A DNA stretch of 64,000 bases from Spirochaetia bacterium. GTDB lineage: Bacteria; Spirochaetota; Spirochaetia; CAKZLE01. Location: the NCBI GenBank assembly GCA_021736385.1, contig JAIPFY010000001.1, forward strand, positions 135,457-199,456. The letters run 5' to 3'. Under the pieces are notes generated by a model, which was given only the letters and a program-made list of their open reading frames with translations, ran no database searches and was not told where the DNA came from. This document shows, piece after piece, positions 1 to 64,000 of this stretch. A program made the translations under genes and the position numbers. Position 1 is the stretch's first letter, and the number at the start of each line of letters is the position of its first letter.

Positions 1-131
1 TGTACATAAAAGTACACCATCCCATTTTCATATTCTCCATTTGAGCATACAAACCTTCATTCTAAGCACTTTAAACATAGATTAGGGGGTAATTCTAAAC
101 AATTTTCTTTCATCAATACCGATCGCCGGTA

Positions 132-1280
132 TTAAGATCTTTTCTCAATCACTTCCCGGGCCGGCTGCAGCTGATTCAGGATATCTTCCGGTGTCCTGTG
201 ATCATATTCCTTCCTGAAGCTGGTATGGGCCATGAGCTCCAGGAGAATCTTCTGGTCCACATTACCTGCCAGATGAGTCTCGAAGGAATGCCGCAGTGAA
301 TACTGAGTCCTTCCGTTGAGCAATATTCCTGCTCGGGACATCGATAATCGTAAATGTTTGTTTGCCGTGTCCGGGATGATCGGCCTACCCTGTTTTACTT
401 GGAACAGAAGGTCGTTCCCTGCTATAGGAGCATCATCTAGAAGCTTGTGAATCTGTTTCATAGCCTGATCTGACAATAACCCTACTTTATACTTGAAACC
501 TTTATCTGACGTCTTAATGCGATCCTTCACGGCAGCAGTTCGATAATCAATGCTCCTTTCAGTATAGACACCCTGATATTTCTCACTGATGTTCGAAGGA
601 CTGAGGGCCGCAACCTCTCCTGGTCGGAAGCCCGTATCCCGCATCACCAAGAAATAGGCAGCCCACATTCGGGATCCCCATATCCTCAGCAGATCCTGTT
701 CGTTCCTTGGGAACATCTTGAACAGTTCGATATCCGTAAACGGGTCCCGTCTTACATGCTCTGCAGTGATTTCCTTTACGTTCAAAGCCGGGTTATCTTT
801 GATATATCGTTGCCGCTTTGCTTCCTGCAGTACCATCCGAAAGCAGAACAATACCTTGTTCTTTGAATCGTCAGAAAGCTCTGTACCATTCGTATGACTG
901 ACCAACTCAACAAACCAATCCTCTATCATTACATCTGAAATTGCAGACAGCAAAAACATCCCAAATCTCGGGATGATATAGTTATCAAGCCGACCCTGGT
1001 GAGCTTTGTAGTAATGGTCAGAGTAGAACTTTTTACGCTTTTCATTCCGCTTCCGGTAGCCTTGTGAGTCCTCTGAGAAAAAGCCTGTAGCAAATTCTTT
1101 AAGGGTAACATCCTTCTTTGTAACTGTTGAACCAAGATCCTCTTTCAGCTTCCTTTCAGCCCATAGAACTGCTTCCGTGTGATTGTGCGTTTGGGTTGAG
1201 AACCACCTGCCAGGTATGTGGGCAAAAGAGACTTGGATAGCTCTACCTTTGCGGCTTATGAATTTATATTTACTTTTCAT
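132..1280 (-). CDS. Tyrosine recombinase / phage-type integrase
   Basis: 382 aa; TGFRPGEVAAL (catalytic Arg box) and SLRHSFETHL (HxxR-like box) near the C-terminus; adjacent to tRNA-Leu. Confidence 0.9.
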   Translation of the reverse strand: MKSKYKFISRKGRAIQVSFAHIPGRWFSTQTHNHTEAVLWAERKLKEDLGSTVTKKDVTLKEFATGFFSEDSQGYRKRNEKRKKFYSDHYYKAHQGRLDNYIIPRFGMFLLSAISDVMIEDWFVELVSHTNGTELSDDSKNKVLFCFRMVLQEAKRQRYIKDNPALNVKEITAEHVRRDPFTDIELFKMFPRNEQDLLRIWGSRMWAAYFLVMRDTGFRPGEVAALSPSNISEKYQGVYTERSIDYRTAAVKDRIKTSDKGFKYKVGLLSDQAMKQIHKLLDDAPIAGNDLLFQVKQGRPIIPDTANKHLRLSMSRAGILLNGRTQYSLRHSFETHLAGNVDQKILLELMAHTSFRKEYDHRTPEDILNQLQPAREVIEKRS

Positions 1281-1286
1281 ATGTTA

Positions 1287-1315
1287 AGTATAATGCAGCT
1301 TAATATATGTTGTAA
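1287..1315 (-). promoter_or_regulatory. Predicted sigma70-type promoter, leaderless (integrase)
   Basis: Minus strand TTACAA-17-TATACT, then 6 nt to the ATG at 1280; no Shine-Dalgarno. Confidence 0.55.
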
Positions 1316-1358
1316 AGACAGATTTTACGTACACTTTTGCGTACAATTTAGGGTGTCT

Positions 1359-1389
1359 AAAAAAATAACTCCCTACATTGTAAGGAGTT
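1359..1389 (-). terminator. Rho-independent terminator downstream of tRNA-Leu
   Basis: Minus strand AACTCCTTAC-AAT-GTAGGGAGTT (with G-U pairs) followed by ATTTTTTT. Confidence 0.75.
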
Positions 1390-1404
1390 GAAAATAAATC
1401 TTGT

Positions 1405-1488
1405 TGCCCGAAAGAAGACTCGAACTTCCACGTCCTTGCGGACACTAGTCCCTGAAACTAGCGCGTCTACCAATTCCGCCATTCGGGC
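1405..1488 (-). tRNA. tRNA-Leu (CAG anticodon), CCA not encoded
   Basis: Minus strand GCCCGAATGGCGGAATTGGTAGACGCGCTAGTTTCAGGGACTAG...GTTCGAGTCTTCTTTCGGGCA; 7-bp acceptor stem GCCCGAA/TTCGGGC; anticodon loop TTCAGGG; variable arm GTCCGCAAGGAC. Confidence 0.95.
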
Positions 1489-1557
1489 TTGTGAGAGGAA
1501 TAGTATACCAGGAGTCTTCATCGTGTCAATATGCTGGTGTGTTTTGTTGCCTGTTTT

Positions 1558-3693
1558 TCACTCTATGGTGAACGTCCCGGTATAGATGATATCTCTTGAA
1601 GAGGTCCCGAGCCGCAGCTCGAAGATACCAGGCTCTACGACCCAGCTGTGGGACACTGTATCGTAATACGAGAAAGCATCTTCATCGATGGTGATCTTCG
1701 AACCAATCTCCTCCCCCGGTTCCAGATGGACTTTGACAAACCCCTTCAACTCCTGTTCAGGCCTGAAGACTGAAGCCTCCTGATCATGGACATAGAGCTG
1801 TATGACCTCTGACCCTGCAGTATCGCCGGTATTCCGTACCTTGAACGTTATCTCCGCATGTCTGCCCGCTCCTGTCACTGCACCATCAGATATGACGAAC
1901 GTAGTATAGGAAAGACCGAACCCGAAGGGAAACAGCGGTTCGATACCATGGGTGTCAAGATGACGGTATCCGACCATCAACTGCTCGTTGTACGGCATGG
2001 GGGTCACTTTTCGTATCTTCGGATTCCCCTGCGGCCCTATGACTCTCATGATGTTCATGTGTTCAGGATGCCTGACATACCATCTGGCAGCTTCGATGTC
2101 CGAGTACTTCCTGACCATGGAGAACGGCAATCTCCCGGACGGGCAGACATCTCCGTAGATCACTCGTGCCACTGCATCCCCTGCCTGCTCCCCGAGATAC
2201 ATCACATGCAGCAGAGCCCCGACGGTATCGACCCAGGAGGAACACTCCATGTCACCGCCGCCATGCAGGACTACGATACACCGGCTGTTCACCGCTGCAG
2301 CCTGTTCGATGAGCCGCTCCTGAGCATGAGGGAGCCGATAGCTTCGGTCATACCCCTCACTCTCAGTCACCCGATCGAACCCTGCTGCGATGACTACCGC
2401 ATCAGCCTGCGCCAGATAGGGTATATCCTGGTCATCGATCAGACCCGAGATACTCTCTATATAGACTACCTCCGTCTCTACTGCATTGAGCCGCAGCGCA
2501 TCATAGATCCCGTGTATACGCCTTCGCTGAAGCATATAACTGGACCCGCCGCCTCCGGTGTTCGGCAGGAGTCCGTGAGGACCGATCACCGCGACACGTT
2601 CCAGGGCGTACCGATTCAACGGAAGGAGCCGGTTGTCGTTCTTCAGTACCACCACAGCCTCATCAGCACATCTGCTCACTGTATGCTGATGCCTCTTCGA
2701 CCGGGTCTGAGCCTGTGCATCGATCGCCGGCCTGTCGAAGATCCCCGTCCTGATGAACGCGTACAGCAGATCGAAGACCATCCGGTCCAGATCAGCCTCA
2801 GCGATCCTCTTCTGCTGCAGAGCCTGATGTATCCGCTTGCTCGAAAGCCATTTCGGTCCCGGCATCTCCAGATCAAGACCGTTTTTCACCGGTCCATCAG
2901 TACTGTAGAGCGAATTCCAATCAGACATGACAAACCCGTCAAAGCCCCAGGCCCCCCGAAGGACCTCCTGCAGCAGATAGGCATGCTCACTGGCATAGGT
3001 CCCATTGATCTGATTGTAGGCACTCATCACCCCGAGAGAACCACCCTGTAAGACGGCCTTTTTGAAAGCCGGCAGATAGATCTCATGGAGTGTTCGCTCA
3101 TCCACCACGGAATCGCTCTTATGACGGTCATAATCCGAGTTGTTGCAGGCAAAATGCTTCACCGTGGTGATCACACCCCTGCCCTGCACCCCCTGAATAT
3201 AGGAAGAGGCCATCTCACCTGCCAGATAGGGATCCTCTCCAAGATACTCGAAGTTCCTCCCGCAAGTTGGCACCCGTGCGATGTTGACCCCCGGTCCCAG
3301 GAGTATGGAGACACCCTGTGCCCGTGCCTCCTCACCGATGGCGTCCCCCACTTCTCTGATCAGCTCCCGATCCCAGGAGGCCGCCATGGCTACCGGGGCA
3401 GGATATGCGGTGGCTGCATCAAAACAGCGGACACCGGAGGTGGCATCTGAGGCATAGACGGTCGGGATCTTCAGGCGATCGATACCCCGAACCGCCAGAT
3501 CATCGTATCCGCTGATATAGGAGATCTTCTCCTCCAGCGTCATCTGTGTGACCAGATGGGCAGCACGTTCCTTCGGGGCGACTCTCTGCTCCTGCTGTGT
3601 ATCATGATCATGCACATCGGGCTGATCCTTATACATACCCAGAGCATGAGTGAGGACATACTGAAACAGTCTCTGCTGCAGTCTATCGAACAT
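1558..3693 (-). CDS. Glycoside hydrolase family 3 (beta-glucosidase-like)
   Basis: GH3 nucleophile motif VMSDWNS, KHFACNN motif, C-terminal FnIII-like domain; start MFDRLQQ chosen because GGAGGTACCC precedes the ATG (track start 3723). Confidence 0.93.
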   Translation of the reverse strand: MFDRLQQRLFQYVLTHALGMYKDQPDVHDHDTQQEQRVAPKERAAHLVTQMTLEEKISYISGYDDLAVRGIDRLKIPTVYASDATSGVRCFDAATAYPAPVAMAASWDRELIREVGDAIGEEARAQGVSILLGPGVNIARVPTCGRNFEYLGEDPYLAGEMASSYIQGVQGRGVITTVKHFACNNSDYDRHKSDSVVDERTLHEIYLPAFKKAVLQGGSLGVMSAYNQINGTYASEHAYLLQEVLRGAWGFDGFVMSDWNSLYSTDGPVKNGLDLEMPGPKWLSSKRIHQALQQKRIAEADLDRMVFDLLYAFIRTGIFDRPAIDAQAQTRSKRHQHTVSRCADEAVVVLKNDNRLLPLNRYALERVAVIGPHGLLPNTGGGGSSYMLQRRRIHGIYDALRLNAVETEVVYIESISGLIDDQDIPYLAQADAVVIAAGFDRVTESEGYDRSYRLPHAQERLIEQAAAVNSRCIVVLHGGGDMECSSWVDTVGALLHVMYLGEQAGDAVARVIYGDVCPSGRLPFSMVRKYSDIEAARWYVRHPEHMNIMRVIGPQGNPKIRKVTPMPYNEQLMVGYRHLDTHGIEPLFPFGFGLSYTTFVISDGAVTGAGRHAEITFKVRNTGDTAGSEVIQLYVHDQEASVFRPEQELKGFVKVHLEPGEEIGSKITIDEDAFSYYDTVSHSWVVEPGIFELRLGTSSRDIIYTGTFTIE

Positions 3694-3771
3694 GGGTACC
3701 TCCACGGCTCGGCTTCTACTCATATTCTACCACGCCTGCAGCCAATCGGGGTGAAACAAGTCAGGCTTATC

Positions 3772-3800
3772 TTGCAAATAAGCGAAAACATCACTACATT
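3772..3800 (+). promoter_or_regulatory. Predicted leaderless promoter (YmdB-like gene)
   Basis: TTGCAA-17-TACATT, then 6 nt to the ATG at 3807. Confidence 0.5.
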
Positions 3801-3806
3801 GAACGT

Positions 3807-4616
3807 ATGAGCATACGAATACTGGCCCTTGGAGAGATCGTCGGAAAACCGGGGATCTACACCATCAAAAGCGGATTGAAGAAGCTGAAACAGGAACAGC
3901 AGATAGACCTGGTCATCGCAAACGGCGAAGGGGCTACCGGCGGTTTCGGTATCGGCAAGAACCACTCGATCTACCTGAAGAAGATCGGGATAGACGTCAT
4001 CACCACCGGAGAGAAGACCTTCTACAAGAAAGACATGGTCGATCAGATCACTCGTGCCCCCTACATCCTGAGACCGGCGAACTATCCTCCGATGAACCCG
4101 GGGAGAGGGTGGAGGACCTTCAGGGTCGGTGACAAGGATGTTGCGGTACTCACCCTCCTGGGACAGTCCGAGTACTCACGGATCCACCTGAGCAACCCCT
4201 TCTCCTTCCTCGATATGATCCTCGAAAAGATCAGGACTGTCACCCCCTGGATCATCGTACAGTTCCATGCGGCGACCACCGCGGAGAAACGTGCGATGTT
4301 CTTCCATGCAGACGGACGGGTATCGGCGGTAGTCGGGACACACAACAAGGCCCTCACCGCCGATGCAGAAGTCTTCCCGAAGGGGACTGCGGTGATCACC
4401 GATAACGGCAGATGCGGATCCCAGATCAGCGTGGGAGGACTGGACCCCGAAGTGGAGATCCGAAAGTTCCTCACACAGATCCCTGAGCGGTCACAGGACT
4501 GCTGGGATGGACTCGAACTACAGGGAGTGATCATCACCCTCGCAGATGACGGTAGAGCAGAGAACATCGAGACCCTGCGCTACCCCATAGCTACCCCGCC
4601 GCAGGAGGCAAACTGA
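3807..4616 (+). CDS. YmdB/TIGR00282-family metallophosphoesterase homolog with substituted metal-site residues
   Basis: Aligns by eye to YmdB over its length (RPANYP, QFHAATTAEKRA, DGRVSAVVGTHNKALTADAEVFPKGTAVITDNG), but GDVVG->GEIVG, NGEN->NGEG, GNH->GEK and THTH->THNK. Confidence 0.85.
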   Translation: MSIRILALGEIVGKPGIYTIKSGLKKLKQEQQIDLVIANGEGATGGFGIGKNHSIYLKKIGIDVITTGEKTFYKKDMVDQITRAPYILRPANYPPMNPGRGWRTFRVGDKDVAVLTLLGQSEYSRIHLSNPFSFLDMILEKIRTVTPWIIVQFHAATTAEKRAMFFHADGRVSAVVGTHNKALTADAEVFPKGTAVITDNGRCGSQISVGGLDPEVEIRKFLTQIPERSQDCWDGLELQGVIITLADDGRAENIETLRYPIATPPQEAN

Positions 4617-4617
4617 T

Positions 4618-5040
4618 ATGACAGAGACCACACGGGTAATGAAAGTCAATGGACAGGAAGCTGTATTGGGCTGCATCACCTCGAGCTGTTCATCCTGTGC
4701 AGGGAACTCCTTCTGTAACGTGCAGGGTAAGACCTTCACCGCCATAAACCCCAAACGATTCCCCATACACGCAGGTGATACCGTAGAGGTCTACCTGCCG
4801 CCGGGAAAGACCATCGCATCCGGGTTCATGATCCTCATGTTCCCGCTGCTGCTGTTTCTTGCAGGCCTGCTGGGAATCCGGTTCTTCGTACCCGGTTCGA
4901 GTGAAGGGCTTCAGGCACTCGGCGGCTTTCTGGGAATGGCCGTAGGGTTCATGATCGGATACCTCTTCGGCAGGATCAAGAGCGCCTCCTACCAACCGGT
5001 CATCGTATCCCTGCACGGGATGGAGGATACTACGACATGA
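4618..5040 (+). CDS. RseC/MucC-family (SoxR-reducing) membrane protein
   Basis: N-terminal Cys cluster GCITSSCSSCAGNSFC and two hydrophobic segments after a short beta-rich domain. Confidence 0.8.
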   Translation: MTETTRVMKVNGQEAVLGCITSSCSSCAGNSFCNVQGKTFTAINPKRFPIHAGDTVEVYLPPGKTIASGFMILMFPLLLFLAGLLGIRFFVPGSSEGLQALGGFLGMAVGFMIGYLFGRIKSASYQPVIVSLHGMEDTTT

Positions 5041-5768
5041 AGGCAGCAGTTCTTTCTGATATCCACGCGAACCGCTATGCACTGGAAGCTGTCGCTGAAG
5101 ATCTCCGAAACGAACGGCCTGACATCATCTGCTTCCTTGGAGACATCGCACTGTTCGGGCTCTACCCGTCCCAGTGCCTGGAGCTGCTTCGAGCACTGCC
5201 CTGTGAGGTATGCATCAAAGGCAATACCGATGAGTTCTTCGAGTACTTCGCTGGTGTGAAGACCCCGCCGGAAGATGCACATGAAGCGTATCTCTACGAG
5301 CTCTACCGCTACAGTGCCCGGCAGCTGTCACCTGAAGATCTGAAACAGATCAGCAGCTGGAAGATCTTCGAGCAGCGGACCATCGAAGAGCACACCATCG
5401 GCTTCTGCCATGGGACCCCGCTGAACAACGACCAGGTATTCGCCCCGCAGCAGCTCTCCAGGACCGATGATCGCAAGATCAGACAACTGGGACTTGACCT
5501 GCTCTGTTTCGCCCACTCACACCGCCAGACAGAATACCTTCTGGGAAACACCCTCTGTATAAACTTCGGGGCAGTGGGCTATGCGTTTGACGGGACCACC
5601 ACAGCCAACTACGGGATCCTGGATATCCAGAAGGATCGCATACACCCGGTACAGAAGCATATCCCCTATGACGTAGATGCCTATATCAGAGATATCAGGT
5701 CAGAGGCGCCCCCGTTTGCCGATGACCTGATCCATATCCTGCAGTACGGCAGACCACCGGGAGGTTGA
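5037..5768 (+). CDS. Calcineurin-like metallophosphoesterase (YfcE/MJ0936-like)
   Basis: SDIHAN, GDIALFG, GNTDE, CHGTP and AHSHRQ motifs. Confidence 0.85.
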   Translation: MKAAVLSDIHANRYALEAVAEDLRNERPDIICFLGDIALFGLYPSQCLELLRALPCEVCIKGNTDEFFEYFAGVKTPPEDAHEAYLYELYRYSARQLSPEDLKQISSWKIFEQRTIEEHTIGFCHGTPLNNDQVFAPQQLSRTDDRKIRQLGLDLLCFAHSHRQTEYLLGNTLCINFGAVGYAFDGTTTANYGILDIQKDRIHPVQKHIPYDVDAYIRDIRSEAPPFADDLIHILQYGRPPGG

Positions 5769-5771
5769 CCT

Positions 5772-6584
5772 GTGAAACCTGAACACATACATATCATCTG
5801 CTACTCCCCGACCGGAGGCACCCTCACTGCCGCTCGTGCCGTTGCCTCCCGCTATCAGGGAGCCATCGTCACAGAGACAGATATCACCTCACCCTCCTTC
5901 TCTGCCGCAGAGACGACCATCCCTGATGCTGATCTGGTGATCCTCGGCACCCCGGTCTATGAAGCTACGGTACCCAGACCTGCGGTTGAACGACTGCGGC
6001 AGCTCTCCTGCAGCAGCACCCCTGCCGTCACCCTGGTCTCCTACGGGCAGATCGATTTCGGCTCCGCGCTGATCGATCTTGAACAGATCGCAGCAGCAAT
6101 GGGCCTGATACCGATACTCAGTGTGGCAGCCCCTGCAGAACACTCCCTCTCAACAGAGCAGGCGCCTCTGGGTCGCGGTAGACCCGATGAGCATGACCGG
6201 TATAACCTTGCCCATCTCTCACCACCAGCTTCGCCCACCCCAGTGGACAGGCAGCTGCTCCCGAGTCTCCTGCCCAGAGGCAGCGCACGAGTCCTCACCC
6301 GGGTCCCCCGGCGGGACCTGCAGCTGTGCACCTCCTGCGGACTGTGCGCACAAAGATGTCCGACTGCAGCGATCGATATCAGTACCCTTGCCATAGACAG
6401 CTCGAAGTGTCTCAGATGCTTTGCCTGTGTGAAGGCCTGTCCGGAACAGGCACGATCGATCTCCTATACCATACCGATACTCGTCAGATGGTTCTTTCAT
6501 CGGTACCATGAGAAAGAACGCACCCCCATCTGCTACCTGCCCGCAGGTAGCACCCTAAAAGACCTACCCACTTGGCTTCTATAA
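5772..6584 (+). CDS. EFR1-type flavodoxin-like/2x[4Fe-4S] ferredoxin fusion protein
   Basis: N-terminal CYSPTGGTLTAARA flavodoxin-like motif; CTSCGLCAQRCP and CLRCFACVKACP ferredoxin motifs; GTG start after GGGAGG. Confidence 0.88.
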   Translation: MKPEHIHIICYSPTGGTLTAARAVASRYQGAIVTETDITSPSFSAAETTIPDADLVILGTPVYEATVPRPAVERLRQLSCSSTPAVTLVSYGQIDFGSALIDLEQIAAAMGLIPILSVAAPAEHSLSTEQAPLGRGRPDEHDRYNLAHLSPPASPTPVDRQLLPSLLPRGSARVLTRVPRRDLQLCTSCGLCAQRCPTAAIDISTLAIDSSKCLRCFACVKACPEQARSISYTIPILVRWFFHRYHEKERTPICYLPAGSTLKDLPTWLL

Positions 6585-6588
6585 CCTT

Positions 6589-6603
6589 TTATATAATATA
6601 TAA
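6589..6603. promoter_or_regulatory. Candidate PerR/Fur-like 7-1-7 operator upstream of peroxiredoxin
   Basis: Perfect palindrome TTATATA-A-TATATAA. Confidence 0.35.
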
Positions 6604-6731
6604 TTGATTATTTTATTTGTAATCATTACATTTCTGCTTCCCTTTCAACGTGTTTTGTTGTATACTATATCCATACACAAGAGCTGCACGACATGCACTG
6701 CTTGTGACACACAAGAATACGGAGGCTTCTC

Positions 6732-7385
6732 ATGGAAAGAGAATCAGGCAGCATGCCATTACTTGGAGACAAATTCCCCACATTGAATGTCCAGACCACT
6801 CACGGTCCTATGACCTTACCTGACGATATGAAGGGTTCATGGTTCGTACTGTTCAGCCATCCGGCTGACTTCACCCCCGTCTGTACCACAGAGTTCGTAG
6901 CGTTCCAGAAACGCGTAGACCAGTTTGACAAGTTGGGAGTCAAGCTCATCGGTCTCTCTGTCGATCAGATCTTCAGTCATATCAAATGGATCGAATGGAT
7001 CAAGGAACATCTGGATGTAGAGATCACCTTCCCGATCGTAGCTGCAAATGACACGATCGCCAATGCTCTTGGACTGCTTCATCCCGGAAAAGGGACGAAC
7101 ACCGTACGTGCGGTATATGTCGGAGACCCGAAAGGGAATATCAGACTGGTACTGTACTACCCCCAGGAGATCGGAAGAGATATGGATGAAGTCGTTCGAG
7201 CAGTGACAGCCCTGAAGCTCTCCGACGAGCAGAAGATCGCAGTACCTGCCGGCTGGCCGAAGAACGAACTGATCGGCGACCGTGTGATCATACCGCCTCC
7301 AAACAACGAGAAGGATGCGAAGAAGCGACTGGAGACCTACGAAGGGTACGACTGGTGGTTCTGCCACAAAGCCCTTGATGCATAA
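6732..7385 (+). CDS. Peroxiredoxin (1-Cys/Prx6-like)
   Basis: [13 protein letters not shown] active-site motif; 217 aa; additional C-terminal Cys. Confidence 0.93.
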
Positions 7386-7461
7386 CCCTTCTCCTGCTAC
7401 AGGCTCTAACATGTGATCCTGTACTTACATTCCTCCTACTGATCATGTTTAGCTATACTTC

Positions 7462-7489
7462 AAAGGGATCCCCGTTGGGGATCCCTTTT
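7462..7489 (+). terminator. Rho-independent terminator
   Basis: AAAGGGATCCCC-GTT-GGGGATCCCTTTT. Confidence 0.85.
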
Positions 7490-7546
7490 CTCTGTCCTGC
7501 TACGGTCAACAGGTCGCTTTTCACCGACAAATCACCCGTTTCATGA

Positions 7547-7575
7547 TTGCGCAAAGAACAGTGTTTCACTATACT
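7547..7575 (+). promoter_or_regulatory. Predicted (near-)leaderless promoter (pyrG)
   Basis: TTGCGC-17-TATACT, 8 nt to the ATG at 7584. Confidence 0.55.
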
Positions 7576-7583
7576 TCTCATAC

Positions 7584-9200
7584 ATGAAGAAATACATATT
7601 TATCAGCGGCGGAGTATGTTCAAGCCTGGGAAAAGGTCTTGCAGCGACTTCATTGGCCAATCTGCTTGAGAGCAGAGGCCTGAACATACAGATGATAAAG
7701 ATCGACCCATACCTTAATGTGGATGCAGGTACGATGAGCCCCTACCAGCACGGAGAAGTCTATGTGACTGACGACGGCGCTGAAACAGATCTTGACCTTG
7801 GAAGCTATGCACGATTCACCCGTGCGACGATCAGAAAAGAGAATTCCATCACGACAGGGCAGATCTATCAATCAGTGATCAGCAAAGAACGTGAGGGACG
7901 CTACCTCGGCCGAACCGTCCAGATCATCCCGCACATCACCGACGAGATCAAACGAAGGATCTCAGTGGTGGGGAAACGCCCCGGGATAGATGTGACCCTG
8001 ATAGAGATCGGCGGGACCGTTGGAGACTATGAGTCGATCCCGTACCTTGAAGCAGCACGCCAGATGGGTAGTGACCTCGGACCGGAGAACGTCCTGTTCG
8101 TACACCTCACCCTGGTACCGGAAGTCGGCGGCGGGGAGCTGAAGACAAAGCCCACGCAGCACTCGGTAAAGGAACTGCGGGAACTGGGCATCCAGCCCGA
8201 CATGCTCATCCTTCGAGCTCCCAGGATGCTCCCCAACGATATGATCCACAAGATCTCATCTTTCACCAACGTCAAGAAGGATGCTGTCATCGTAGGCTAC
8301 GACCTGACTGATACCATCTATGAGCTTCCTCTGGTCTACCGGGAACAGCGGGTGGATGATATCGTCATAGAGAAACTCAGACTGCATGCAAAGGAACCCG
8401 ATCTCACCAGATGGGCAGCGATGGTCAACATCCTCAAACATCCCGATAAGACCATACGCATCGGGGTCGTCGGAAAGTACATCCATCTGCCTGATTCCTA
8501 CAAATCCATCTATGAAGCACTGGTACACGGCGGCATCGCCAATAGAGTCCAGGTCGATCTGGTCAAGATCGACTCAGAGACCCTGGAGAACCTGTCGAAG
8601 AAGGATCTGAAAGAACGTCTCTCAGGTCTTCACGGCATCCTGATCCCGGGAGGCTTCGGCACCCGCGGGGTCCTGGGCATGATCACAGCTGTGGAGTATG
8701 CCAGGACATCCGGTCTGCCCTGCTTCGGTATCTGTCTGGGCATGCAGATCATGGTGATCGAATATGCCCGGAATGTTCTGCATCTGGCAAACGCCGACAG
8801 TACCGAGTTCAAACCCGAGACGACCAACCCGGTGATCAGTCTGCTCGAAGAGCAGCTTGATGTCACCGATATGGGTGGTACCATGCGGCTGGGTAAGAGT
8901 GAATCCCACATCCTCCCGGACACCCGCATCCATACGAGCTACAACAATGAGATCATCTTCGAACGACACCGTCATCGATATGAGTTCAATAACAGCTACC
9001 GCGATCCGCTCACCGAAGCAGGACTGATCATCAGCGGCTATACTCCCGAGGGAGAGCTGGTCGAGTCAGTCGAATGGTCAGATCACCGCTGGGGTGTTGG
9101 AGTCCAGTTCCATCCGGAATTCAAATCGACCCCTATCGATCCGCATCCGCTGTTTGCAAGCTTCATAAAGGCAAGCATCGATCATGCTGCAAAGACCTGA
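7584..9200 (+). CDS. pyrG: CTP synthase
   Basis: [20 protein letters not shown]-terminus, GAT domain with GICLGMQ, full length 538 aa. Confidence 0.98.
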
Positions 9201-9792
9201 GAGCAGATCCTCGAACACCCACGGCAGAGCAGCATCGACTCACCGTTCTGCCGTGCGGTCTGCAGCAGTGCTCGCACTGCTGCACCTGCTGATCCTCGGC
9301 TGTTCATTCGATTATCAGCAGGTAGAATCAGCCGGGGAGACAGATCGGCCTGATTATATCCTTGATCGGACCACCTACACCGTCGCACGATCGTACAGCG
9401 ATACCATCGCCTTCACAGCCGAGCAGGTACGCTTCTACGAAAAGACCTCTTCGGTGACCCTCGAGGGGGTGAACTTCAGTCAGAACAGCTCATCCGGCGA
9501 GCTCCTGACCAGAGGGAGCAGCGACTCCTGTCAGATCGACACCGATACCAACGATACCAGACTGATCGGAAACATACAGATAGTATCAGAGACCGAACAG
9601 ACCATCGTGATCGCCCAGGAACTCTTCTGGCGGCATGATCAGGATCTGCTCACCAGTCCTGACGGTCTGCCGGTCACGGTACAGTACTCAGACGGCTCCT
9701 CGCTCTCGGGAACAGGCTTCCGGGCAGATCTGTCATTGCGTTCCATAGAGTTCGCACAATCGGCCCGAGGGACCATCCAGCATGAGAGATAA
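9184..9792 (+). CDS. lptC: LptC-like LPS/lipid export protein
   Basis: N-terminal hydrophobic segment (LLHLLILGCS) plus beta-rich repeats; directly upstream of LptA-like and LptB genes. Confidence 0.65.
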   Translation: MLQRPESRSSNTHGRAASTHRSAVRSAAVLALLHLLILGCSFDYQQVESAGETDRPDYILDRTTYTVARSYSDTIAFTAEQVRFYEKTSSVTLEGVNFSQNSSSGELLTRGSSDSCQIDTDTNDTRLIGNIQIVSETEQTIVIAQELFWRHDQDLLTSPDGLPVTVQYSDGSSLSGTGFRADLSLRSIEFAQSARGTIQHER

Positions 9793-10426
9793 CAGACGGA
9801 TCCTGCTTTTTGTACTGCTGCTGTGCACAGCGCTCACGCTGCTGCCGGCAGCTGAGAAGACTGCAGACATTCAATTTGCCGGTGATTATACCCGGGCAAG
9901 TCTGAAGAACGATCAGAAATCACTTACCCTCATCGGTAACGCCTGGGTCAGGACCGAAGAGACCCTCATCACAGCCGATACGATCGAACTCTACGGCATC
10001 GGATCACGATACATCACCTGTGAAGGGGATGTATCCATTCACGACAGCGCCCAAGGCCTCAGGCTCACCTCCAACCGCTTGAGTTATGACCGGGAGCAGA
10101 CACTCCTGCGTGTTGACGGCTGGGCAGAGATGGAAGATGTACAGAACGGCATCATCGTAAAGGGAGCCTATCTGGAGAACTCTCAGCAGACCGGAGAGAC
10201 CCTCATACAGATAAGCGTCAGGATCTTCAAAGATACCGAAGACGGTCCCATGATCTGTCTCACTGATTCGGCTCTCTACGACAGTGCCCGGCAGCGGCTC
10301 GAGATGACCGGCAGCTCCGTCGTATACTGGAAGGGCAATCGCTACCATGCGGCGCAGATCTCCATAGACCTCGAGAAGAACGAGATCACCATGGAAGGGA
10401 ACGTCAAAGGGAACATCAATGAGTGA
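9782..10426 (+). CDS. lptA: LptA/OstA-like periplasmic transport protein
   Basis: OstA-like repeats (ITADTIELYG, CEGDVSIHD, LTSNRLSYDREQ) with signal peptide; upstream of lptB. Confidence 0.8.
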   Translation: MRDNRRILLFVLLLCTALTLLPAAEKTADIQFAGDYTRASLKNDQKSLTLIGNAWVRTEETLITADTIELYGIGSRYITCEGDVSIHDSAQGLRLTSNRLSYDREQTLLRVDGWAEMEDVQNGIIVKGAYLENSQQTGETLIQISVRIFKDTEDGPMICLTDSALYDSARQRLEMTGSSVVYWKGNRYHAAQISIDLEKNEITMEGNVKGNINE

Positions 10427-11156
10427 ACAGCAGAACCAGCTTCGTGTTGAAGGATTGCGTAAGCTCTACGGCAAGAAGACCGCAGTGGCTGATGTCTCCT
10501 TCAGCATGCACGCAGGAGAGGTCGTCGGCCTGCTCGGTCCCAACGGGGCCGGCAAGACTACCGTCTTCTATATGATCGTAGGCTTCATCCGTGCCAGTCA
10601 GGGGAGTATCTTCCTCGATGATGAGAACATCTCCCATATGCCCATGTACCAGCGGGCCAGAAGGGGCATCTCCTACCTCTCCCAGGAACCCTCGATCTTT
10701 CGAAAGCTGAGTGTCGAGAAGAACATCTGGGGGATCCTCGAGACCAGAGCAGACCTCAGCCGGGAACAGAAACTCACCTATCTTGAGGAGCTGCTCACCG
10801 GATTCGGGATCGATGCCATTCGCAGACAGCCGGCCTACACCCTCTCAGGGGGTGAGCGCAGAAGAACGGAGATCGCACGGAACCTGGCGATCAGCCCCAA
10901 GTTCCTCCTGCTTGATGAGCCCTTTGCCGGTATAGACCCCATTGCGGTCAACGAGATCAAATCCATCATCACTCTGCTCGCACAACAGGGGATCGGAGTA
11001 CTGATCACCGATCACAATGTTCGTGATACCCTCGATATCACCCACTGCTCTCATGTCATCAACCATGGAGAGATCCTCGTATCCGGGACCAAAGAGGAGC
11101 TCCTTGCGAATGATATCGCACGAACCATCTATCTCGGGAAAGACTTTGCCCTATGA
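10419..11156 (+). CDS. lptB: LPS export ABC transporter ATP-binding protein
   Basis: GPNGAGKTT, LSGGERRRTEIAR, LLDEPFAGIDP; LptB-type sequence and context. Confidence 0.95.
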   Translation: MSEQQNQLRVEGLRKLYGKKTAVADVSFSMHAGEVVGLLGPNGAGKTTVFYMIVGFIRASQGSIFLDDENISHMPMYQRARRGISYLSQEPSIFRKLSVEKNIWGILETRADLSREQKLTYLEELLTGFGIDAIRRQPAYTLSGGERRRTEIARNLAISPKFLLLDEPFAGIDPIAVNEIKSIITLLAQQGIGVLITDHNVRDTLDITHCSHVINHGEILVSGTKEELLANDIARTIYLGKDFAL

Positions 11157-11220
11157 TTATGCTATGCTTGAGCAGCAGTCCTGACCTTTTTGGAACATCC
11201 TCTACGGGAGCGAGATAGCA

Positions 11221-12600
11221 GTGCAGTCACAGCGGATCATCCTTACACAGAAACAGCAACTCAAACTCAGTCCTCAGATGTATCAGTCCCTTGAACTCCT
11301 GGCACTACCGATCCAGGACCTGCAGGCGCGTATTCAGGATGAGATTGAACGGAACCCCGCGCTGGAGCTCAGCGACGCGAAGGACCTCTCGTACGAATCC
11401 TATACCGGGTCCTCCGAGACCCACACCTACGACTACTTCGAGAACAGCTCAGATGCAGGATACATCCGGAAAGCCTCACACATAGACACCGATTCAAAGC
11501 ATCAGTTCATGGAGGGCGCCCTCTATCGTTCCGAATCATTGCAGGAGCATCTGCAGCAGCAGCTCCGGCTGCAGCCGCTCTCTGAAGCCGACTGTGAACT
11601 GGGAACACTGATCATATCGAATCTCGATGATCACGGCTTCCACCGGGAAGACCCACATCAGATCATCCCCGAAGGGACCCCCGTGGAGGAGCTCGAGCGG
11701 GTACTCTCGGTGATCCAGAGCTTCGATCCTCCCGGGATCGCCGCAGCCGACTATACCGAATCCCTCCTGCTGCAGTGCGACCTCGATGAACAGTCCCATC
11801 CACTGGCCAAACAGATCATCACCTCGTACCTCGAACACATCAAACGGGGCAAACTCGAGACCATAGCCAAGGAGCTCGATACCGACGTTGAAGAGATCCA
11901 GGAGGCTGTCTCCTACATCCAGACACTCAATCCCTACCCGGGCAGCATCTTCGCAGGCAGTGAGATCCAGTATGTCACCCCAGATCTTACCATCTGGAAA
12001 GTAGACCATTCGCTCCAGATGCAGCTCAACAGTGACCAGATCCCGATCCTGAGCATCGATCCGGTATTCGAAGATATGATGGAGGATCCGACTCTCGATA
12101 GGGACAAGGAGACCAGAAAATATATCCAGAACTCCATCAAGGATGCACAGTGGCTGATCAACAGCATAGACATGAGAAACTCCACCCTGCAGAAGGTTGG
12201 AGCAGCACTGATCAAGTTTCAGTACGACTTCTTCCTCAACGGTCCGAAGTACCTCAGGGCACTCACCCTCAAGGATGTGGCAGAGGAGGTCTCTGTGCAC
12301 GAGACCACCATATCACGGATCTCCCATGCGAAATACATCCAGACTGACTGGGGGATCTTCCCCATCAAGTACTTCTTCACCAATGCCGTGGCAGGGACCA
12401 GTGACGATGGCAAGGAGGTCTCAAAGACCGGTGTCAAAGAAGTCATGAGGGAGATCATCGAAGGATATGAGGGAACCAGACGCCTGTCTGATCAGAAGAT
12501 CTCGGACCTGCTCGCAGAACGCGGGATATCCATCGCCAGGCGGACCGTGGCAAAGTACCGGAAAGAACTCAATATCGACTCATCGTTCCACCGCAGCTAG
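11221..12600 (+). CDS. rpoN: RNA polymerase sigma-54 factor
   Basis: Q-rich N-terminus, HTH region and RpoN box ARRTVAKYRKEL; GTG start. Confidence 0.97.
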   Translation: MQSQRIILTQKQQLKLSPQMYQSLELLALPIQDLQARIQDEIERNPALELSDAKDLSYESYTGSSETHTYDYFENSSDAGYIRKASHIDTDSKHQFMEGALYRSESLQEHLQQQLRLQPLSEADCELGTLIISNLDDHGFHREDPHQIIPEGTPVEELERVLSVIQSFDPPGIAAADYTESLLLQCDLDEQSHPLAKQIITSYLEHIKRGKLETIAKELDTDVEEIQEAVSYIQTLNPYPGSIFAGSEIQYVTPDLTIWKVDHSLQMQLNSDQIPILSIDPVFEDMMEDPTLDRDKETRKYIQNSIKDAQWLINSIDMRNSTLQKVGAALIKFQYDFFLNGPKYLRALTLKDVAEEVSVHETTISRISHAKYIQTDWGIFPIKYFFTNAVAGTSDDGKEVSKTGVKEVMREIIEGYEGTRRLSDQKISDLLAERGISIARRTVAKYRKELNIDSSFHRS

Positions 12601-12688
12601 CCATCAGGTCATCTTATCGGGAATTTGTTTGACTTACCTGTCATCGAAGTACTATCCTTAAGGTATACCCTATTCCCAGGAGGTGGCT

Positions 12689-12979
12689 ATGCATCTAGAT
12701 ATTCAGGGGATTCACTATAACGTAAGTGATACAACTCAGGAGTTCATCCAGAAGAAACTTGAGCGTATCGATTTCGCGAAAGATTACGTGATCGATCTGT
12801 CGATCATGGTGATCAAGGAACCTCATGGCTACATGCTCGAAGGAAAGATCCATTTCCAGTGGAGCAAAGTCAAGGTCGTCAGTGAGACAGGTCTTGAACT
12901 CTACGAAGTGATCGAACTGTTCGTCGACAAACTTGAGCGGGTGATCAGAAAAGAAAAGGGAAAAGTCAAAGAGCATTGA
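12689..12979 (+). CDS. hpf: Ribosome hibernation-promoting factor (short HPF/RaiA)
   Basis: About 96 aa HPF-like domain downstream of rpoN; AGGAGG precedes the ATG at 12689. Confidence 0.85.
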   Translation: MHLDIQGIHYNVSDTTQEFIQKKLERIDFAKDYVIDLSIMVIKEPHGYMLEGKIHFQWSKVKVVSETGLELYEVIELFVDKLERVIRKEKGKVKEH

Positions 12980-12990
12980 TGCTCTTCGTA

Positions 12991-13036
12991 TACCCCGGGG
13001 ATCAGGCAAAAGGGACTACGATCCCCGGGTATTTTT
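12991..13036 (+). terminator. Rho-independent terminator
   Basis: TACCCCGGGGATC...GATCCCCGGGTATTTTT. Confidence 0.7.
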
Positions 13037-13069
13037 GAGTGCTGCAGGGGAAAACCTACTTAACATTTA

Positions 13070-13099
13070 TTTACACATCCGAACATAGCATGATATACT
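13070..13099 (+). promoter_or_regulatory. Predicted leaderless promoter (hprK)
   Basis: TTTACA-18-TATACT, 7 nt to the ATG at 13107. Confidence 0.5.
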
Positions 13100-13106
13100 T
13101 AGGCCC

Positions 13107-14087
13107 ATGAAAGATTTTACGGTTTTAGACCTCCTGGACCTCGATCTCAAGGAAAAAGGCGTATTGGGCCTGACCTGTATCGGGGGAAGACCGGGGTTGT
13201 CCCGGGTGATCACCACCTCGAAAGTCAACAGACCTGGACTGACGCTGAGCGGGTTCTTCGAAGAGTTCTCTCATAACAGCATCCAGCTCTTCGGCAAGGG
13301 TGAGCAGGCCTATCTGAGGAAACTCGAGAACAGCAACACCTACGAGACGATCGAGAGGATGTTCTCATTCCCCATACCGACCTGTATCTTCTGTGAGAAC
13401 TCCTCTCCCAGTGAGAAGTTCATCCATATCGCAGAATCATCAGGCTGCCCGATTCTCAAGACATCGCTGGGATCTGGAGAGTTCGCACTGCGCCTCTACC
13501 AGACCCTTGATGACATCTTCTCTCCCAAGCAGACCATCCACGGAGTGCTCGTGGAAGTCTTCGGGGTAGGGATCCTGATCACAGGAGACAGCGGGGTCGG
13601 AAAGAGTGAGACCGCTCTGGAACTCATCGAGCGGAGCCACCGGCTCATCAGTGATGATACGGTGAAACTCAGCTGTGTGAACGGGACGTTCCTGGTGGGG
13701 ACCGGAGAGAACGAGTTCCTTGCACACCACATGGAGATCCGGGGACTGGGGATCATCAACGTAGCCAATCTGTTCGGGGTCCGTGCGATCAGGGACAAGA
13801 AACGCGTACAGCTGTTCGTCCAGCTCGAAGAGTGGGATTCGAACAAGTCCTACGACCGTGTCGGAGGAGACCTGAGTACCGATATCCTCGGTGTCTCGAT
13901 CCCGAAGCTGGAGATCCCGGTCAAACCGGGAAGGAACATCCCCATCATCATCGAGACGGCGGCGATGAACGTCAGACTGAAGAAACTGGGCTACTCATCG
14001 GGTAATGAATTCAACCAGAACGTGCTCAAATGGCTGGAAAGTGAATCAGCACGGGATCTATACTACAACAACGAGGATACTTTTTAA
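13107..14087 (+). CDS. hprK: HPr kinase/phosphorylase
   Basis: GDSGVGKSETALELI Walker A, EIRGLGIINV signature, adjacent HPr gene. Confidence 0.96.
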   Translation: MKDFTVLDLLDLDLKEKGVLGLTCIGGRPGLSRVITTSKVNRPGLTLSGFFEEFSHNSIQLFGKGEQAYLRKLENSNTYETIERMFSFPIPTCIFCENSSPSEKFIHIAESSGCPILKTSLGSGEFALRLYQTLDDIFSPKQTIHGVLVEVFGVGILITGDSGVGKSETALELIERSHRLISDDTVKLSCVNGTFLVGTGENEFLAHHMEIRGLGIINVANLFGVRAIRDKKRVQLFVQLEEWDSNKSYDRVGGDLSTDILGVSIPKLEIPVKPGRNIPIIIETAAMNVRLKKLGYSSGNEFNQNVLKWLESESARDLYYNNEDTF

Positions 14088-14090
14088 GAT

Positions 14091-14354
14091 ATGATAGAAA
14101 AGATCGTGACGGTAAAACACCGTGCAGGGATACACGCAAGACCGGCAGCTCTCATCGTGAAGACAGCCAATCAGTTCGCATCCGATTTCTTCATCGAGAA
14201 GGATACCATGAGGATCAACGGGAAATCGATCATGGGGATCATCACCCTGGGAGCCAGCTATAAGACCGATCTGAAGATCGTACTGGAAGGCGACGACGAA
14301 CAGGAAGCAGCTGATGCGATCGAGCAGCTGTTCGTGAACCGCTTTGAGGAATAA
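14091..14354 (+). CDS. ptsH: Phosphocarrier protein HPr
   Basis: RAGIHARPAA (His15) and NGKSIMGI (Ser46) motifs. Confidence 0.95.
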   Translation: MIEKIVTVKHRAGIHARPAALIVKTANQFASDFFIEKDTMRINGKSIMGIITLGASYKTDLKIVLEGDDEQEAADAIEQLFVNRFEE

Positions 14355-14417
14355 CAGCTGCAGCGGCTGTTCAGCAGTCACGAGACCAGAACGGGTAGTA
14401 CTGCCCGGGAGCATATC

Positions 14418-15026
14418 ATGAGAGAATTGACCGACCGACAGATAGAAGTGATGGAATTCATCCAGGAATTCATCAGAGAGAACACCTATCCTCCCACGAT
14501 CCGTGAGATCGCATCCTCCTTCAACTTCTCAGTGAAGGCGGCCTATGACCACGTGAAAGCGATAGAGAAGAAAGGGATCATCAAGACCGGCAATAACAAG
14601 TCACGATCCCTTGAGATCATGGATGAGACCTACAGCCCGGCTGTGGAGATCAGACATATCCCGCTGCTCGGCACCGTCGCCGCAGGTCTGCCGCTGATGG
14701 CTGAGGAGAACATGGAAGGTACCATGCCCTTTGCTGAGAGCCTTCTGGGCACAGGGGAGTACTTCGCCCTCCATATACAGGGCGACAGCATGATAGATGC
14801 AGGCATCTGCAACGGTGATATCGCAGTGATCAGGCACACCAGTCAGGTGGAGAACGGAGACATCATCGTCGCACGGATCGATGAGGAGTCAGTCACCATC
14901 AAACGCTACTTCAAAGAGCAGAACAGGATCAGGCTGCAGCCGGAGAACCCTGCCTTCTCCCCCATCTATACCCGGGATATGAGAATCCTGGGCAAACTCC
15001 ATATGATCATGAGAAGCTATGAATAG
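14418..15026 (+). CDS. lexA: LexA repressor
   Basis: N-terminal wHTH (PPTIREIASSF), cleavage site VAAGLP, catalytic GDSM Ser and TIKR Lys. Confidence 0.95.
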   Translation: MRELTDRQIEVMEFIQEFIRENTYPPTIREIASSFNFSVKAAYDHVKAIEKKGIIKTGNNKSRSLEIMDETYSPAVEIRHIPLLGTVAAGLPLMAEENMEGTMPFAESLLGTGEYFALHIQGDSMIDAGICNGDIAVIRHTSQVENGDIIVARIDEESVTIKRYFKEQNRIRLQPENPAFSPIYTRDMRILGKLHMIMRSYE

Positions 15027-16086
15027 TCCCGCCCCCGCATACCTCCTGCTCGGCCCCGAATCAGGGAACAAAGCAAAACGCATTCGAGAGATCAGGGCTC
15101 TGTGCAAAGCCTGCAACGGGGATACTGATGCTGAACTGCACCGGTTCTATCCCTTCGAGACCGAACAGGGTGAGATCCTTGCAGCCCTGCAGAACACATC
15201 CCTGTTCGCAGACCACCGGCTGGTCCTGCTTGCCGAGGCGGAGAACCTCAAGGCGGCACAGGCCCAGATGATCGCAGAGTACCTCAAGCATCCCTCTGAA
15301 TCCGCTACGCTGGTCATCACCAGTGCGAATACCAGCGTGCATGCATCACTTATGAAAGCAGTGCCCAAAGAGCAGAAACAGATCTTCTGGGAGCTCTTCG
15401 AGAACCAGAAGAAGGACTGGCTGATCGACTACTTCCGCACCCGATCGATCGATATCAGCCTTGAAGCAGTGGAGCTGATGCTCTCACTCATCGAGAACAA
15501 CACCCAGGAACTCAGGGTAGTCTCTCAGCAGCTCGCAGCATACATGCTCATAGCCCATGAGGATGATGAGACAGCCGGTCAGGTGGAGATCACCGAAGAC
15601 GATGTGGAGACCTTCATCTACCACAGTCGGCAGGAGAGTGTCTTCACCCTCTTCGATCATATCGCTGCCCGGAAGCTGGAAGAAGCCCTGGAGGTTCTGC
15701 GTGCCATCGAACTGAGCCGCGATACCGACCCCATCGGGCTCTTCGGCGGTCTGCTCTGGCAGTTCCGTCGCCTCTACTCCTACATGAGCATCATCGAAGA
15801 CGGTGATACGGAACAAGACGGGTTCAACGGGGCCACCGTACTGGGAAAGAGCTCAGCGATCAGGGGTAAGCATAATCAGCATACCTACCGGAGTGCAGCA
15901 AAAGAGTACAATCTCAAAGATGTGGAACATATCATCTCATTCCTGTGTGATACCGACAAAGCGGTACGGGAGATGGGCACAGCCATACAGCCGATGCTGA
16001 TCGAACGGCTGATCCATACCATCATCAAACGGAAAGGGACTCCCACCACAGCCGCCGATGCCGGACTGGCAGCCCTCTATCTGTGA
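15019..16086 (+). CDS. holA: DNA polymerase III delta subunit
   Basis: HolA-like length and order (LVLLAEAENL, SLFADHRLVLL, C-terminal helical domain). Confidence 0.85.
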   Translation: MNSPAPAYLLLGPESGNKAKRIREIRALCKACNGDTDAELHRFYPFETEQGEILAALQNTSLFADHRLVLLAEAENLKAAQAQMIAEYLKHPSESATLVITSANTSVHASLMKAVPKEQKQIFWELFENQKKDWLIDYFRTRSIDISLEAVELMLSLIENNTQELRVVSQQLAAYMLIAHEDDETAGQVEITEDDVETFIYHSRQESVFTLFDHIAARKLEEALEVLRAIELSRDTDPIGLFGGLLWQFRRLYSYMSIIEDGDTEQDGFNGATVLGKSSAIRGKHNQHTYRSAAKEYNLKDVEHIISFLCDTDKAVREMGTAIQPMLIERLIHTIIKRKGTPTTAADAGLAALYL

Positions 16087-16087
16087 C

Positions 16088-17854
16088 CTACAGGCTCTGC
16101 TGCACCGTTCGTGCAAGCTCCACGGAGATCTTGCAGGCTGCTGAGATCTCTTCGGGGTCAGCAGCCTTGAGCGCCTCGATCGATCCGAACTTCTGCATCA
16201 GCCGGGTACTTCGTACCGGTCCGATCCCCTCGATAGCCTCGAGTACCGAGAACCGGCTCTCCTGCTCTCTCTTCTTCTGATTGAGCGATGTGGCGAACCG
16301 GTGTGTCTCATCCCTGACAGCCTGAAGGATACGCAGAGCCTCATTCCCCTCGGGCAGCAGGATCGGTTCGGACCGATCATACCGATAGATCGCTTCGAAC
16401 TCCTTCGCCAGCCCTATCACCGGTATGTGATAGAGCCCGAGTGATTCCAGGATCTCCCGTGCCGCATGGACCTGCCCCTTCCCACCGTCTATCATGATCA
16501 GATCAGGCTGCTCGAGCTCCTCATTGATCACACGGGTATACCGTCTGGCAACAGCCTCCCTGACAGCCTCATAATCATCGATGGCCCCATCGAGTGACTT
16601 CAGATGGAATCTTCGATAGTTCTTCTTATCGGGATTCCCCTCATAGAACGAGATGAGCGAAGCCACCGGATACTTCCCCGCCAGCTGCGCGATATCGAAC
16701 CCCTCGATCCTCTTCGGCAGCCTCTCAAGCTCCAGGACCCGCTTGAGTTCCTTCAGCCCTTCGGTGTTGCCCGCCGCCCGCTGCCGCCTGATCACATCCT
16801 GCCGGGCATTCTCCATCGCCATGTTCACGATCTTGCGATGTTTCCCGTGGACCGGCATATGCACCCGTACATGACGGTGCCGCTCCTGCTGAAAATAGGT
16901 CTGTATCAGCTCCTGATCCACCTCATGCGAGAGATAGAGTTCCCGTGGGATATATGCATCATCGACATAGAACTGCATGATGAATTCGGTGAGGGCCTCT
17001 GCCTCATCAGCGAAGGTCTGTGCACGGAACATCTCCCGTCCGAGCAGCTTACCCTCTTCCATCTGGAAGACAGAGATCGTACACAGCTGATCCTTCATGA
17101 CACAGGCAGCATAATCACGGTGCAGCTCGGTGAAATCCTGCACCTGCTGCTGGGTCTGGACAGATGCTATGGCTATGAGGGTATCCCGCAGTTCAGCAGC
17201 ACGCTCGAAAGCCATATCTGCCGATGCCTGCTGCATCTCCCGCTTCATGTTCCGTTCCAGCTCCTCGGTCTTGCCTGAGAGAAAGGCCTTGACCCGTTCG
17301 ACCTGCTGCTGGTACTCCTCTTTGGTGACTTTTCCCGCACAGGGAGCAGTGCACTTGCCGATGTGATAGTAGAGACAGGGAGCATACCTGCGGCGAAGAG
17401 GACCTTTGCACTTACGCAGCGGGAAGATCCTGTCGATCAGTTCCAGATAGGCATCGAGCTTACGGACATCGGCATACGGCCCGTAGTACTTCGAACCATC
17501 CTTGACGATCCGTCTGGTCCTGAACACCCGCGGGAAGTCCTCGTTGGTGATCCTGATCACCGGGAAGGTCTTCCCGTCCTTCAGTGAGATATTGTACTTC
17601 GGGTTCCACTTCTTGATCAGATTGTTCTCAAGGATCAGCGCCTCGTACTCGTTGGTGGTGATGATATACTCGATATCGGCGATATGGTTCACGAGCATGC
17701 TGGTCTTGAGATCACGGTTCTTCAGAAAGTAGGAGGAGACCCGTTTCTTCAGGTCCTTCGCCTTTCCCACATAGATGATCCTGCCGCTGCTGTTCTTCAT
17801 CAGATAGACCCCAGGTGTATGAGGGATCTCCTGTACGTTATATGGTGCACTCAT
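16088..17854 (-). CDS. uvrC: Excinuclease ABC subunit C
   Basis: GIY-YIG domain PGVYLMKNSSGRIIYVGKAK, YYGPYADV, UvrBC domain, FDIAQ...DGGKGQ; start MSAPYNVQ inferred from the promoter (track start 17890). Confidence 0.96.
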   Translation of the reverse strand: MSAPYNVQEIPHTPGVYLMKNSSGRIIYVGKAKDLKKRVSSYFLKNRDLKTSMLVNHIADIEYIITTNEYEALILENNLIKKWNPKYNISLKDGKTFPVIRITNEDFPRVFRTRRIVKDGSKYYGPYADVRKLDAYLELIDRIFPLRKCKGPLRRRYAPCLYYHIGKCTAPCAGKVTKEEYQQQVERVKAFLSGKTEELERNMKREMQQASADMAFERAAELRDTLIAIASVQTQQQVQDFTELHRDYAACVMKDQLCTISVFQMEEGKLLGREMFRAQTFADEAEALTEFIMQFYVDDAYIPRELYLSHEVDQELIQTYFQQERHRHVRVHMPVHGKHRKIVNMAMENARQDVIRRQRAAGNTEGLKELKRVLELERLPKRIEGFDIAQLAGKYPVASLISFYEGNPDKKNYRRFHLKSLDGAIDDYEAVREAVARRYTRVINEELEQPDLIMIDGGKGQVHAAREILESLGLYHIPVIGLAKEFEAIYRYDRSEPILLPEGNEALRILQAVRDETHRFATSLNQKKREQESRFSVLEAIEGIGPVRSTRLMQKFGSIEALKAADPEEISAACKISVELARTVQQSL

Positions 17855-17861
17855 TACCATC

Positions 17862-17890
17862 AATATACTACAAAGATCAGGACTTTCCAA
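17862..17890 (-). promoter_or_regulatory. Predicted leaderless promoter (uvrC)
   Basis: Minus strand TTGGAA-17-TATATT, 7 nt to the ATG at 17854. Confidence 0.5.
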
Positions 17891-17961
17891 GAAAGTCCGT
17901 CACTCCTGCCCTTGCAACAGCATATCACATTCACTACAATCCTCTGATACAAGGAGTTCCT

Positions 17962-19254
17962 GTGGATACACAACACCAGAAAGATCTATCCCTGCTCTCA
18001 TCCCTTCCGGGGTTCTCTACCCTCGATGCACACGAGCAGCAGTTCATCCGCCGGGCAGCACTCGAGCTGCGTCTCAGTCAGCAGCATATCCGGAAACTGT
18101 GTGAAGCAGCCGTCGATCTCCAGCTGTGGGAAGAACCCCCGGTCAGTGCCCTCTGGGATGAGAGCGGTACCGATACGATGACAGGCAAGACCCGAAGCCG
18201 CCATATCCTCTCTCGCCTCTTCGCTGCGGTGGATGCCCTGCGAGATCAGATCACCACCTATGAGGACTTCACCCCCCCCGTCCTCGATACCAAGCGGCCG
18301 ATCTGCATCGAGGCTCCCCACCCGAGTGAGAAGATCCTCGGGACCTGCCCGGTAGCGGGAGAGAAGACCCGGTGCTGCAATCTGCAGACCCTGGATGCTG
18401 TGAAACAGTGCGGGTTCGCCTGCAGCTACTGTTCGATACAATCCTTCTATGATCATGATCGAGTCTACTTCCATGAGGATCTGGCGCAGAAACTCTCCGC
18501 TCTGGAGATCGATGATGAGCAGATCTATCATATCGGGACAGGTCAGTCATCGGATTCTCTCATGTGGGGTGATCAGAACGGTCTGCTCACTGACATCTTC
18601 ACCTTTGCCCGGCAGCATCCGAACGTGATCCTTGAGCTCAAGACCAAGTCGGCGAGGACCGACTGGCTGAAGATACGCCCCCTGCCCCACACGGTCGTCG
18701 CGACCTGGTCGCTCAACCCTCAGACGATCATCGATAACGAAGAACACCTCACAGCTTCCCTTCAGGCCCGTCTGCATGCAGCACGCACTGCTGCAGATGC
18801 CGGAGTACCGATCGGTTTCCATATCCATCCGATGGTCTGGTATGACCGCTGGCAGGAGGACTACGGTGCCCTGTTCTCCCGCATCCAGCAGGAATTCACC
18901 CCCGATGAACTCGTCATGATCTCTCTGGGGACCCTCACCTTCATCCGGCCGGTGATCAAGCAGCTCAGAGAGATGGGCAGACCTACCCGGATCACGCAGA
19001 TCCCCATGAACGATGCAGCAGGTAAACTCTCCTATCCTCTTGAGACCAAGCAGGAACTCTTCAGTTTCGCCTACCGGCAGTTCTCTCAGCAGTGGAGAGA
19101 TCAGGTCTTCTTCTACCTCTGCATGGAAGACCCATCCCTCTGGGACAGCGTCTTCGGCTATGCCTATAAAGACAATGAGGCCTTTGAGACCGGGATGAAA
19201 GAATCCTATATGAGAAAGATCGATCTGATCAGACAGCGACACGAACGTCAATGA
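17962..19254 (+). CDS. Spore photoproduct lyase-like radical SAM protein
   Basis: CGFACSYC (CX3CX2C) radical SAM motif, SPL-like C-terminal half; AAGGAG then GTG at 17962 (track start 17815 overlaps uvrC). Confidence 0.8.
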   Translation: MDTQHQKDLSLLSSLPGFSTLDAHEQQFIRRAALELRLSQQHIRKLCEAAVDLQLWEEPPVSALWDESGTDTMTGKTRSRHILSRLFAAVDALRDQITTYEDFTPPVLDTKRPICIEAPHPSEKILGTCPVAGEKTRCCNLQTLDAVKQCGFACSYCSIQSFYDHDRVYFHEDLAQKLSALEIDDEQIYHIGTGQSSDSLMWGDQNGLLTDIFTFARQHPNVILELKTKSARTDWLKIRPLPHTVVATWSLNPQTIIDNEEHLTASLQARLHAARTAADAGVPIGFHIHPMVWYDRWQEDYGALFSRIQQEFTPDELVMISLGTLTFIRPVIKQLREMGRPTRITQIPMNDAAGKLSYPLETKQELFSFAYRQFSQQWRDQVFFYLCMEDPSLWDSVFGYAYKDNEAFETGMKESYMRKIDLIRQRHERQ

Positions 19255-19300
19255 TTATCGCACAGATCAGCAAATAGCTGATCACAGGATTCTTTCTTCC

Positions 19301-19329
19301 TTGCGGGACGAAGTAAAAACTTGTATAAT
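19301..19329 (+). promoter_or_regulatory. Predicted sigma70-type promoter
   Basis: TTGCGG-17-TATAAT upstream of the E2-like gene, leader about 100 nt. Confidence 0.55.
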
Positions 19330-19437
19330 CCACAGCTGAAGAACCCTATTTTTCCATTCTACTTAATGAAATAGAACGTACCGGGCTTCTCGGTGACACG
19401 ACCCCGAGCCCCTGTTCATGTATCAGCAAGGATGCTT

Positions 19438-20292
19438 ATGCCGAAACGAAACGATGCAACCCTGGTAACAGATATAAAGATCTTCAATCGCATGTTCCCC
19501 TACCTCATGCCAAAACGAAGCGAGTCACTCATCTACTACAAGATGGAGATCGAGATGACCAATGCGCTCAACTTCATCAAACAGAAGAACCGGGACTGCG
19601 GGGAGAAGAAGTTCCGCCTCTTCGATGTCGTGCTCGCCTCTCTTGCACGCACCTTTGTCATGCGGCCGGCACTCAACAGGTTCATCGCGAACAGTGAGTA
19701 CTGGCAGCGTGATGAGATCTCATTCAATTTCGTCGTGAAGAAGGATCTGACCGAACAGGCCCCCGAACGGAATGCCATCGTGAAGTTCCAGCCTGAGATG
19801 ACCTTCGAGGAGATCTCGGAGATCATCCGAAATGCCATCGATGAGGCACGGCACAGTGATGAGAGTGCCGATGAGACCACCATCAAATACTTTCTCAAGA
19901 TGCCAAAACCCCTGCTGAGATTCGCCGTGCACCGGCTGAAGAGGTTGGATGAGAAGGGCCGCTACCCCAGATCCCTCCGGGAAGTCGACGGTCTGCATGT
20001 CTCAGCATACGTTGCGAACCTGGGCAGTATCAACATCGCCAACCCACCGATGCATCATCTCTATGAGTGGGGAACGACCTCGGTGTTCATCACCATGGGG
20101 AAGATGCACAGGAAGAGACTGCTCGATGATCAGGACAATGAAATCATCAAGAACACCCTCGAGCTGATGATCACCATCGACGAACGGATCGCAGAGGGCT
20201 TCTACTTCATGAAAGCCATGAAAGAGATGCAGACGTTCCTTGAGAACCCCCAACTGCTGGAAGAGCGTCCTGACCTGTCTCAGATCCGATAG
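19438..20292 (+). CDS. Standalone 2-oxoacid dehydrogenase acyltransferase (E2/CAT-fold) homolog lacking the catalytic His
   Basis: E2 catalytic-domain-like (MPKRSESLIYYKMEIEMTNALNFIK, YVANLGSINI, TSVFITMGKM); HRxxDG position reads ERIAEG. Confidence 0.7.
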   Translation: MPKRNDATLVTDIKIFNRMFPYLMPKRSESLIYYKMEIEMTNALNFIKQKNRDCGEKKFRLFDVVLASLARTFVMRPALNRFIANSEYWQRDEISFNFVVKKDLTEQAPERNAIVKFQPEMTFEEISEIIRNAIDEARHSDESADETTIKYFLKMPKPLLRFAVHRLKRLDEKGRYPRSLREVDGLHVSAYVANLGSINIANPPMHHLYEWGTTSVFITMGKMHRKRLLDDQDNEIIKNTLELMITIDERIAEGFYFMKAMKEMQTFLENPQLLEERPDLSQIR

Positions 20293-20346
20293 GACTCACA
20301 GTGCCCCGCAGCAGGACCATCAGGCGATGCTGCACATCACGCGCTG

Positions 20347-21171
20347 CTAGGACCCGAGTTTCTCATCCAGGATCTCTCGTGCCCTGCCGGTGAGCGGATT
20401 GTCACCGCCGGCTATCATACCCCTGATCGCATCAAGCTCCGACTGAGAGAACCGCTGGCCATGGAGCATATGGGCAGAGAAGGCATCACAGGCCATGGGA
20501 CAGACCAGACGTGTGAGCTCATAGATCTGATCGGCATAGGCACGGATCTCGAACTGTGCATGAGCATGCATGCGCAGAGCGAGGAAATGAAACAGGTTGT
20601 GCAGGTCCATCTGCCAGTACCACTGGGTATAGAGACTCAGGGGGAGATTCACCCGGGCAAGCTCCCTGGCGATATTGAGATCGAGCAGTTCTTCGTAGGT
20701 ATGGTAGGCTCGCTCCTGATCCTCTCTCAGCAGCTGCCTGACACGCTCCTGCAGCTCTTCAGAGACAGGCTGTGCCATCCGGCCCTGCTTGTTGTCTTCA
20801 CTCTGGAACGCTATGACATCCCCTGTCGGGATATAGCACTCATCACTCATGACACTGTATCGGCCTGAGATCTCATTGAGTTTCGCCGTTCTGTGTCGGA
20901 TCCACTGTCTCGCGACGAAGATCGGCATCTTGACATGAAAAGTGAGGTTCACCTGTTCGAACGGTGAGGTGTGCCCGTTTCGCATGAGGTAATCGATCAG
21001 TCCGCGATCCTTCCGGTAGGTCTTCGTCCCCCCGGCATAGGAGACCCGTGCCGACTGCACGATCCGTTCATCGGAACCGAGGTAGTCCACCAGACGGACG
21101 AACCCCTTATCGAGCACAGGGAACTCCTTATCAAGAATCGCTTCTGCTTCAGGAACCAGACAATGACCCAT
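20347..21171 (-). CDS. thyX: Flavin-dependent thymidylate synthase
   Basis: RHRTAKLNEISGRYS ThyX motif; GGAGGTGG ribosome-binding site. Confidence 0.96.
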   Translation of the reverse strand: MGHCLVPEAEAILDKEFPVLDKGFVRLVDYLGSDERIVQSARVSYAGGTKTYRKDRGLIDYLMRNGHTSPFEQVNLTFHVKMPIFVARQWIRHRTAKLNEISGRYSVMSDECYIPTGDVIAFQSEDNKQGRMAQPVSEELQERVRQLLREDQERAYHTYEELLDLNIARELARVNLPLSLYTQWYWQMDLHNLFHFLALRMHAHAQFEIRAYADQIYELTRLVCPMACDAFSAHMLHGQRFSQSELDAIRGMIAGGDNPLTGRAREILDEKLGS

Positions 21172-21318
21172 CGAACCACCTCCATCGGACCGCTTTCAGC
21201 CCATATTCACAGCAATCTACCACAATACACGCATCAGAGCAAGAATGATCAGCTGCAGCGCTCTCCCGGGAGAGCACACAGAAGCTGCAGTCTGTAGAGC
21301 CCTGCTATATCCCGGTAC

Positions 21319-21537
21319 CTACCGGTCCAGTGCATCGAACTTACGCTCTTTCTCATAGTCGAAGATGATACTCTCGAGGTTCTTGATCCGTTCTTCCTGG
21401 GCATCCAGCCGTGCCTTGAACCTGTTGAACTCCTTGAGATCCCCTTCACTGTGCTGCTTATGTTCGAAGACCTGTTTGAGGATCCCTGAGAGGGAACCTA
21501 CCACGACGATGATCACCACGGCAAACCAAAAATCCAT
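21319..21537 (-). CDS. Small membrane protein, PspB-like
   Basis: N-terminal TM helix followed by ERIKNLESIIFDYE coiled-coil, PspB-like; GGAGG before the ATG. Confidence 0.6.
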   Translation of the reverse strand: MDFWFAVVIIVVVGSLSGILKQVFEHKQHSEGDLKEFNRFKARLDAQEERIKNLESIIFDYEKERKFDALDR

Positions 21538-21572
21538 AGGGCACTGCCTCCAATCCGTATTCAGGGACGATC

Positions 21573-21593
21573 CTGTATAGCTGCAGTATACAG
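21573..21593. promoter_or_regulatory. Palindromic candidate operator upstream of PspB-like gene
   Basis: CTGTATA-GCTGCAG-TATACAG. Confidence 0.35.
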
Positions 21594-21680
21594 CAACAGA
21601 ACAGGATTGGCTAGAATGAACCGGCTCCTTACTATGCTGTCGGCCAGATTACCACGCTCGATAATCTGTAACCGTTCCTG

Positions 21681-21709
21681 TTGCCTTCATGCGCATTCAC
21701 AACTATATT
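21681..21709 (+). promoter_or_regulatory. Predicted leaderless promoter (znuA)
   Basis: TTGCCT-17-TATATT, 7 nt to the ATG at 21717. Confidence 0.55.
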
Positions 21710-21716
21710 AGTCTAT

Positions 21717-22649
21717 ATGAAAACACACACTATCATCCTGATGCTTCTCATCCTGGTACTGCCGCTCACCTCGTGTACCAGAGAGCCTGAACAGATATCG
21801 CATGATGACCGGATCACCGTTGCGGTGAGCATCCTGCCTCAGAAGACCTTCGTCCAGAAGATCGCAGGCGACCGTGCAGAGGTCATCGTGCTCGTACCTC
21901 CCGGACAGAGTCCCTCGACCTATGAACCTACGACCAGACAGCTCCAGGAGCTGTCACGATCAACAGTATACTTTTCGATCGGGGTACCGTTCGAAGAGGC
22001 CTTCATGCCGGTGATCGAACGGAACCTGCCGGATCTCAAGATCGTCGCGACCGATGCGACTACCGAAAAACGCAGATTCCTGACCACCCATATCGATGAC
22101 ATTGATGACGATCATGCCGATGACGATCATGCTGATGAAGAGGCTGAAGATGATCATGATCATAGCGGGATCGACCCGCACATCTGGATGTCTCCCATAG
22201 CAGTGATCGAACAGTCACGCATCATGACCGAAGCCCTCATCGAAGCGGATCCCCGGCATGAGAAGGACTATCGTGACGGGTTCACCGCCTATGAGCAGGA
22301 ACTCAGAGCCCTTGACGAAGAACTTGCTCAAGCCCTGGCACCGATCAGGGGTGCTACCATCCTGGTCTACCATCCTGCCTTCGGCTACTTTGCCGACCGA
22401 TATGGACTGATCCAGAAGGCAGTCGAAGTCGGGGGAAAAGAACCGACCCCCAGAGAGATAGAATCACTGATCGCCATGGCGAAATCTGATGAGGTACCGA
22501 TCGTATTCGTTCAGCCGGAGTTCAACAAGAAGACCGCACAGGTCATCGCAGATGCCATAGGGGCGAAGGTGATCACCATAGCCTCCCTGGATGAACAGTA
22601 CAGTGAGAATCTTCGTCATATAGCACAGGTGCTGAATGAACAGCCCTGA
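21717..22649 (+). CDS. znuA: Zinc/manganese ABC transporter substrate-binding lipoprotein
   Basis: Lipobox LPLTSC, Asp/His-rich loop DDDHADDDHADEEAEDDHDHSG, downstream ATPase and permease; start corrected from 21681. Confidence 0.9.
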   Translation: MKTHTIILMLLILVLPLTSCTREPEQISHDDRITVAVSILPQKTFVQKIAGDRAEVIVLVPPGQSPSTYEPTTRQLQELSRSTVYFSIGVPFEEAFMPVIERNLPDLKIVATDATTEKRRFLTTHIDDIDDDHADDDHADEEAEDDHDHSGIDPHIWMSPIAVIEQSRIMTEALIEADPRHEKDYRDGFTAYEQELRALDEELAQALAPIRGATILVYHPAFGYFADRYGLIQKAVEVGGKEPTPREIESLIAMAKSDEVPIVFVQPEFNKKTAQVIADAIGAKVITIASLDEQYSENLRHIAQVLNEQP

Positions 22650-22663
22650 GCGGGAGGACTTGC

Positions 22664-23428
22664 ATGAGTATCGTATTAGATAAGGTATCCTATGAGTACG
22701 GACAGAACACCGTCCTTGATGCGATCACGGCAACGATCGATCAGGGAGAGTTCGTATCGATCATCGGTCCGAACGGCGGAGGGAAGACCACCCTGCTCAA
22801 ACTGATCATCGGTCTGCTGCAGCCCGGGAACGGGACGATCACGATCGATGGGGAACCGGTACACCGGAAACAGCAGGACATCGGATACGTACCGCAGGTC
22901 TCGCAGCACGACAACCGGTTCCCCATCTCGGTCCTGGATGTCGTGAAGACCGGACTGCTCACCAAGGATCCGCTGCTGAGAAACAAGAACGTCTATGATC
23001 AGTGCATGCAGGCTCTGGAGACCGTCGGTCTCAGCGACGCTGCAGCCAAGCCGATCTATGCACTCTCTGGAGGACAGAAACAGCGGGTACTCATCGCCCG
23101 GGCCCTTGCAGGCTCCCCTTCCTATCTCTTTCTTGATGAACCGACATCGAATGTCGATACAGTCATCAACGAGCAGCTCCATCAGCTGCTCAAGAAACTG
23201 AGCGGCCAGAGGACGATCCTGCTGGTCACCCATGACTACTCGCTCGTGAGCAGTCTGTCCACGCGGGTATTCTGCATCAACCGGCATCTTCATGAACATC
23301 CGATCGAAGACACCATGGAAGAGGCAGGCCATGACATCTACGGGAACAGAGTCATGCGTGTCAGACATGATATCGTATTGAACGAAGACGCCTGTTTCTG
23401 TGAACAGCACCTCGGAGGCCATGCATGA
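22664..23428 (+). CDS. znuC: Zinc/manganese ABC transporter ATP-binding protein
   Basis: GPNGGGKTTLLK, LSGGQKQRVLIARAL, LFLDEPTSNVD. Confidence 0.93.
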   Translation: MSIVLDKVSYEYGQNTVLDAITATIDQGEFVSIIGPNGGGKTTLLKLIIGLLQPGNGTITIDGEPVHRKQQDIGYVPQVSQHDNRFPISVLDVVKTGLLTKDPLLRNKNVYDQCMQALETVGLSDAAAKPIYALSGGQKQRVLIARALAGSPSYLFLDEPTSNVDTVINEQLHQLLKKLSGQRTILLVTHDYSLVSSLSTRVFCINRHLHEHPIEDTMEEAGHDIYGNRVMRVRHDIVLNEDACFCEQHLGGHA

Positions 23429-24321
23429 ACGAGTTCTTTTCCGCACTCACGAGTCAGGACCTCCCCTTTCTGCGCTATGCCCTCCTGGCCGGGCTGCTCT
23501 CCAGTCCCGCCTTCGGCATCATCGGCACCTATGTGGTCGTGAACCGTATCACCTCGATCGCCGGGGCGATCAGCCATGCCGCACTCGCAGGGATCGGCGC
23601 AGGACTCTACTTCGGGTTCAACCCGCTTGCCGGCGCCACGATCGCAGCCCTGATCGCAGGACTGATCATCAGCTTCATCACCCTGAAAGTGAATGAACGG
23701 GTCGATTCCATCATCGGTATGATCTGGGCAGTGGGGATGAGTATCGGACTGCTGTTCATCGCAAAGAGTCCGGGCTATCAGGACCCCATGAGTTATCTGT
23801 TCGGGAACATCCTGCTGATCGGGAAGTCTGACCTCTACCTGCTGCTTACGCTGGATATCATCACCAGCATCGCCGGGGTGATCCTGTTTCACCATATCCA
23901 GGCGATCTCCTTCGATGCGGAGTTCGCCAGATCGCGCGGCATCCATACCGATCTGTTCCAGATCGTCATGATCATGATGATCTCGGTGACGGTAGTCCTG
24001 ATGGTGACGGTCGTGGGTATCGTCATGGTCATCGCGCTGCTTACCATACCCGCCGCCACGGCCGGGTTGTTCTCCAACCGATTGAAGACGATCATGCTGC
24101 TGGCTACCGTGCTGACGGCACTGTTCCATTTTGCCGGCCTTGCACTCAGCTATACTGCTGACTCTCCCACCGGTGCCACTACGATCATCATCGCGGCAGC
24201 GGTCTATACCCTCTCACTCTCGGCGGTATCACTCTACCGGAAGCGAAAGTTCACAGAGCACGCCCCTGCAGTATCAGCTCAGGCAGCCCATCCTCCCGAG
24301 AGTGATGCCAAGACCGACTGA
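23425..24321 (+). CDS. znuB: Zinc/manganese ABC transporter permease
   Basis: ABC-3 family membrane protein; 4-bp overlap with znuC. Confidence 0.93.
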   Translation: MNEFFSALTSQDLPFLRYALLAGLLSSPAFGIIGTYVVVNRITSIAGAISHAALAGIGAGLYFGFNPLAGATIAALIAGLIISFITLKVNERVDSIIGMIWAVGMSIGLLFIAKSPGYQDPMSYLFGNILLIGKSDLYLLLTLDIITSIAGVILFHHIQAISFDAEFARSRGIHTDLFQIVMIMMISVTVVLMVTVVGIVMVIALLTIPAATAGLFSNRLKTIMLLATVLTALFHFAGLALSYTADSPTGATTIIIAAAVYTLSLSAVSLYRKRKFTEHAPAVSAQAAHPPESDAKTD

Positions 24322-24993
24322 GCAGGCTGTCTCGGTCCTGAGCACACGGGAACCCAGGCCGACACGGACGAACCCCTGTCCCTCGAAGTATGCACGTTCA
24401 CGATCAGACCAGCCCCGTTCAGGACCCACGGCAAGGACGGCAGAGGCTGTCTGCTCGCTGATCTGTGCATGCATCAGATCGATCACGGGGTCTATGTTAT
24501 CGAGCATCAGTCTGGTCGTCCCGGCCTCGAAGGTCAGCTGGTTCACGTTCCGGTATACGATGCATTCCGGGATACGGGTGGAGACCGCCTGCTGTGCACC
24601 ATGAATGAGGAACTTCCGGTACTCACCCTTCGTCCAGAGATGTGACTGCCCATAGGATCGCTCTGCCGTATCAGCACCGCATACATGGATCCTGCTCACA
24701 CCGAGACTCACTGCCTCACGCAGTACCCGCTTCATGCAGATGGGTCTGACCTGAGCGACGACAAGCTCAAGTGGATAGAGGGGTCTGGCAGGTGTCTTCG
24801 GGTCCCATTCGATATGGATCAGCTGATCGGTGATACCGGTGATCGTCGCCATCCCGGAGGGACCGTCGATCAGCCCCATCAGTACCTGGTCTCCCGGTAC
24901 CGCACGCAGCACACTGATGATGTGTCTGCCCCGTTCGTCTGTACGGCTAATGGCCTGGTCTGCAGGCATCTGGTCGAAGAGAATGATATTCAT
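24274..24993 (-). CDS. rsmE: 16S rRNA (uracil1498-N3)-methyltransferase
   Basis: GPERGWSDRERAYF and LGSRVLRTETA SPOUT motifs; start MNIILFDQM inferred (track start 25044). Confidence 0.93.
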   Translation of the reverse strand: MNIILFDQMPADQAISRTDERGRHIISVLRAVPGDQVLMGLIDGPSGMATITGITDQLIHIEWDPKTPARPLYPLELVVAQVRPICMKRVLREAVSLGVSRIHVCGADTAERSYGQSHLWTKGEYRKFLIHGAQQAVSTRIPECIVYRNVNQLTFEAGTTRLMLDNIDPVIDLMHAQISEQTASAVLAVGPERGWSDRERAYFEGQGFVRVGLGSRVLRTETACSVGLGITLGRMGCLS

Positions 24994-24999
24994 ATCGGA

Positions 25000-25028
25000 G
25001 TTATAGCATGCACATGGACAAACTCCAA
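25000..25028 (-). promoter_or_regulatory. Predicted leaderless promoter (rsmE)
   Basis: Minus strand TTGGAG-17-TATAAC, 6 nt to the ATG at 24993. Confidence 0.45.
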
Positions 25029-25072
25029 GATGCACAGAGGCCATAGCAGGGTAAAAGCTCCCGGGAAGCTTC

Positions 25073-25101
25073 TTGCCAATTCACCTGATCACCTATATAG
25101 T
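25073..25101 (+). promoter_or_regulatory. Predicted promoter of lplA
   Basis: TTGCCA-17-TATAGT; palindrome GTGAATATTCAC (25100-25111) overlaps the -10/start region. Confidence 0.5.
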
Positions 25102-25160
25102 GAATATTCACCGTCTGACGACCATCCAGTGGCAGACATCTGCCAGAACAGGAGCAGTGT

Positions 25161-26171
25161 ATGAGTAACGTACGTGTCTTTCTTGCCAAAGAGTTCGATC
25201 CCTGGCTGAATCTTGCCACCGAAGACTGGCTGTTCCGTGATATGGATCCCTCACATAACGTACTCTTTCTCTGGAGGAACAGCCCGACGGTAGTGATCGG
25301 CAGATATCAGAATCCCTGGCAGGAGTGCGATCTGGCGAAGATGGAAGCGGATGATGTCAAGCTGGCCCGACGACAGAGCGGAGGCGGGGCCGTCTTTCAT
25401 GACATGGGGAACACGAACTTCACCTTCATGTCCAGCCGTGAGTCCTACAGTAAAGAGCGTAACAACTCGATCATCATCTCCGCCCTTGCCCGGATGGGTA
25501 TCACCGCAGAGGCTTCAGGCAGGAATGACCTGATCATAGAGCAGCGGAAGTTCTCAGGCAGTGCGTTCAAGCTCTCGAAGGATCGGGCCTTCCACCACGG
25601 GACCATCCTCATCAATGCCGATATCACCCGACTGGGCAGATACCTGACCCCCGATGCCGACAAACTGCAGTCAAAGGGGATCAAATCGGTCAGCTCCCGG
25701 GTCGCGAACCTCAGCGAGTTCAATCGATCGATCAGTCATGAGACACTCTGCCCGATCATCATCGAAGAGTTCTTCAATACCTACGGAGAGACCTGTGAGA
25801 TCACCGAACTCTCTCATGCCACCATCTCAGCCATCCCTCACCTGAAGTCCTACTATGAGAAGATGGTAGACTGGGACTGGCGGTTCGGGAAGACCCCGCA
25901 GTTCGCCTGTGAGGCAGCCAGACGATTCTCATGGGGAAAGCTGAGTTTCCATATCGATGCACGACAGGGGGTCATCCAGGAGATGACTATCTTCTCCGAT
26001 GCACTGGTCCCCGACCTGATCTCTGCGGTCATGAGCAGGATGGAGGGTGTCAGATTCACCGAATCCGCCATGACCGAAGTCCTCTCGCAGCTGGCTGTCG
26101 ATATGCCTGAACATGCCGAGAAGCTCGAAGAGATCTCAGCCTTCCTGGTCTCAGCCATTACGTTCTCATAA
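25161..26171 (+). CDS. lplA: Lipoate-protein ligase A
   Basis: RRQSGGGAVFHDMGNTNF motif, KFSGSAF, full length. Confidence 0.94.
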   Translation: MSNVRVFLAKEFDPWLNLATEDWLFRDMDPSHNVLFLWRNSPTVVIGRYQNPWQECDLAKMEADDVKLARRQSGGGAVFHDMGNTNFTFMSSRESYSKERNNSIIISALARMGITAEASGRNDLIIEQRKFSGSAFKLSKDRAFHHGTILINADITRLGRYLTPDADKLQSKGIKSVSSRVANLSEFNRSISHETLCPIIIEEFFNTYGETCEITELSHATISAIPHLKSYYEKMVDWDWRFGKTPQFACEAARRFSWGKLSFHIDARQGVIQEMTIFSDALVPDLISAVMSRMEGVRFTESAMTEVLSQLAVDMPEHAEKLEEISAFLVSAITFS

Positions 26172-26265
26172 GACCGGTACTGGCCTTTTATACTGCACCT
26201 TCAGCGCAGGTATCTTCCATCATCGGATAAAATGCAGTATACTTTTCACTCAAGGAGTTCTCTGC

Positions 26266-27894
26266 ATGAAGAAACTGCACGGGACTGTAAGGCAGATACT
26301 GCTGGCAGTCGTATTGATATCACTGTTCTCAGTATCAGCAGGCGCCGCGATCCCTGCGAAGAGCACCTCCGCCGCGAGACTGATCGAACAGAGAGAACTC
26401 GTCGCAGTCTTCGACATGAACGAAGAACCGGTATCGTTCAACCCCCATTATTCTACGAACATCAACAGTGCACAGCTGTTTACCGCTATCACCGAGGGAC
26501 TTGTCACCTATCATCCGGCAACCCTCTCACCGGCCCCGGGTACCGCCCAATCCATCACCGCCTCACCGGACAATCTCACCTGGACGATCAGGATCCGCAA
26601 GGATGCCCGGTTCAGCAACGGGGACCGCATCACCGCAAAGACCTACCGGGACTCCTGGCTCAAACTCCTGGACCCTGATGATCCCGGAGAGCTGGCGAAT
26701 CTGCTTGATATGGTCAAAGGGGTCAAAGCCTACAGGACCGGTGAAGACAGGGATACCGATCACGTGGGGATCCGTCTGGCAGGGCTGCAGACCCTCATCA
26801 TAGAGCTCAATGCCCCATCCCCCTATCTGCTGAATATCCTGTGTCACCATATATTCGTCCCCGTCCATCCGGCGAATCTGCTCAATCCGTCGATCCTCGG
26901 GCCTGAGACCTTTGTCAGCAGCGGAGCCTTCCGGGTGGCACAGACCGACGATGATGAGATCTATCTGGAAAAGAACCCCTACTACTGGGACTTCGACAAT
27001 GTCGAACTTGATCATATTCGCATCGAACTGCGCACGAGCTCGATGCAGCTGTTATCTGAGTTCTCTTCAGGACTGGTTCACTGGTCAGAGGCTTACCTTC
27101 CGGTATCCATGATCATGGACGATGATGCGATCAAAGCGTTCCCTGAATACTCCACGAGCTTCTTCTACTTCTCCGCCACCTCCGGACCCTATGCGGATCC
27201 TGAAGTGCGCAGGGCTCTCGCCCTGCTCATCCCCTGGGATGAGGTCAGAGATGTCTCTGCATCGATCTACAAGACCGATACACTCGTACCTCAGGATGCC
27301 AAATACCATGGGAACACGGGCTTCTCCGACAGGGACCGCCGAGAGGCTCTCAGGATCCTGAAGAAGGCCGGGTATCCGAACGGAGAGGGTCTGCCGACCA
27401 TGCAGATCGCCATCTACCCCAATGCACGGCTGGAACAGATGACAGACATCATCACCGACGTCTGGAGCGAAGAGCTGCAGATGACCATCATCATCGATGT
27501 CGTCCCCTTCTCCCTCTACATCAGCAATCCCGAGTCATCTCCCTACTCCATGGCTTATATCACCTGGATCGGCGACTTCTATGACCCCTACAGCTTCCTC
27601 AGTCTCTGGAGTTCAGACAGCGCGTTCAACCCGAGCAGGTACCACGATCCGGCCTATGATGCACTGATCGAGGGATCACTGCTCAAGACGACTGACCAGG
27701 AGCGCTTCTCCCTGCTCAGGCAGGCAGAGCAGCTGCTGCTCGATACCGCGGTGGTCATACCGATCGCTCACGGGGTGTCGGTCAATTTCGTAGACAGCAA
27801 GGTCCTGAATGGGTGGTATCCCAATCTTCTGAATATCCACCCGTTCAAGTATATGAGTCTTACCTACGGTTCATCGAACCAGAAGACCCTGTAG
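26266..27894 (+). CDS. Peptide/oligopeptide ABC transporter substrate-binding protein (SBP family 5)
   Basis: OppA-like (EEPVSFNPHYS, YRDSWLKLLDP, FSNGDRITAKTY); signal sequence; AAGGAG ribosome-binding site. Confidence 0.92.
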   Translation: MKKLHGTVRQILLAVVLISLFSVSAGAAIPAKSTSAARLIEQRELVAVFDMNEEPVSFNPHYSTNINSAQLFTAITEGLVTYHPATLSPAPGTAQSITASPDNLTWTIRIRKDARFSNGDRITAKTYRDSWLKLLDPDDPGELANLLDMVKGVKAYRTGEDRDTDHVGIRLAGLQTLIIELNAPSPYLLNILCHHIFVPVHPANLLNPSILGPETFVSSGAFRVAQTDDDEIYLEKNPYYWDFDNVELDHIRIELRTSSMQLLSEFSSGLVHWSEAYLPVSMIMDDDAIKAFPEYSTSFFYFSATSGPYADPEVRRALALLIPWDEVRDVSASIYKTDTLVPQDAKYHGNTGFSDRDRREALRILKKAGYPNGEGLPTMQIAIYPNARLEQMTDIITDVWSEELQMTIIIDVVPFSLYISNPESSPYSMAYITWIGDFYDPYSFLSLWSSDSAFNPSRYHDPAYDALIEGSLLKTTDQERFSLLRQAEQLLLDTAVVIPIAHGVSVNFVDSKVLNGWYPNLLNIHPFKYMSLTYGSSNQKTL

Positions 27895-27895
27895 C

Positions 27896-29437
27896 TCAGA
27901 TCCCCTGTTCCTGATCACCGACTGCAGCCCTCCCATACAGATCATTGAGTTCATGGAACCGATCTGCGACTGCATGATCGGCCTGCCCTTCATGCAGCCT
28001 CCAACTCCAGTTCCTCGGTCCTGCAGTCGCAGGGGTGTTCATCCTGCTCTCGGTATCCAGCTCCAGAAGATCCTGCATCGGGATGATGACGTACCGTGCA
28101 CAGGAACTCATGAGCATGCGGATCATGGACCAGACGATATCATCATCAGAACTCGCAAGATATCGCCGTACGAGGTCTTTATAGCTGTCAGGAAGAGCCT
28201 TATACCACCCGGCAGTCGTATCATTATCATGAGTCCCGGTGTAGGCGACACAGTTGTACTGATAGTTATGGGGTAGGAAGTCATTGTTCGGATCGAGCCT
28301 TCCGGGTCCCAGGTAGTCGAAGGAGAACTGGAAGATCTTCATACCAGGCAAGCCATGGCCATCCCTCAGGGCCTCGACATCCGGGGTGACGACTCCCAGG
28401 TCTTCAGCTATGATCGGAATATCCCCTCGATGGGCCCCGATCGCCGCAAGCAGCTTAGCCCCGGAAGCAGGTACCCACTTCCCGTTCACGGCCGTCTTCT
28501 CTCCTGCAGGGACTTCCCAGCAGGCGGCGAAGCCCCGGAAATGATCGATCCGTATGATATCAGTCAGCCTCAGTGCCGCATCGACCCGCTTGAGCCACCA
28601 GGCGAAGCCTTCCTGTTCGTTAGCCTCCCAGTCATAGACCGGGGTTCCCCACAGCTGCCCGGTCTCACTGAAGAAATCAGGGGGTACTCCGGAGATGAAG
28701 GAGAAGGCATTGGTATCATCAGTCTTGAACAGATGCAGGTTCGCCCAGGTGTCAACACTGTCAGATGCTGCGAAGATGGGAATATCACCGATCAGCTTGA
28801 CCCCCCGTTCATTGACATAGGAACGCAAAGCATCCCACTGTGTGAAGAAGAAGTACTGCAGGACCTTCCAGAGCATGATCTGATGCGCCTTCTGAGCACT
28901 CCATCGCGCCATCGCCTCAGGTTCTCTGTATCCGATGTCCCTGTCCCAGATACTGTACCAGCGTGAATCCTGATAGTGTTCATAGACAGCCATGAAGAGT
29001 GCATAGTCATCGAGCCAGAATGCTTCAGATGCACAGAAGTCGGTGAACTCATCACCTGATGGATCTGTGTGCTGCGCAAGGAAGTTCTCTGCTGCCTGCT
29101 TGAGCAGATGCATCTTCCACTCCTGCACCGATCCGTAGTCGATGCGACCCCGATCGAACACGGGATGCTGATCGATCAGCCTTCGCGGCAGATAGCCCTG
29201 ATCTGACAGACCTGAGAGGTCGATCAGCATCTCGTTCCCCGCGAACGAGGACCGTGCTGAATAGGGGGAGTTCCCATATCCGGTAGGACCGAGAGGCAGG
29301 ACCTGCCACAGGCTTGCGCCGCTTCGTACGAGGAAGTCTGCGAAGGCGTAGGCCTCACTCCCCAGATCACCTATCCCGCAGGGATTAGGCAGTGATGTCG
29401 GATGGAATAGTATTCCAGAAAGTCGTTCTCTTTTCAT
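27896..29437 (-). CDS. malQ: 4-alpha-glucanotransferase (GH77)
   Basis: GILFHPTSLPNPCGIGDLG, IRIDHFRGFAACWEVP, AEDLGVVTPDV, YTGTHDNDT; start at MKRERL (track start 29527). Confidence 0.96.
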   Translation of the reverse strand: MKRERLSGILFHPTSLPNPCGIGDLGSEAYAFADFLVRSGASLWQVLPLGPTGYGNSPYSARSSFAGNEMLIDLSGLSDQGYLPRRLIDQHPVFDRGRIDYGSVQEWKMHLLKQAAENFLAQHTDPSGDEFTDFCASEAFWLDDYALFMAVYEHYQDSRWYSIWDRDIGYREPEAMARWSAQKAHQIMLWKVLQYFFFTQWDALRSYVNERGVKLIGDIPIFAASDSVDTWANLHLFKTDDTNAFSFISGVPPDFFSETGQLWGTPVYDWEANEQEGFAWWLKRVDAALRLTDIIRIDHFRGFAACWEVPAGEKTAVNGKWVPASGAKLLAAIGAHRGDIPIIAEDLGVVTPDVEALRDGHGLPGMKIFQFSFDYLGPGRLDPNNDFLPHNYQYNCVAYTGTHDNDTTAGWYKALPDSYKDLVRRYLASSDDDIVWSMIRMLMSSCARYVIIPMQDLLELDTESRMNTPATAGPRNWSWRLHEGQADHAVADRFHELNDLYGRAAVGDQEQGI

Positions 29438-29445
29438 AACTATGC

Positions 29446-29474
29446 AGTATACGATAATCCTTACCCTTTGACTA
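29446..29474 (-). promoter_or_regulatory. Predicted (near-)leaderless promoter (malQ)
   Basis: Minus strand TAGTCA-17-TATACT, 8 nt to the ATG at 29437. Confidence 0.4.
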
Positions 29475-29496
29475 TACTCCGAATTTTGAGTATAGT
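29468..29496 (+). promoter_or_regulatory. Predicted leaderless promoter (carD)
   Basis: TTGACT-17-TATAGT, 6 nt to the ATG at 29503. Confidence 0.6.
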
Positions 29497-29502
29497 AGAG
29501 AT

Positions 29503-30027
29503 ATGAATTCTGCAGAAATGAAAACAACGTCTGTCAGTGACAGGCAGTTCGCCATAGGCGAACATGTGGTGTATCCTTTGCAAGGTGTCGGTCTGATCAA
29601 AGAGATCCAGAGCAAGAGCTTTAAAGGCAAAGAGATCCTCTATTATATCATCTACCTCGACATCTCTGATATGACAGTCATGATACCTGTTCACAAGTCA
29701 GAGGAACTGGGCATACGAGCGATCGTGAAACCCAAAGAGGCGAAATCAGCACTTGCATCCATTTCCAGCATCTATGAACCGGTGACCATCGACTGGAAGA
29801 TGCGCTATCAGATGAATCTGGACCTCCTGAAAGAGGGGACGGCAACATCCATCGCTACGGTCGTGCAGACGCTCTATCATCGAAGTAAGATCAAAGAACT
29901 TCCCGTGCAGGAACGCAAACTGTTCGACAGTGCCCTGAAGATACTCATCGATGAGATCTCCTTCTCTCTGGATAAGCCAAAGAAAGAAGTGGAGCAGATG
30001 ATCTTCATGAAACTGGAAGCAGATTAG
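29503..30027 (+). CDS. carD: CarD/CdnL-family transcriptional regulator
   Basis: FAIGEHVVYPLQGVGLIKEIQ and CarD RNAP-interaction-like domain. Confidence 0.9.
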   Translation: MNSAEMKTTSVSDRQFAIGEHVVYPLQGVGLIKEIQSKSFKGKEILYYIIYLDISDMTVMIPVHKSEELGIRAIVKPKEAKSALASISSIYEPVTIDWKMRYQMNLDLLKEGTATSIATVVQTLYHRSKIKELPVQERKLFDSALKILIDEISFSLDKPKKEVEQMIFMKLEAD

Positions 30028-30707
30028 TGTCACAGGCGATGAAAGCGGCAGCAGTACTGACAGCTGCCGGGCTCAGCAGCAGATTCAACGCATCACACCA
30101 TACACAGAAGAAAGAGCTCATCATAGTGGAAGGAAAGAGTGTGCTCCAGCGCACCATCGATGCGTTCACTGCGATACCGGAGATCGGCATCATCGTCATA
30201 ACCTATCCTTCATCATACGCAGATGAGTTCCGGGAACTGCTAGCTGTACAGCCTTCGGACATACCGATCATTCTGGTCGAGGGCGGAGATACAAGACAGC
30301 ATTCGGTGAGAAACGGCATAGAGGCCCTCTCTTCGTTCAATCCTGAGATCGTCATGATCCACGACGGGGCACGTCCCTGGGTGACCACTGAGCTCATACG
30401 AGCGACCTACGAGCAGGCCCTCATCCACGGTGGTTCGGCACCTGGACTCTTCTCCCGCTATGCACTCAAAAGTATCGATACCGATGGATTCATCAGCACA
30501 CATCATGAACGCGATCATATCATAGAGATCCAGACACCGCAGACCTTCCGCTACCCGGAGATCAGGAAGGCCCACCATCTGGCCTCACATATCGAACGGA
30601 CCTATCATGACGACACGGAGATCTTCAGCGACTGGGGCGGGAACATCCGCATCATCCCCGGAGATCCGAAGAATATCAAGATCACCTATCTCCAGGATCT
30701 GGAGTAG
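30027..30707 (+). CDS. ispD: 2-C-methyl-D-erythritol 4-phosphate cytidylyltransferase
   Basis: LTAAGLSSRF nucleotidyltransferase motif, VMIHDGARPWVT, downstream ispF. Confidence 0.95.
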   Translation: MSQAMKAAAVLTAAGLSSRFNASHHTQKKELIIVEGKSVLQRTIDAFTAIPEIGIIVITYPSSYADEFRELLAVQPSDIPIILVEGGDTRQHSVRNGIEALSSFNPEIVMIHDGARPWVTTELIRATYEQALIHGGSAPGLFSRYALKSIDTDGFISTHHERDHIIEIQTPQTFRYPEIRKAHHLASHIERTYHDDTEIFSDWGGNIRIIPGDPKNIKITYLQDLE

Positions 30708-30714
30708 CATAGCC

Positions 30715-31206
30715 ATGAGGATCGGCATAGGGTGGGACTCCCATCGACTCACTGCACAGCGCCCGCTCCTGCTTGGAGGGATACAGGTACCCGCCCCCTT
30801 CGGTGAAGACGGCCACTCGGATGGGGATGTCCTGCTTCACGCTATCATAGATGCCCTGCTCGGAGCAGCAGCGCTTGGTGATATCGGGACCCACTTCCCG
30901 CCCTCTGACCAGAGGTGGAAGGATGCATGCAGCAGCGAACTGCTTACGGCCGTATGCCGCCTGATCAACGCAGAGGGACTGAGCGTACATTCGATCGATT
31001 CGACGATCATCCTGCAGAGACCACGACTTGCCCCCCACATCGAACAGATCCGCAGTTCTCTTGCACAGCTGCTGCATATCGACCTCTCCTACGTCTCGGT
31101 GAAGGCAAAGACCGCAGAGGGACTGGGACCGGTGGGTGAAGGCCTGAGCATCGAAGCTCAGGCAGTGGTATTGCTGCACGAAGAGACCCCCGACATCTGG
31201 CTCTGA
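30715..31206 (+). CDS. ispF: 2-C-methyl-D-erythritol 2,4-cyclodiphosphate synthase
   Basis: MRIGIGWDSHRL, LGGIQVP, HSDGDVLLHAIIDALLGAAALGDIG; start corrected from 30607. Confidence 0.97.
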   Translation: MRIGIGWDSHRLTAQRPLLLGGIQVPAPFGEDGHSDGDVLLHAIIDALLGAAALGDIGTHFPPSDQRWKDACSSELLTAVCRLINAEGLSVHSIDSTIILQRPRLAPHIEQIRSSLAQLLHIDLSYVSVKAKTAEGLGPVGEGLSIEAQAVVLLHEETPDIWL

Positions 31207-31295
31207 TCGCTACTCACGATCATACTACCACCTCCTGCATGTGCATATCCCATCTCGGCTGCGGCACGGTTTCCCCGAGCCGTGAGCCCTGAACC

Positions 31296-31342
31296 AAAAG
31301 AGAAGAGGTCCTTCAACGCTCAGGCTGAAAGACCTCTTCTCT
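31296..31342 (-). terminator. Intrinsic terminator (minus strand, possibly bidirectional)
   Basis: AGAGAAGAGGTC...GACCTCTTCTCT, followed by TTTT on the minus strand. Confidence 0.6.
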
Positions 31343-31390
31343 ATCGATTCTATCTATTGGACAAGCAGTCGTCATGCGGACTGCCCGGTA

Positions 31391-32098
31391 TCAGTTCTCT
31401 TCTGAGATCAGCATGGTCTTTGGATCGAGTTTCAGGGCAAGTCTGGTGGGATTGGTGTTCCCATGATCCTTCACGACGGTCATGACCACCTCTTCACCCT
31501 GGTAGCGAAGTCCGATGAGGACATCCACCGTATCAACGATGGGAGCAAGGGTCGAGGGGATACCGTACTGATCGAAATCGACATCTTCCAGGACCGGTGA
31601 TACACTGAACCAGATCTCCAGATCCATCTCGTTCGCGAACGCCTTGATCTTCGAGACTTCTGCAGGATCGACTGTCGTCATCTGATACCCGTCAAAGAAG
31701 ATCGCATCGGCCTTGAATCCGCCATCGACGATCATCGTCTTCAGGCTGCGGACGATCTGTTCGACGCTCACATTCTCCTGATTGAAGTTCATGATCACAC
31801 GATTCTTCGTGATCTCATCGTGCACCTGCATCGCATCAGCAAGTTCTCTTTTTGAAGTGATCTCCTTGAAGATATCCTCATACCAGGCGATCACGTGATT
31901 GACATTCTGTGAGAAGGAGATATGGATGACATGTTCATCTCGAAACAGCTTATCAGTAGCCATATGAACCAGACACGCTGTCTTCCCGATGCCATGACGA
32001 GATGCGATGACCCCCAGGTTCCCGTTGCCGAGCCCTCCATGAATCGAGTTCTCAAATATCCGTAAAGGGCTTCTCTTGTTCAGTTCTTCTCTGACCAT
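31391..32098 (-). CDS. RecA-fold P-loop ATPase (DnaB/KaiC-like), function unknown
   Basis: Walker A ASRHGIGKT, Walker B ADAIFFDGYQM; start MVREELNKR after GGAGG (track start 32131). Confidence 0.7.
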   Translation of the reverse strand: MVREELNKRSPLRIFENSIHGGLGNGNLGVIASRHGIGKTACLVHMATDKLFRDEHVIHISFSQNVNHVIAWYEDIFKEITSKRELADAMQVHDEITKNRVIMNFNQENVSVEQIVRSLKTMIVDGGFKADAIFFDGYQMTTVDPAEVSKIKAFANEMDLEIWFSVSPVLEDVDFDQYGIPSTLAPIVDTVDVLIGLRYQGEEVVMTVVKDHGNTNPTRLALKLDPKTMLISEEN

Positions 32099-32171
32099 GT
32101 TTGTATCCTCCGGCTTTAACGTCTGTCCCATTGTATCATATATATGACAGCAACAAAAACAGAAATAAAGC

Positions 32172-32198
32172 AGAAGCCTCGGTAATCCCGAGGCTTCT
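32172..32198 (-). terminator. Intrinsic terminator downstream of fusA
   Basis: AGAAGCCTCGG-GATTA-CCGAGGCTTCT followed by GCTTTATTT on the minus strand. Confidence 0.7.
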
Positions 32199-32214
32199 CT
32201 ATGTGTGTTAAGTG

Positions 32215-34305
32215 TTATTTCTTACCTGATTCTTTTCGTCGTCTCTCTTCATACTCTTTCTTCAGCTCTTCAGAGACTGACTGAGGGACTTTACCGTATT
32301 TTTCGACTTCCATCGTGTATTCGGCTTTCCCCTGAGTCAGGGATCGCAGTACGGTAGAATATCCGAACATCTCACTGAGTGGTACTTCGGCTTCGACCGT
32401 ACAGAATGCACCATCCTCAGCAGAGCTGATGATGATACCTCGTCTCTGGTTGATACTCGCGAAGATGTTCCCCTGGAACTCTGTCGGTCCCTCGACATTG
32501 ACCTTCATGATCGGTTCGAGGATGATCGGCTTGGCACGGGGGTAGGCATCTCTGAAGGCTCCGAGAGATGCGGTCTGGAAGGCCTGGTCTGATGAGTCGA
32601 CCGCGTGGTACTGACCGTCATTGATGATCGCACGTACATTGACGATCGGGAATCCGATGAGAGTCCCCTTGACCATGGCAGACTGGAAGCCCTTGTCACA
32701 GGAGGGGATATATTCATTGGGAATGGATCCACCCTTGATCTTGTTGACGAACTCATAGTTCTGCTCTTCACATGGCTCGATCAGACCGGCAACACGTCCG
32801 TACTGACCGGATCCACCTGTCTGCTTCTTGTGGGTATAGTTGAACTCAGCAGCCTTGCTGATGGTCTCACGGTATGCGACCTGCGGCTGACCGGTGATCA
32901 CTTCCGCTTTGTATTCTCGTTTCATACGTTCGATATAGACCTCAAGGTGCAGCTCTCCCATACCCTGAACGATCGTCTGATTCGATTCCGGGTCAACATA
33001 GGTCCTGAAGGTCGGATCCTCTTTGGTGAATCGGTTCAGTGCCTTAGCCATGTTATCTGCTGACTTCTTATCCACAGGGTCGATAGCCAGAGTGATGACC
33101 GGGTTCGGGACGAACATACTGGTCATGGAATAGTTCAGGTCAGGATGACAGAAGGTGTCACCGGAAGCACATTCGACACCGAACAGCGCTGCGATATCAC
33201 CGCTGCCCGCCTCTGTGATGTCTTCCATATGGTCTGCATGCATCTTGATCAGACGGCCGACCTTGAACTTCTTTCGTGATCTGGTGTTGTAGAGCTCATC
33301 ACCCTTCTTGATCCTTCCCTGATAGACCCTGATGTAGGTCAGCTGACCGTACTGGCCATCCTCAAGCTTGAATGCCAGAGAGACGGTCTTCATCGAATCA
33401 TCAGAGATCACTTCGACCTCAGCCTCTTCATTATCAAGGTCAAGAGCGACGTTTCTGACTTCGGTCGGGTTCGGAAGATATTTGATCACGGCATTGAGCA
33501 GGGACTGGATACCCTTGTTCTTATATGCTGATCCGATATAGACGGGGGTAAGGTCAAGAGAGAGCGTACCGAGTCTGACTGCTTCATGGATCATCTCTTC
33601 AGTCACAGCCTCTTCGAGCATCGCTTCCATCAGGTCATCAGAGAAGAGGGAGAGTGCATCGAGCATGATCTCTCTTCGTTCTGCAGCCTTCTGTTCCAGC
33701 TCTGCAGGGATCTCCCCGAACCTCACGTCATCACCCTGAGGTCCGTCGAAGTAGACAGCCTGCATGGTGATCAGGTCGACGACACCTTCGAATCGGTCTT
33801 CCAGACCGATCGGGATCTGCATCATCACAGCGTTATGACCGAGCTTCTTGATCAGCTGATCGGTCACTTTATAGGGGTTGGCCCCGGTTCGGTCACATTT
33901 GTTGATGAATGCCACACGGGGAACATTATATCGTTTCATCTGACGGTCGACCGTGATCGACTGAGACTGTACACCACCGACGGAACAGAGCACCAGTACG
34001 GCACCGTCAAGCACTCGCAGGGATCGCTCTACTTCGATCGTGAAGTCAACGTGTCCGGGAGTATCGATGATGTTGATATCGTTACCTTTCCATGTCACGT
34101 TCGTCGCTGCTGAAGCGATGGTGATCCCTCGCTCCTTCTCCAACTCCATGGAATCCATGGTAGCCCCGACGCCGTCTTTTCCACGTACCTCATGAATAGA
34201 ATGGATTCTGTTGCAATAGTACAGAATACGTTCGGTCAGGGTAGTCTTACCAGAGTCGATATGCGCACTGATACCGATGTTTCTCATATTAGCCAATTCT
34301 GCCAT
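32215..34305 (-). CDS. fusA: Elongation factor G (spdEFG1/mitochondrial EFG1-like)
   Basis: [55 protein letters not shown]; start MAELANMRN (track start 34377). Confidence 0.95.
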
Positions 34306-34781
34306 TTCTTTCCTCTCAATATATAGAATAATCTCATTTCTCTCATCACATTGGATCCAGGCCGGAAAGCACATCAACAGGGTCAGCTTATTTTGAGGTT
34401 ATTCCTATGATCAACTCAAGATAAGAACAAGTCCGGCAGGGTTCAATCCTGTACAAAAAGTACCAAAATTCAGAGGTTACTACTCTATTTTTATACTTTT
34501 GACACCACAGGGTATCGGGAAAGGAGTGTAGTACAGTTCCTCTTTTTTTTCAATCCCTTTTATATTAAATATTTGCGTTTTTTCTTACTGCAGGAGTAAT
34601 TATCACAGCAGACAGAGAACCGGCAGCGTAACCGTGTCTGTCACACTGCAATAGGGATGCCGCATCACGGTACTGATGGGTCAGCTGCAGGGAAATACGG
34701 TCGTCCCTGTCCTCCCTGTCTGTACGAACGATCGAGCCGATGGTATGATGAGATACAGACCACTCACACAAGGAGCCCTCC

Positions 34782-35186
34782 ATGGCAACTATCTTCACCA
34801 GGATCATCAACGGAGAGATCCCTTCGGTCTCTCTGCATGAGGACGACCGTTCCTTCGTGATCCTTGACATCTCACCGATCAACAAAGGACATGCTCTGGT
34901 GATCTCAAAACATGAGTATGAGACGATCCTTGACTGCCCGGAGGCTGAACTGGCCTATCTCATGAGTATAGCTCGAAAGACGGCATCGAGGATGAAAGAG
35001 GTCCTCAAGTGCGACGGGTTCAACATCATGATCAACAATGGCCCGGCTTCAGGTCAGGAGGTCCCGCACCTCCATATACACATCATCCCGAGGTATACCG
35101 GTGACGGGAAGACCCCCCGACTGCTCAAGGATGCCTATGAGGGGACAGAGGAGATGATCCTTCTGGGTGAGCGGCTGAGCTTCTGA
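34782..35186 (+). CDS. HIT-family protein
   Basis: HLHIHIIP histidine triad. Confidence 0.94.
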   Translation: MATIFTRIINGEIPSVSLHEDDRSFVILDISPINKGHALVISKHEYETILDCPEAELAYLMSIARKTASRMKEVLKCDGFNIMINNGPASGQEVPHLHIHIIPRYTGDGKTPRLLKDAYEGTEEMILLGERLSF

Positions 35187-37070
35187 TCAGGACTCGCACC
35201 GACAGAGGATCATCGTCGACTCCTTCGGCGCCAGCATCACCTTCAGCAGCTGATCGGTTATCGAAAGCTCCACCTCATCAAGCAGTCCGACACCGGAGAC
35301 GGCTCCCAGGAGCGCTACCGGGATCTGATGCTCATGCGCATAGTCCTTTCTGTTCACGATGGTGATGATCGCCTGATCCTCCAGGAACCTGGCACACACA
35401 TAGACATCCTGTACAGCGAACAGGGTCCTGAACGCCCCGTACGCGAAGATCCTGCGGTAGTAGTGTCTGAGCTCCCCGAGCCTGCTGTAGAGGGTGAAGA
35501 ACTCCATATCCCACTTCGAACGGTCCCATTCCATGGCATAGCGGGAACCTTCCACACTCATGGCATGCCCATCCAGACCGATCTCATCCCCATAGAAGTA
35601 GGATACCGCCCCGGGGAGGGTGAACAGCAGATAGAGCGCCCCGCAGTAGCACTGCCAGTCCATGATCGCTGCATGATGGTGGAGCCTCGGGGTATCATGG
35701 GAATCGATCAGATTGAACTGCAGAAACTGCAGCTGGTTGGGCAGGTGTGTCAGATGCTGCTCGATCGCCGTCTGCAGATCCTCTGCGCTGAGCTTCCTGC
35801 CGGTAACGGGATCATGCCCCCAGTTCTGCATGAGGAACCGGTCGAGTTCCCCCAGCCAGCCTCTGATCGGCCGGCCGGAACCGAAGTAGTTCATGGCACT
35901 GTCCCATTGATCACCCTGAAGATACTCCAGAGGGTCCTCCCAGTGCTCACCGATGATGTAGGCCGAGGGGGAGGTCTTCTTCACCGCTTTGCGCACGCTC
36001 TTCCAGATGGCATGGCAGAACTGATCGGGACCTCTTCGCCCCACCTGATTGGCTACATCGAATCGCCACCCATCGATCGAATAGGGAGGCTCGAGGTAGT
36101 GCCTGATCAGAGAATCGGGGTCCTGCCATATCCTCCTGCACAGCTGCTCGGAATTGAAGTTCAGCTGCGGCAGGGTCGGGATGTCGAACCAGTAGACGAA
36201 ACTCCCGTCAGAGAGCCGGTAGTAGTACTCCGCCTCCGGGGATTCCGGCTCATGGAGTGCCTTCTGGAACCACTGGTGCTCGATACCGGTATGGTTGATC
36301 GACACATCGATCACCGCATGCATCTGAGCCGCATGCAGCTTATCCATCAGGGAAGCGAACGCCTCATCGCCGCCGAGATGTTCATCCACATGGAAGTAGT
36401 CGGTACAGTCGTACCGGTGATTGGTCTTCGCACAGAAGATCGGGTTGATATACAGGGCATCGATATGGAGCTCCTGAAAGTATGGTATGGACTGCTCGAT
36501 GCCGGCAAGATCCCCATTATAGAAATCTATGCATCGCCCCTCTTCATACTCAGGAGGTGCCTCTCCCCAGGGGGTGACACTGGTCATCACCCCATCGAAC
36601 TGGTACTCGCCCTCTGCTACCCCGATTGAGGGGTCCCCATTGCGAAAGCGGTCAGGGAAGATCTGGTAGAAGACGGCTCCCGGGACCCACTGCGGGTTCC
36701 GGAACGCACTGATGATCACGAAATCGTGCTCCTCGGTGGGGGGGACCTGCTGCAGACCCCTGCAGGTATGGTAGTAGTACCCATCGTCAGCAGTCTCGAT
36801 CTCGAACCAGTAGAGCAGCCGGTTCCTGTCCATCTCGACATCCGCACGGTAGTAGTCGAAGACTCCTTTGCGTATTGGCGTATCCATCGCGATGCGAAAG
36901 CTGACACCGTCACTGATCCCCCTGATGAATACCTGCCGTACCGGGGCATGGGGAGAGATGCGGATGGAGATCGTGATCTCCTCACAGGGGGCAGGATAGG
37001 GATTGGAGACGAAGTCGGTATTGACCTCAGAACATACGGTCAGGGTCCAGTCGATCAGCTTCTTTGACAT
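35187..37070 (-). CDS. GH13 neopullulanase/cyclomaltodextrinase-like alpha-glycosidase
   Basis: YQIFPDRFRNGDPS, DVSINHTG, GWRFDVANQ, IIGEHWE, NLIDSHDTPR. Confidence 0.94.
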   Translation of the reverse strand: MSKKLIDWTLTVCSEVNTDFVSNPYPAPCEEITISIRISPHAPVRQVFIRGISDGVSFRIAMDTPIRKGVFDYYRADVEMDRNRLLYWFEIETADDGYYYHTCRGLQQVPPTEEHDFVIISAFRNPQWVPGAVFYQIFPDRFRNGDPSIGVAEGEYQFDGVMTSVTPWGEAPPEYEEGRCIDFYNGDLAGIEQSIPYFQELHIDALYINPIFCAKTNHRYDCTDYFHVDEHLGGDEAFASLMDKLHAAQMHAVIDVSINHTGIEHQWFQKALHEPESPEAEYYYRLSDGSFVYWFDIPTLPQLNFNSEQLCRRIWQDPDSLIRHYLEPPYSIDGWRFDVANQVGRRGPDQFCHAIWKSVRKAVKKTSPSAYIIGEHWEDPLEYLQGDQWDSAMNYFGSGRPIRGWLGELDRFLMQNWGHDPVTGRKLSAEDLQTAIEQHLTHLPNQLQFLQFNLIDSHDTPRLHHHAAIMDWQCYCGALYLLFTLPGAVSYFYGDEIGLDGHAMSVEGSRYAMEWDRSKWDMEFFTLYSRLGELRHYYRRIFAYGAFRTLFAVQDVYVCARFLEDQAIITIVNRKDYAHEHQIPVALLGAVSGVGLLDEVELSITDQLLKVMLAPKESTMILCRCES

Positions 37071-38110
37071 AGGGAACCTCTTTTGATGATGCTGTAGGGT
37101 ACAGTCACGCGTGACTGCTCGAGGGGAGCCTCTGCGATCAGCTGCAGGAGCATCTGTGCTGCGACCAGGCCTTTCATCCGTCCCGGCTGCCGGACCGTCG
37201 TGATCCCCGGCGCCACGGCAGAGGCCATGTCTATATCATCGTGTCCGACCAGTGAGATCTCATCGGGCACCTGTATCCCCAGCTTCAGCAGTTCCAACTG
37301 GCAGCCGATCGCCATGATGTCACTCATGCAGACGACAACCGTCGGGCGGCAGGACTCTTTCATGATCACATGCGCTGCGGCTGCACCGCCGGCAAGGGAA
37401 CACTCCTGTTCATAGATGGAGAGATCAGGACTGTCGAACGGTACCCCCTCCTCCTGCAATGCCCGGAGATAGCCCTGCATCCGCAGCTCGATGACACTGC
37501 GGTCATAGGACTTCGGAGGCTCCCCCTCTCCCGCGATGGAGACCACGGCGATCGTCCTGTGCCCGAACGAGAGGACCAGCTTCATGATATCATAGGCGGC
37601 CTGTTCATCCGAGCTGTTCACGCAGGGCATCATATCGGAGGGGATCCCGTCGATGGTGACGAAGGGGATCCTGCGCTGCTCCATCACCTCGACGGCACGC
37701 ATCTCCGCATGCATCCCCAGAGTGATCAGACCATCGACAGCTGCCCGTCTGACTGCTTCCGAGAGGCTCTCTTCGATCGGAGGGATCAGTGATATGGTAT
37801 AGGTGTCATCATGGCAGGCCATGCCGAGACCCTGAATGATATGTACGATATAGGGATTCTGCAGTGCGGTATCCACCTGCTGCGGAAGCAGCAGACCGAT
37901 AGCCTGATGGCGCTGGAGCGACAGATGACGGGCTGTGGGACTCGGTACATAGCCGATCTTCTTCGCGGTCTCGGTGATGATCCCGAAGGCCTTCGCCGAG
38001 ATCCTCCCGGGATCATTGAACGCAAAGGATACCGCGGTCTTGGAATACCCGGCCGCCTGTGCCAGATCCGATATCGTCACTCTGCGATCTCTCTTATGTG
38101 CTTTCGCCAT
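37055..38110 (-). CDS. LacI-family transcriptional regulator
   Basis: N-terminal LacI HTH (VTISDLAQAAGYSKTAVSFAFNDPGRIS) and periplasmic-binding-like sensor; overlaps the GH13 start. Confidence 0.95.
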   Translation of the reverse strand: MAKAHKRDRRVTISDLAQAAGYSKTAVSFAFNDPGRISAKAFGIITETAKKIGYVPSPTARHLSLQRHQAIGLLLPQQVDTALQNPYIVHIIQGLGMACHDDTYTISLIPPIEESLSEAVRRAAVDGLITLGMHAEMRAVEVMEQRRIPFVTIDGIPSDMMPCVNSSDEQAAYDIMKLVLSFGHRTIAVVSIAGEGEPPKSYDRSVIELRMQGYLRALQEEGVPFDSPDLSIYEQECSLAGGAAAAHVIMKESCRPTVVVCMSDIMAIGCQLELLKLGIQVPDEISLVGHDDIDMASAVAPGITTVRQPGRMKGLVAAQMLLQLIAEAPLEQSRVTVPYSIIKRGSLCQRS

Positions 38111-38122
38111 GGTGTTCTCTCC

Positions 38123-38134
38123 TAAACCGGTTTA
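38123..38134. promoter_or_regulatory. Candidate LacI/GalR-family operator
   Basis: Perfect 12-bp palindrome TAAACCGGTTTA just upstream of the LacI gene. Confidence 0.6.
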
Positions 38135-38195
38135 CATACTACACCACCATCCCCCCTGCAGACAAGTTTCAGTCCCTGAGAATCCATGAACTCGA

Positions 38196-38224
38196 TTGCA
38201 AATCTCCACGTGAGGTTATATACT
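38196..38224 (+). promoter_or_regulatory. Predicted leaderless promoter (Cys-rich protein)
   Basis: TTGCAA-17-TATACT, 6 nt to the ATG at 38231. Confidence 0.55.
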
Positions 38225-38230
38225 TCAGGT

Positions 38231-38521
38231 ATGGCACAATGTTTTTTCTGCGGGGCAGAGATCCCTGCAAAGACGAAGATCTACCGAAACACCCTCTGCG
38301 ACCACTGCGGGAATCCGCTGAAGATCTGCAGGAACTGTACGTTCTATGATTCAGGTGCTCCACATGAATGTCTTGAACATATCAGCGAACCGGTGAGGGA
38401 CAAGGAAGCGGCCAACTTCTGTGAGTTCTTCGTACTCGACCCCTATGCCGGCAGCGGGAAACACGTCCCGCAGGATCATACGAAGGCTAAAGATGATTTC
38501 AACAGCCTCTTCTCCGACTGA
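38231..38521 (+). CDS. Small Cys-rich zinc-ribbon-like conserved protein
   Basis: CFFCGAEI, CDHCGNPL and CRNCTFYDSGAPHECLE...NFCEFF metal-binding-like cysteines; start corrected from 38186. Confidence 0.75.
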   Translation: MAQCFFCGAEIPAKTKIYRNTLCDHCGNPLKICRNCTFYDSGAPHECLEHISEPVRDKEAANFCEFFVLDPYAGSGKHVPQDHTKAKDDFNSLFSD

Positions 38522-38537
38522 TCATCAAGGAGTTCCC

Positions 38538-39149
38538 ATGAACCGGATACGTACCGCTTCTCTGCTGCTGCTGATCGTACTGCTGAGCTCATGCACCACC
38601 ACCGCCCCCGGCAGGACCGACTTCGTCATCGACAACTCACGGGTCAAGCATGCAGCCGTGGACCCGCTCGACCTCACCGTCCTGGTACTCAACGAAGTCC
38701 GGCAGGCCCCTGCTGAATCACTGCTTGAGTTCATTGATGCACAGGCACCGTCGATCCTGATCTATACCGGTTCTCCCGAGACCATCGCGGCACTCAGAGC
38801 CGATCTCCAGATGAACATGGCGATCATCACCCCGGAACGCCTGATCGCAGCGCGCTATCCTCTGGGTAAGCGCAGCCCCGAGGGGGCTGAGCTCATGATC
38901 TCCGAGGATATCGTGCTGTATGCTGATCTCTCCGGACCGACTGCACTCCTGCGCCTGGACGGCGCTGGAGCTCCCGAAGGCTGTGTCCCGGTCGATGTCG
39001 GGGAACAGACGCATGCCCCGGGGTATGCCCCCGAAGTCTCACTCCGTTCCTGCGGGCTGCTGCCGCTCAGGACGACCGACATCCGCACTGCGTATGCCGG
39101 TCATCTGGGAGTGTTCGCTGCATTCGCGATCCCGCTGGAGGACCGCTAG
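38538..39149 (+). CDS. Predicted lipoprotein, unknown function
   Basis: Signal peptide with lipobox LLSSC; AAGGAG upstream; start corrected from 38421. Confidence 0.65.
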   Translation: MNRIRTASLLLLIVLLSSCTTTAPGRTDFVIDNSRVKHAAVDPLDLTVLVLNEVRQAPAESLLEFIDAQAPSILIYTGSPETIAALRADLQMNMAIITPERLIAARYPLGKRSPEGAELMISEDIVLYADLSGPTALLRLDGAGAPEGCVPVDVGEQTHAPGYAPEVSLRSCGLLPLRTTDIRTAYAGHLGVFAAFAIPLEDR

Positions 39150-39162
39150 TACCGGTTCGAAC

Positions 39163-40863
39163 TCAGAGGGCCATCACCAGGTCAAGATCCATCTCACACA
39201 TGACAGACGGCATCCCGATACCCCAGCTCTCAAGGACTGCAGGGTGGACTTCACCGAAGATCCCGACCCTCACACCGTCGATGATGATCTCACCGGCTCT
39301 TCCTTCGATGAATCTCGGATCCTGGACTTCACGCAGGCTGTACGCTCTGTTCAGATAGAACAGCAGTGCTGCAAGCTCGCTGTTGATCTCATTGAACCCG
39401 ATGGCACTGTCTGATGAGAAGAACCCGAGGGCGTTCCGTGTCACGGTCCCGGAGTTGTCGGAAGGTTCGAGGAACGCGACCTTCCCCACTTCGAAGATAC
39501 GATGAGGATACACGGCATTACCTGAGACACTCTCAGAATTCAGCAGAGAAGGCATGATCGATGCCCGCACATACTCATAGTTCTCAGTCATGGGGTTGGC
39601 TATCTGGATATATTCTGCACCGTCAACGTGCATCTTCTCGATATAGTCCTTTCGTGAACCGAGATAGTTGTACATCATCTCCTGGAACCCCAGGCCGATC
39701 ATGATATCTTTCACCTTGCGGGCGAACAACTCTGCAGAGGTCAGCCGGCCTACCGTGTAATCACGGGGCATGACCGGTTCGAACCGGCCGAGGCCGTGTC
39801 CGATCATGACATCCTCGACGACGTCCACCGGATGGAGGAAGTCATTACGGTATTCGGGGATCGTCACAAAGAGCTTCTGCTCATCAGCGATCGCATAGAT
39901 CCCCATCCGCCTGAGTGCTTCAAGTGACTGATCAGCACTCAACTCCTCTCCGAGCAGGCTGTTGACGTAGGAGAGATCCGCACTGACGGGCTCCTGAAAA
40001 TAATAGGGACAGACGATCTCCCTGCCGAACTCGGTCTCATACGGATAGACCACCTTCACAGGGAGGATGGTGAACCCCTGGTCGGCAAGGTCACAGGATA
40101 CGATTGATGCAGCAAGGATCAGGTCCTTGAGCACCGTCCCGGTGAGTTCGATGAACAGCTGCTCATCTCCGATCTGTACCGCACCGATCTCAGCACTGTT
40201 GATGACCGGTGGAAAACTCAGCACCTGGCCGTTCGCATCCTGCAGAAAGGGGAATCGTGGAAGATCGGCTACGATATGGCCGAACTCCTGTCCCTTGGGG
40301 TGGTCCTTGAGAATCTGCCTGAGTGTCATGGGAAGGTCCATCTGCAGCGGGATGAACGAGGTCGTATCGGGATCGACAGCAGCATACTGCACAGGATAGG
40401 TGATCAGGTCACTGCGGTAGACCCCCATCGCTATCGATCTTCTCTTCCTGCCGAAGTTCCAGCAGAGTTTCTCCTGGGTCTGGATCAGATCCTTGAGAGA
40501 CGCCTCATCGACCGCTTTACCGCTCACAGCGAATGCGACGATGTACGGTCTGATCCCCGTGGTGCTCTGGTCGACTTCCACCACCCGATCTTCACACTCG
40601 AACTGTTCGAGGTCTGTGGAGAAGAAGTCGTAGAAGGGGGCCTGCGCTCCCTGATTCACACGCAGCTGCCGTGCAAGGCCGGCTGCTGACCACAGGTCAG
40701 GTCGGTTCGTGTCATTGAGTTCGATCTTCAGGATCCCCTGCTCATCGTCCCGTCCGTCAAGCTCAGCTTTCGCAGCAGGAAGGATCTCTTCAAGCTGATC
40801 ATCAGTATAGGTGTCTCCCAGCAGTTCGAAGAATCTGCCGGTATGTACTTCAATCTTAGGCAT
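39163..40863 (-). CDS. pheT: Phenylalanyl-tRNA synthetase beta subunit, archaeal/eukaryotic type
   Basis: LNDTNRPDLWSAAGLAR; short 566-aa form; paired with archaeal-type PheS. Confidence 0.94.
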   Translation of the reverse strand: MPKIEVHTGRFFELLGDTYTDDQLEEILPAAKAELDGRDDEQGILKIELNDTNRPDLWSAAGLARQLRVNQGAQAPFYDFFSTDLEQFECEDRVVEVDQSTTGIRPYIVAFAVSGKAVDEASLKDLIQTQEKLCWNFGRKRRSIAMGVYRSDLITYPVQYAAVDPDTTSFIPLQMDLPMTLRQILKDHPKGQEFGHIVADLPRFPFLQDANGQVLSFPPVINSAEIGAVQIGDEQLFIELTGTVLKDLILAASIVSCDLADQGFTILPVKVVYPYETEFGREIVCPYYFQEPVSADLSYVNSLLGEELSADQSLEALRRMGIYAIADEQKLFVTIPEYRNDFLHPVDVVEDVMIGHGLGRFEPVMPRDYTVGRLTSAELFARKVKDIMIGLGFQEMMYNYLGSRKDYIEKMHVDGAEYIQIANPMTENYEYVRASIMPSLLNSESVSGNAVYPHRIFEVGKVAFLEPSDNSGTVTRNALGFFSSDSAIGFNEINSELAALLFYLNRAYSLREVQDPRFIEGRAGEIIIDGVRVGIFGEVHPAVLESWGIGMPSVMCEMDLDLVMAL

Positions 40864-40864
40864 G

Positions 40865-42403
40865 CTATTTCCCTCTCCTCGTTCGAACACTTTCAATGTC
40901 GGGGGTGAACAGTTCCCGAAGATCATTGAGTCCCAGATGCATGAGTGCCATGCGATCTATTCCCAGTCCCCATGCGAGCACTGGCACATCGATCCCCATC
41001 GCCTTGGTCACTTCCGGCCGGAAGATCCCGCTTCCGCCAAGCTCGAACCAGCCAAGGATCGGATGCTTGATATGCACCTCGATCGACGGTTCGGTAAAGG
41101 GGAAGTACCCCGGAACATATTTGACCTCTTCAGCACCTGCCACCTCTTCGGCGAACATCTTCAGCAGTCCCAGGAGTGTCTTCAGATTCACATCTTCTCC
41201 CAGTACGATACCCTCAGTCTGATAGAAATCAGCACCATGGGTGGCATCCACCTGATCATACCTGAAGCATCGTGCGACCCCGAAGTATTTCCCGGGGATC
41301 TTCGCCTTCGGGAGGGTCTTGGCAGAGAGCACAGTCCCCTGGCTTCTCATGACCTGCCTTCGGGTGAACTCATGGTCGAACTCATATCCCCAGCCGCGAC
41401 TGCCGGTCGTCCATCCATTCTCATGGACGGCCGCCACCTGATCGAGGTACGGCTGTTCGATCTCTCGTGCATGCGATGCATTGTTCACATAATAGACATC
41501 ATGGATATCTCTTGCGCTGTGGAACTGGGGCATGAACAGGGCGTCTCCGTTCCAGAACTCCGTCTCGACCAGCGGTCCATCGAACTCTTCGAAACCCAGC
41601 GTGGTCAGCTTGTCCTTCACCCACTGCAGGTACTCCCCGTAGGGGTTCCTCCGTCCGAGCAGCACCCTGCCCGGAGGGGATGCGACCGAGTAGCTTCTGA
41701 ACGATTTATCCTTCCAGCTGCCGCCGGCAAGCATGGCAGGGGTCAGCGCACCGAGCTCATCACCGGTGACCCCGGCAGCCTCGAGCTGACCCTGTACAGC
41801 TGCTCCCGCCGCTGTGAGGGCATAGACCACCTCTTCACGTTCAACGATCTTGAACGGGACCATCGATGCCCCTCGCTTCTTGCTGATCGAGCCGATGACC
41901 CGCTGCTCATCCTCATCGAGGTCCGTCTCACACAGCGAATGCTCTTGTGCCCGAAGGATCAGCTGCTTGATCACCTGATAGGTATCAGGAAGCGCATCAC
42001 TCTTGAGTATCGCCTTCTTCTGCTCATCCATGCCGAACACTCCGGCTTTTGAGAGCTCACCGAAGGCTGATCCGATGTCCCGCTGCTCAAGGTTCAGCGC
42101 TTTGGCCATCTCAGGCAGTGAGTGCGCCACATGCTCTTTGAGCAGATTGAACATCCGTTCACCGGGCAGCCCCACTTCAGCCTGCATATGTCCGAGCTCT
42201 GTGAGCTCGTAATAGACTCTGGTCTCTCTTCTGGTCTCTTCGAGCAGCCCCTTGCCCATCAGCCAGCTGAAAGCCTGGTTGCACTGCCCGAGCTTGTAGT
42301 CAAGTTCATCGATCATGCGTTCTGCCGTGATCTGCTCGCCCCTGGTCACATGTCTGAGTATGCGAATCTCCAGCGGATGAAGACTCTTCACATCAATATC
42401 CAT
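40865..42403 (-). CDS. pheS: Phenylalanyl-tRNA synthetase alpha subunit, archaeal/eukaryotic type
   Basis: N-terminal wHTH-type domains; ATHGADFYQTEG and GSGIFRPEV motifs; 512 aa. Confidence 0.94.
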   Translation of the reverse strand: MDIDVKSLHPLEIRILRHVTRGEQITAERMIDELDYKLGQCNQAFSWLMGKGLLEETRRETRVYYELTELGHMQAEVGLPGERMFNLLKEHVAHSLPEMAKALNLEQRDIGSAFGELSKAGVFGMDEQKKAILKSDALPDTYQVIKQLILRAQEHSLCETDLDEDEQRVIGSISKKRGASMVPFKIVEREEVVYALTAAGAAVQGQLEAAGVTGDELGALTPAMLAGGSWKDKSFRSYSVASPPGRVLLGRRNPYGEYLQWVKDKLTTLGFEEFDGPLVETEFWNGDALFMPQFHSARDIHDVYYVNNASHAREIEQPYLDQVAAVHENGWTTGSRGWGYEFDHEFTRRQVMRSQGTVLSAKTLPKAKIPGKYFGVARCFRYDQVDATHGADFYQTEGIVLGEDVNLKTLLGLLKMFAEEVAGAEEVKYVPGYFPFTEPSIEVHIKHPILGWFELGGSGIFRPEVTKAMGIDVPVLAWGLGIDRMALMHLGLNDLRELFTPDIESVRTRRGK

Positions 42404-42696
42404 TTATACTGTATCTCCTGTTTGAGGTATGTACACGATTGTCCGACTATTCTATAGATTCGTGTAAAAATATTAAAGTCCTTTCATAGAGGTAGTAAGC
42501 AATTATTCAGCTTGATCACCAAAGGGACTGATCGGTGAACCTGTGAAACATGAGACAAACTGCCGTCATGCGGCTCCCTGCCTCTATATTTATATCATAA
42601 AAAAGGTTATACTCATATGATCTATTATGATCATCAGCTGTGAACAGGCATTCAGACCTCATCACAGCTATCCATATGACACAAGGAGGGTTATTC

Positions 42697-43059
42697 ATGG
42701 AACAAGGACATGCTGATTTTTCCCATAGAGTGATCAGCCTGATCAAGCTGATCCCCGAGGGCACCGTAGCCACCTACGGCCAGATCGCAGCGCAGGCAGG
42801 AGCCCCGAGAGGTGCCAGGCAGGTCGTTCGGATCCTGCACTCCTGCTCACATACCAAGGACCTTCCCTGGCACCGGGTCATCAACCGTCAGGGTATGATC
42901 TCCCTGCCGCATGGCGAGGGATTCGAAGAACAGTACTCGATGCTCAACTCAGAGGGCGTCATGGTCGAACAGAACGGCCATGTCAGTCTTGCCATCTATC
43001 AGTTCTCATTCAGGGATGTGATGACGCTCTCCGGTAATGTCTTTGTAGAAAATACATAA
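42697..43059 (+). CDS. Alkyltransferase-like protein (ATL; MGMT fold without the Cys)
   Basis: MGMT DNA-binding domain (GTVATYGQIA, ARQV) with PWHRVIN instead of PCHRV; AAGGAGGG ribosome-binding site. Confidence 0.88.
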   Translation: MEQGHADFSHRVISLIKLIPEGTVATYGQIAAQAGAPRGARQVVRILHSCSHTKDLPWHRVINRQGMISLPHGEGFEEQYSMLNSEGVMVEQNGHVSLAIYQFSFRDVMTLSGNVFVENT

Positions 43060-43148
43060 CAGCTGCCTCATCACTGTTGTAGCATTGTTACACAATGCAA
43101 CACTATCCACATTTTTCATGATTATCTCACACAATCCCCTTCTTTGTG

Positions 43149-43177
43149 TTGCACAACAACAACAGAATCGGTATAAC
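43149..43177 (+). promoter_or_regulatory. Predicted promoter of purL leader/ncRNA
   Basis: TTGCAC-17-TATAAC. Confidence 0.5.
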
Positions 43178-43183
43178 AGCTGT

Positions 43184-43420
43184 ATACATATCGCAGTATC
43201 TTCACAGGAAGTACACGATAAAAGAGAATTCAAGAGGTTTGCATTTGGACCGCTCGAACTCACAGAGAGACAGCTTATCGACGTGTTGGATGATTCCCCA
43301 TACCATATGGGGTGAACTGCATGCGAATACACACCATACCGTGTATCGATACATGCAGCAGTGCAATGCGCCTGCATGATGATACTGAAGACCCCGGATA
43401 CCATTCCGGGGTCTTTTTGT
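43184..43420 (+). ncRNA. Candidate structured RNA (purL leader/attenuator or 6S-like sRNA)
   Basis: Preceded by a promoter; closing helix CAGTATC(43194-43200)/GATACTG(43381-43387); internal hairpins including CCCCATA-CCA-TATGGGG; ends in an intrinsic terminator. Confidence 0.45.
43389..43418 (+). terminator. Intrinsic terminator upstream of purL
   Basis: AGACCCCGG-ATACCATT-CCGGGGTCTTTTT. Confidence 0.85.
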
Positions 43421-43491
43421 TTCCTCATGACTGCTGAGACCCCCTGCAGAGCGAGCTGGTACCCGACAGACCAGTATAAAGGGAGACCTGC

Positions 43492-45816
43492 ATGTCACAC
43501 ACACGTAATCCCCGATTCGATCTGAAAGAGCTGCCTGATGATCAGATCAAGGAACTCCTGAACAGTCATCAGATCGGTTTGACAGTCGCTGAAGCCAGGA
43601 AGCTGCAGTTTGAGATCCTGGGTAGAGCACCGACACTGACCGAACTGATCCTGTTCGGTATCGAAGGATCAGAGCACTGCTCCTACAAGAGCAGCAGACC
43701 GTATCTGAAGCTCTTCACTACCGAAGGACCTGATGTGATCCTCGGCGCGAAGGAGGATGCCGGGGTCATACGGGTCGCAACAGACCAGCAGGGAACAGGC
43801 TATGCCATCGTCATGAGCCATGAGTCACATAACCATCCCAGTCAGCTGGTCCCGTATGAGGGGGCTGCCACAGGGGTCGGAGGAAATGTCAGAGATGTCT
43901 GCTGCATGGGTGCACAGGTCATCGCACAGGCCGACGACCTGCGCTTCGGCTCCGTCGATATCCCGAAAAACAAATGGATCTACGAGGGAGTGGTATCGGG
44001 GATCGCAGGATACGGGAATCCCATCGGAGTACCGAGCATCGCAGGAGGGCTTCAGTTCGACAAAGGCTATGATGACAACTGTCTGGTCACCGTCGTCTCC
44101 CTCGGGGTGGTGGCAGAGGACGCCATCATCCACTCCTATGCACCGAAGCATGCGGCCGGACACGATCTGATCCTCGTCGGCAAGCCGACTGACAACAGCG
44201 GGTTCGGTGGAGCCAGTTTCGCCAGCTTCGAGCTCGAAGCGGACAAACAGGAACAGAACAAGGGAGCGGTACAGGAACCGAACGCCTTTCTCGGCCGTCA
44301 TATGATCAAAGCCTCCAACGAGCTGTTCAAACGGCTCAAAGCCATCGATGCCATCGATCGCGTAGGCTTCAAGGACCTCGGAGCCGGAGGGATCGCCTGT
44401 GCCAGTGTCGAGCTGGTGGAAGCCTCCGGGTACGGGGCTGTGGTACAGGTAGAGGACATCCATACTGCAGAAGGGGAGTTCCCCTCCCACGTGATCCTCT
44501 GTGCAGAGACACAGGAGCGCTACATGTGGGTATCACCTCCTGATCTGACGCCGATGATCCTCGAGCACTACAATACCGAATATGCCCTTCCTCTGATCTC
44601 CAAAGGCGCTGCTGCAAGAGTCATCGGCAAGGTCACTGATGCAGAAGACTATATCGTCACCTATCGGGGGGAAGAACTCGTGCACGCCCCTGCCGCTGAA
44701 GTGACCAGAGGGTTCCTCTACGACCGGGAAGTCGGAGAGCTGCCGGAACCGATCGCATCGACCGTGTTCGAGGAACCCGAAGATCTGAATGAGATCCTCA
44801 GGCGACTGCTCGGACATGAGAACATCGCATCACGGCATCCGCTGTATGAACAGTATGACAAGCAGGTGCAGGGCCGCACAGCCCTCGAGGCAGGGGCAGG
44901 TGATGCAGGAGTGATCACTCCCTTCAACGACATGACCTACCCCGAAGAACTCAGGAAGATCGCTGTCACCCTCACCACCGACCAGAACCCCAGACAGAAT
45001 GCCATCGACCCCTATCAGGGAGCGGTGAATGCAGTCGTGGAGGCCTTCTGCAATACCACTGCCGTCGGAGCCCGGGCGATCGCCCTCTCTGACTGCCTGT
45101 GCTACGGGAATCCGGAAAAACCTGAACAGATGAGACTCTTCGTTGAAGGCTGCAAAGGTGTAGCAGATGCATCTGATACACTGGGAATCCCGGTAATCGC
45201 AGGGAACGTATCACTCTATAATGAGTCAGGCAACGGTTCGATCCCGCCCAGTCCGATGATAGCCGTACTCGGCAGGATCGAGGACGTGGACCACACGATC
45301 GAGCGGGATCTGCACGAGGCAGGGCTGGAACTGCTGCTCGTAGGCGACAGGGAAGCTGCCTGCGGAGGTTCGGTCTATCTGGAACTGCTCGATGAGCGGT
45401 CATCAGAGATCCCCGCACCGGATCTTCAGAAGCTGATGAAGATCTCAGAGGCGATCCGCACCTGTGCACAGCAGGGTCTGATCACCGCCTGTCATGACAT
45501 CTCCGAAGGCGGGATCGCCGTGGCCCTGAGTGAGATGACCTTCTCACATCAGGTCGGTATCGAGGCTGTGATACCTGATGATACCCCGCTGCGAGATGAC
45601 CTCTGGCTCTTCGGTGAATCCTTCGGGTTCATCATCGCCGTGAACGGAGCACAGGCAGCTGCCTGTAGAGCCGTCTTCACCGCAGCCGGTATCGACCCCG
45701 TCAGTCTGGGTCATACCACCGATCTGGACCAGATCAGCATAGGATCACGTATCCAGCTGACCGTGACCGAAGCAAAACACCTATGGACTCAGGGATTGAG
45801 AAGGAGATTATCATGA
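43492..45816 (+). CDS. purL: Phosphoribosylformylglycinamidine synthase subunit II (small-type PurL)
   Basis: SEHCSYKSSRPYLK, ESHNHPSQLVPYEGAATGVGGNVRD. Confidence 0.97.
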   Translation: MSHTRNPRFDLKELPDDQIKELLNSHQIGLTVAEARKLQFEILGRAPTLTELILFGIEGSEHCSYKSSRPYLKLFTTEGPDVILGAKEDAGVIRVATDQQGTGYAIVMSHESHNHPSQLVPYEGAATGVGGNVRDVCCMGAQVIAQADDLRFGSVDIPKNKWIYEGVVSGIAGYGNPIGVPSIAGGLQFDKGYDDNCLVTVVSLGVVAEDAIIHSYAPKHAAGHDLILVGKPTDNSGFGGASFASFELEADKQEQNKGAVQEPNAFLGRHMIKASNELFKRLKAIDAIDRVGFKDLGAGGIACASVELVEASGYGAVVQVEDIHTAEGEFPSHVILCAETQERYMWVSPPDLTPMILEHYNTEYALPLISKGAAARVIGKVTDAEDYIVTYRGEELVHAPAAEVTRGFLYDREVGELPEPIASTVFEEPEDLNEILRRLLGHENIASRHPLYEQYDKQVQGRTALEAGAGDAGVITPFNDMTYPEELRKIAVTLTTDQNPRQNAIDPYQGAVNAVVEAFCNTTAVGARAIALSDCLCYGNPEKPEQMRLFVEGCKGVADASDTLGIPVIAGNVSLYNESGNGSIPPSPMIAVLGRIEDVDHTIERDLHEAGLELLLVGDREAACGGSVYLELLDERSSEIPAPDLQKLMKISEAIRTCAQQGLITACHDISEGGIAVALSEMTFSHQVGIEAVIPDDTPLRDDLWLFGESFGFIIAVNGAQAAACRAVFTAAGIDPVSLGHTTDLDQISIGSRIQLTVTEAKHLWTQGLRRRLS

Positions 45817-46895
45817 GTATCAGTTATAAAGCAGCGGGTGTCGACATCGACGCCGGGAACCTGACCGTCGAGCGGATCAAGGAGAGTGCCCTGTCGACCT
45901 TCACCCCGGCCGTCCTGACAGGCTTGGGCAGTTTCGGCTCCTTCTATGATCTCTCAGAGCTGCTCACAGCCTACACTCACCCGGTCATGATGCAGAGCAT
46001 CGACGGGGTGGGTACGAAGATCATGCTGGCGAAGATGGCCGGAGACTACTCTACCATCGGCAGAGACCTCCTGAGCGCCTGCTGCAACGACATCATCGTC
46101 CACGGTGCGAATCCTGTCACCTTTCTCGACTATATCGCGAATGACCGGCTGGAACCTGAGGTGGTCGCAGAGATGGTCGCCGGCATGGCTGCCGGCTGCC
46201 GGGAGGCGGGAGTCTCTCTGGTAGGCGGGGAGACAGCAGAGATGCCCGGGACCTATCGTGACGGAGAACATGATCTGGTCGGTATCGTGACCGGCTTCGT
46301 CGAGAAGGACCGGATCATCAACGGCAGCGACGTGATCGCATCTGATGTGATCTTCGGGATCCCCTCGAGCGGGCTGCACACCAACGGCTACTCCCTTGCA
46401 CGAAAAGTCCTCTTCGAACATGCTGGACTGTCCATCGATGACAGCCTGCCCGAAGTCTACGGAGACAGGAGCGGAAGGACCATCGGGGCACTGCTGCTTG
46501 AACCGCATACCAACTATGCCGGGGCGGTCCGGGACCTGCTCGCCTCAGGACTGCAGGTGAAGAGCATGTCTCACATCACAGGAGGGGGTCTGATCGAGAA
46601 TGTCCCGAGGACACTCCCTGAACACCTCTCAGCGGTCATCGATCCCGAATCCTGGGACATCCCCCCCATCTTCTCCTATATCGCAGACCTCGGAGAGATC
46701 CCGCCGCTTGAGATGTTCCACGCATTCAACATGGGGATCGGGTACACGATCGTCGTCCCGCAGGAACAGGCGCAGCAGGCGCGATCGGTGATCACGACCT
46801 GCTTCGGACAGCAGGCTGTGAGACTCGGGGTGATAGCACCCGGAGACGGCAGGACCGTGATCACCGGTATCACCGGGGCAGGAGGTGCAGCATGA
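45813..46895 (+). CDS. purM: Phosphoribosylformylglycinamidine cyclo-ligase
   Basis: YKAAGVDIDAGN, SIDGVGTKIMLA, GLHTNGYSLAR; ATGA overlap with purL. Confidence 0.97.
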   Translation: MSISYKAAGVDIDAGNLTVERIKESALSTFTPAVLTGLGSFGSFYDLSELLTAYTHPVMMQSIDGVGTKIMLAKMAGDYSTIGRDLLSACCNDIIVHGANPVTFLDYIANDRLEPEVVAEMVAGMAAGCREAGVSLVGGETAEMPGTYRDGEHDLVGIVTGFVEKDRIINGSDVIASDVIFGIPSSGLHTNGYSLARKVLFEHAGLSIDDSLPEVYGDRSGRTIGALLLEPHTNYAGAVRDLLASGLQVKSMSHITGGGLIENVPRTLPEHLSAVIDPESWDIPPIFSYIADLGEIPPLEMFHAFNMGIGYTIVVPQEQAQQARSVITTCFGQQAVRLGVIAPGDGRTVITGITGAGGAA

Positions 46896-48169
46896 TCATC
46901 GGCGTCATTCAATTTCCGGGAACCAACTGTGAACGGGAGACCTCAGAAGCCATCAGACGGGCCGGGATGCAGCCGGTCTCTCATCGATGGAACATGTCGA
47001 TACAGCGCCTCAGTTCCTATGACGGGTTCGTGATCGCCGGGGGCTTCTCGTATGAGGACCGAAGCAGGTCAGGGATCATCGCCGCTCAGGACCCGATCAT
47101 GGATGCGATCAAGATCGAGAGTGAGAAAGGGAAACCGGTCCTGGGGATCTGCAACGGAGCACAGATCCTGGTGGAGTCGGGAATGGTTCCGGGGATCGAG
47201 GGCTACCTGCCCGGTGCGGCACTGACGACGAACAGACGAGTCGAACAGGGAACCCTGCTCGGCACCGGTTTCTATAATGCTTGGATCACCATCTGCTTCG
47301 ACGGTGCCCCCCCGGGGTGTGCCTTCACGTCTGCCATGCAGGAGGGGACGTGCCTGAGGATCCCGGCAGCACATGCTGAAGGGCGATTCCTCTTCTCCGA
47401 CGATCTCCGCGACGAGATGCTCAAACGGAATATGATCCTCTTCTCCTATACCGACGAACAGGGCAGCAAAGACCCCGACTTCCCGGTAAACCCCAACGGA
47501 TCGCTGTGCAACACTGCCGCGATCTGCAATGCATCCGGTACGGTCATGGCGATGATGCCCCATCCTGAGAGGACCCCTGCAGGAGATGCGATCTTCACCT
47601 CCATGAGGCAGTACATCGAACGGTGCGAAGCACGACCTGCTGAACCTGTCACCCTGCTCTCCAGTGACTACTATGCTCCCCGGGAACCACTGCAGCACTA
47701 CAGAGCCCCTTCTGATGCACACGAACTGGTCATAGACCTGATCATCACCGACAATGAAGCCGTATCGGTGGAGAATGCGCTGAGGCAGAGAGGGATCGGG
47801 GTGTCTGTCAGCAGAAGGACCCACTGGGAGATCTCGATGGATGCAGCCCATACCGAACAGTCCATGGAACGCATCATCGAGAGCGGAGAACTCTTCAACA
47901 GCAACAAGGAGTTCATCACCACGACAGCGGCCCCCGGGGGATCACGGTCCCTGCTCGTTCGAGAACGGGATGACAGTATCGGGGAACACGCCGTGGATGC
48001 ACTCACGAACTGGTTCGGGATCGATTCCATCACATCGATTCGCCACGGGGTCATCTGGACGATCACTCCAGATGACATGAGCACAGCCGACGAAGTCTAT
48101 GCACTGGTGGAGCAGACCCATCTGCTCTCCAGTCCCATAGCCCACAGGAGTATGATCTATGAAGCCTGA
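46892..48169 (+). CDS. purQ: PurQ glutaminase subunit with C-terminal PurS-like region (fusion)
   Basis: N-terminal class I GATase (GICNGAQIL, MMPHPER); about 150-aa C-terminal PurS-like segment (HAVDALTNWFGIDSITSIRHGVIWTI). Confidence 0.88.
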   Translation: MIIGVIQFPGTNCERETSEAIRRAGMQPVSHRWNMSIQRLSSYDGFVIAGGFSYEDRSRSGIIAAQDPIMDAIKIESEKGKPVLGICNGAQILVESGMVPGIEGYLPGAALTTNRRVEQGTLLGTGFYNAWITICFDGAPPGCAFTSAMQEGTCLRIPAAHAEGRFLFSDDLRDEMLKRNMILFSYTDEQGSKDPDFPVNPNGSLCNTAAICNASGTVMAMMPHPERTPAGDAIFTSMRQYIERCEARPAEPVTLLSSDYYAPREPLQHYRAPSDAHELVIDLIITDNEAVSVENALRQRGIGVSVSRRTHWEISMDAAHTEQSMERIIESGELFNSNKEFITTTAAPGGSRSLLVRERDDSIGEHAVDALTNWFGIDSITSIRHGVIWTITPDDMSTADEVYALVEQTHLLSSPIAHRSMIYEA

Positions 48170-49157
48170 TGAGATCCGTTATAAGCAGATCATCGCAGAC
48201 CATCTTGAGAGCTGCCTGACCGAGACCGACCTTGACCTGCCAGGAAAGAAACGGGGCAAGGTCCGCGACAGCTATACCCTTGATGACCGTATGGTCTTCG
48301 TCACCACCGACCGGCAGAGTGCCTTTGACCGTATCCTCGCCTCAGTCCCCTTCAAAGGTCAGGTCCTGAACCTGACCAGTGCCTGGTGGTTCGACAAGAC
48401 CCGTCATATCGTGCCGAATCACAAACTGGCCGTCCCTGACCCGAACACGACCATCGGCACCCGATGTACTGTGTTCCCCATCGAGTTCGTCGTACGAGGC
48501 TACATCACCGGGACGACCGACACCTCCCTGTGGACACAGTACCGCAGCGGGGTTCGCAGCTACTGCGGTATCGACTTCCCCGAGGGGCTGGTGAAGAACC
48601 AGCAGCTCCCCGAACCGGTGATCACCCCCACCACCAAAGCCGATGATCATGACCGGCCCATCTCTCCGAAGGAGATCATCGAAGAGGGGTGGATGAGCAG
48701 GGAGGACTGGGAGACAGCCAGTGAGTATGCCATGGAACTCTTCGCCTTCGGTCAGAAGACCGCAGAGGAACATGGACTGATCCTTGTCGATACCAAGTAT
48801 GAGATGGGCAGGGCTGCTGATGGCAGGATCCTGCTGATCGACGAGATCCATACCCCGGACTCCAGCCGGTACTGGCTCAAAGACTCCTTCAGCAGACGCC
48901 TGCAGGAAGGCCTTGAACCGGAGAACATCGACAAGGAGTTCCTGCGACTCTGGTTCAGAGAGCACTGCGATCCCTACCATGATGCAGTACTCCCGAAAGC
49001 ACCGGATGAGCTGGTGATCGAACTCTCCTACCGCTATATCATGCTCTATGAGCTGATCACCGGGCAGAAGTTCGTCTTCCCTGAAGGACCCGGGATCGAT
49101 CCCGCACAGCGCCTGGCAGAGAACCTCGCGAACCTGCGGGGTCGGGATGTCGAATAA
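48159..49157 (+). CDS. purC: SAICAR synthetase
   Basis: GKVRDSYTLDDRMVFVTTDRQSAFDR, EFVVRGYITGT. Confidence 0.96.
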   Translation: MKPDEIRYKQIIADHLESCLTETDLDLPGKKRGKVRDSYTLDDRMVFVTTDRQSAFDRILASVPFKGQVLNLTSAWWFDKTRHIVPNHKLAVPDPNTTIGTRCTVFPIEFVVRGYITGTTDTSLWTQYRSGVRSYCGIDFPEGLVKNQQLPEPVITPTTKADDHDRPISPKEIIEEGWMSREDWETASEYAMELFAFGQKTAEEHGLILVDTKYEMGRAADGRILLIDEIHTPDSSRYWLKDSFSRRLQEGLEPENIDKEFLRLWFREHCDPYHDAVLPKAPDELVIELSYRYIMLYELITGQKFVFPEGPGIDPAQRLAENLANLRGRDVE

Positions 49158-49182
49158 CACGAAACACAAGGAGTACAGAGGT

Positions 49183-49605
49183 ATGAAGAAGATCGTGATC
49201 ATCATGGGATCGGATTCAGACAGACCGCATGCAGACAGGATCATCGATGGTCTGCAGCGGGCTGAGGGCTATGACAAATCAAGCTATGCGATCGATGTCT
49301 ATACGGCATCGGCCCATAAGGAACCCCTGAAAGTCATGGGTATCCTCGATGCGCACAAAGACGAGAAAGCCCTGGTCTATATCACCATAGCAGGACGGTC
49401 CAACGCCCTCTCCGGGTTCTGCGCGGCGAACTGCAGTGCACCGGTGATCGCCTGCCCTCCATTCGCAGACAAGGTCGATATGATGGTGAACATCCACTCG
49501 ACCCTGCAGATGCCAAGCAGGACTCCGGTGATGGCAGTACTTGACCCCGGCAATGCGGCGCTTGCGGTCATGAGGATCCTTGCCCTCTCAGAAAGGAGTC
49601 TCTAG
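49183..49605 (+). CDS. purE: Class II PurE (AIR carboxylase)
   Basis: IIMGSDSDRPHADRI, TASAHKEP, IAGRSNALSG (class II signature instead of AGGAAHLPG). Confidence 0.9.
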   Translation: MKKIVIIMGSDSDRPHADRIIDGLQRAEGYDKSSYAIDVYTASAHKEPLKVMGILDAHKDEKALVYITIAGRSNALSGFCAANCSAPVIACPPFADKVDMMVNIHSTLQMPSRTPVMAVLDPGNAALAVMRILALSERSL

Positions 49606-49608
49606 TCC

Positions 49609-51048
49609 ATGTGCGGCATCGTCGGCATCATTGCAGCGCGCCCGGTGGTAACCGATATCTACGACAGTCTCGTTCAGCTTCAGCACCGGGGGCAGGATGC
49701 TGCAGGGATCATCACCTGCAATGAGGGACTGCATATCAAGAAGGGGACCGGGCTGGTCCGTGATATCTTCCAGGCACGACACATGGAACGGCTTCAGGGG
49801 CATATGGGGATCGGCCATACCCGCTATCCAACCAGCGGGGGCAAGAGCGGGGATGAGGTCCAGCCCTTCTGGACCAGTGTCCCCAACGGGATAGCCTTTG
49901 CCCATAACGGCAATATCGTAAACTATCTCCAGCTCCGTGATGAGGTGATCACCAAGCGGAAGCGCTACCTCAATACCTACAGCGACTCCGAGATGCTCAT
50001 GCAGCTCTTTGCCGATGTACTCCAGCGCTGTATCGGACACAATCCCACCCACCTGATCTCGGACTCCACCTTCTTTGACGGGCTGTGCATCGCCGCTTCA
50101 GAGCTCTTCTCCCTGATCAAGGGGTCGGTCTCCGCAGTCAGTGTCATCAAGGGACGGGGGCTCATAGCCTTTCGTGATCCGCACGGTATCAGGCCTCTGG
50201 TCATGGGTGAACGGACGTCCTCTGATGGGAAGAAGGAGTATATCTTCGCCTCGGAAGACACGATGTTCTACATGCTCGGCTACACCCTCATCCGGGATGT
50301 GGCACCGGGAGAACTCATCTATGTGACCGAAGCCGGGGAGCTCTTCTCGAAGATCGTGCAGCACAGGGCCTTCACCCCCTGTATCTTCGAATATGTCTAC
50401 TTCGCACGTCCCGATACCATGATGAACAACATCAACATCTACCGTTCACGGCTGCGCATGGGAGAGAACCTCGGGCATCTGTGGCAGAAACGCTACGGGG
50501 AACTGCGCCCGGACGTGATCATCCCCGCCCCTTCGACAGCAAACACCATGGCTCTTTCGATGGCCCGGGTCCTGGGAGTGAACTACTCCGAAGGACTCTA
50601 TAAGAACACCTTCATCGGCAGGACCTTCATCATGGCTGATCAGAAACAGCGCAGGCAGTCAGTCCGGTACAAACTCGTACCCCAGTTGCTGGAGATCAAA
50701 GGCAAAGATGTCATGATCGTAGATGACAGCATCGTGCGGGGGACCACCAGCAAGGAGATCGTCAAGATGGTGAAGGAGTTCGGGGCAAAGAAGGTCTACT
50801 TCGTCTCAGCCTGCCCGCCGGTCTGTAAGCCCTGCTACTACGGGGTCGACATCCCCACCCATGAGGAACTGATCGCATCATCCAAGACAGAAGAGGAGAT
50901 CAGAGCATATCTGGAAGCAGATATCCTGCTCTATCAGCAGCTCGAAGGTCTTGTGGAAGCCGTCACCAGAAAGGGTGACCACCACATAGACACCCCCTGT
51001 ACCGCATGTCTTGGAGGGACCTACATCCATGAACAGGAGGGACAGTGA
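49609..51048 (+). CDS. purF: Amidophosphoribosyltransferase
   Basis: MCGIVGII (Cys at position 2, no propeptide), VMIVDDSIVRGTTSKEIV. Confidence 0.97.
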   Translation: MCGIVGIIAARPVVTDIYDSLVQLQHRGQDAAGIITCNEGLHIKKGTGLVRDIFQARHMERLQGHMGIGHTRYPTSGGKSGDEVQPFWTSVPNGIAFAHNGNIVNYLQLRDEVITKRKRYLNTYSDSEMLMQLFADVLQRCIGHNPTHLISDSTFFDGLCIAASELFSLIKGSVSAVSVIKGRGLIAFRDPHGIRPLVMGERTSSDGKKEYIFASEDTMFYMLGYTLIRDVAPGELIYVTEAGELFSKIVQHRAFTPCIFEYVYFARPDTMMNNINIYRSRLRMGENLGHLWQKRYGELRPDVIIPAPSTANTMALSMARVLGVNYSEGLYKNTFIGRTFIMADQKQRRQSVRYKLVPQLLEIKGKDVMIVDDSIVRGTTSKEIVKMVKEFGAKKVYFVSACPPVCKPCYYGVDIPTHEELIASSKTEEEIRAYLEADILLYQQLEGLVEAVTRKGDHHIDTPCTACLGGTYIHEQEGQ

Positions 51049-52361
51049 TGATGAGAATAGCCGTGATCGGATCGGGAGCACGGGAGCATATCCTTGCATA
51101 TGCCCTCTATCATGCTCCTGAACCGACGACCCTCTTCGCGTTCGGGACCACAGCGAACCCCGGGATCATGCAGCTGTGCAGTGACTACCGCATCGGGGAT
51201 ATCACCGATGTTGCTGCGGTCTGCTCACAGCTGACTGCATGGGAGATCGACCTGGCGGTCATCGGACCTGAGGCACCCCTGAGCACCGGGACCGCAGATG
51301 CCCTGCGTGCTGCGGGGGTCTCCGTATTCGGCCCGGACAGGGCACTGGCCCGGATCGAGACCAGCAAGTCCTATACCAGAGAGCTGCTTGAAAAGACAGT
51401 ACCGCAGGCAAGTCCCTATTACCGGGTCGTCCGCAGTATCGGCGAGGCAGAGAGGGCATTGGCACACCTCGGTGAGCTCTACGTGATCAAAGCCGATGGA
51501 CTGTGCGGAGGGAAAGGGGTGAAAGTCTCGCAGGAGCACCTGCACTCCCATGAAGAGGCCCTGGAGTTCATCAGAGAACTGCTCGCCCAGAACAGTCAGT
51601 GTGTGATCGAGGAGAAACTCATCGGAGAGGAGTTCTCCCTGATGACCATCACCGACGGGTCCACCTGCATACACCTGCCGGTCGTCCAGGATCATAAGCG
51701 TGCCTATCCCGGTGATACCGGACCGAACACCGGCGGGATGGGAAGCTACTCCGATGCCGACCACTCGCTTCCCTTCCTCACCCCCGATGATATCCTCACA
51801 GCCAGAGAGCTCAATGAACAGGTGATCGAAGCACTTGAACAGGACAACGGGAGCCCCTACCGGGGCGTACTCTACGGCGGATTCATGGCAGTGTCAGAGG
51901 GGGTAAAGATCATAGAGTACAATGCCCGTTTCGGTGACCCGGAGGTCATGAACCTGATCAGTGTGATCGATGCGGATTTCCCACAGCTCTTCTTAGCAGC
52001 CGCTCAGGGGACCCTGCACGATCAGCAGATCACGCTGCGCCCCCTGGCCTCGGTCTGCAAGTATGCAGTACCGCAGGGCTACCCGGAAGCTCCTGTCAAA
52101 GGTGCTGAGATCGATATCAGCGGTATCGATGGGCCCTGCAGCATCTATCTCGGTTCTGTCGACCTCATCGACGGTGTTCTGGTGACCGGTGGATCGAGGA
52201 CCGCTGCCTGCGTGGCTCTGGGGAAGACCATCGAAGAGGCGGAGAGGAGAGCAGAGACCGCGGTCAGACAGATCCGCGGGAAACTCTTTCACAGGTCGGA
52301 CATCGGTACCGCGGCACTGATCGACAAGCGGACAGCCCATATGAGAGAGATCAGATCATGA
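51045..52361 (+). CDS. purD: Phosphoribosylamine-glycine ligase
   Basis: VIGSGAREHIL, ATP-grasp motifs, EYNARFGDPE. Confidence 0.97.
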   Translation: MMMRIAVIGSGAREHILAYALYHAPEPTTLFAFGTTANPGIMQLCSDYRIGDITDVAAVCSQLTAWEIDLAVIGPEAPLSTGTADALRAAGVSVFGPDRALARIETSKSYTRELLEKTVPQASPYYRVVRSIGEAERALAHLGELYVIKADGLCGGKGVKVSQEHLHSHEEALEFIRELLAQNSQCVIEEKLIGEEFSLMTITDGSTCIHLPVVQDHKRAYPGDTGPNTGGMGSYSDADHSLPFLTPDDILTARELNEQVIEALEQDNGSPYRGVLYGGFMAVSEGVKIIEYNARFGDPEVMNLISVIDADFPQLFLAAAQGTLHDQQITLRPLASVCKYAVPQGYPEAPVKGAEIDISGIDGPCSIYLGSVDLIDGVLVTGGSRTAACVALGKTIEEAERRAETAVRQIRGKLFHRSDIGTAALIDKRTAHMREIRS

Positions 52362-52957
52362 GCACATCGAAGATCAGACTGGGGATCCTGGGATCGACCC
52401 GAGGGACCGATATGCAGGCTATCATCGATGCGATCGAAGCAGAGAGACTCACTGCAGAGATCGAGGTGGTCATCTCAGACAGGAAGCACGCAGGGATCCT
52501 TGATCGGGCACGGGAGCACGGCCTGCAGGCAGTATACCTGCCTGCGATCAAGGCGGGCAGAAGAGTCGAACGAACGGTCTATGATGCACAGGTGAGTACG
52601 GTACTCCGCGAGCACCAGGTGGACATGGTACTGCTCATCGGGTACATGAGGATCGTCTCACCGGAATTCTGCAGCAGCTGGGAAGGGAGGCTGGTGAACG
52701 TACATCCCTCACTGCTCCCGGATTTCGCAGGAGGTATGGACAGTGATGTCCATGCTGCGGTGATCGCTTCAGGACGGACCGAGACCGGATGCACCGTGCA
52801 TCTGGTGACCGAAGAGGTAGATGGAGGTCCCATCCTGCTGCAGAAGCGCTGTGCAGTCCTTCCCGATGATGATCCGCAGTCGTTGAAACAGCGGGTCCAG
52901 CATCTTGAGGGTGAAGCGCTCATCGAGGTGATTGCACGTTTTGTCCCGTCATATTAG
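52358..52957 (+). CDS. purN: Phosphoribosylglycinamide formyltransferase
   Basis: VNVHPSLLPDF and GCTVHLVTEEVDGGPIL. Confidence 0.94.
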   Translation: MSTSKIRLGILGSTRGTDMQAIIDAIEAERLTAEIEVVISDRKHAGILDRAREHGLQAVYLPAIKAGRRVERTVYDAQVSTVLREHQVDMVLLIGYMRIVSPEFCSSWEGRLVNVHPSLLPDFAGGMDSDVHAAVIASGRTETGCTVHLVTEEVDGGPILLQKRCAVLPDDDPQSLKQRVQHLEGEALIEVIARFVPSY

Positions 52958-52985
52958 TATAGTACAGAGAAAGGGGAAGTAAGTT

Positions 52986-54539
52986 ATGATGAATACAGCA
53001 CCGACTACCGTAAAAAGAGCATTGCTCTCAGTCTCAGATAAGACAGGGATCGTCGAGTTCGCACAGCGGCTGCACCGCTGCGGTGTGGAACTGATCTCCA
53101 CCGGAGGGACTCAGCGACTGATCAAAGAAGCCGGGATACCGGTACAGGAGGTCTCAGAGATCACCGGGTTCCCGGAGATGATGGACGGGAGGGTGAAGAC
53201 CCTGCATCCACTGGTACACGGTGGGATCCTCGGTCTGCGGGATGTACATGCAGAGGCAGCAGCTGCCCATCATATCCCCTGGATCGATCTGGTGGTCTGC
53301 AACCTCTATCCCTTCGAGACCACCATCAACACACCGGGTGTCGCACTCGATCAGGCGATCGAACAGATCGACATCGGAGGGCCTACCATGATCCGGTCGG
53401 CCGCGAAGAATCTCGGATGGGTCAGTGTGGTGGTGAATCCACAGGACTATGAGATCGTAGCCCGGGGACTCGAAGAGAACGGCAGCATCACCTATGAGAC
53501 CAGAGAGCGCTTGTGTGCTGCAGCCTTCAGACATACGGCACAGTACGATGCCCTGATCCAGGCATACCTCACCCGGGAGCCGTTCCCTCAGGAGATCACC
53601 CTCACCTATCGCAAGTTCAGTGACCTGCGCTACGGGGAGAATCCCCATCAGAGAGCTGCCGCCTATACGTCAGTGCTTCCCCCCGACCTGAAAGATGACA
53701 TGTCGATCCTCGAGGCGGAGATCCTCGGAGGCAAGGAACTCTCCTACAATAACATCAATGATGCGACAGGGACCATACAGACCCTGAGGGAGTTCTCAGA
53801 TCCCGCATGTGTGGTCGTGAAGCATGCGAATCCCTGCGGAGCAGCATCGGGAGATGATATCTTCAAGGTCACACAGGATGCCTTCAACGCCGACAGGCTC
53901 TCAGCCTTCGGAGGCCTGGTAGCCATCAACAGACCCTGTACCGTGGAGATCGCGCAGTTCTTCAGCAAGATCTTCTTCGAGATCTTCATGGCCCCCGATT
54001 ACGAGCCGGAAGCACTGGCGATCCTGAAGAAGAAGAAGAATCTGAGGATCCTCCGTCTCAAGGACATCAAACCGCTCAATCAGGTGCCGATGCAGAAGTT
54101 CGTAGACGGCGGTCTGCTGGTGCAGGATCGGGACTGCTCAGTCATAGAGGCCTCTGATCTCACGGTAGTGACCAAGAGGATCCCAACCGAAGCAGAGACC
54201 GAGGATATGCTCTTTGGCTGGAAGGTCCTCAAGCATGTGAAATCGAATGGTATCCTGATCGCAAAAGATACGACCACTCTGGGGATCGGACCCGGTCAGG
54301 TCTCACGTGTGGATGCCGTACAGATCGCACTGAACAAGAGCTCATCCCCCGAAGGGGCGATCCTCGCATCAGATGCATTCTTCCCCTTCAGAGACAGTAT
54401 CGACTCTCTCGCCGGCAGCGGCATCAAGGCGATCATCCAGCCCGGCGGTTCCATACGGGATGATGAGGTCATAGCAGCATGTGATGAGCACGGTATCGCG
54501 ATGGTCTTCACCGGAATCCGCTGTTTCAATCACGGCTAG
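52986..54539 (+). CDS. purH: AICAR transformylase/IMP cyclohydrolase
   Basis: ALLSVSDKTGIVEFA, HGGILGLRD, VVKHANPCGAA. Confidence 0.97.
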   Translation: MMNTAPTTVKRALLSVSDKTGIVEFAQRLHRCGVELISTGGTQRLIKEAGIPVQEVSEITGFPEMMDGRVKTLHPLVHGGILGLRDVHAEAAAAHHIPWIDLVVCNLYPFETTINTPGVALDQAIEQIDIGGPTMIRSAAKNLGWVSVVVNPQDYEIVARGLEENGSITYETRERLCAAAFRHTAQYDALIQAYLTREPFPQEITLTYRKFSDLRYGENPHQRAAAYTSVLPPDLKDDMSILEAEILGGKELSYNNINDATGTIQTLREFSDPACVVVKHANPCGAASGDDIFKVTQDAFNADRLSAFGGLVAINRPCTVEIAQFFSKIFFEIFMAPDYEPEALAILKKKKNLRILRLKDIKPLNQVPMQKFVDGGLLVQDRDCSVIEASDLTVVTKRIPTEAETEDMLFGWKVLKHVKSNGILIAKDTTTLGIGPGQVSRVDAVQIALNKSSSPEGAILASDAFFPFRDSIDSLAGSGIKAIIQPGGSIRDDEVIAACDEHGIAMVFTGIRCFNHG

Positions 54540-54868
54540 AGCACACCAGGCCCTGCCTTCCGGTGATGATCCATCTCAGGAAGGCAGGGCACCGGTGCCG
54601 TACTGACGCTCACCCATTCCGATGTAAGCGGTCTAACCGATGCTCAAGTATGAACCCGACATCTGACATGAGCACCAGTGTCTCTCATAGGCGATCAGTC
54701 AAGATCACCACAGACCACCATCTCACCTGAGAGATCCCAGGCACGAACTCACCGACGGACCCCCTGATCGGACTGCTCGACAGCTCACTGGATGCTGCTC
54801 TGCAAGCAGCCTCCAGACCCTCGGGGCTGCTTCTCCGGGGTCTCCTTTGAAGCACATTCACCCCTCGT

Positions 54869-54897
54869 TTGCACACCTCACACATTCATGGTATAAT
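54869..54897 (+). promoter_or_regulatory. Strong predicted sigma70-type promoter of KamA-like gene
   Basis: TTGCAC-17-TATAAT; perfect hairpin CTCACAGA-ACG-TCTGTGAG (54909-54927) at the predicted 5' end of the transcript. Confidence 0.65.
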
Positions 54898-55010
54898 AGT
54901 ATCCTTGCCTCACAGAACGTCTGTGAGATGATATATGTTGATTAACACACATGCACAACTTTGTTAGTGACACAATATAAAGACCATACTCATTGAAGGG
55001 AGAGTTATCT

Positions 55011-57248
55011 ATGCGCTATGACTCAAAAGAACGTATTATAGATGCCCTTATCGCCGAAAACCCTGTGATAGTATCTATACTTAGTGATAAGAGCATAAAT
55101 AACGAGCAGATGATCCAACAGATCAGAGATGCTGTGCTTCTTATGCTTCGGGAACACCCGAAGGCCTATGCCTACTACCGGGGAGAGGCGAAGGGTGAGA
55201 AATCATTCTTCAAGCTCTCATGGCATGATCTTGCATGCATGAGAGTCCTGGATTATCTGGAGCACGAAGGAGAGGTCTTTGCAGACCAGAACCTCCGGGG
55301 GAAGCCGGTGAGTTCACGGCCGTTCACCCTGCTGCGAAAGGCCGTGCGTGACCGGAAGTTCCCGGCATCTGAGGATTTCTACGAAGATATGCTTCATCTG
55401 TTCCGGCAGCTCAACGGTCTTGAGCAGCAGACGATGCCGACAAGACAGCAGGTCTATGACTGGATGGGAAAGAACCCCTCTGGTCTGGATGTGCAGATCA
55501 TCAAGCTCAGAGAAGAGCAGAAACAACGGATCATCACGCTGCTGATACAGGAACTCAGGACAGAGAGCCGTTCTGCTGCCTATACCCTCCCCGAACACTG
55601 CAGTGACGAAGAGGCTCATGCCTTGATCTCATCCTGGTGGCAGGACGATACGTTTCAGCTGATCCACGCCGTCCGTTCGGTAGCACGGCTGCAGAAGATG
55701 CTTGATGGATCCCTCTCGCAGCAGACCCTCAAGATCATGGAAGAGGCTGCTGAGAAAGGCATCCCCATCTTCGTCACCCCCTTCTTCCTCTCCCTGCTGC
55801 TGGTCGATCCTCCCGAGGGGTACCGGCATGCAGATATCGCCATCCGCGACTACGTCCTCTACTCACAGGACCTCGTCGATGAGTTCGGAGAGATCTCAGC
55901 CTGGGAGAAGGAAGACATCGCCGTACCGGGTAAACCCAATGCCGCAGGATGGATCCTGCCCTCGAACAATATTCACCGCAGATACCCGAACGTGGCCATC
56001 TTCATCCCCTCTACCATGGGAAGAGCCTGCGGAGGGCTGTGCGCCTACTGTCAGAGGATGTATGATTTCCAGAAAGGCCGTTTCAACTTCGATCTGGAAC
56101 ATCTCAAACCCAGGGAACGATGGTCATCACAGCTCAAACGACTGATGAACTACTTCGAGAAAGACTCCCAGCTGCAGGACATCCTGATCACCGGAGGGGA
56201 TGCGATGATGAGCTCGGTCGCATCGCTCAAAGAGATCCTTGATGCCGTCCATGACATGGCAGTACGCAAACGGGCAGCGAACAGAGCCCGTGCCAACGGT
56301 GAGAAGTATGCAGAGATCGTACGGGTCCGTCTCGGGACGAAGATACCGGTGTACCTGCCCTCGCGGATCAGCACCGAGCGGGTCGCCGTACTGAAGGAGT
56401 TCAGAAAGAAGGCACAGAAAGTCGGGATCAAGCAGTTCGTCATCCAGACACACTTCTCCTCAGCGATGGAAGTCACTCCTGAAGCAGCAGCGGCGATCGG
56501 CAGACTGATCGAAGCGGGCTGGAGCATTCACAATCAGGAAGTCTTCACCGTCGCAGCCTCCCGGCGGGGACATACGGCGAGACTTCGCCAGGTGCTCAAT
56601 CAGATCGGGGTCCTGCCCTACTACACCTTCACGGTGAAAGGATACCGGGAGAATCGTGAACTCTTCGCCAACAACTCACGATCTATCCAGGAGCAGGTCG
56701 AAGAGAAATCGATCGGACGGGTGGACCCGAAGTACTACAGCAGGATCAGAAGCTTCGCCAAGGACCCGACCAGTATGTATGAACATATCGAAGAGATCCG
56801 CTCTGCAGAGGAGATACCCTTCATCGCTACCGACCGCAACACGATCAATCTGCCGGGGGTGGGCAAGAGCAACACCTACCGGACCATCGGTATCACCGAA
56901 GACGGGAGGAGGATCCTCTCCTTCGAACAGGATCACTCACGTCCGCACAGTCCCATCATACACACGATGGGAGAGGTCATCATCATCGAATCGAAGTCGG
57001 TAGCTGCCTATCTCAGGCAGATCGAAGAGATGGGAGAACACATCGAGGACTATCAGACCATCTGGGGGTATTCGGCAGGGTATATCGAATCACGCATCCC
57101 GATCTTCGAATACCCCGGCTACCCGTTCCGGATCACCGGGGAGTTCACCAACCTCTCGCTGCCCAAGGAACATACCAGACACCACAACCGGCTCACCCGC
57201 GTGGAATACGTGGACAACGATGCAGCGATCAACGACGGCTTCTACTGA
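55011..57248 (+). CDS. KamA-family radical SAM protein (lysine 2,3-aminomutase-like) with long N-terminal extension
   Basis: CGGLCAYCQRMYD (CX3CX2C), ITGGDAMMSS, PLP-region-like C-terminal half; start after GGGAGAG. Confidence 0.88.
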   Translation: MRYDSKERIIDALIAENPVIVSILSDKSINNEQMIQQIRDAVLLMLREHPKAYAYYRGEAKGEKSFFKLSWHDLACMRVLDYLEHEGEVFADQNLRGKPVSSRPFTLLRKAVRDRKFPASEDFYEDMLHLFRQLNGLEQQTMPTRQQVYDWMGKNPSGLDVQIIKLREEQKQRIITLLIQELRTESRSAAYTLPEHCSDEEAHALISSWWQDDTFQLIHAVRSVARLQKMLDGSLSQQTLKIMEEAAEKGIPIFVTPFFLSLLLVDPPEGYRHADIAIRDYVLYSQDLVDEFGEISAWEKEDIAVPGKPNAAGWILPSNNIHRRYPNVAIFIPSTMGRACGGLCAYCQRMYDFQKGRFNFDLEHLKPRERWSSQLKRLMNYFEKDSQLQDILITGGDAMMSSVASLKEILDAVHDMAVRKRAANRARANGEKYAEIVRVRLGTKIPVYLPSRISTERVAVLKEFRKKAQKVGIKQFVIQTHFSSAMEVTPEAAAAIGRLIEAGWSIHNQEVFTVAASRRGHTARLRQVLNQIGVLPYYTFTVKGYRENRELFANNSRSIQEQVEEKSIGRVDPKYYSRIRSFAKDPTSMYEHIEEIRSAEEIPFIATDRNTINLPGVGKSNTYRTIGITEDGRRILSFEQDHSRPHSPIIHTMGEVIIIESKSVAAYLRQIEEMGEHIEDYQTIWGYSAGYIESRIPIFEYPGYPFRITGEFTNLSLPKEHTRHHNRLTRVEYVDNDAAINDGFY

Positions 57249-60200
57249 TCACACCTTCGGCCTGTTGATCAGGTCGTCTATGAGGAACTCCATCCGGTTG
57301 ACGACATTGACCTCACTCATCCCTGAGTCCATATCGAGAAAGAGCAGATTGAGCTCCGGGTAGAGCGTCCTGACCCGCTTCTCGACCCCTTTGGCGATCA
57401 CATGGTTGGCAATACAGCCGAAGGGCTGCAGACAGACGATCGTATGCACGTTCTCCTGGGCAAAAGTCACGATATCACCGGAGAGCAGCCAGGTCTCACC
57501 GAACTGATTGACCAGATCGATCACGTCAGATGCCTTTCTCGCCATATCCTTGATGGAATGGAACGGGGTGAGCTCACCCCGGAACCCCTTCATGATCCCG
57601 TTCACATGGGAGAACATCCTGTCCATGTATCCTTCTGCACGGGAGAGCAGATGGATGATAGCATGCTTGACCTCTTCGATATGGTTCGCCGCATTGTACT
57701 GCGTCGAGACCAGAGGTATCAGGAAGAAATCGATCAGAGGGGGGACCTCAGGCTGGATCCCCTTCTTGATCAGCCAGTCTGTGGTATAGAGATTCCCGAA
57801 GGGATTGAACTTCACATAGATCTCACCGACGATACCCACCTTCGGGACATCCTTGAGATCCCTCATCGGCAGGGCATTGAACTCCCGGACCGCCTGCTCG
57901 AGCAATTGATACATCTTCCGCTTAGCCCGGTGATCGATGATCCGCTTGCCCCTGTCGATATACTTCTCCACCAGTCTCATGGCAGAGCCCTGCTCCACCT
58001 CCCTGACAGCGGCATAGTAGTAGAGTTTGGCAAGTACATCACCAAAGACCAGCCCATAGAGGGCAGTGAGGGTGAAGGGCAGTTTTCTGACCGTGAAACC
58101 GGGCTGCTCATTGAGCATCCTGCTCGTCCTGTTCGTCGTTGAGACGGTGACGACCGGGATATCATCATAGCCGGCCCTCACCAGAGCACGCTTGAGCAGA
58201 GAGACATAGCTCGATGCCCTGCACTGCCCACCGGTCTGTGTCAGTCCGACAGCGACATTGTTCAAGTCATACCTGCCGCTGCGCAGCGCCTTGATCAGAT
58301 CCCCGATCACGATCGTTGCAGGATAGCAGATATCATTATTGGAGTACCGCAGCCCGAGCTCTATACTCTCTCGATTCGCCATCGGCAGTACATCGATCCT
58401 GTACCCCTGATTCCTGAAGGCGGCAATGAGAAAGTCCGTATAGAACAGGGAGAACTGCGGTGCGATGACCGTACGCTTCTTATCCTTCTTCGTGAAGATC
58501 CTTGTGGTGATCCGTTCGATCTTCATCCCGATATAATCTACTTTCCTTCCCCGAATCGATTCCACCAGGGATCGCACCCGCAGGTTCACCGACCCGGGAC
58601 TGGTCATCTCATCGATCTTGATCAGGGTAGGATTCTTCCCGTACTTGTTGAGGATCGACTTGATCTCATCCACGGTGATCGCATCCGGTCCGCATCCGAA
58701 CGAGTTGAGCTGAATGACCTCCACATGCCTTTGATGCCCCGCCCAGTGAGCAGCATGATAGAGTCTGTTGGGAAATGACCACTGGGTGAGTACATGTATG
58801 TCACGAAGCTTCTGCTCAGGAGGCGGTGGTACCGAGTCTTCGGTTATGACGTCGAACCCCAGAGAGCAGATGATCTCAGGGATCTTCATGTTCACGAAGG
58901 GGTCGATATGATAGGGTCTGCCGAGCAGGAGCATGACACTCCTGCCTTCACGTTCAGCATCACGTACGATCGCTGCAGAACTCTCCTGCACAGCCGCACG
59001 CACCCTCATACGCTCTCTAATCGCTGCCCGGACCGCTTTCTCCACAGTCCTGCGGGGGATACCGAACTGTGCGAAATACTCGACACTGCGTGCGATGAGC
59101 AGTCTCTTCTTGTTGAAGCTGAACGATGGGTTGTCAAACGGTATACCGTAGGTCCCCAGAGGATCTATGGACGACTCTATGACCTGAGGATACCCGGTGA
59201 CTACCGGGCAGTTGTACTTGTTCAGGGCATTGGAGTACTCATCATCATTGAACCGTATCTTGGGATAGAAGATCCGGTCTACCTGCTTCTCAACAAGATT
59301 GATGATGTGTCCGTTGGTGATCTTCGCAGGGAAGCAGATATTCTCAGACATCACCGAACTGTAACCCTTCTCTGCGAGATCCTGTGTCGAAGGATCTGAG
59401 AGTACCACTTCGAAACCGCAGGAGACGAAGAGGGTGTTCCAGAAGGGAAGATCCTCCCACATGTTCAGGACCCTCGGGATACCGATACGCATCAGGGGTT
59501 CCCGCCCCTCAGGCTTATTCGGACGGTTCAGGATCAGTTCCCGTTTGACAGCAGTCAGATTCACCCCGGTCCTCGATCCTTTTGCCTGATTGGTGAAGAT
59601 ACGCTCACACTTGTTCCCGGTATAGAACTTCGTGCGTACCCCTTCCTGCTCAAGACGGTCGGCATAGCTGAGCATCATCACCTCACAGGCATTCTCACAA
59701 CCGTGACAGGTGATCAGCCGCTTGGAATAGGCAGCTGCATCTTCGAGATGCTCCCATCCGATGAACGAAGATGGTCCTGTATGCTGCTGCTGGTAGTCAT
59801 CCCTTGAGAGCAGAGCTGCTCCCCACGCCCCCATCAACTCCGATCGGTCGGGTCTGACCACCTCCCGCTCAGTGATCAGCTCCATGGCACGCAGGATAGC
59901 GGGATTCCTGAAGGTCCCCCCCTGGACTACGATATGGTCACCGAGGACCCCGGGATCAGAGATCTTGAGCACCTTGTTCAGACAGTTCTTGATCACTGAA
60001 TAGGCAAGTCCTGCAGAGATATCTGCAAGCTCTCCCCCCTCACGGAGCACCTGCTTCACTTTGGAGTTCATGAAGACCGTACAGCGTGAACCGAGATCAT
60101 AGGGATGTTCGGAAAAACATGCCAGCCGGGAGAATTCCTGGACAGAGGTACCCATGGACTGTGCGAAGGTCTCGATGAACGAACCGGATCCGGAGGAACA

Positions 60201-61571
60201 GGATTCATTGAGCTCCATGTTCTCGATCACCCGATCCCGTACGAAGATCGCCTTCATATCCTGTCCGCCGATGTCCATGATGAACGAGACATCAGGCTCG
60301 AAGGACTGAGCCCCCCGGTAATGGGCGATGGTCTCGACATAGCTGTGATCGAGGGTAAAGGCGAACTTGATCAGATCCTCCCCATACCCTGTCGAAGCCG
60401 TCCGGGCTATGGTGATCTCAGCCCCGGAGGCTCTGATCGCAGAGAGGAGGGCATTCAACCCCTTGAGGACTGCCTCTACAGGATTCCCCCTGTTGGCCGA
60501 GTAATAGGTGAAGGCAAGCCTCCCATCCTCATCGATCAGCACGACCTTGGTGGTCGTGGAGCCTGAATCGATACCGAGGAATGCCGACTTGCCGTCAAGT
60601 TCTGAGAGCTCGACAGTCTTCATCGTATACCGCTCGAATCGCTTCTGCCACTGCGTGAACTCCTGTGCATCGGCAAAGAGCCGAGGCAGGGTGGCAGCTG
60701 AAGCGAGCTTGATCTTCTGTGACTCTTCGATCCTGTGCCGCAGATCTGCAGCGGTATGAGAGACACCCTGGACCAGGGCTCTCAGGGCAGCACCTGCAGC
60801 GGGGATGAACTCAGGGGTAAGCCGCTCATCGATCAGCTGCGGGTCTATGACCTGGTCTTCCTGCAGATGGACGACCTCCAGGAAGGTCCTCTTCAGCATC
60901 GGCTGGAAGGTGAACGGACCGCCTGCGAAGAGGATCTTCTCCCTGATCTCCATACCGCGAGCGAGGGCACTGACCAGCTGGAAGGAGACCGCACGATAGA
61001 TCGAAGCAGCGATATCGGCAGCAGGGACATCCCTGCTGATCAGGTTCTGTATGTCCGTCTTGGCAAAGACACCGCATCGGGAGGCGATGGAATGGCAGGA
61101 GGTATGTCCGGCGGCAAGATCACTCAGTTCAGATACCGGTACATCGAGCAGTTCAGCCATCTGGTCGATGAACGCCCCCGTCCCGCCTGCACAGTTGCCG
61201 TTCATGCGCATATCGGGTTTGAGGTTCTCATCGAAGAAGATGATCTTTGCGTCTTCCCCGCCCAGATCGATCACCGTCCTCACTTCCGGCATATAGCGCT
61301 TTACCACTTCACTGGAAGCGACGACCTCCTGTACGAACGGGAGCCCTGAACGTTCAGCGACTCCCATCCCTGCGGTCCCGGTGAACAGGACTGATATGAG
61401 ATCATCGTCATCGATGATCTCACCGATCCCGGAGAGCATATCAAGGAGCACTGCGAAGACTGCAGCGTTATGCCGCTGATATCTGCTGTGCAGGATGCGT
61501 CCTGCAGTATCTGTCAGGATGACCTTGGCGGTCGTAGACCCGATATCTATACCCAATAAGAACTGTTTCAT
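57249..61571 (-). CDS. Giant 2-hydroxyacyl-CoA dehydratase activase-like protein (tandem BcrAD/BadFG ASKHA domains plus DUF2229-like region)
   Basis: Two ASKHA domains (FLLGIDIGSTTAK, FLGIDSGSTTTKVVLID), two cluster motifs (NCAGGTGAFIDQMA, ESCSSGSGSFIETFA), about 750-aa C-terminal half. Confidence 0.92.
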   Translation of the reverse strand: MKQFLLGIDIGSTTAKVILTDTAGRILHSRYQRHNAAVFAVLLDMLSGIGEIIDDDDLISVLFTGTAGMGVAERSGLPFVQEVVASSEVVKRYMPEVRTVIDLGGEDAKIIFFDENLKPDMRMNGNCAGGTGAFIDQMAELLDVPVSELSDLAAGHTSCHSIASRCGVFAKTDIQNLISRDVPAADIAASIYRAVSFQLVSALARGMEIREKILFAGGPFTFQPMLKRTFLEVVHLQEDQVIDPQLIDERLTPEFIPAAGAALRALVQGVSHTAADLRHRIEESQKIKLASAATLPRLFADAQEFTQWQKRFERYTMKTVELSELDGKSAFLGIDSGSTTTKVVLIDEDGRLAFTYYSANRGNPVEAVLKGLNALLSAIRASGAEITIARTASTGYGEDLIKFAFTLDHSYVETIAHYRGAQSFEPDVSFIMDIGGQDMKAIFVRDRVIENMELNESCSSGSGSFIETFAQSMGTSVQEFSRLACFSEHPYDLGSRCTVFMNSKVKQVLREGGELADISAGLAYSVIKNCLNKVLKISDPGVLGDHIVVQGGTFRNPAILRAMELITEREVVRPDRSELMGAWGAALLSRDDYQQQHTGPSSFIGWEHLEDAAAYSKRLITCHGCENACEVMMLSYADRLEQEGVRTKFYTGNKCERIFTNQAKGSRTGVNLTAVKRELILNRPNKPEGREPLMRIGIPRVLNMWEDLPFWNTLFVSCGFEVVLSDPSTQDLAEKGYSSVMSENICFPAKITNGHIINLVEKQVDRIFYPKIRFNDDEYSNALNKYNCPVVTGYPQVIESSIDPLGTYGIPFDNPSFSFNKKRLLIARSVEYFAQFGIPRRTVEKAVRAAIRERMRVRAAVQESSAAIVRDAEREGRSVMLLLGRPYHIDPFVNMKIPEIICSLGFDVITEDSVPPPPEQKLRDIHVLTQWSFPNRLYHAAHWAGHQRHVEVIQLNSFGCGPDAITVDEIKSILNKYGKNPTLIKIDEMTSPGSVNLRVRSLVESIRGRKVDYIGMKIERITTRIFTKKDKKRTVIAPQFSLFYTDFLIAAFRNQGYRIDVLPMANRESIELGLRYSNNDICYPATIVIGDLIKALRSGRYDLNNVAVGLTQTGGQCRASSYVSLLKRALVRAGYDDIPVVTVSTTNRTSRMLNEQPGFTVRKLPFTLTALYGLVFGDVLAKLYYYAAVREVEQGSAMRLVEKYIDRGKRIIDHRAKRKMYQLLEQAVREFNALPMRDLKDVPKVGIVGEIYVKFNPFGNLYTTDWLIKKGIQPEVPPLIDFFLIPLVSTQYNAANHIEEVKHAIIHLLSRAEGYMDRMFSHVNGIMKGFRGELTPFHSIKDMARKASDVIDLVNQFGETWLLSGDIVTFAQENVHTIVCLQPFGCIANHVIAKGVEKRVRTLYPELNLLFLDMDSGMSEVNVVNRMEFLIDDLINRPKV

Positions 61572-61711
61572 CATGTGCCTCATAGTACTGCGCAAACGGC
61601 TAACTGATCAGGTAATACTATCGTATTATCAGAAACCGCTCAATACCGTCAGAACACTTCGTTCTTCCATTGAAGCATGTAGTTTTTTTATCGATAGGCC
61701 TCAAAACCAGC

Positions 61712-61739
61712 TTGTCTTTACCAAGTATAATGGTATAAT
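61712..61739 (+). promoter_or_regulatory. Predicted leaderless promoter (P-loop gene)
   Basis: TTGTCT-16-TATAAT, 6 nt to the ATG at 61746. Confidence 0.6.
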
Positions 61740-61745
61740 CGCTGT

Positions 61746-62276
61746 ATGAAATATGTTTCCAGACTGCAACAAACACCTCCGATCCTCATGATAGGATCGA
61801 CTGCCAAAAAGCTCGGAAAGACCAGTCTCATCTGCTCCGCTCTTGAAGGACTCAAGACCGAGCATAGGGTCTCTGTGATCAAGATCACACCCCTTGATGT
61901 GATGGAAGCACCGTTCACCATCACCTTGAGTACCCGATGCAACCCTGAAGGCACCACTGATACCGACCGCTTCATCGCAGCCGGTGCTGCACAGGCCTAC
62001 TGGATCAGAAGTTCCCACATGCAGCTCGATGAGGCTCTGGCGCTGGTACTCAGACGTATCCCGTCTGATCATCTGTGCATCATCGAATCATCGAGCGCCT
62101 ATGAGCTGCTCGAGCCGAACCTGTTCATCATGCTCAGAGGGAATGAAGATGAGATCAAACGATCGGCTGAATACGCACTGTCTCACGCAGATGTGATCCT
62201 CGACCGGGGGCAGCATGCTGTCGATCAGCTGCAGATCACCTTCGACGGGACCAGCTATCAGTACAGCGGACTATAG
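61746..62276 (+). CDS. P-loop NTPase-like protein (MobB-like fold), unknown function
   Basis: IGSTAKKLGKTSLI P-loop-like motif, IIESSSAYELLEPNLFIML; divergent from the activase gene. Confidence 0.55.
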   Translation: MKYVSRLQQTPPILMIGSTAKKLGKTSLICSALEGLKTEHRVSVIKITPLDVMEAPFTITLSTRCNPEGTTDTDRFIAAGAAQAYWIRSSHMQLDEALALVLRRIPSDHLCIIESSSAYELLEPNLFIMLRGNEDEIKRSAEYALSHADVILDRGQHAVDQLQITFDGTSYQYSGL

Positions 62277-62294
62277 GACTCAGTGCGAGGATCC

Positions 62295-63128
<834 letters not shown>

Positions 63129-64000
63129 CTAGCCCCTCCTTTCCCTGTGGGTATGTATGAGATAGGGTATGATGAACAGTGCAGCCAGCAGGAACAGGAC
63201 CACTGCCATAGCCGCCCCGGAGGCGAAGTTGTTGGCCCGGAAGGTGGTCAGATACATATTGATCGATGGATGCCCGGTATTCGCATTATCGGCACCGGCC
63301 ATGGCATAGATCAGATCGAACATCTTCAGTGAGATATGGGCAAGCACGATGACAGCACTCAAAGTGATGGGCTTGAGATTGGGAATAGCGATACGCATAT
63401 AGTAGATGAACTCATTCGCCCCGTCCAGCTGTGCAGACTCCCTGATACTCTCAGGCAGTGCCCGCAGACCGGCAAGGTACAGTGCCATGGCATACCCTGA
63501 GTACTGCCAGATCGATGCGATGCAGATACCCAGCGTGGCCAGATTGAACCCGTGCATCTCTTCGAAAGGAAGGATCGGCGGGAGCAGCCGGTGGATCACC
63601 GAAGCATAGAGCAGCGTGATCAGCAGCATGACGATACTGAAGGTACGGCCCTTCGGGCTGCCGGTACGCAGGCTTCTGATCAGCAGGGTCAGGAAGACGA
63701 AAGCAAGGATGATACTGAGGACCTGAAAGAGATCCTGCCAGTTGAACTGGAGGATCGTAGCCCTGCTGCTGATCCACAGGAACGTCCCTGCCGTACCGCC
63801 GAAGAAGGTCGGTATGATATTCACGCCTCCGCTCGGAGCGAACAGCCAGCGCCATATCGTACCGGTCACGATGAACGACAGAGCCATGGGATAGAGGAAC
63901 AGGGTGCGAAAGAACCCCTCTGCCCGCACCTTCCTGTCGAGCAGGACAGCGAAGAGAAAGCCGAAGAACAGGGTCCCTGCCATGAGCAGGATAGAATAGA
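63129..64000 (-). CDS. Carbohydrate ABC transporter permease (MalF-like), truncated at window edge
   Basis: EAA loop ESAQLDGANEFIYYMRIAIPNLKPI; the frame stays open from 63983 to the window end. Confidence 0.9.
   Translation of the reverse strand, partial: YSILLMAGTLFFGFLFAVLLDRKVRAEGFFRTLFLYPMALSFIVTGTIWRWLFAPSGGVNIIPTFFGGTAGTFLWISSRATILQFNWQDLFQVLSIILAFVFLTLLIRSLRTGSPKGRTFSIVMLLITLLYASVIHRLLPPILPFEEMHGFNLATLGICIASIWQYSGYAMALYLAGLRALPESIRESAQLDGANEFIYYMRIAIPNLKPITLSAVIVLAHISLKMFDLIYAMAGADNANTGHPSINMYLTTFRANNFASGAAMAVVLFLLAALFIIPYLIHTHRERRG

Follow-up and report, generated by a model that had tools for sequence, protein, structure and literature searches.

A candidate translation-coupled transcription attenuator in front of a spirochaete purine operon

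Introduction

Known forms of control are repressors and riboswitches at purine operons and coupling between the ribosome and RNA polymerase at pyrimidine operons. At the Escherichia coli pyrE attenuator (rph-pyrE), the stop codon lies a few nucleotides before the terminator and read-through needs a following ribosome. To our knowledge, transcription-translation coupling has hardly been studied in the spirochaete phylum. At the E. coli pyrBI operon, the terminator does not form when ribosome and polymerase are tightly coupled along the pyrL leader peptide (PMC5021804). In an E. coli experiment, termination dropped from about 90% to less than 10% once a stop codon had been shifted to a position 5 bp ahead of a terminator, an effect that vanished once translation was removed (PMC4824070). 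The pur operon of Bacillus subtilis is under two-layer control, with PurR operators at the promoter and a guanine riboswitch in the leader (PMC10912719). We found no paper in the open-access literature on leader-ORF attenuation of a purine operon.

Here we analyse the region preceding the purine operon of a Spirochaetia bacterium. The window, i.e., the whole stretch of DNA under study, spans 64,000 nucleotides and is part of contig G000:C79; the closest relative, referred to as G001, corresponds to Spirochaetia MAG contig CAKZLE010000034.1.

Results

Family scans confirmed the nine-gene purine operon proposed in the initial annotation, purL-M-Q-C-E-F-D-N-H (43492-54539), with PurE scoring below its curated cut-off and the other eight proteins above at least one. 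The first gene is purL (43492-45816); like the promoter and leader features described below, it lies on the forward strand. PurQ family models cover just the first ~229 of the 425 residues encoded by 46892-48169, and by eye the C-terminal part may be a fused PurS-like duplication. Directly upstream of the operon promoter lies an alkyltransferase-like gene (42640-43059; MGMT DNA-binding domain) in which PWHR replaces PCHR; it is syntenic in G001 and, by eye, also in L037.

The operon is preceded by a sigma-70-type promoter (43149-43177), which aligns in G001 and consists of TTGCAC (43149-43154), a 17-nt spacer and TATAAC (43172-43177), with a predicted start near 43184. It is also preceded by a strong intrinsic terminator (43387-43420), whose stem-loop of 12 pairs (43387-43416) is followed by a T tract and ends 75 nt before purL. 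Both elements are as initially annotated. The intervening leader had been credited with little coding potential, and this overlooked a 44-codon ORF (43245-43379) that starts with TTG and ends with TGA, followed in frame by TGA TAC TGA. A Shine-Dalgarno sequence, AAGAGG (43232-43237), is located 7 nt before the TTG, and the stop codon is 7 nt ahead of the terminator stem. In G001 the same AAGAGG is followed after 8 nt by an ATG that opens an ORF of 43 codons, with its stop 3 nt ahead of the terminator stem. The earlier assessment holds in that codon usage of the window ORF is not gene-like (-0.19 bits per codon versus +0.22 for purL), as is expected for a peptide of irrelevant sequence, but equally for a non-coding leader.

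We compared this arrangement with a PurL-anchored set of upstream regions from 18 spirochaete genomes of families f1, f3, f8, f17 and f34. An intrinsic terminator is present in 14 of about 17-18 purL leaders, 22-105 nt before purL, the terminators of L160 and L161 having been read by eye. The proposed attenuator is not universal, because four purL leaders have no terminator (L122, L125, L126 and, by eye, L162). L122 and L162, from two g67 genomes, combine a TGTTGCA-marked purL promoter with a leader lacking the terminator and make natural controls for a loss of attenuation. A terminator was absent from all 65 non-spirochaete purL upstream regions, although many of those purL genes may be operon-internal. 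The proposal that the segment is an attenuator leader of the purine operon thus gains from the recurrence of promoter, leader and terminator before purL in 14 spirochaete genomes, against 0/65 elsewhere. Several relatives have just 22-47 nt between terminator and purL, which leaves no room for a second promoter, and therefore the operon must be transcribed through the terminator.

In 12 of the 14 leaders an ORF 20 or more codons long has its stop in the interval from -13 nt (ahead of the stem) to +2 nt (inside it), against a shuffled expectation of 3.3 (z 5.9); this z value is optimistic, since the interval was chosen after inspection and the genomes include near relatives. In the near relatives L118 and L161 the ORF reads through the terminator. 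For comparison, terminators of ordinary genes in ~0.8 Mb of two f1 genomes mostly lie 20-30 nt past the stop codon, and only 2 of 23 fall inside the -13 to +2 interval. Ala-stop ends 8 of the 12 terminator-abutting leader ORFs versus 6% of 663 ordinary genes, a post hoc observation; such endings occur in the window (43374-43379) and in leaders L114-L116, L119-L121 and L123, and could act as a degradation signal or through an effect on release.

The leader peptides of the window (MDRSNS...IPHTIWGELHA) and G001 (MNRSIS...IPYFLWDRLHA) align with a score of 42 versus 1.8 ± 7.4 in shuffles, which is weak evidence of coding because the underlying DNA is homologous. Leader peptides differ between families, with no conservation across them. 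In close pairs of leader ORFs we found no synonymous-site signature of coding, the patterns being uninformative or contrary: the six substitutions between L118 and L161 fall 3, 3 and 0 at the three codon positions, avoiding third positions, which is the opposite of a protein under selection. A Shine-Dalgarno-like match precedes most leader ORFs (that of L160 was read by eye) and is absent or weak in four: L116 and L124 have no usable match and would require leaderless starts, and L120 and L121 have merely a weak GGTG.

The leader segment, including the terminator, which contributes to this stability, folds at -80 kcal/mol compared with -58.8 kcal/mol for shuffled sequences (z -4.6), and the G001 leader, which occupies the equivalent place with the same genes on either side, gives a z of -3.9. 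Besides promoter and terminator, two blocks are kept between these genomes, GAGAAnTCAAGAGGTTT..CGCTCGAnCTC and ACTGCATGCG. The former doubles as the ribosome-binding site of the leader ORF and folds as a hairpin of 14 pairs, P1 (43224-43261), which encloses the Shine-Dalgarno sequence and start codon. Four of the 14 pairs differ between window and G001 and all four stay paired, one through a double change, in a comparison of two sequences that are too few for a covariation test. Sequestration of the ribosome-binding site was not upheld as a general theme, accessibility being mixed across leaders. The initially annotated pairings CCCCATA/TATGGGG, ATACAC/GTGTAT and GCATG/CATGC can all be found in the sequence, whereas the CAGTATC/GATACTG closing stem has no counterpart in G001, the sole relative that aligns. 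The CCCCATA/TATGGGG hairpin (43296-43312), with a weaker counterpart in G001, may be a pause hairpin; the conserved ACTGCATGCG block (43316-43325) contains a possible pause site, U43322/G43323, 10 nt past it. A hairpin followed by U/G 10 nt downstream is common to both f1 genomes and, judged from sequence, resembles a hairpin-stabilised pause site. Across all leaders and families, we found no common purine-rich pause tract or other pause feature.

No pairing of an antiterminator with the terminator 5' arm was found in the window or G001; as long as the 3' arm has yet to be transcribed, the 5'-arm CCCC is predicted to pair with a probability of 0.02-0.10 in the window and 0.05-0.09 in G001. None of the leader peptides has a stretch of repeated codons specifying a single end-product amino acid. 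Classical amino-acid attenuation of the trp/his type was rejected, given that neither codon runs nor antiterminator pairing were found.

Comparison of the leader with Rfam 15 yielded no family at the gathering thresholds and no credible candidate under permissive settings. Known riboswitches were rejected, as neither the window locus nor 12 related loci matched any Rfam family, including the purine, ZTP and PRPP aptamers, in line with the initial remark that none of these was recognisable. When a covariance model (R1) built from the two f1 leaders was run against 395 genomes of the class, no further credible member emerged, the best other match reaching 19.6 bits (E 0.04). The leader sequence is thus kept within one family, in two genomes. 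Given that the leaders share no sequence across families and match no Rfam family, it is the layout that is kept, not an aptamer. For 6S RNA (RF00013), which had been raised as a serious alternative, the covariance model has no match at the leader; the 6S gene of this genome lies on another contig (73 bits, above the curated cut-off), directly after an infC/rpmI-rplT-zapA-like cluster whose genes were named by eye. As far as these scans reach, 6S RNA was therefore rejected.

The promoter carries operator-like half-sites: TGTTGCA (43147-43153) overlaps the -35 box, and an upstream TGCAACA (43096-43102), 76 bp before the -10 box, recurs at the corresponding place in G001 and L114. In 12 of 14 promoters, with f34 as the exception, TGTTGCA is located at -24 to -26 relative to the -10 box. 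Most purL promoters hold additional copies 21, 41-42, 51 or 61-63 bp away, spacings that are all near whole helical turns; such fixed, helically phased sites occur in the window, L114-L119, L123, L124, L160 and L161. In a search of 14 genomes, TGCAACA-N13..15-TGTTGCA occurred at seven places, five of which are purL promoters; the other two lie within another gene (G049:C1) and at G377:C209, where a second contig carries a repeat of the G377 purL sequence. The arrangement is thus almost exclusive to purL across these genomes. Promoters with TGTTGCA-N3-TGTTGCA lie ahead of the carbamate kinase gene of three genomes, and one genome has a near-copy ahead of adenine deaminase (L128, G000:C29:7207-7234; L149, G001:C23; L142, G072:C99; L140, G066:C38), and these promoters probably belong to the same purine regulon. 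In G000 and G001 the carbamate kinase gene is transcribed divergently from that of a Vut_1/YhhQ-like transporter. A PurR of the B. subtilis type (PuR_N, PF09182) was not found in the genome and was rejected as candidate regulator.

Discussion

We consider it fairly probable that the leader acts on the purine operon as a translation-coupled transcription attenuator, similar to those of pyrBI and pyrE, and its anatomy would place it among attenuators of that kind. What our analysis demonstrates is this anatomy, which recurs in spirochaetes of five families, and the recurrent stop-at-terminator layout suggests that ribosomes decide whether the operon is read. Transcription would begin at ~43184 from a promoter bearing TGTTGCA sites, presumably bound by a purine repressor, giving a transcript with a short ORF whose stop codon is positioned 7 nt ahead of the intrinsic terminator. 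A ribosome close behind RNA polymerase at the end of this ORF would cover the 5' arm of the terminator, thereby blocking the hairpin and allowing polymerase to continue into purL, and with no ribosome nearby the terminator would fold and transcription would stop. Since the leader anatomy is the same as that of coupled terminators in E. coli, translation would switch the operon on. We infer that the leader ORF is translated and that the ribosome controls the terminator; the signal may be RNA polymerase pausing at low ATP or GTP, which would parallel, for purines, the way pyrBI and pyrE sense UTP. In the f1 leaders, the location of the ribosome-binding site inside the conserved hairpin P1 may slow ribosome loading. 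It is tempting to speculate, as a possible but rather doubtful extension, that a spirochaete-wide attenuator class exists in which coupling over a sequence-unconstrained ORF senses ATP/GTP via polymerase speed, mirroring pyrBI.

Several other readings of the locus deserve consideration. The leader could be a lineage-specific riboswitch or protein-binding RNA whose hairpins P1-P3 respond to a purine or are bound by a regulator and govern the terminator, the ORF being coincidental. Folding beyond that of shuffles in both window and G001, the maintenance of P1 pairing across two genomes with one double change and the conserved ACTGCATGCG block are all consistent with such an RNA. Yet no Rfam family matches the leader, no antiterminator was found to pair with the 5' arm of the terminator, the leader is kept in two genomes only while the terminator and the ORF end recur in five families, and some relatives have leaders of less than 100 nt. 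We therefore regard a structured RNA of this type, including the riboswitch suggested by the initial annotation, as unlikely. Somewhat less likely again is an unregulated partial terminator that trims expression by a fixed fraction, with control exerted at the promoter by a TGTTGCA-binding regulator. The strong operator-like arrangement of the promoter means that regulation could sit there alone, and four leaders manage without a terminator, but this explanation gives no reason why 12 of 14 leaders keep the ORF stop at the stem.

The discrete folded transcript of ~235 nt framed by promoter and terminator might instead be an independent small RNA gene that stands before purL by chance, as had also been envisaged. 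Its sequence, however, is not kept beyond the family, its position before purL is conserved, and the 22-47 nt between terminator and purL in several relatives are too small for a second promoter, which makes this reading improbable. It appears more improbable still that the ORF forms a gene, with a terminator of its own, that encodes a small functional protein: Shine-Dalgarno sequence, start and stop are all there, the window and G001 peptides can be aligned and Ala-stop is enriched at ORF ends, but codon usage is not gene-like, the peptides of other families are unrelated, and the gene's own ribosomes would suppress a terminator so close to its stop (PMC4824070). The ~195 nt between the arms of the outer stem and the proximity to purine genes are reminiscent of 6S RNA, but in the absence of a 6S match at the leader, with an above-cut-off 6S gene elsewhere in the genome and an outer stem not kept in G001, where a long rod with the conserved closing stem of 6S is thus not seen, the probability of a divergent 6S RNA is close to nil.

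If the translation-coupled attenuator is confirmed, spirochaetes would apply a pyrimidine-style device to purines, with selection acting mainly on the positions of stop codon and terminator. The regulatory element would be invisible to sequence and covariance searches and detectable by an anatomical search, and it would provide a simple test of transcription-translation coupling in the spirochaete phylum.

The spirochaete leaders share a short ORF, hairpins and an intrinsic terminator with the leader peptide attenuators of the trp/his type and differ from these in the regulatory codon run and antiterminator pairing, neither of which was found here. Promoter operators combined with a leader RNA element recall the two layers of the B. 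subtilis pur operon, although the spirochaete leader has no guanine aptamer, the operator sequence is different and no PuR_N-type PurR was found in the spirochaete genome. The E. coli pyrE attenuator likewise has its stop codon a few nucleotides before the terminator, but the translated unit is an entire enzyme gene (rph) in that case and an ORF of 21-50 codons in the spirochaete leaders. As at E. coli pyrBI, where pyrL extends up to or through an intrinsic terminator (PMC5021804, PMC4824070), a leader ORF and terminator precede a nucleotide-biosynthesis operon, and L118 and L161, in which the ORF runs through the terminator, come closest to this system. In contrast to pyrBI, the operon is one for purines rather than pyrimidines and belongs to spirochaetes, the stop codon lies just before the stem in most leaders, and the leaders have no common U-rich pause tract. 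Altogether, the locus most likely represents ordinary parts newly combined, a pyrBI/pyrE-like attenuator placed on a spirochaete purine operon.
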